Part shown: positions 1 through 21,548 of the stretch, piece after piece
Position numbering within the stretch: the stretch's first letter is position 1
Layout: each line of letters opens with the position of its first letter
DNA from: a virus
Virus record (IMG/VR): IMGVR_UViG_3300047564_001377
Span: 1 to 21,548 of that record
Reading direction: 5' to 3' (one strand)
DNA length: 21,548 bases
Translations under genes and position numbers: made by a program
Notes under the pieces: generated by a model
Seen by the model: only the letters and a program-made list of their open reading frames with translations
What the model was told of the DNA's origin: nothing
Databases searched by the model: none

Positions 1-29
1 ATATTATAGCAGATTTTATTATACTATGA
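1..29 (+). CDS. 3' end of an upstream gene (partial)
   Basis: The frame beginning at base 3 reads IIADFIIL and then TGA at 27-29. The TGA overlaps the ATG at 26 in an ATGA junction, a common layout for adjacent phage genes. Only eight residues are visible, so no function can be given. The frame beginning at base 2 is also open to the window edge and is continuous with the next ORF, so this fragment could instead be chance. Confidence 0.35.
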
Positions 30-127
30 GAACATTAATCTACTACGCACTATTTAAGTGCTTACTAACTTATTTGGTTATAAAGCATAAATTACGTAAA
101 TTTGTAACGTTTTGTTTTAATTGTTAG
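26..127 (+). CDS. Possible 33-residue basic, hydrophobic protein
   Basis: Translation from ATG 26 gives a 33-residue product with a short hydrophobic middle (residues 3-19) and basic residues around 20-25. The start overlaps a TGA of an upstream frame (ATGA at 26-29), which favours translational coupling and is the main support for it being real. The same frame is open back to base 2, so it may instead be the C-terminus of a longer protein. A promoter-like site (74-104) lies inside its 3' half, which is unusual but tolerable at a transcription-unit boundary. No family is recognised. Confidence 0.3.
   Translation: MRTLIYYALFKCLLTYLVIKHKLRKFVTFCFNC
74..104 (+). promoter_or_regulatory. Bacteroidota-type promoter for the packaging operon
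   Basis: TTG at 74-76 (within TTTGG) is followed after 20 bases by TAAATTTG at 97-104, a perfect match to the Bacteroidota -7 consensus TAnnTTTG. A start of transcription around 109-111 would give a leader of roughly 105 bases before the gene at 215. The -7 box overlaps the palindrome TTACGTAA (92-99). The 13 bases TTACGTAAATTTG (92-104) recur exactly in the promoter before the protease gene at 4900-4912. Confidence 0.6.
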
Positions 128-129
128 TA

Positions 130-193
130 TATTAGGTGGTTGCATTTCGTTCTTTTCGCATAGTTTTAAATTCTTACACCGCGCCACCTAGTA
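130..193 (+). promoter_or_regulatory. Structured 5' leader: 11-bp stem
   Basis: Bases 130-140 can pair with 183-193 in an 11-bp stem containing two G-U pairs; its core is TAGGTGG (133-139) with CCACCTA (184-190). The loop is 42 bases. No T-run follows, so it does not look like an intrinsic terminator. It falls between the predicted transcription start (about 110) and the first codon at 215, where it could affect translation or RNA stability. No known riboswitch family is recognised. Confidence 0.35.
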
Positions 194-214
194 ACTACCC
201 TAAACCTATAAATC

Positions 215-394
215 ATGAAATACTTACTTTTTCCTATACTTTACATAATCTGGACTTTAGACCGTTTATTTTGTGCCCTATTGCCACACACCGAACACCC
301 TAAATTTAAAGATTTTTTTCCTAGTTGGAATATAGTTAAATTTGCGTTGGTAAGAGTATTAATTTTAATTTTGTTGGTATGGATTTTCATTTAG
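215..394 (+). CDS. Small membrane protein, 59 residues
   Basis: The product has a hydrophobic N-terminal segment (about residues 4-23), a short polar loop containing HTEHPKFKDFF (25-35) and a strongly hydrophobic C-terminal segment (about 42-59), so it probably crosses the membrane twice. It is the first gene after the promoter at 74-104 and its leader. Its last 16 bases overlap the start of the ParB-like gene, which suggests coupled translation. Size and topology would fit a holin-like or membrane-anchoring protein, but no family is recognised and its place before the packaging genes is not typical for lysis. The reading frame and overlap are seen directly; function is unknown. Confidence 0.6.
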   Translation: MKYLLFPILYIIWTLDRLFCALLPHTEHPKFKDFFPSWNIVKFALVRVLILILLVWIFI

Positions 395-978
395 TAGATA
401 TAAAAACGGTTAAGAATAACCCGAACAATCCGAGAATAATTAAGGATGATAAATTTTTAAAACTTGTAAACTCAATTAAAGAGTTTCCGAAAATGCTTGA
501 AATTCGACCAATAGTTGTAAACGCTGATATGATTGTATTGGGTGGAAATATGCGTTTAAAAGCTTGTATTGAAGCTGGATTAAAACAAGTGCCGATAATT
601 AAAGCGGACGACCTTACAGAGGATGAACAAAGGCAGTTTATAATCAAAGATAATGTTAGCGGTGGAGAGTGGGACTGGGAAATGTTATCGAATGAATGGG
701 ATGTTGAGCAGTTGGAAGATTGGGGATTGGATTTACCAGGATTTGATATTGATGCAGATGAGTTAGGCGATGATTTTACTTTGCCAGATGGAGATAAAGC
801 ACCTTTTCAACAAATGACTTTTACACTTGCAGACGAGCAAGCGGAACAAATACAAAACGCAATAGCAGATATTAAACTAACAGAGGAATATAAATACAGC
901 GAAACAATGGGCAACGAAAATTCAAATGGCAACGCACTTTATTTAATAATAATGCAATGGGCAGAGCAAAGGAAATAA
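379..978 (+). CDS. ParB-like N-terminal domain protein
   Basis: Residues 1 to about 90 resemble the ParB/sulfiredoxin-fold domain: NNPNNPR at 13-19, then RPIVVN (43-48) and the GGNMRLKA stretch (55-62), which corresponds to the conserved nucleotide-binding G-x-x-R region. Acidic residues dominate about 100-140 and the C-terminus is uncharacterised. Phage proteins with this domain often sit near terminase genes or methyltransferases; some bind or cut DNA and others bind nucleotides. This one has no fused methyltransferase and no helix-turn-helix that I can see, so it is not a partition protein in the plasmid sense. It overlaps the preceding small membrane protein gene by 16 bases and the Mom gene by 22. 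A role in DNA modification or in preparing DNA for packaging is inference from context. Confidence 0.8.
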   Translation: MDFHLVDIKTVKNNPNNPRIIKDDKFLKLVNSIKEFPKMLEIRPIVVNADMIVLGGNMRLKACIEAGLKQVPIIKADDLTEDEQRQFIIKDNVSGGEWDWEMLSNEWDVEQLEDWGLDLPGFDIDADELGDDFTLPDGDKAPFQQMTFTLADEQAEQIQNAIADIKLTEEYKYSETMGNENSNGNALYLIIMQWAEQRK

Positions 979-1703
979 TCGTTAAAGTAATACCGTCTAA
1001 AATTGCAAATGAGTTCGTAAAGAAACATCATTATAGTGGCAAGGTATGTAATACAAGTTCTTTGCATTTTGGTTGTTTTCTTGATAATAAGTTACACGGA
1101 GTTTTAAGTTATGGAAGTCCTTTAAATAAAAATGCAGTTATTGGATTGGTAGAAAATACAGGGTGGAATGAAATGTTAGAACTTAATAGAATGGCATTTG
1201 ATGACTATTTACCTAAATATTCAGAAAGTAGATGTATTGCAATTAGTGTTAAATTGATTAAAAAAAACGCTCCACAAATAAAATGGCTGTTAAGTTTTTC
1301 AAATGCTTGTGAGTGTGGAGATGGTACCATTTACAGGGCTAGTGGCTTTTCTTTAACAGGATTAAAAACTAATAAAAACAATTGGGTTTTGCCTAGTGGA
1401 AAGGTTGTTAATATATTAAATTTTTCAAATAAATATATGTTAGCAGAATTTAGAAATAAAGGATTAAGTCAAACAGACACACCACACACTAATGCAAGGA
1501 AATTAAACGCTGTTGTTCAAAAAGGGTTTCAATTACAATATATTTATTTAATAGATAAAACTTGCAAAATAACCGTTCCAATATTGCCATTTAGTAAAAT
1601 AGATGAAATGGGAGCAGGAATGTATAAGGGCAAAAAAATAACCATACAAGAGCGTAAGGTTATTAATGAGAGCGATATAATAGATTCGAACTTTACCTCT
1701 TAA
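957..1703 (+). CDS. mom: Mom-family DNA adenine modification protein
   Basis: This 248-residue protein resembles phage Mu Mom, a GNAT-fold enzyme that turns adenine in DNA into a carbamoylmethyl-type derivative and so protects it from restriction. Visible family features are HHYSGK (24-29), the core strand region from LHFGCF to VLSYG (36-53), ELNRMAFDD (75-83) and LLSFSNACECGDGTIYRASGF-type residues (111-131), which match the family's SFAD...G-x-IYxAxxF pattern. It starts inside the ParB-like gene (22-base overlap). Mu mom also starts within the upstream com gene, but no com homologue or obvious hairpin is seen here. Position just before the terminase genes suggests late expression, so that DNA is modified before packaging. 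The C-terminal part (about 160-248) is less recognisable. Confidence 0.8.
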   Translation: MGRAKEIIVKVIPSKIANEFVKKHHYSGKVCNTSSLHFGCFLDNKLHGVLSYGSPLNKNAVIGLVENTGWNEMLELNRMAFDDYLPKYSESRCIAISVKLIKKNAPQIKWLLSFSNACECGDGTIYRASGFSLTGLKTNKNNWVLPSGKVVNILNFSNKYMLAEFRNKGLSQTDTPHTNARKLNAVVQKGFQLQYIYLIDKTCKITVPILPFSKIDEMGAGMYKGKKITIQERKVINESDIIDSNFTS

Positions 1704-1777
1704 CTGGATTGTTAAGCGTGCAACCATTACACTAATATCGCATTTGATTTTACAAATATAATAAATTATTTTAAATA

Positions 1778-2152
1778 ATGGCATACGATAAGAAAAAAAT
1801 ACACGAACAGGCAAAGGAAGTAATTGTAAAACATAAGCTTTTTTTTATTGAGGATATTGTTGCTTTTTTACCATGTGATAAAACAACTTTTTATAGATTT
1901 TTCGATATTAATTCCAACGAATACAACGAGCTAAAAGAATTACTGGAAACAAACCGCACCGAATTAAAGGTGTCTATGAGGTCAAAATGGTACAAATCCA
2001 ATAGCCCAGCTTTGCAAATGGCTTTAATGAAGTTGATAGGAAACCAAGAAGAATTAAGGAGGTTGTCAATGCAACATATCGAACAAAAACAAACCAACAT
2101 TGATTTATCTGGGTTAACTACTGATGAAATTAAGAATTTGCTAAATGAATAA
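1778..2152 (+). CDS. terS: Terminase small subunit (candidate)
   Basis: A 124-residue, highly charged helical protein directly before the large terminase, which it overlaps by 8 bases. The N-terminal part (about 10-50) looks like a helix-turn-helix, with KTTFYRFF at 36-43 as the likely recognition helix. Residues about 55-105 are helical, as expected of the oligomerisation region, and the C-terminus (TTDEIKNLL) may contact the large subunit. The small subunit would recognise phage DNA and start packaging. The call rests on position, size and the DNA-binding pattern. The 74 bases before it hold no clear promoter, so it is probably read from the upstream operon. Confidence 0.75.
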   Translation: MAYDKKKIHEQAKEVIVKHKLFFIEDIVAFLPCDKTTFYRFFDINSNEYNELKELLETNRTELKVSMRSKWYKSNSPALQMALMKLIGNQEELRRLSMQHIEQKQTNIDLSGLTTDEIKNLLNE

Positions 2153-3485
2153 AAAAGAAGCAATAAAGGAACTATTAAGGGCGGAACTCTCAAGAAGAAA
2201 TTTTTGGGAGTTTTGTTTATTTTATGATGGGGAATTTTTCCAAAAACGAATATTTTTAAAGAAAGTTGCGGACGCTTTCCAATTAATAGAAGAGGGTAAG
2301 ATTAACAGCTTATCTGTATCAATGCCACCAAGAGCGGGTAAATCGTATATAACGACTTTGTTTAGCGCATGGAGTATTGGCAAAACACCGCAAGAAAGTA
2401 TAATGCGAAACACCTGTACAGCTACTTTATACCTTAAATTCAGTTACGATGTTAGAAATGTAGTAAAAACCGAAAAGTTTTCCAAAGTATTTCCAGATGT
2501 AAGATTGTCGGATGATAAGGCAAATCTTCAAGGTTGGAATACAAATTATAGTAAACAAGTGGGTTATTTCGGTGCTGGTGTTGGTGGTACAATTATCGGA
2601 TTTGGAGCTACTAAGTTAGCAATTACGGATGACTTGTATAGAGGTGTTGAAGATGCAATAAGTGATAATAGCAACGATAAGATTTTACAATGGAAAGAAG
2701 CAACCCACGATAGTAGATTAGAGCGTAATTGTAGCCGAATTGATATTGGAACACGTTGGAGTGTTAAGGATGTTATCGGTCGAAATATGGAAGAAAATAG
2801 GTACGATTTAAGTATTGTAATTCCAGCACTAGACAACAATGGTAAATCCTTTTGCGAGGACGTAATGAGCACCGAGCAATACGAGGAAATACGAAGCAGA
2901 ATAAACCCCGATATTTGGAGCGCGGAATACATGCAAGAGCCAGTCGATTTAAAAGGTAGGTTGTTTAGTGGTTTAAAAAAGGTGCAAACTATTGATAAAA
3001 CTAAAATAGAGGGCTATGTGGGCTATATTGACGTGAGCGACCAAGGTGCTGATTTTACAGCAATGGTTATTGGTGGAATAATCGGCAACCAAGTGTATAT
3101 TGTTGATTATGTATTTACCCAAGCAAACACCGATATAACACTTCCTTTATGTGCTGAAAAATTAAATCAATGGGGGGTAAAGTATTGTAGGGTAGAGAGT
3201 AACAACATGGGGGCAATGTTTAGCCGACAATTGCAGAAATTAACTAAAACGCAAATCTTACAGGTAAACAATACTACCAACAAGATTACAAGGATTATAA
3301 TGGAGAGTGCCTTTATTATTAACTCCTTTCATTTCTTAGAAATAAATAATATAAATTATCATCAATTTATAAGTAATGTAGAGAGCTTTAGCAAGGAGGG
3401 TAAAAATAAACACGACGATGCACCCGACTGTTTATCGGGTTTAGCAACGTTTATTCGTGGATTATTTCCTAGAAATTTTTTTTAA
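2145..3485 (+). CDS. terL: Terminase large subunit, ATPase/nuclease
   Basis: The packaging motor, 446 residues, a normal size. The N-terminal ATPase domain has Walker A MPPRAGKS (60-67) and Walker B KLAITDD (157-163). A coupling-type motif probably lies near IDIGTRW (199-205). The C-terminal RNase H-like nuclease shows YIDVSDQGADFTA (294-306, first metal ligand D296), RVESNN (349-354, E351) and KHDDAPD (422-428), the expected acidic residues of a two-metal nuclease. All key residues are present, so it looks functional. Its TAA stop (3483-3485) overlaps the stop of the portal gene, which reads toward it, in a shared TTAA. There is therefore no room for a terminator between the genes and convergent transcripts should overlap. 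Confidence 0.95.
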   Translation: MNKKEAIKELLRAELSRRNFWEFCLFYDGEFFQKRIFLKKVADAFQLIEEGKINSLSVSMPPRAGKSYITTLFSAWSIGKTPQESIMRNTCTATLYLKFSYDVRNVVKTEKFSKVFPDVRLSDDKANLQGWNTNYSKQVGYFGAGVGGTIIGFGATKLAITDDLYRGVEDAISDNSNDKILQWKEATHDSRLERNCSRIDIGTRWSVKDVIGRNMEENRYDLSIVIPALDNNGKSFCEDVMSTEQYEEIRSRINPDIWSAEYMQEPVDLKGRLFSGLKKVQTIDKTKIEGYVGYIDVSDQGADFTAMVIGGIIGNQVYIVDYVFTQANTDITLPLCAEKLNQWGVKYCRVESNNMGAMFSRQLQKLTKTQILQVNNTTNKITRIIMESAFIINSFHFLEINNINYHQFISNVESFSKEGKNKHDDAPDCLSGLATFIRGLFPRNFF

Positions 3486-4864
3486 ATTTGTTGAGGTGGT
3501 TTAACCTCTATACTTGATATAATTGCGCTCGATTGTTCCCTAGAAATACCAAACGATATAATTAATATTTCGATAGCAGATTGAGGGGTTAAAATGCCAC
3601 TTGAAACAGCACTTGCAACTTCAACCATAGAGGTAACTTGTGCACCATTTAAAGCCTGTACAACTCGTTCTTGTTCCTCTTTAACTGGATAGCCTAATTC
3701 TAATCGTGCCTCACTTGTATCGATTATTCCTTTTTCCACTAAACTAATTATTTCGGTTGATTTTGTATTCATATCATCCTGTAAAACCGCAATATGCGAA
3801 AAATCAGGCTTTAAATACAATCCTAAAGCGGTTAAACCTAACTGTTGGCTAATAGTTGCGTACATTTGTTCAGTTTCGGGAATAATAGTATCTTGATAAC
3901 CCATACGCATTGCTTGTTTTACTTCGTTACCATTTGCTAAAGTTCCACCATTTACATTACTGAATAAATTGTAACTTAATCCATAAGCATCACAAATTGC
4001 AATTTTATCTTCCGTTAATTCCTCGAACAACATTAAATCTTTAGTAGGGTATGACATAGGCGTCCAGCTAACATCCGCCTCAGTCATAACTAATTTATCC
4101 TTTGACCTCCTCAACCAATCTTGTCTTATTTCGTCTTTCTCTTCGGGTGTCATAGGTAACGAGCCACCCATATCCGATTTCTTACTTGATAAAATACCGA
4201 TTGCACCCATGTTTTCCAAAATAACATTACGTTTATTGTAGGTTGCCATGATATTGGATAAAGGGTATTTTAACGTATCAATCCTATTTATCGAATTGAT
4301 TAAATTAATACCGTCGGGGGTGTTCATGTACACCATATCTTGTAATTCGATTTTCTCCATTTTTTGGCTATCATACCAAAATTCAAAATTTTTAATCAAT
4401 CCCTCTTTGTCGATTTGGTTAAGAAATTTTCCTGTACCAACGATTTTAACCTGATTTGCTGGTAAAGGCATAATTAAATTACGAATATCAAAGCTTCTTT
4501 TCGGGCAGTAAGCAAATGAATTGTTAAATAAACCATCGTTTACAGCCAACGAGTAAACAACATCCGACCAGCTTTGTGTAGGGTTCGGATTATTGATTAA
4601 ATCCAACATCCAATGGCTCTCAATAATATTACCCTCTTTATCACAAAGTACAGGTTTGCCACTACTCATCATAATAGCACGTTTATTAATTACTGCCCTT
4701 AATTCGGGAATTGTAATGTATAAATCATATGGTTTATTTGTATCTACCCATTGTGGCTTAGTATTCCCCCAAAATTGGTTAGTTGTTCGTTGTATCATTT
4801 TCAACAAGTTATCATTCTTACCACTTGTTGCGCCAAAAACCGAAGTCCAAAAATTATTATTCAT
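3482..4864 (-). CDS. Portal protein, encoded on the minus strand
   Basis: A 460-residue protein of the HK97-type phage portal family, the dodecameric ring at the capsid vertex through which DNA enters and leaves. Typical features include PELRAVINKRAIMMSSGKP (53-71), a segment around NDGLFNNSFAYCPKRSF (108-124), the region with EELTEDKIAICDAYG (about 281-295), SNVNGGTLANGNEVKQA (302-318) and the C-terminal helical part. Gene order (terminase, portal, protease, capsid) is normal, but the orientation is not: every other gene here is on the plus strand. The ORF is intact, with an ATG at 4864-4862. Transcription must come from the 66 bases before the protease gene or beyond; no perfect -7 box is seen on that strand (nearest TAATTTTA, bases 4892-4885). 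Confidence 0.93.
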   Translation of the reverse strand: MNNNFWTSVFGATSGKNDNLLKMIQRTTNQFWGNTKPQWVDTNKPYDLYITIPELRAVINKRAIMMSSGKPVLCDKEGNIIESHWMLDLINNPNPTQSWSDVVYSLAVNDGLFNNSFAYCPKRSFDIRNLIMPLPANQVKIVGTGKFLNQIDKEGLIKNFEFWYDSQKMEKIELQDMVYMNTPDGINLINSINRIDTLKYPLSNIMATYNKRNVILENMGAIGILSSKKSDMGGSLPMTPEEKDEIRQDWLRRSKDKLVMTEADVSWTPMSYPTKDLMLFEELTEDKIAICDAYGLSYNLFSNVNGGTLANGNEVKQAMRMGYQDTIIPETEQMYATISQQLGLTALGLYLKPDFSHIAVLQDDMNTKSTEIISLVEKGIIDTSEARLELGYPVKEEQERVVQALNGAQVTSMVEVASAVSSGILTPQSAIEILIISFGISREQSSAIISSIEVKPPQQI

Positions 4865-4880
4865 ATTTTTTTTTAATGTT

Positions 4881-4912
4881 TTGGTAAAATTACGTATTTT
4901 TACGTAAATTTG
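4881..4912 (+). promoter_or_regulatory. Bacteroidota-type promoter for the capsid operon
   Basis: TTG at 4881-4883 (in TTTTGG) is followed after 21 bases by TAAATTTG (4905-4912), a perfect TAnnTTTG -7 box. Predicted transcription start is about 4917-4919, 12-14 bases before the protease ATG at 4931. A promoter is needed here, because the transcript of the inverted portal gene cannot serve the capsid genes. The 13 bases at 4900-4912 are identical to those at 92-104. Confidence 0.7.
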
Positions 4913-4926
4913 CGTATAAAACCGTA
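4893..4926. repeat. Four CGTA motifs with exact 10-bp spacing (putative operator)
   Basis: CGTA occurs at 4893-4896, 4903-4906, 4913-4916 and 4923-4926, one DNA helical turn apart, so all face the same side of the helix. The first two are within palindromes (TACGTA at 4891-4896, TTACGTAA at 4900-4907). The array covers the -7 box and predicted start of the capsid promoter and lies between the divergent portal and protease genes. This suggests a binding site for a regulator; which protein binds is unknown. Confidence 0.45.
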
Positions 4927-4930
4927 TTTA

Positions 4931-5665
4931 ATGAATAAAAATTTTACTCAATACAAGACTAAAAGCGTTACCGAGATTAAGGATTTATCTTTGGGTAAGC
5001 GCGAGGTTGCTATGTATTTAAGCAAATTCGGTGTGTTGGATAGTGATAATGATATTATTATAAAAGGTGCTTTTAAGCGTAGTTTAATGGATAGGGGTGT
5101 TGATAGTGCTAGTAACAGGAAGATAGCGTTTTTACGTTACCATGATTGGCAGCATCAAATTGGTAAATTTATTCGATTGGAAGAGGACGATTTAGGTTTA
5201 TTTGCAGTTGGTAAACTTTCAACATCAACAAAGGGCGAGGATGCTTTAAGAGATTATGAAGAGGGAATAATTAAAGAGCATTCAATAGGCTTCCAGTACA
5301 TGACCGATAATATCCGTAAGGTTGGCGACAATTTCGAGATATTCGAAGTTAAGTTATTCGAGGGTTCTGCGGTTACCTTTGGAGCTAATGAAGAAACGGA
5401 AGTATTAGCTATTGGGAAAAGTGAAAATAAAATCCAATTAGTAGAAAAATACGCAAAAGAAATTGAAATAGTCACAAAATCATTGATAAATGGTAAAGGC
5501 ACGGATGAACGTCTTTACAATTTGGAAATGAAGTTAAAATACTTAAATTCTCGATTAGTTGACCTTGCAATGATGCCGACAGTTACAAGTCCCAAAGCTG
5601 AAAGCCCCGAGCAAGTTAATGTAAAATCACAATTTAACTGGGACAAATTAAATAAATTAATGTAA
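4931..5665 (+). CDS. HK97-family prohead maturation protease
   Basis: A 244-residue protein whose first 160 residues match the phage prohead protease family (serine protease, herpesvirus-assemblin type fold). Candidate catalytic residues are H71 in FLRYHDW and S118 in EHSIGFQ, with the conserved LFEGSAVTFGAN (142-153) after them. The C-terminal 80 residues are charged and helical and may act as a scaffold, as no separate scaffold gene is seen. I chose the ATG at 4931: an in-frame TTG at 4910 lies inside the -7 box and upstream of the predicted transcription start. The protease would cut the N-terminal part of the capsid protein made from the next gene, 18 bases downstream. Confidence 0.9.
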   Translation: MNKNFTQYKTKSVTEIKDLSLGKREVAMYLSKFGVLDSDNDIIIKGAFKRSLMDRGVDSASNRKIAFLRYHDWQHQIGKFIRLEEDDLGLFAVGKLSTSTKGEDALRDYEEGIIKEHSIGFQYMTDNIRKVGDNFEIFEVKLFEGSAVTFGANEETEVLAIGKSENKIQLVEKYAKEIEIVTKSLINGKGTDERLYNLEMKLKYLNSRLVDLAMMPTVTSPKAESPEQVNVKSQFNWDKLNKLM

Positions 5666-5683
5666 ACTTAAAAATCAAAAACA

Positions 5684-6910
5684 ATGCAAGAAAATGAATT
5701 AACACCCGAGCAAGTGGTGGCAAAATTTGAAGCGAAAATAGGCGAAGCGACTAAAGGTTTAGTTGGTGCAGCTGAAATGGACGCTGTAAAATCGCAATTA
5801 TTAGCGGTTAAAGAATTATCTGAAAAAAACAGCGGTTCGCATGAATTAAAAGCAAAAATGGTAGAACTTGAAAGTTCTGTTTTGGCTTTAAAAGAAGTTG
5901 CTAAAAATGCACCGCAAAGGGCAAAAACTTTAGCAGGGATTTTATCCGAAAAATCGGCTGAAATTAAGGAAGCGTTAAAATCAAACAAAAAGTTTGAAAT
6001 CGCTATTAAAGCGCAACAAGACCCAGCGGATATTGGTACACGTACCGATTACGCTACTTTCTTACCGAACACAGTGTTTAAACCTGTAAGAGCTACAAGG
6101 ATTATCGATTTATTCCGTCGTGTTCCTGTTTCAACAGAGTATGTGAAATATCGTGAAGAAGATACAGTTACTAGAGATGCTAAAGTAGTTGTGGCTTGTG
6201 CTACTTCAACAAGTAACACGAAAAAAACGTGGGTTACTAGAACTGTTCAAATCCAAAAAATCCGCGATTTCGTTGATGTATGTTTGGATATGATTGATGA
6301 TTACGCGTTCGTAGCTTCAGAAGTTGAGCAATTGGTTAACCAATCGGTTAAATTAAAAGAAGATAGCGAAATTTTGTTAGGTTCGGGTAATATTTTATCA
6401 ATTGATGCTATTGCGTCCGAGTTTGACCCTGCAAACGTTTTAGCTCCTTATACTGGTGCATTTCAAAGTGCAACTTTAGCCGAGTTAACTGCTGCAATGA
6501 AAGCGCAAATTTACACTTTTGGACAAGAAAACAGTTGGAATGCTGATACTATTGTAATGAACTATAACGATTACGTTAAATTCATGCACCAAAAAAACAG
6601 CGAGGGCGACTATTTATTACCTAATTTCGTTATGAGCGGTGACGGAATTTTAAACGGTATGCGTATCGTAACACATCCGTCAGTAGGAGCTAACACTTTA
6701 TACGTGTTTGATAGTACAAAAGGCGAGATTTTGGACAGACAAGGAGCTACTTTAGAAATGTCTTACGAAAACAACGATAATTTCGAGCACGAAATTGTAA
6801 CGTTAAAAGTAGTTGAAAGATTACAGTTCCATGTGGCGCAAATAAACCAAGATGCTTTTATGAAGTGTACGGATATTGCACAAGCGTTAACTGATATTAC
6901 AGCTATTTAA
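5684..6910 (+). CDS. Major capsid protein, HK97 fold
   Basis: The 408-residue shell protein. Residues 1 to about 105 are charged and helical with many Ala, Glu and Lys, like the delta domain that the prohead protease removes. From about 117 (GTRTDYATFLPN) the sequence has the pattern of HK97-type capsid proteins: RRVPVSTEYVKYREE in the E-loop region (145-159), a long helix around 190-225, and a C-terminal domain containing NADTIVMNYNDYVKFM (286-301) and GMRIVTHPSVGANTLYVFD (324-342). Cleavage probably falls near residue 100-115, but the exact site cannot be read from sequence alone. A hairpin terminator 204 bases after the gene suggests that it is made in excess over the genes that follow. 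Confidence 0.92.
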   Translation: MQENELTPEQVVAKFEAKIGEATKGLVGAAEMDAVKSQLLAVKELSEKNSGSHELKAKMVELESSVLALKEVAKNAPQRAKTLAGILSEKSAEIKEALKSNKKFEIAIKAQQDPADIGTRTDYATFLPNTVFKPVRATRIIDLFRRVPVSTEYVKYREEDTVTRDAKVVVACATSTSNTKKTWVTRTVQIQKIRDFVDVCLDMIDDYAFVASEVEQLVNQSVKLKEDSEILLGSGNILSIDAIASEFDPANVLAPYTGAFQSATLAELTAAMKAQIYTFGQENSWNADTIVMNYNDYVKFMHQKNSEGDYLLPNFVMSGDGILNGMRIVTHPSVGANTLYVFDSTKGEILDRQGATLEMSYENNDNFEHEIVTLKVVERLQFHVAQINQDAFMKCTDIAQALTDITAI

Positions 6911-6921
6911 TCAATTAAGCC

Positions 6922-7140
6922 ATGAAGAAAGTAAAATTAATTAGAGATTTTAACGGTAAGAAGAAAGGCGAGGTTATCGAGGTAACAGAAAGCCAATCTT
7001 ACTTTATGTTAATGAACTCTATTGCTGTTTTATCGGAATGTGGCGCAAATTGTGAAGAAGAGTGTAAGGAGTGTAAAAGCACTAAAAAGAAAAAATCAAC
7101 TGCAAAAATTAACACCCCCTCTATTACTGAGGGGGTTTAA
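6922..7140 (+). CDS. Small protein with SH3-like N-terminus and cysteine cluster
   Basis: A 72-residue protein directly after the capsid gene. The first 40 residues (KVKLIRDFNGKKKGEVIEV at 3-21) resemble small SH3-like proteins often found at this place in phage genomes. Residues 40-51 hold four cysteines spaced C-x3-C-x3-C-x2-C, followed by a lysine-rich tail (KKKK at 56-59). The last residues NTPSITEGV are encoded by the terminator hairpin at 7114-7136, so this tail is probably dictated by RNA structure rather than protein function. Possible roles are capsid decoration or head assembly; metal binding by the cysteines is a guess. Confidence 0.7.
   Translation: MKKVKLIRDFNGKKKGEVIEVTESQSYFMLMNSIAVLSECGANCEEECKECKSTKKKKSTAKINTPSITEGV
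7114..7138 (+). terminator. Hairpin terminator inside the 3' end of a gene
   Basis: ACCCCCTC (7114-7121) pairs perfectly with GAGGGGGT (7129-7136) around a 7-base loop. The T-run after it is short (TTT, then AATAA), so termination is likely partial. The hairpin codes for the last residues of the small protein above, and the stop TAA is at 7138-7140. It would reduce transcription into the connector genes after the capsid gene. Confidence 0.65.
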
Positions 7141-7151
7141 TAAACTGAAAA

Positions 7152-7664
7152 ATGAGCCTACTTAATATCACGTTTAACGACTTCGGAAAAGGTAAATATG
7201 AGCTTCATAAGGGAATGTATGAGAGCACTAAAATACAGGCTTATATTGATAAGTACGAGCGTCAATATCTTGTAAAGTTATTGGGTGCAGAATTATTTAA
7301 AGATTTTAGTGCCGATTTAGTAGCTGGTGTTCCTCAAGATGCTAGGTATTTAGCCATATTTGAAGCCTTTGAATATGATGATGTTAATTGTACGGTTTAC
7401 ATTTCGGAGGGTATGCTTGAGATGATTAAAGGATTTATTTATTTTCAGTATCTTAAGGATTTAACAAATACGGTTGCTGTTAGTGGAAATGTTCGACAAA
7501 TGGGCGAAAATTCCGAGAATGTAAGTAGTTTAAATAGTATGATTTATACACGTTATAATGAAGCTGTAAAAACTTACAAGACTATACAGAAATTTATTTG
7601 TGATAATTCAAAGGATTACTTGAAATTTAATGGAGTAAAGGTATCTTACGCAAACTGGATATAA
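7152..7664 (+). CDS. Head-tail connector/adaptor candidate
   Basis: A 170-residue, mostly helical protein between the capsid and tail-tube genes, where siphoviruses encode the adaptor that binds under the portal. The segment YERQYLVKLLGAELFKDF (35-52) and a following helical part (about 85-105, MLEMIKGFIYFQYLKDL) look like Bacteroidota phage proteins of the DUF6712 type, thought to be gp6-like connectors. This is family-pattern memory and position, not a strong motif. Its TAA overlaps the next ATG by one base (TAATG), suggesting translational coupling. Confidence 0.6.
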   Translation: MSLLNITFNDFGKGKYELHKGMYESTKIQAYIDKYERQYLVKLLGAELFKDFSADLVAGVPQDARYLAIFEAFEYDDVNCTVYISEGMLEMIKGFIYFQYLKDLTNTVAVSGNVRQMGENSENVSSLNSMIYTRYNEAVKTYKTIQKFICDNSKDYLKFNGVKVSYANWI

Positions 7665-8341
7665 TGGAAGCAAGTGAGTATGTACGCGATTTAGTTGAAG
7701 CAATGAACAATAGTGTTAATGGAAGTTATGACCCCATTACTAAGCACTTTATTACTTGCAATACTAAATGGGCGCGTGTTGGAAAACTTGTAACGGATGA
7801 AGAAGAAAACGAATATTTGATTAAGGATGTAAGCACGGATAATTACGTAGAGTTACAAGCCTTAATAAATGGCAATGAGCCAACAGATATTATTTACTTA
7901 TCTAATCCTTTTTTCATTACAGGAACGAAGATTGCAACTAACAACGAATGGACAATGGTAAGTCCTGATTTAAGCGAAAAACTACCTTTAATTTGGTTAT
8001 TGGAAGTTATCAGCGAAACAGGATATGGCAAAATGTCTTCAATTGAAAAGGATATGCAATTACGATTGTTTTTCTTAGATGAAACAGACCCGAGCCAATA
8101 CTACACTAAAGACCACCGCGAACAAGTTGTTAAACCTATGCAAAAGTTAATGGATGAATTTTTAAGAGTTGTCGAGCAAAACCGAAAATATAAAACAGTT
8201 GAAAATTTCACTTACAAAACTTTTTCGCGCTTTGGTGTTGAAAACGATAAAGGAGTGTTACAAAACGTATTAGATGCCAATTTATCGGGAGTTGCATTGG
8301 AGTTGAATTTATCCCGATATAAAGAAAATTGTAAATGTTAA
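7664..8341 (+). CDS. Head-tail joining or tail terminator candidate
   Basis: A 225-residue protein that starts on the last base of the connector gene and ends 12 bases before the tail-tube gene. Its N-terminal half is rich in beta-strand-type sequence and the second half (about 110-170) has PLIWLLEVISETG and then a helical segment with HREQVVKPMQKLMDEFLRVV (150-169). It ends in NCKC. Similar proteins occur in Bacteroidota phages in this place, but I know no proven function. Position favours a neck protein (stopper, tail completion or tail terminator). Confidence 0.5.
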   Translation: MEASEYVRDLVEAMNNSVNGSYDPITKHFITCNTKWARVGKLVTDEEENEYLIKDVSTDNYVELQALINGNEPTDIIYLSNPFFITGTKIATNNEWTMVSPDLSEKLPLIWLLEVISETGYGKMSSIEKDMQLRLFFLDETDPSQYYTKDHREQVVKPMQKLMDEFLRVVEQNRKYKTVENFTYKTFSRFGVENDKGVLQNVLDANLSGVALELNLSRYKENCKC

Positions 8342-8353
8342 AAAACAAATAAA

Positions 8354-9259
8354 ATGACAGGATGTAATTGTAATGTTGGTTTATCCAACACAGGAAGACC
8401 GAATTGGGTACCTCTTTTTGGTATCACTTCGAGCTTAATTTTAGTGCCTATTTTTGATAACGATAGCGTTAAAAATGGAATTGATTTATCTACTACTTTG
8501 CCAACATGGTCAAATTTAGTAAATCAATCGGATGCTTCAAAGCGTTGGTTTCCTTTACCAGCTTTTGAAAATGTTGAATTACCTAAAGCAGATAGCCAGT
8601 TTGAAGAAGCAAACTCGGGTAGAATGGTATTTTTGCGTCAAGGTAAAAGGTCTTTCGCTGGGGAATTATGGGCAGAAGATAGCACACCAACATTATTAGG
8701 TAAATTGCAAAATTCAAGATGCGTTGACTTTGGGGTTTATGTAGTTGATGTAAATGGTAATTTGATTGGTTCAGAGGTAGGAGGGTATTTATATCCAATT
8801 CCAGTAGATAATCAATCGTTTGACCCAAAATTTGCGTTTGCTACCGATAGCACAACTCAAAAGATTATGCTAGGTTTTGACTTTGACCGTTTATTCGATG
8901 AAAGTACAATGTACATGATTTGTGTTGAAGAAGCTGGTATTGATTTTACTACTTTAGAGGGTTTAAAGGATGTAAATTTAATCAGTTTAGCTTCTACAAC
9001 TACGGTAGCAACTTTTAGCGCGAAATTAGACTATGGTACTGCTGTAAACAAAATTAAATATGTTGGCGCAGACCAGTTAGCTGATTGGAGTATTACGAAT
9101 GTAACGGATAACGATACTTTTGCACCTGATAGCGTTACAGAAACTCCAGACGGTACATATTCGTTAAACTTTGCGACTAACACGGCTACTGCTGGGGATG
9201 TAATTAAAGTAAGCGTTTCTAAAAATGGTTTTTCGGGTAGTGCAACGGTAACAGTATAA
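8354..9259 (+). CDS. Major tail (tube) protein with C-terminal Ig-like domain
   Basis: A 301-residue protein. Residues 1 to about 200 form the tube domain candidate, beginning with an unusual Cys-x-Cys (C4, C6) and containing strand-rich sequence such as GRMVFLRQGKRSFAGELW (88-105). From about 205 the sequence changes to a bacterial Ig-like or Big_2-type domain with alternating Val/Thr/Ser (ending DVIKVSVSKNGFSGSATVTV). Ig-like domains at this position are common in phage tail proteins and are thought to decorate the tube and help it bind carbohydrates. Size, domain order and position after the connector genes and before the tape measure support the call. Confidence 0.78.
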   Translation: MTGCNCNVGLSNTGRPNWVPLFGITSSLILVPIFDNDSVKNGIDLSTTLPTWSNLVNQSDASKRWFPLPAFENVELPKADSQFEEANSGRMVFLRQGKRSFAGELWAEDSTPTLLGKLQNSRCVDFGVYVVDVNGNLIGSEVGGYLYPIPVDNQSFDPKFAFATDSTTQKIMLGFDFDRLFDESTMYMICVEEAGIDFTTLEGLKDVNLISLASTTTVATFSAKLDYGTAVNKIKYVGADQLADWSITNVTDNDTFAPDSVTETPDGTYSLNFATNTATAGDVIKVSVSKNGFSGSATVTV

Positions 9260-9420
9260 TGAAGCTAGGACGTACCACGTTTGATATTGAAAAATTAAAA
9301 GGTATAGATTTGGAGGTTGCTATTAGTAACCTCCATAATGTACCCGAAAAATTTGTAAAAAAAGCGTGGGAAAAAGCAAACCCAAAAACACCAGTAAAAA
9401 AAACACGAAAAACCAAATAA
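9259..9420 (+). CDS. Small basic protein, 53 residues
   Basis: Starts on the last base of the tail-tube stop codon (TAATG at 9257-9261) and ends directly before the terminator at 9421. The product begins MKLGRTTFDIEKLKG and ends in a lysine/threonine/proline-rich tail (about 41-53), giving a strongly basic protein. The start-stop overlap and the exact fit between two features argue that it is translated. It is in a different frame from the tail-tube gene; I see no slippery sequence that would make a fusion. Function is unknown; its location between tube and tape measure would allow a tail-assembly role. Confidence 0.6.
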   Translation: MKLGRTTFDIEKLKGIDLEVAISNLHNVPEKFVKKAWEKANPKTPVKKTRKTK

Positions 9421-9449
9421 AAGAGGGGGCGAAATGCTCCCTTTTTTTT
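9421..9449 (+). terminator. Strong intrinsic terminator after the tail-tube block
   Basis: AGGGGGC (9424-9430) pairs with GCTCCCT (9436-9442), with one G-T wobble, around the loop GAAAT. The stem can extend into flanking A/T bases, and T8 follows at 9442-9449. It begins immediately after the stop codon at 9418-9420. It would limit transcription of the tape measure and baseplate genes relative to the tail-tube gene. Confidence 0.85.
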
Positions 9450-9450
9450 G

Positions 9451-9458
9451 TACATTTG
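9451..9458 (+). promoter_or_regulatory. Possible -7 box (TACATTTG) after the terminator
   Basis: TACATTTG is a perfect TAnnTTTG match, 2 bases beyond the terminator T-run and 8 bases before the ATG at 9467. No TTG is found at the expected distance upstream (the terminator stem lies there), so it is only half a promoter. If active it would give a nearly leaderless transcript for the distal tail genes. Confidence 0.35.
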
Positions 9459-9466
9459 TAAGTATT

Positions 9467-9910
9467 ATGATTGGAAAAACTGCAATTGATGTTTTGTTAA
9501 GAAAAAACGTATTACTAATGGACGTGGTCACATGGTTTGAAAGCCATGATGCACAACTAAAAACCATGATTATTAAGTTAATTCAAGATAAACAATTGAT
9601 TGAAAAAGGTGTTGATAGTCAAGGTTTACAAATAGGCACTTATAGTTATTGGACTGAAATATTAAGCGAGGGCAGAAAGCAAGAGGGCGACCCCTACGAT
9701 TTGAACGATACAGGGGAATTTTTTCGCTCGATGTTCGTGCAAGTGCTAAGGGATGGTATAGTAATAAATGCCGATTACGCAAAAATGCAAAATCAGGATT
9801 GGTGGGATTTGAACATTTTAAATTTAACAGAGGAAAATTTAAGTAAATATGTGGAAAAAATTAAAGAGAATTATATCATTTATGCCCGAAAAGTATTGGG
9901 GCTCGATTGA
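9467..9910 (+). CDS. Tail completion/gp10-like candidate
   Basis: A 147-residue protein. The recognisable part is around GLQIGTYSYWTEILSEGRK to GDPYDLNDTGEFFRSMFV (about 53-90), where the DTGEFFRS segment recalls HK97 gp10-like or minor tail proteins that complete the neck. Residues 95-105 (GIVINADYAK) and a helical C-terminus follow. I chose the ATG at 9467 because earlier in-frame codons from 9434 lie in the terminator hairpin. Its last 62 bases overlap the next gene. In most siphoviruses such a gene comes before the tail tube, so either the order is changed or the call is wrong. Confidence 0.5.
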   Translation: MIGKTAIDVLLRKNVLLMDVVTWFESHDAQLKTMIIKLIQDKQLIEKGVDSQGLQIGTYSYWTEILSEGRKQEGDPYDLNDTGEFFRSMFVQVLRDGIVINADYAKMQNQDWWDLNILNLTEENLSKYVEKIKENYIIYARKVLGLD

Positions 9911-10322
9911 TGAAATGCCACTTTACAACTGGATTAAATGTAACAACGGACAATTGGAGTATGTGAGGAATGGAAGAGGGAATAAAGCGAATGATGTAAT
10001 TAATTGGATGCGGTTGTATAACGAATATTTAGCCACTTTCGGACTAGATAAACGGTATAAGAAGTATTTGGAAGTAAAACGTAAAAAAGCTTTATTACAA
10101 GCAGAATATGTAATAAAAAAAGATAGATTTAAACTTACTGAAATAGATATACAGGACGCAAAATTAAAGGATTTAGAGGTGCATTTTGGCGACGGTAAAA
10201 GCATTGAAACAATATTAATGTATTTATCTATGTATTTAGGATACAAATTAAACCCAAAAGAAACAACAGTTAAAGAATATTTTACAATACTAAACGAATA
10301 TGGCAAATCAAATAAAGCGTAA
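9849..10322 (+). CDS. Tail assembly chaperone candidate
   Basis: A 157-residue protein just before the tape measure gene, the usual place of tail assembly chaperones. Residues 21-28 (DEMPLYNW), then a helical, basic middle part (about 55-105) and a C-terminal part ending in KEYFTILNEYG. I recall Bacteroidota phage proteins with a comparable IYNW-type N-terminus before the tape measure gene. Starts at 9849 (62-base overlap with the gene before) or 9882 (29-base overlap) are both possible; 9849 leaves an N-terminal extension like that of related proteins. It overlaps the tape measure gene by 23 bases. No canonical G/GT frameshift is visible. Confidence 0.5.
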   Translation: MWKKLKRIISFMPEKYWGSIDEMPLYNWIKCNNGQLEYVRNGRGNKANDVINWMRLYNEYLATFGLDKRYKKYLEVKRKKALLQAEYVIKKDRFKLTEIDIQDAKLKDLEVHFGDGKSIETILMYLSMYLGYKLNPKETTVKEYFTILNEYGKSNKA

Positions 10323-13300
10323 CGAAATAGCTGAGGAGGATTTATACAAGGAAATCCGACAGTCTGCTGAAGATACAATTAAAACAGTAAATGAGTTGAA
10401 CGAAAGTTTGACCAAAAGTGCTAGTGTTTTAAAAACCGAGTTAAAAAAACCGTTGGATAATACTATCGAAAGCATAGATGACTTGCAGAAGCGTACCGAA
10501 GAAATGAACGATTTAACAGAGAAACAGTTGAAACTTGATAAAGCAAAAGCCGATGCTGTTAAGAGCCAAATTAAGGCAGATGAAAAACTACGTAAAATAG
10601 AGCAAGAAAGGATAAAACTAAAAAAGCAGCTAACAGACGCTACGGATGAAGAGGTAAAGGCAAAAATTAAGTATCAAAAAGTAAGCGCGGAACAAAAAAA
10701 GATTTTAGCGGATGAAATAATCCTGAACGACGAAAACGCTGGGACACTCGAAAAAGTAGCTGCGCAAAGTCGTATCTTAAGAAGAGAGCGCGAAAAATTA
10801 AACCTTGAAACAGTAGAGGGCAAAAAACGGCTAAAGGAAATTAACGACCAGTTGGATGAAAATAACGAAATTATTCGCGAAAATTCCGATGCTTTAAAGC
10901 AACAAAAATTAAATGTTGGTAATTACACCGATAGTATTAAGGAAGCAACAGGGGAGCTAGGTGGTTTAATTGGTGGGATTAAGGATAGTATTGATGCGCT
11001 TAAGGGACAAGTTCAACAATTTGTTGTGTTAGGTAAAGCGGCAGATACGGCACGGAAAAAAATGGAGTTGTTTGGGAAAGCAGGTAAAGCTCTAGGTATT
11101 GGTGCGATTATAGCCTTGTTGGGTTCTATGGTTTCTGCAATGGCTGATACTAATCAAGGAGTTCGTACGATGCAAGGTCTGATGCAAAAAGCAATGGCTA
11201 GTGTTACTATGTTCGGAAATATTGCAAGTGATAAATTTGATATTTTAAAATTAAAGCTTGAAGCAATGCAATTAAAATTTGAGGAAATTTTTAACGGCTT
11301 TGGCACAACCCCACAAATTCAAGAAAGGTTAACGGCTATTGGGTTGGAAATTGAAGCAATAAACAAAAAGGAATATAAGCCAAAAGATATGATACAATCA
11401 ATTAATGATGTAATTATAAAACAACAAGAATATGAGTGGCAAATAGCCAAAACAAGCGAGGAAATAGAGCGTTTAATGGGGAAAGAAGAATTATTAAGCG
11501 AAAGAGCTGGGGATGGGACTATAAGTTTTGATAAGCAAAGAAAAGCACAAGAGTTATACAATCAAACGGTTGTAAAACGTATTGCATTGGAAAAAGAATT
11601 GTTATCTGCTAATGTTGATAACGAAGCTTACAAGGTTAGGGCAAGATTAATATCTGCTGGTTTTGATTATTCACTTCAACAAATTAAGAATTTGGAGTTT
11701 ATGAATAATGAAAAAGCGTTGTTATCTGCTAATAATGAGGAAATTTTAGCTTTAAGCGAAGCTAAAACACAGTTAATTGCAAAAGATAACGAGTTGGCTA
11801 GTGCTTTAGCGAAAAACGCAATGGAAGCAAGGAATACGGCTAAGGATGATTTTGAAAAACAATTGGATTACGCAATAGATTTATTTGATGTAGAAAAAAC
11901 AATCCATGAAAGGCGAATAAATATGGAGCGTACAACTTTGGCAGATCGCAAAAGATTAACGGAAGAGGTGGAAAGATTAGCCGATAGTTCGTTCGCTAAT
12001 CAAGTGGAATTAGTACAAAAATACACTAAACAAATGATTGACTTTACCGAAATAATGAAGTCCAATGATGAAGCAGAAATACGTTCAATGTTGAATAAAT
12101 ACGATTTGAATGAAACTACTTTGACGCGGATAATGGAAATGATTAAAGAGCGTAAATTAGTAGAGCAAGATTTAGCCGATTTGCAGTTAGAAAATGCTTT
12201 AAAACAAGTTGAATTAAACAAGGCAGTTGCCACAAGCATACAGGCAATAGATGAAGATAATTTGAGTTTAAGGATTGAAAAAGCTGAAAGGGAGTTTGAT
12301 ATAGAAAAACAGTTGGAAGATAGAAAATTGATTTTGCAAGATAAAACTTATGAAAATTTAAAATTTCAATTGGATGAAATTAAGAAGCTGAAAATACAGC
12401 AGTTAATGGATATTGCATATTTTGAGCGCGAAACAGCCGAGCAAGAAATTATCGAGCAAGAAGAAAAAACTAAGAAATTAGAGGAAATTAACAGCAAATT
12501 AGCGAATGATATTATCCGTTTGGAAAATGAAACAGCGGACAAAAAGCGCGAGATTGGTTTAGAGGAATTGGAAAATGAGCAGGAATTGTTGGATGTAAGG
12601 CGCGAAATGGTTTTGAATGGGATACAATCGTTAACAGATATTACCAACGAATTAGCTGATAAAAGAATTGCGAAAATTGATGAAGAAATTGAAGCAAGTC
12701 AAAGGCGATTTGATAGTTTGCAATCGTTGGCTGAAAGTGGAAATATTTTGGCACGTGAAAGCATGGCAGAAGAAGCAAAATTAATGGCTGAACAAAACAG
12801 AAAACGCGAACAGGAAGAAAAAAGGAAGCAAAGAATACAGTTAGCAAGTAGTGTTTTACAGGCTTATGTAACGAATTCAAACAACCCACAAGTAAAAAAT
12901 CCGTTGCAAAAAACAATCACAGACACGGTGTTATTGACTGAATTTATAAAATCTTTACCAGCCTTTTTCGACGGTACGGAGGACACAGGAAAAAACGGAA
13001 ATGGTATCGACAATAAAGGCGGTTTCCTATCTGTTCTGCACCCTAATGAAAGGGTAGTAACTGCTAGGCAAAACGAATTAATCGGAGGTATGAGTAATGA
13101 AGAATTAAGCAAATTGGCTTACAACTATCAAAACGGTATGATTAGGCCAATCACAGATACAGCATTAAGCAACGGATTTGCTGGGGTTGAAATTTTGGCG
13201 AAAAAGTTGGATAGTTTGGAGCGCACTATTGCGAATAAACCTGAACACACTATACAAGTGGAGCAAATAATAGGGGGTGCAATGGCTATCACTAGGAATA

Positions 13301-13347
13301 CAAAAAAGGGAAATTTTAATATTTATAATCGTTACCGAGTAAGCTAA
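10300..13347 (+). CDS. Tape measure protein
   Basis: A 1015-residue, mostly helical, charged protein that sets tail length. Coiled-coil regions rich in Lys, Glu, Gln and Leu cover about 15-215 and 370-860. A hydrophobic segment at about 264-283 (ALGIGAIIALLGSMVSAMA) could insert into the host membrane during DNA entry. Near residue 905-925 is GGFLSVLHPNERVVTARQNE, a C-terminal pattern I know from Bacteroidota phage tape measure proteins. At about 1.5 Angstrom per residue the tail would be about 150 nm long. The 1-base overlap with the next gene (TAATG at 13345-13349) indicates translational coupling. Confidence 0.88.
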   Translation: MANQIKRNEIAEEDLYKEIRQSAEDTIKTVNELNESLTKSASVLKTELKKPLDNTIESIDDLQKRTEEMNDLTEKQLKLDKAKADAVKSQIKADEKLRKIEQERIKLKKQLTDATDEEVKAKIKYQKVSAEQKKILADEIILNDENAGTLEKVAAQSRILRREREKLNLETVEGKKRLKEINDQLDENNEIIRENSDALKQQKLNVGNYTDSIKEATGELGGLIGGIKDSIDALKGQVQQFVVLGKAADTARKKMELFGKAGKALGIGAIIALLGSMVSAMADTNQGVRTMQGLMQKAMASVTMFGNIASDKFDILKLKLEAMQLKFEEIFNGFGTTPQIQERLTAIGLEIEAINKKEYKPKDMIQSINDVIIKQQEYEWQIAKTSEEIERLMGKEELLSERAGDGTISFDKQRKAQELYNQTVVKRIALEKELLSANVDNEAYKVRARLISAGFDYSLQQIKNLEFMNNEKALLSANNEEILALSEAKTQLIAKDNELASALAKNAMEARNTAKDDFEKQLDYAIDLFDVEKTIHERRINMERTTLADRKRLTEEVERLADSSFANQVELVQKYTKQMIDFTEIMKSNDEAEIRSMLNKYDLNETTLTRIMEMIKERKLVEQDLADLQLENALKQVELNKAVATSIQAIDEDNLSLRIEKAEREFDIEKQLEDRKLILQDKTYENLKFQLDEIKKLKIQQLMDIAYFERETAEQEIIEQEEKTKKLEEINSKLANDIIRLENETADKKREIGLEELENEQELLDVRREMVLNGIQSLTDITNELADKRIAKIDEEIEASQRRFDSLQSLAESGNILARESMAEEAKLMAEQNRKREQEEKRKQRIQLASSVLQAYVTNSNNPQVKNPLQKTITDTVLLTEFIKSLPAFFDGTEDTGKNGNGIDNKGGFLSVLHPNERVVTARQNELIGGMSNEELSKLAYNYQNGMIRPITDTALSNGFAGVEILAKKLDSLERTIANKPEHTIQVEQIIGGAMAITRNTKKGNFNIYNRYRVS

Positions 13348-15059
13348 TGAAACACTATTTGAATGGGGTTGAAGTAGCACCCCGAAATGTATTAGAAATT
13401 GGATTGATTACGGATTATACAGGCAATCCCGAAATGTTGCAAGTGGATACGGATACAATTGTTTTGCCACGTGAAGCAATGGATATAATCATGCAACACG
13501 TAGCCACACAAGGAGTTTTCGAGGGTATTCCATACACGTTGGAAGTTGGTAATATACAGCTTGACTACTATGTTGATTTGACTGAAAGTTTTGCAATCCG
13601 AGATTTTGAAGTTGAGGTTAAAATTAAAAAGCGTAAAGGATTTGATAATTTTTTTGAAAATGCGGACGGTTTGAGCTTTGAATTAATGGCAAAAAAGGGG
13701 GTTAATTTTAATTTTGTTAATTTGCCTTACTTAATAATTCCAGAAAATCAAGTTGAAATAGGGTTAACTTTGTCTTTGGCTATCTACTCACTTACTAGGG
13801 AAGCTATACAGGCCACAAGGGATTTGGTAAGTGCAACAGAAAAATTAATTAGAGCCGTAACACCAAATGTTAGCTTAGTTCCTGTGCCACCATTAGGCGA
13901 AATTATAGCGTTAAGCGTTGCTGTAGTTGCTCAATTAGCTTATACTTTGGCTATTTACGTTGCTTTAATCAAATTGGCAAGGCAATTACAAGAATTAATA
14001 TTCCCAAAAGTAAGATATTACAAAGGTGCTACTATTAAGGAATTAATAAAAAAAGGGTGTGAGTATTTGGGTTATACTTTGGATAGCAATTTATTAAATT
14101 CGTGGGACAAATTGACTATTATGCCAGTACCGTTAATTAAGGATAAACGAAGCGTATTTAATTTTATTCAAAACGATTTAAATTTTAGCTTTACCAAAGG
14201 CTATCCAACTGCACAAGATACTGTAAGTACATTGGGGGAATTAATAAATGCAGTTGAAACGTGGTTTAATGCCAAAACAAAGGTGTTAAATGGAGTAGTG
14301 CAAATTGAACGTAGGGATTATTGGAAGAACATAACTACTAACACCACTTTACCAGCATTAAATTTGCAATCGGATAGGCAAAATGAATACAGGTTTAATA
14401 CTGAAGAAGCTTGGAAGCGTACATACATACATTATCAAGTTGACTATGCAGATACTCATACTCTAGATAAATTTGACCCAACAGATGCCGAATATAGCAC
14501 CGAGCCATTGAATGTAATTAATGAAGATTTGGTAAGTATTCGAGGTTTTAACGATGTAAATATCCCATTTGCTTTGGGTGTTCGAAAGGATGAACTAAGT
14601 TATATCGAAATTTTTGGACGTACATTTTTGCAACTTGCAGATAGTATAATCGGTTTATTTGGTGTGGATTTAAATTTTACATCACTAATTACCGATAGAT
14701 TAGGAGTTACGCAGATTAGTAGCCAATTTTTTGGAGTTACTAAAGTGTTGTATGCTGTAAATGGAAGACAGCCGAGCAACTACGTGGATAAGATAAAGGC
14801 GAGTAATATTTACAATCTTTATCACAAGATAAATGAAATTAATATAAATGGTTATAAGGTGTATAATGATGCGCCAATGCGATTAAATCCACAGGAATTT
14901 ATATCTTTGTTAGATAATAATTTCGCTTATATTAATGGTGCTTTATGCGAGATTTTAACCGTACGTTTTACTGATGAACAAAGCCAAGCGGTTATAAGCT
15001 ACCGAGAGCCGTTTAACTATGCTGAGGGTAAAGTAGAAATTTTAACTATAAATGATTAA
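13347..15059 (+). CDS. Distal tail/baseplate hub protein with a hydrophobic segment
   Basis: A 570-residue protein directly after the tape measure gene, the usual location of distal tail (Dit) and hub (Tal) proteins. The first 100 residues look like a strand-rich domain. Residues 183-210 (PLGEIIALSVAVVAQLAYTL and following) form a long apolar stretch, preceded by another less clear one at about 136-150; a helical hairpin or membrane segment is possible. Residues about 220-570 have the mixed strand pattern of gp27/gp44-like hub domains. No lysozyme or peptidase motif is seen. The hub function is inferred from position and size; I cannot separate Dit from Tal. Confidence 0.6.
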   Translation: MKHYLNGVEVAPRNVLEIGLITDYTGNPEMLQVDTDTIVLPREAMDIIMQHVATQGVFEGIPYTLEVGNIQLDYYVDLTESFAIRDFEVEVKIKKRKGFDNFFENADGLSFELMAKKGVNFNFVNLPYLIIPENQVEIGLTLSLAIYSLTREAIQATRDLVSATEKLIRAVTPNVSLVPVPPLGEIIALSVAVVAQLAYTLAIYVALIKLARQLQELIFPKVRYYKGATIKELIKKGCEYLGYTLDSNLLNSWDKLTIMPVPLIKDKRSVFNFIQNDLNFSFTKGYPTAQDTVSTLGELINAVETWFNAKTKVLNGVVQIERRDYWKNITTNTTLPALNLQSDRQNEYRFNTEEAWKRTYIHYQVDYADTHTLDKFDPTDAEYSTEPLNVINEDLVSIRGFNDVNIPFALGVRKDELSYIEIFGRTFLQLADSIIGLFGVDLNFTSLITDRLGVTQISSQFFGVTKVLYAVNGRQPSNYVDKIKASNIYNLYHKINEININGYKVYNDAPMRLNPQEFISLLDNNFAYINGALCEILTVRFTDEQSQAVISYREPFNYAEGKVEILTIND

Positions 15060-15061
15060 TC

Positions 15062-15286
15062 ATGGGAATTGATGAAATTGCAAAAAACTTGCAAAATTTA
15101 AGCGCGAATGTGGATCAATTGGTAAAGTTGCAAAATGAAGCTTATAGCAAGTTAGCACCAGAGGTTTACGAAAAAGTAAAGCAGCATCAAATTGATATTA
15201 ACGAAATGATGCGAGAGGTTAAGAGTGGGAATTTTTTAGGAATTAATAAATTTGCAGAAAAATATGCCGATATTAATAGAAAATAA
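15062..15286 (+). CDS. Small coiled-coil tail protein, 74 residues
   Basis: Begins 2 bases after the hub gene and overlaps the next gene by 23 bases. The N-terminal half has a heptad-like pattern of Leu, Ile and Val (IAKNLQNLSANVDQLVKLQ, 6-24), so it probably forms a short coiled coil; the rest is charged and helical. Comparable small proteins separate hub and baseplate genes in other phages. No family is recognised; an assembly or linking role is inference. Confidence 0.55.
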   Translation: MGIDEIAKNLQNLSANVDQLVKLQNEAYSKLAPEVYEKVKQHQIDINEMMREVKSGNFLGINKFAEKYADINRK

Positions 15287-17558
15287 CAACTATACAAACG
15301 CGTATGGTTATAGCGGTGCAACGTACGTTAGTAATGCTGGAGATACAAGCATTTTAACGCTTACAGTTGCCGAATTAATACGAGTTACAACACAGGGCAA
15401 TCCGTTTAGTTTTGACCCCATAATGAATATTTTGAGCAGTCCAACGGTTAGTTGGATTAGTGAGGGTATAAGAGTGGGCGACATTGTACGTATTAGAAAA
15501 TATACGAGTGCTGGGGTGTTAAGCGCAACACACCATGCGAATGTTACAAGCGTAACGGCTACGAATTTAAATCTTGATACGTGGTCGGCTGGGTTGTTTT
15601 ACGACATTTCGGCGAACGAGATAATGGAAGTCGTGCCAGTTGTAAGCGTTGGCGGTGTCCCACGTAGGAGGTCGGATTTGTTACTAGAATTTAACCATGC
15701 GCTAAATAATCAAATTGGTTCTTCTGCAAGTTTAATAGACGGCGAAAAAACACAAATATTTTTTGGACAGGTAAACGATTTAATTGTAAGCGGTGCGCAA
15801 GGAGGTTTCTTAATAGGCAACCAATCAGGGCAATTCTTAGACAATTCCGAAATTGAGTACATCGGTTTAAATGCAGATGGTTTCCACCAATATGAAATTA
15901 GTATAGAATTTGCAAACTCGGGTGTATTTAATCAAGATTGGTTTGCGACTTCCGATTGTTTAAAAGTATTTGTACGCGGACTTTGGGCAAGTAAAGATAA
16001 CGAGGTGTTTAACCGCGCCGAATTTGTATTGGATGAAAGCGCGAATACTGGTTGGTTTAACGAAGCAAATAATATAAGTATTGCAACTGGTGGAAGTGTA
16101 GTGTTACCAATTAGCGAACTAAAGTTTAATACGGTAAATACCGTATCTTTTGAGGTGGATTTAAACGGTACGGATGTTGACGATTTGGCAATCGGAGGGG
16201 TTTATATTTCTACGGATGATAGCTATTACAAGAATAAACCTACAAGCCAAAGTAAGTTAAGTTACCTATTGCCAACTACGGTTATATCCGTAGGTAATAC
16301 ATACACATCAAATAACAACGATGGTGCGGAATGGGATGTTCTTGTTTTTGATATCGATGTTGTTTCGGATGTTGCAACGGTAACGCTAGAGGTTACGTTT
16401 AATAGTGATTTTCAAACGTTCATTGACGCAAGGGATGAAGACCGATTATTTTATATTTGGGCGAAAGTTGGTAACACTAATCATTTAGTATTTTCGGAGC
16501 AATTAAGCAAAGAAATGCCAACAGGGGGGGTGTTGACTATGAATAGTGATTATGGATTTTTAGACCATGCACAAAACGAGGTTACGGCGGTTGGTAATTC
16601 AACTGGATTTGAAGCCGACATTGAAGACGATTTGGCTTATTATGGCACGTTTAATTTAGAGAAATTTAAAACAACATACGAAAATATAAACGTACGTATA
16701 GAAGCTTATAACACTACTACAGATGAACGTTTTACACTTCAACAAACAAACTTTAGCTTTGCAAGTGCAATTTATCAAAGTAGTACGGGTAAATACTTAC
16801 TCAATCAAACTCAAAATATAAATAATGAGTTGTTAAATACCAGCGAAAAAAGAAACGCAGTTGTACAATTAACAGGTGTTGAAGACAGCGAAAGTTACGA
16901 AGTATCGATTTACTATCCGTTTTTAATTAACTGGAAATACTGGCAAAGTTTAACTGGTGTAAATACTGATTTTGCACCTGATTTTAACAATGATTGGTTT
17001 CCGTATGCAAATACGGGAGCGTGGGAGGTAAGAGCAACAATCGTTTTAACTGATAACGGTTTAAATTTTGAACATTCCAACACTTTAGCAATAAATATTT
17101 ATGATGCGAATGATGATGTTGATACTACTATCGTTTTGCGAAAACAATCCGATAATAGCGTGGTTACTTTTATTCCGAAAAACGAGCCGTTGATTATCGA
17201 AACTACTCACGTTTTGAACTCAGGAGTATGGGACTTACAAAAGATTTGGGGACAAATTACGGTTGAGCCATTCGAGAATTCTCCGAGGTGGATGTTATCT
17301 TCAATTATTGATTTTGATAATAATATAAATAATCCTTTGCGACCAATTTCGGGAACACTTTTAAATTTAGACTTTATTTTTCCTAATATTATAAAATTTT
17401 CTTGTAACTTTGATAGTAGTAAATTATCTACGGTAAAAAACGTAAAAATTACGGCGAAAATTAAACAAGGTTTGGAAAATATTGTTACCTTAAATAAACT
17501 TACAACAACAAACGATGATAAAGAAACAACAGAAGACGAACTAAAAATATTAAGTTAA
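15264..17558 (+). CDS. Large baseplate or upper-fibre protein, 764 residues
   Basis: The ATG at 15264 is chosen; a TTG four codons before it (15252) is less likely. The sequence is strand-rich, with many Asn, Thr, Ser and Val and few long helices, as in baseplate and fibre proteins. I see alternating segments that look like beta-sandwich domains (for example around 290-410, with VSFEVDLNGTDVDDLAIGG near 295) and no enzyme motif. It lies between the small coiled-coil gene (23-base overlap) and the fibre gene, which starts at the next base. It probably links the hub to the fibre, or carries host-binding domains. Exact role is unknown. Confidence 0.6.
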   Translation: MPILIENNNYTNAYGYSGATYVSNAGDTSILTLTVAELIRVTTQGNPFSFDPIMNILSSPTVSWISEGIRVGDIVRIRKYTSAGVLSATHHANVTSVTATNLNLDTWSAGLFYDISANEIMEVVPVVSVGGVPRRRSDLLLEFNHALNNQIGSSASLIDGEKTQIFFGQVNDLIVSGAQGGFLIGNQSGQFLDNSEIEYIGLNADGFHQYEISIEFANSGVFNQDWFATSDCLKVFVRGLWASKDNEVFNRAEFVLDESANTGWFNEANNISIATGGSVVLPISELKFNTVNTVSFEVDLNGTDVDDLAIGGVYISTDDSYYKNKPTSQSKLSYLLPTTVISVGNTYTSNNNDGAEWDVLVFDIDVVSDVATVTLEVTFNSDFQTFIDARDEDRLFYIWAKVGNTNHLVFSEQLSKEMPTGGVLTMNSDYGFLDHAQNEVTAVGNSTGFEADIEDDLAYYGTFNLEKFKTTYENINVRIEAYNTTTDERFTLQQTNFSFASAIYQSSTGKYLLNQTQNINNELLNTSEKRNAVVQLTGVEDSESYEVSIYYPFLINWKYWQSLTGVNTDFAPDFNNDWFPYANTGAWEVRATIVLTDNGLNFEHSNTLAINIYDANDDVDTTIVLRKQSDNSVVTFIPKNEPLIIETTHVLNSGVWDLQKIWGQITVEPFENSPRWMLSSIIDFDNNINNPLRPISGTLLNLDFIFPNIIKFSCNFDSSKLSTVKNVKITAKIKQGLENIVTLNKLTTTNDDKETTEDELKILS

Positions 17559-20273
17559 ATGGCTGGAATTAAAATACATCAATACCCATTAGAGCGCACA
17601 AGTATAGGCGATGAAGATTATTACGATATTGACTACTGGACTGGCTCGGGTTATCAATCTGCAAAAATTAAAGGTAGTACGTTAAAAAACGTATTGGGCG
17701 CAAATTACATTGATATTACAACGTATATTTCTGGATATGAGTTAACGGATAAAGATGCGGGTAAATTAATCACAAATTCTAATGCTAATGTTAGGACATT
17801 AGTAATTCCAAGCGGTTTAGCTTTACCAAATAATATGGTAAGTGTAAAAGGTAGGATAGGAATACAACCCGAAACAGGTGTGAATATTACTTTGCCAGAC
17901 GGCTCAATAATTACAGAGCCAAGTCAGTTTACTTGTGAAGCGGACGAAGTTTATATCTTGCATAAATCAGCATTTACAGGCGATGATTATATTTTAGTTT
18001 CCTTGAAAAAATCCGAAAATATAGGCACAAATGATTTAGTAATTTCGGATACTGTTCGCGAGTTGCAAGTTGCTGAAAACGGAACATTCCAAATCGTTAC
18101 AAATGATGCTTTTAGCGCTGGTATTTTTAAAGTAGGAGAAAATAGCAATGAAAGATTTAGTGAAGTACAAATAAATTCCGTAACATTTGAACAAACTATT
18201 GCCGAGCCAAATCCTACAGGTGCTGGTATTCTTGTAGATGTCAATCCAAACGAGTTCGGGATAGAGGGTCGCTCGGACATGGGGGATAGCGGAACAAAAC
18301 GAAATAGATTGTATTTTTCTCCAAATGAGGTTATTTTTGAAAAATCAAATGCTGGTAAATTAACATTCAATAGTCTAGGATCTGTAAACACATTTGAAGA
18401 TTTAAGAGCTACAAAAAAAGGAATAGAATATAGTGCCGATTATTCTGCTAATTTTTCGGTTCGCAGTTTGGTGGATAAGGGTTATGTTGATAGCAAACCT
18501 GATACTAATTTATCCAACTCAAACCTTACCCAAACAGATGCAAATAGGACTTATGATATAGGCACAGGCAATCGAACATTAAAGTTTTTAAGTGGTGCAA
18601 ATGAAAAAGTTAATTTTCATACCGATGGCGGTAATCCAACAATCGAAGCTTTTAAAAGAAATAGTGGTCCAGCTATTAAGGTTAATAAAGTAAGTGGAGC
18701 AGGTAACGCTTTTGAAGTTGTAGGTGGAGATACTTTATTAGAAAGACAATTAGAGCTTAATAGTGTAACAAACGGCTTTCTTATGAACAGGGTTACAACT
18801 CTACAAATGAATAGCATCGCAACACCGAGCACCAACGAACTTGTATTTAATACAGATTTAAATGGTTTATACAGATACAATGGTAGTTCATGGGTTGCTT
18901 TATCAAGTGGTTACGGAATTATAGGAGTTTACTCAGGAAGTGGCAACGGTACGCCAACGTTTTTCGCAGATTTACAAAGTGCATTAGAAACTTGTAAAGC
19001 AATTGGAGGGTATTTTACTGTTAAATTGTTTAGTAATATAACAATAACAAGTGCAATTGAAATATTTAACACTGGTAGCGGTGTTGGTAGAGCATACGCA
19101 CACAGACAAATAACCATTGATTTTAATGGTTTTAGCCTTACCAATGCACAAGCGAATGCAACACATTGTTTGCATATTGAGCCTACTACATCGCCAGGGG
19201 GGTACCAAGAAGTAAGGCTTATAAATGGTAATATTTTTAGGTTGAATAATACTGGTTCGGGTTTAGTTGTGAAAGCAGACAATAGCAGTTTTGGTACTAT
19301 TCAAATGAGTGGAATGTTTATTCACGCTCAAAATTTTGCTAGTGTTTCGATTGATTTAAATCCTAACACTACTGCCGTAGGTGTAAACCGTATTAATGAT
19401 TTAGGAAGTAGTACTATAAGCAACCAAAATGGGTATGGTTTAATCTCAAACAGCCTAACGACAAACCATAAAATTCAAAATTTCAATGTCATTGTTGGTG
19501 GTGGAGATGCTGGAGTTTTTTCTAATAGTGCGGATTTAAATAATTTTACGGTTCGCAACACATCGAATGGGGTGGGATTAACTTTAGGTTTTAATTCTGG
19601 GATTGTCAATACTGCAACAAATTTTAAAGCTTTTAGTAACAGCGGTATAGCAGTACAGGTTAATCAATCTGCTATTGTTGAGCATTTCGACGCTATTTCT
19701 GTTAGCGGAATTGCAGTTAATTCTACCAGTAGTACGGTAATTAACGATTTTACTGCTATAACAGGTAATAATACAGCATTAAATTATGTACCGCAAAATA
19801 ATACAGGCGGTGTAACTAATGGCAGATGCGTTAATAACAGTGCAAATACAACTGTAATATTTTATAATTACAACAAAGCGGACAATATAGAAGCGTTAAA
19901 TAATGGAAGTGGCTACGCTATTGCTAGTGGAAGCAATCAGTCTAACAGACCTAGTGAATTAACTAAATGCAAAGCTACCTCTATTAGTGGGATAGGTGGT
20001 TATTTAGAGGCTTTAAGCGGTGGTTATTCAACTGCTGATAATTGCGAATTTGTAAGTAAACTTAACACTTCTAGCGGTCACGCGTTAAGAGTTGTAACTC
20101 CGGGAACTATTTTATTAACAAAATGTAATTTAAGAGTTACAAACAGCGGTGCAAATGCAATCAACGCAACAAGTGCCGTAACAGTAAACTCCCGATATTG
20201 CACACACAACGATGTTGCAAGTACACCAATAAACGCAAATGTAACAATAGTATCAAGTGGTATAATTTCTTAA
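17559..20273 (+). CDS. Tailspike/tail fibre with beta-helix C-terminal half
   Basis: A 904-residue modular receptor-binding candidate. Residues 1-50 form a short N-terminal anchor-like part (from IHQYPLERTSIGDEDYYDID). A middle module at about 287-312 has EYSADYSANFSVRSLVDKGYV, a pattern shared with many Bacteroidota phage fibres. Residues 405-447 (GFLMNRVTTLQMNSI, then LVFNTDLNGLYRYNGSSW) match a common Bacteroidota fibre and adhesin module. From about 455 to the end the sequence is a repetitive, Asn/Ser/Thr/Gly/Val-rich strand pattern typical of right-handed beta-helices, starting like a pectate lyase fold (SALETCKAIGGYFTVKLF). No catalytic residues can be assigned, so glycan cleavage is only possible. 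No C-type lectin variable region is seen at the C-terminus. Confidence 0.8.
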   Translation: MAGIKIHQYPLERTSIGDEDYYDIDYWTGSGYQSAKIKGSTLKNVLGANYIDITTYISGYELTDKDAGKLITNSNANVRTLVIPSGLALPNNMVSVKGRIGIQPETGVNITLPDGSIITEPSQFTCEADEVYILHKSAFTGDDYILVSLKKSENIGTNDLVISDTVRELQVAENGTFQIVTNDAFSAGIFKVGENSNERFSEVQINSVTFEQTIAEPNPTGAGILVDVNPNEFGIEGRSDMGDSGTKRNRLYFSPNEVIFEKSNAGKLTFNSLGSVNTFEDLRATKKGIEYSADYSANFSVRSLVDKGYVDSKPDTNLSNSNLTQTDANRTYDIGTGNRTLKFLSGANEKVNFHTDGGNPTIEAFKRNSGPAIKVNKVSGAGNAFEVVGGDTLLERQLELNSVTNGFLMNRVTTLQMNSIATPSTNELVFNTDLNGLYRYNGSSWVALSSGYGIIGVYSGSGNGTPTFFADLQSALETCKAIGGYFTVKLFSNITITSAIEIFNTGSGVGRAYAHRQITIDFNGFSLTNAQANATHCLHIEPTTSPGGYQEVRLINGNIFRLNNTGSGLVVKADNSSFGTIQMSGMFIHAQNFASVSIDLNPNTTAVGVNRINDLGSSTISNQNGYGLISNSLTTNHKIQNFNVIVGGGDAGVFSNSADLNNFTVRNTSNGVGLTLGFNSGIVNTATNFKAFSNSGIAVQVNQSAIVEHFDAISVSGIAVNSTSSTVINDFTAITGNNTALNYVPQNNTGGVTNGRCVNNSANTTVIFYNYNKADNIEALNNGSGYAIASGSNQSNRPSELTKCKATSISGIGGYLEALSGGYSTADNCEFVSKLNTSSGHALRVVTPGTILLTKCNLRVTNSGANAINATSAVTVNSRYCTHNDVASTPINANVTIVSSGIIS

Positions 20274-20287
20274 AAAATATATAAAAA

Positions 20288-20692
20288 ATGGCGAATAAAA
20301 TTTGGAATTTCGGAACAGAAAACGGACTAGAAAAAAGGTTAGTTTTAAAAGGTTTTACCTTTATTGAAGATGAATTAATGACTATCTTTTTAAGGGAGGA
20401 ATTATTAGCACCTAATGGGGCAGTAATTAGCCAAAAACCAGCAGATTATCAAGTTATCAAAGGGCAAATCTCTACGGATATAGGAGGGCAACCGCTACCT
20501 AAAAGAAACACAAATGGCGAAATTATCTACCAAGTTGATGAAGAAGGTAATGTTACCGACATTCCAGAAGCAAGAGATAACGCATTTGAAAACATTGTTT
20601 TTTACATTGAGAATAAGGTATTTACAATTTATGAACTTATTGATGCTGGGGTTGTTGAAAGGTTTAAATTAAACGAAAATGCAGAAAACTAA
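20288..20692 (+). CDS. Fibre-associated protein, 134 residues
   Basis: Follows the fibre gene by 14 A/T-rich bases and overlaps the tiny membrane protein gene by 14. The protein begins with MANKIWNFGTENGLEKRLVL and has a mixed strand pattern (QVIKGQISTDIGGQPLP at 54-70). No domain is recognised. A fibre chaperone or attachment role is inferred only from its neighbour. Confidence 0.55.
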   Translation: MANKIWNFGTENGLEKRLVLKGFTFIEDELMTIFLREELLAPNGAVISQKPADYQVIKGQISTDIGGQPLPKRNTNGEIIYQVDEEGNVTDIPEARDNAFENIVFYIENKVFTIYELIDAGVVERFKLNENAEN

Positions 20693-20756
20693 CATTGAAA
20701 GGTGGGCGGAGTTAGCTTTATTTATTATTTTTATTTATTTATTTGTATCTAAATGA
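20679..20756 (+). CDS. Tiny single-pass membrane protein, 25 residues
   Basis: ATG at 20679 lies within the end of the gene before it (14-base overlap), and its TGA (20754-20756) overlaps the next ATG (20753) in ATGA. The product has a polar, charged start (residues 1-11) and one hydrophobic segment (LALFIIFIYLFV, 12-23) ending in SK. Overlaps on both sides and a clear membrane segment suggest that it is translated; without them this size would be noise. Possible roles are a holin-like or regulatory membrane peptide. No family is known. Confidence 0.5.
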   Translation: MQKTNIERWAELALFIIFIYLFVSK

Positions 20757-21169
20757 AAATACTACTAACTAATATCGGTTTGCTATTAATTGCCCTAATT
20801 TTGGCGGTGCTTTTATTTCCTTTTGGGTGGTTACATGGGTTGTTTACTTTGCGCCTTAGTATAGCACGTTTAAGCCATTATTTTTTGACAATCGCGCTAA
20901 GTATTGACCAGATGGGCAATGTTATTTTAGCACCTTTATTTAATGCCATTATGATTAAACGAAACGGTTACAAGTTTGGGGATGAAGATGAAACAATAAG
21001 CTACGTTTTAGGAAGAAACCAAATAACCGAAACTTTGTCAAAATGTGGAAATTTACTTGCAAACTTATTAGATTTGATAGACCCTAATCATTGCGCTAAA
21101 ACTGTTTTAATTGTTTGGCGTAAAGGAAAAAAATACTGTGGCGATAAACCATATTTGAACAAATTTTAA
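20753..21169 (+). CDS. Conserved Bacteroidota phage membrane protein, 138 residues
   Basis: One clear membrane segment at about 4-25 and a second, weaker one around 40-64. Residues 52-65 (DQMGNVILAPLFNA), 73-89 (YKFGDEDETISYVLGRN) and DPNHC (110-114) form a pattern that I recall in many Bacteroidota phages near the tail-fibre or lysis genes, usually annotated as hypothetical. The C-terminal part is basic and likely cytoplasmic or periplasmic. It is translationally coupled to the tiny gene before it. Lysis or entry exclusion are possible; I cannot decide. Confidence 0.65.
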   Translation: MKILLTNIGLLLIALILAVLLFPFGWLHGLFTLRLSIARLSHYFLTIALSIDQMGNVILAPLFNAIMIKRNGYKFGDEDETISYVLGRNQITETLSKCGNLLANLLDLIDPNHCAKTVLIVWRKGKKYCGDKPYLNKF

Positions 21170-21182
21170 TAGTTTTGCATAC

Positions 21183-21509
21183 ATGAACGAGATAAACGAC
21201 TTTACGAAATTAATCCTTAATGAACTGGAGCGAAATCGAACTAGCGTAGAAAATTTAAAATCTAATTTAGATAAAAAATTTGACGATTTGCAACGTGAAT
21301 TTGTTAAAATACAAACAGCGGAAAAAGATTTGCACGAATTAAAACTTTGGCATAAAGAAGTTACTGATACATGGAGCGCAAGGCAAATGAAGGAAGCTAA
21401 AGATGAGATTTATGAGCAGAAAAATAAATGGTCTAAGGCAATCGGTTTATTAATTGCAATTGAAATAATAGTAGGTTTTATAATTTCGTGGATATTAAAG
21501 AAATTTTAA
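21183..21509 (+). CDS. Coiled-coil protein with C-terminal membrane anchor
   Basis: A 108-residue protein: helical, charged residues 1-80 with heptad-like spacing (about 10-50) and a C-terminal hydrophobic segment at about 86-104 (AIGLLIAIEIIVGFIISWI) closed by KKF. This resembles small phage proteins of the XhlA or holin-accessory kind and is common just before an endolysin gene. No endolysin is seen in the window. A -7-like TAGTTTTG lies at 21170-21177, but no matching TTG is at the right distance. Assignment as a lysis-module protein is inference. Confidence 0.6.
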   Translation: MNEINDFTKLILNELERNRTSVENLKSNLDKKFDDLQREFVKIQTAEKDLHELKLWHKEVTDTWSARQMKEAKDEIYEQKNKWSKAIGLLIAIEIIVGFIISWILKKF

Positions 21510-21511
21510 AA

Positions 21512-21548
21512 ATGGAAACGTTTAAAAAATTTGAAGATATTAAAAACC
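21512..21548 (+). CDS. Start of a gene cut by the window edge
   Basis: ATG at 21512, two bases after the stop at 21507-21509, is followed by an open frame METFKKFEDIKN to the end of the window. The start resembles that of Bacteroidota four-helix-bundle proteins (the 23S intervening-sequence or Avd type), which often begin with a similar FxxFEDI segment. Twelve residues are too few for a firm call. Confidence 0.35.
   Translation, partial: METFKKFEDIKN

Follow-up and report, generated by a model that had tools for sequence, protein, structure and literature searches.

In tailed phages, the genes for the head normally share a direction of transcription, and one portal ring is needed per head. 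A search of the literature for inverted portal genes yielded a relevant case in the P2-like phages only: in the Burkholderia phages KS14 and KL3, the P-Q genes (terminase and portal) and the O-N-M-L genes (scaffold and capsid) form divergent units (PMC3091744). Divergent transcription of portal and capsid genes is, then, already known from P2-like phages.

The window analyzed here, the entire stretch of 21,548 nucleotides from an uncultured virus recorded in IMG/VR, resembles these phages in that the portal gene is transcribed away from the scaffold/protease-capsid unit and the starts of the two units face each other across a short gap. In the P2-like phages, however, the gene for the terminase ATPase is on the portal strand and adjoins the gap, whereas in the window the portal gene alone is turned and lies tail to tail with the gene for the large terminase subunit (terL). 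The pairing of the terminase ATPase with the portal that characterizes the P2-like divergent units is not found in the window, where terL is codirectional with the capsid genes. Furthermore, the late promoters of P2 are activator-dependent, whereas the present phages carry plain sigma-A -7 boxes.

These boxes are identical to the consensus of the sigma-A -7 element of Flavobacterium psychrophilum, TAnnTTTG, which is located at -12 to -5 (PMC9723704), but no clear, conserved -33 element was found with them (none was consistent across 25 aligned gaps). The other relevant comparison is with the bidirectional promoters of Escherichia coli and Salmonella described by Warman, Grainger and colleagues, in which the -10 elements coincide on the two strands and the transcription starts are 7 to 25 bp apart, mostly 18 (PMC10268837, PMC12825309). 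The likeness consists in a pseudo-symmetric core that is predicted to be able to drive divergent transcripts. In contrast to the bacterial promoters, the phage gap typically contains two complete TAnnTTTG boxes side by side, with 2 nt between them, and, assuming the Flavobacterium spacing, about 27 bp are predicted between the starts. We therefore do not file the gap as a member of the E. coli type, although it would work like one.

Among cultured phages, Flavobacterium phage 11b and Polaribacter phage Danklef_1 encode homologous portal, protease and capsid proteins in the same order, portal-protease-capsid, but their portal gene is on the strand of its neighbors. The portal gene is likewise co-directional in the cultured outgroups and in gut contigs, and an inverted portal is unusual compared to those cultured Bacteroidota phages that we looked at.

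The head module of the window

The head module has the order terS, terL, portal, protease, capsid, and the portal gene is the only one of these on the minus strand. The terL gene (2145-3485, plus strand; PHROG 38, E = 6.5e-74; Pfam PF22530) points in the same direction as the capsid genes, namely those for the S78 prohead protease (4931-5665, plus strand, ATG at 4931; PF04586, E = 6e-21; PHROG 80) and the major capsid protein of the HK97 fold family (5684-6910, plus strand; PF05065, E = 5e-20; PHROG 10). The inverted gene (3482-4864, minus strand) encodes a portal protein of 460 amino acids (Pfam Phage_portal, PF04860; PHROG 12 and 2662). The anatomy given in the preliminary description holds throughout: the coordinates, the strand and the intact frame of the portal gene are correct, its stop codon overlaps that of terL in a TTAA (3482-3485), and the short T-runs at the two ends are direct repeats. 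The same 4-base overlap is present in the closest relatives. On the other side, the start codons of the portal and protease genes are separated by a divergent gap of 66 bp (4865-4930), the length and near-identical sequence of which are kept in the nearest relatives.

The match to PF04860 covers residues 77-390 with a score above the gathering cut-off (E = 1.2e-26), and the portal profile matches solved portals of the HK97 family (6tba, E = 3e-6); the AlphaFold2 model is of low confidence (pLDDT 57) and too poor to serve as a search query. The frame is intact and evolves under purifying selection comparable to that on the neighboring genes, with dN/dS ratios of 0.06 to 0.14 against five relatives (dS 0.75-1.5). 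The C-terminal 60-70 residues (about 390-460, as seen in the comparison of the window with L028) are present or absent among close relatives, and the same holds for co-directional portals, so that this region appears as a mobile tail extension.

Upstream of the head module, a ParB-like gene (379-978) is followed by a Mom-family DNA-modification gene (957-1703; PF25680, E = 2e-45) directly upstream of the terminase genes; several relatives (L086, L095 and L134) have Mom-family profile matches at the corresponding position. Two TAnnTTTG boxes (337-344 and 366-373, plus strand) precede this ParB-Mom-terS-terL block and are likely its promoter region. Searches of the window for Rfam families and tRNAs yielded nothing.

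Portal orientation among relatives

Scanning viral contigs with terL and portal queries produced 155 distinct portals of at least 280 amino acids with an assignable orientation, 81 of them inverted and 74 co-directional. An inverted portal is common in this large group of uncultured phages, and thus the possibility raised at the outset, that many relatives with the same orientation would make the arrangement ordinary for its group, turned out to be the case. All relatives with a portal identity of at least 75% are inverted. In the portal tree of the thinned set, a branch with a support of 94 separates the inverted rows, together with three co-directional ones (L134, L147 and L178), from 32 co-directional rows; a clade of inverted rows alone is rejected (AU p = 8.7e-6), and at least three changes of orientation are needed on the thinned tree and at least four on the full one. 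Given a single inverted side with co-directional exceptions and the rejection of the strict clade, these data indicate one old inversion followed by at least two returns, and orientation tracks phylogeny over the 81 inverted portals, in agreement with the initial suggestion of an old inversion. Separate inversions in the lineage of the window (lineage A) and in a second lineage (B; L040-L063) were also considered but became unneeded after loci were added (one clade, AU p = 0.79).

The inverted state spans deep divergence, with portals about 50% identical: lineage B, which is inverted, has about 47-50% portal identity to the window, and most members of a third group, the one around L165 and L188, are inverted. 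The inverted portal of L165 and the co-directional portal of L178 are 80% identical, and the co-directional exception L134 is backed by the contig L231, which has the same terL-portal arrangement. When distant gut phages (25-30% identity) are used as the outgroup, the root falls on the co-directional side, which weakly suggests, with a polarity that hinges on these distant outgroups, that the co-directional state is ancestral. In the terL tree, the inverted rows appear in three places; hence, an exchange of terL and portal may have taken place, or else the terL tree may be poorly resolved.

Among the inverted relatives, the terL-portal gap ranges from -14 bp to about 3 kb: in the nearest relatives within lineage A, the two stops touch or overlap, and in others they are 0.5-3 kb apart. 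Given this wide variation, the phages do not depend on an antisense overlap of the two stops. An insertion hot spot is located at the 3' ends of the two genes. By eye, HNH-type homing-endonuclease-like genes are found in the interval on the portal strand (L042, 2769-3314; L047, 7475-7954; L045, 5269-5748) and on the terL strand (L124, 3766-4101; L138, 1144-1479); in L119, L124, L127, L138 and L084, terL is separated from the inverted portal by small genes that form a cluster of 2-3 kb on the terL strand. In L060, about 650 bp (6680-7332) without an open reading frame of at least 55 amino acids lie between the two genes, the corresponding gap in its close relative L058 being 95 bp. A second rearrangement of the head module is seen in lineage B, where the major capsid gene is located downstream of the homologs of the two genes that follow it in the window (7152-8341).

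Among genome contigs, a host search gave one close match (46% identity, co-directional), the contig being binned to Rhodobacteraceae, together with three distant matches in Bacteroidota. Judging from the promoter boxes and the nearest phages, the host phylum is probably Bacteroidota.

Promoter boxes and a palindrome in the divergent gap

We counted TAnnTTTG boxes located within 55 nt upstream of start codons in loci clustered at 80% identity, with shuffled sequences as the expectation. A box precedes the portal gene in 28 of the 36 co-directional clusters (shuffle mean 2.1, maximum 7) and in 32 of the 40 inverted ones (shuffle mean 2.4, maximum 8), the loci being related, so that these and the following counts measure conservation rather than independent origins. 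The boxes are concentrated 21-35 nt upstream of the portal start, mostly at equal distances in both orientations. Within the same 55 nt, terL has none (0/46 co-directional and 0/20 inverted clusters) and the capsid gene hardly any (0/44 and 1/41). Since the box recurs ahead of the portal in both orientations and hardly ahead of the capsid gene or terL, a separate transcription unit is predicted to start with the portal in either orientation, and promoter and gene would therefore flip together.

The protease gene of the inverted loci is preceded by a box as well (17/24 clusters, 1.6 expected), compared to only 13 of 47 co-directional clusters with a box at the portal/protease junction (2.2 expected). 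These 13 include L079, L166, L205 and L210, the sister group of the inverted clade in the outgroup-rooted tree, as well as all three returned rows, L134, L147 and L178. Such a pattern, an association seen post hoc, would be expected if the flip could be tolerated owing to a second promoter upstream of the protease. In the co-directional L178, TAAATTTG precedes the portal and TATTTTTG the protease, and in its inverted sister L188 each of these genes is preceded by the box that it has in L178, with the two boxes now back to back, which fits a promoter moving with its gene.

In the window, the putative portal box is TAATTTTA (4885-4892, minus-strand reading; 7/8 matches to TAnnTTTG), 20 nt before the portal ATG, a position that agrees with the exact boxes of other inverted relatives. 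The candidate -7 box of the protease-capsid unit is TAAATTTG (4905-4912, plus strand; 8/8), 18 nt before the ATG at 4931. A scan for sigma-70-type promoters and terminators around the portal gene gave nothing above chance. The motif TTACGTAAATTTG, initially taken for a repeated late promoter, has two copies only (at 92 and 4900) and was replaced by the -7 box reading; the copy at 92-104 is identical to 4900-4912 and lies upstream of the first gene block (region 87-104).

In the inverted state, the portal and protease boxes usually stand back to back and form an 18-bp palindrome, CAAAnnTA-NN-TAnnTTTG. This rule was taken from the first loci and fixed in writing before the newly fetched loci were analyzed. 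Among the new inverted loci, 17 of the 21 unique gaps score at least 11/12, with 0.12 expected from dinucleotide shuffles, and the upstream regions of co-directional genes, used as controls, gave 0 to 3 matches of 69-91. The four misses comprise L189 and L221, where both boxes are present but the spacer measures 1 and 4 nt, respectively; L215, with its boxes face to face like those of lineage B; and L214, in which the start is misplaced. Eight contigs (12-36 kb) carry an exact palindrome, each as a single copy located in the gap; the palindromic gap is conserved, unlike its surroundings. The window itself has a degenerate version, TAAAATTA-CG-TATTTTTA (4885-4902; 10/12 matches, shuffle p = 0.015), embedded in a stretch (4885-4912) that reads TAAAATTA (4885-4892), CG, TATTTTTA (4895-4902), CG and TAAATTTG (4905-4912), so that 12 nt separate the outer boxes, which exceeds the usual spacing of 2 nt by 10.

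Origin of the inverted portal

The probable scenario, to which we give considerable confidence, is a single ancestral flip of the portal gene together with its own promoter, which left a divergent pair of -7 boxes driving the portal against the protease-capsid unit. The ancestor would have had a portal unit with a sigma-A type TAnnTTTG box about 30 nt before the start codon; in the ancestor of the window, promoter and gene would have been turned in place, once, between terL and the protease, at a time when the protease-capsid unit presumably already had its own -7 box. Portal expression would have survived the flip because the promoter turned with the gene, and the arrangement would then have passed to a broad clade, in which the portal reverted to the co-directional state at least twice. 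The preliminary description had proposed that the inversion was kept by selection for separate control of the portal. The separate promoter is supported, but co-directional relatives also have the portal box; with the box present in both orientations, separate control more likely permits the flip than was selected for.

An assembly or binning artefact, conceivable for a record from an uncultured virus, has a negligible probability in view of 81 distinct inverted portals and of gap-free alignments over 9-10 kb: a second record is identical to the window across 10,206 bp, and a record with 89% identity is collinear with it, unbroken, from 1776 to 10862 (9.1 kb), so that the portal does not sit at an assembly breakpoint. 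The suggestion that the portal is switchable, with both orientations coexisting within one phage population, could draw on the presence of both orientations in the group, on the at least two returns and on the one pair at 80% identity. Yet, all relatives at 75% portal identity or above are inverted, dS to relatives of the same orientation is 0.75-1.5, and the inverted state also differs in the spacing and sequence of the gap. Only short, imperfect inverted repeats were reported across the portal gene; its borders carry no long ones and do not resemble invertase sites, and no invertase or recombinase family is found among the window proteins scanned; we regard a switch as highly improbable. Neutral drift, in which gene order is loose and orientation meaningless beyond having a promoter, comes somewhat short of an even chance. 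The very variable terL-portal gap, with its inserted HNH genes and small-gene clusters, and the returns to co-direction speak for it; against it, the inverted state has lasted through deep divergence, the palindromic gap is kept while its surroundings change, and no head gene besides the portal is inverted among the loci listed. Drift concerns persistence and is compatible with the flip of promoter and gene; neutral persistence of the inverted state is possible, and no benefit for stoichiometry emerged in any test run, so that any advantage of the inversion would be a matter of inference.

The palindrome itself could serve chiefly as an operator, bound by a dimeric regulator of the phage or the host that would switch the two units together, its likeness to back-to-back -7 boxes being secondary. 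The perfect two-fold symmetry, the nearly fixed 2-nt spacer, stricter than two independent promoters require, and the single copy per genome at the divergent gap are in line with this reading, which we nonetheless consider unlikely. Each half-site matches the sigma-A -7 consensus exactly, and co-directional portals are preceded by the same box, alone and at an equal distance; broken palindromes can keep both boxes at other spacings (1 nt in L189, 4 nt in L221 and 12 nt between the outer boxes of the window), and the boxes survive face to face in L215 and lineage B. A promoter pair is most likely, and the palindrome may also serve as an operator. As a divergent promoter pair, the outward, back-to-back boxes would start transcription of the portal in one direction and of the protease, capsid and tail genes in the other. 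The site should have room for a single RNA polymerase only, and therefore the two units would be co-regulated and competing; in E. coli, when a bidirectional promoter is strongly activated in one direction, the opposite direction can be repressed (PMC12825309). The further step, a palindromic, truly bidirectional sigma-A promoter with a single polymerase site that would set the ratio of portal to protease/capsid transcripts by competition, is a tentative one that we would sooner doubt than accept.

Implications

These phages offer a natural experiment in which the same portal is found both ways, with at least two returns, a pair of opposite orientation at 80% identity and a short conserved site. 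A promoter carried along with its gene would account in a simple way for the ability of a single essential gene to flip, and with the palindromic gap, promoter symmetry would extend to a phage element that is conserved and has boxes of the Bacteroidota type.
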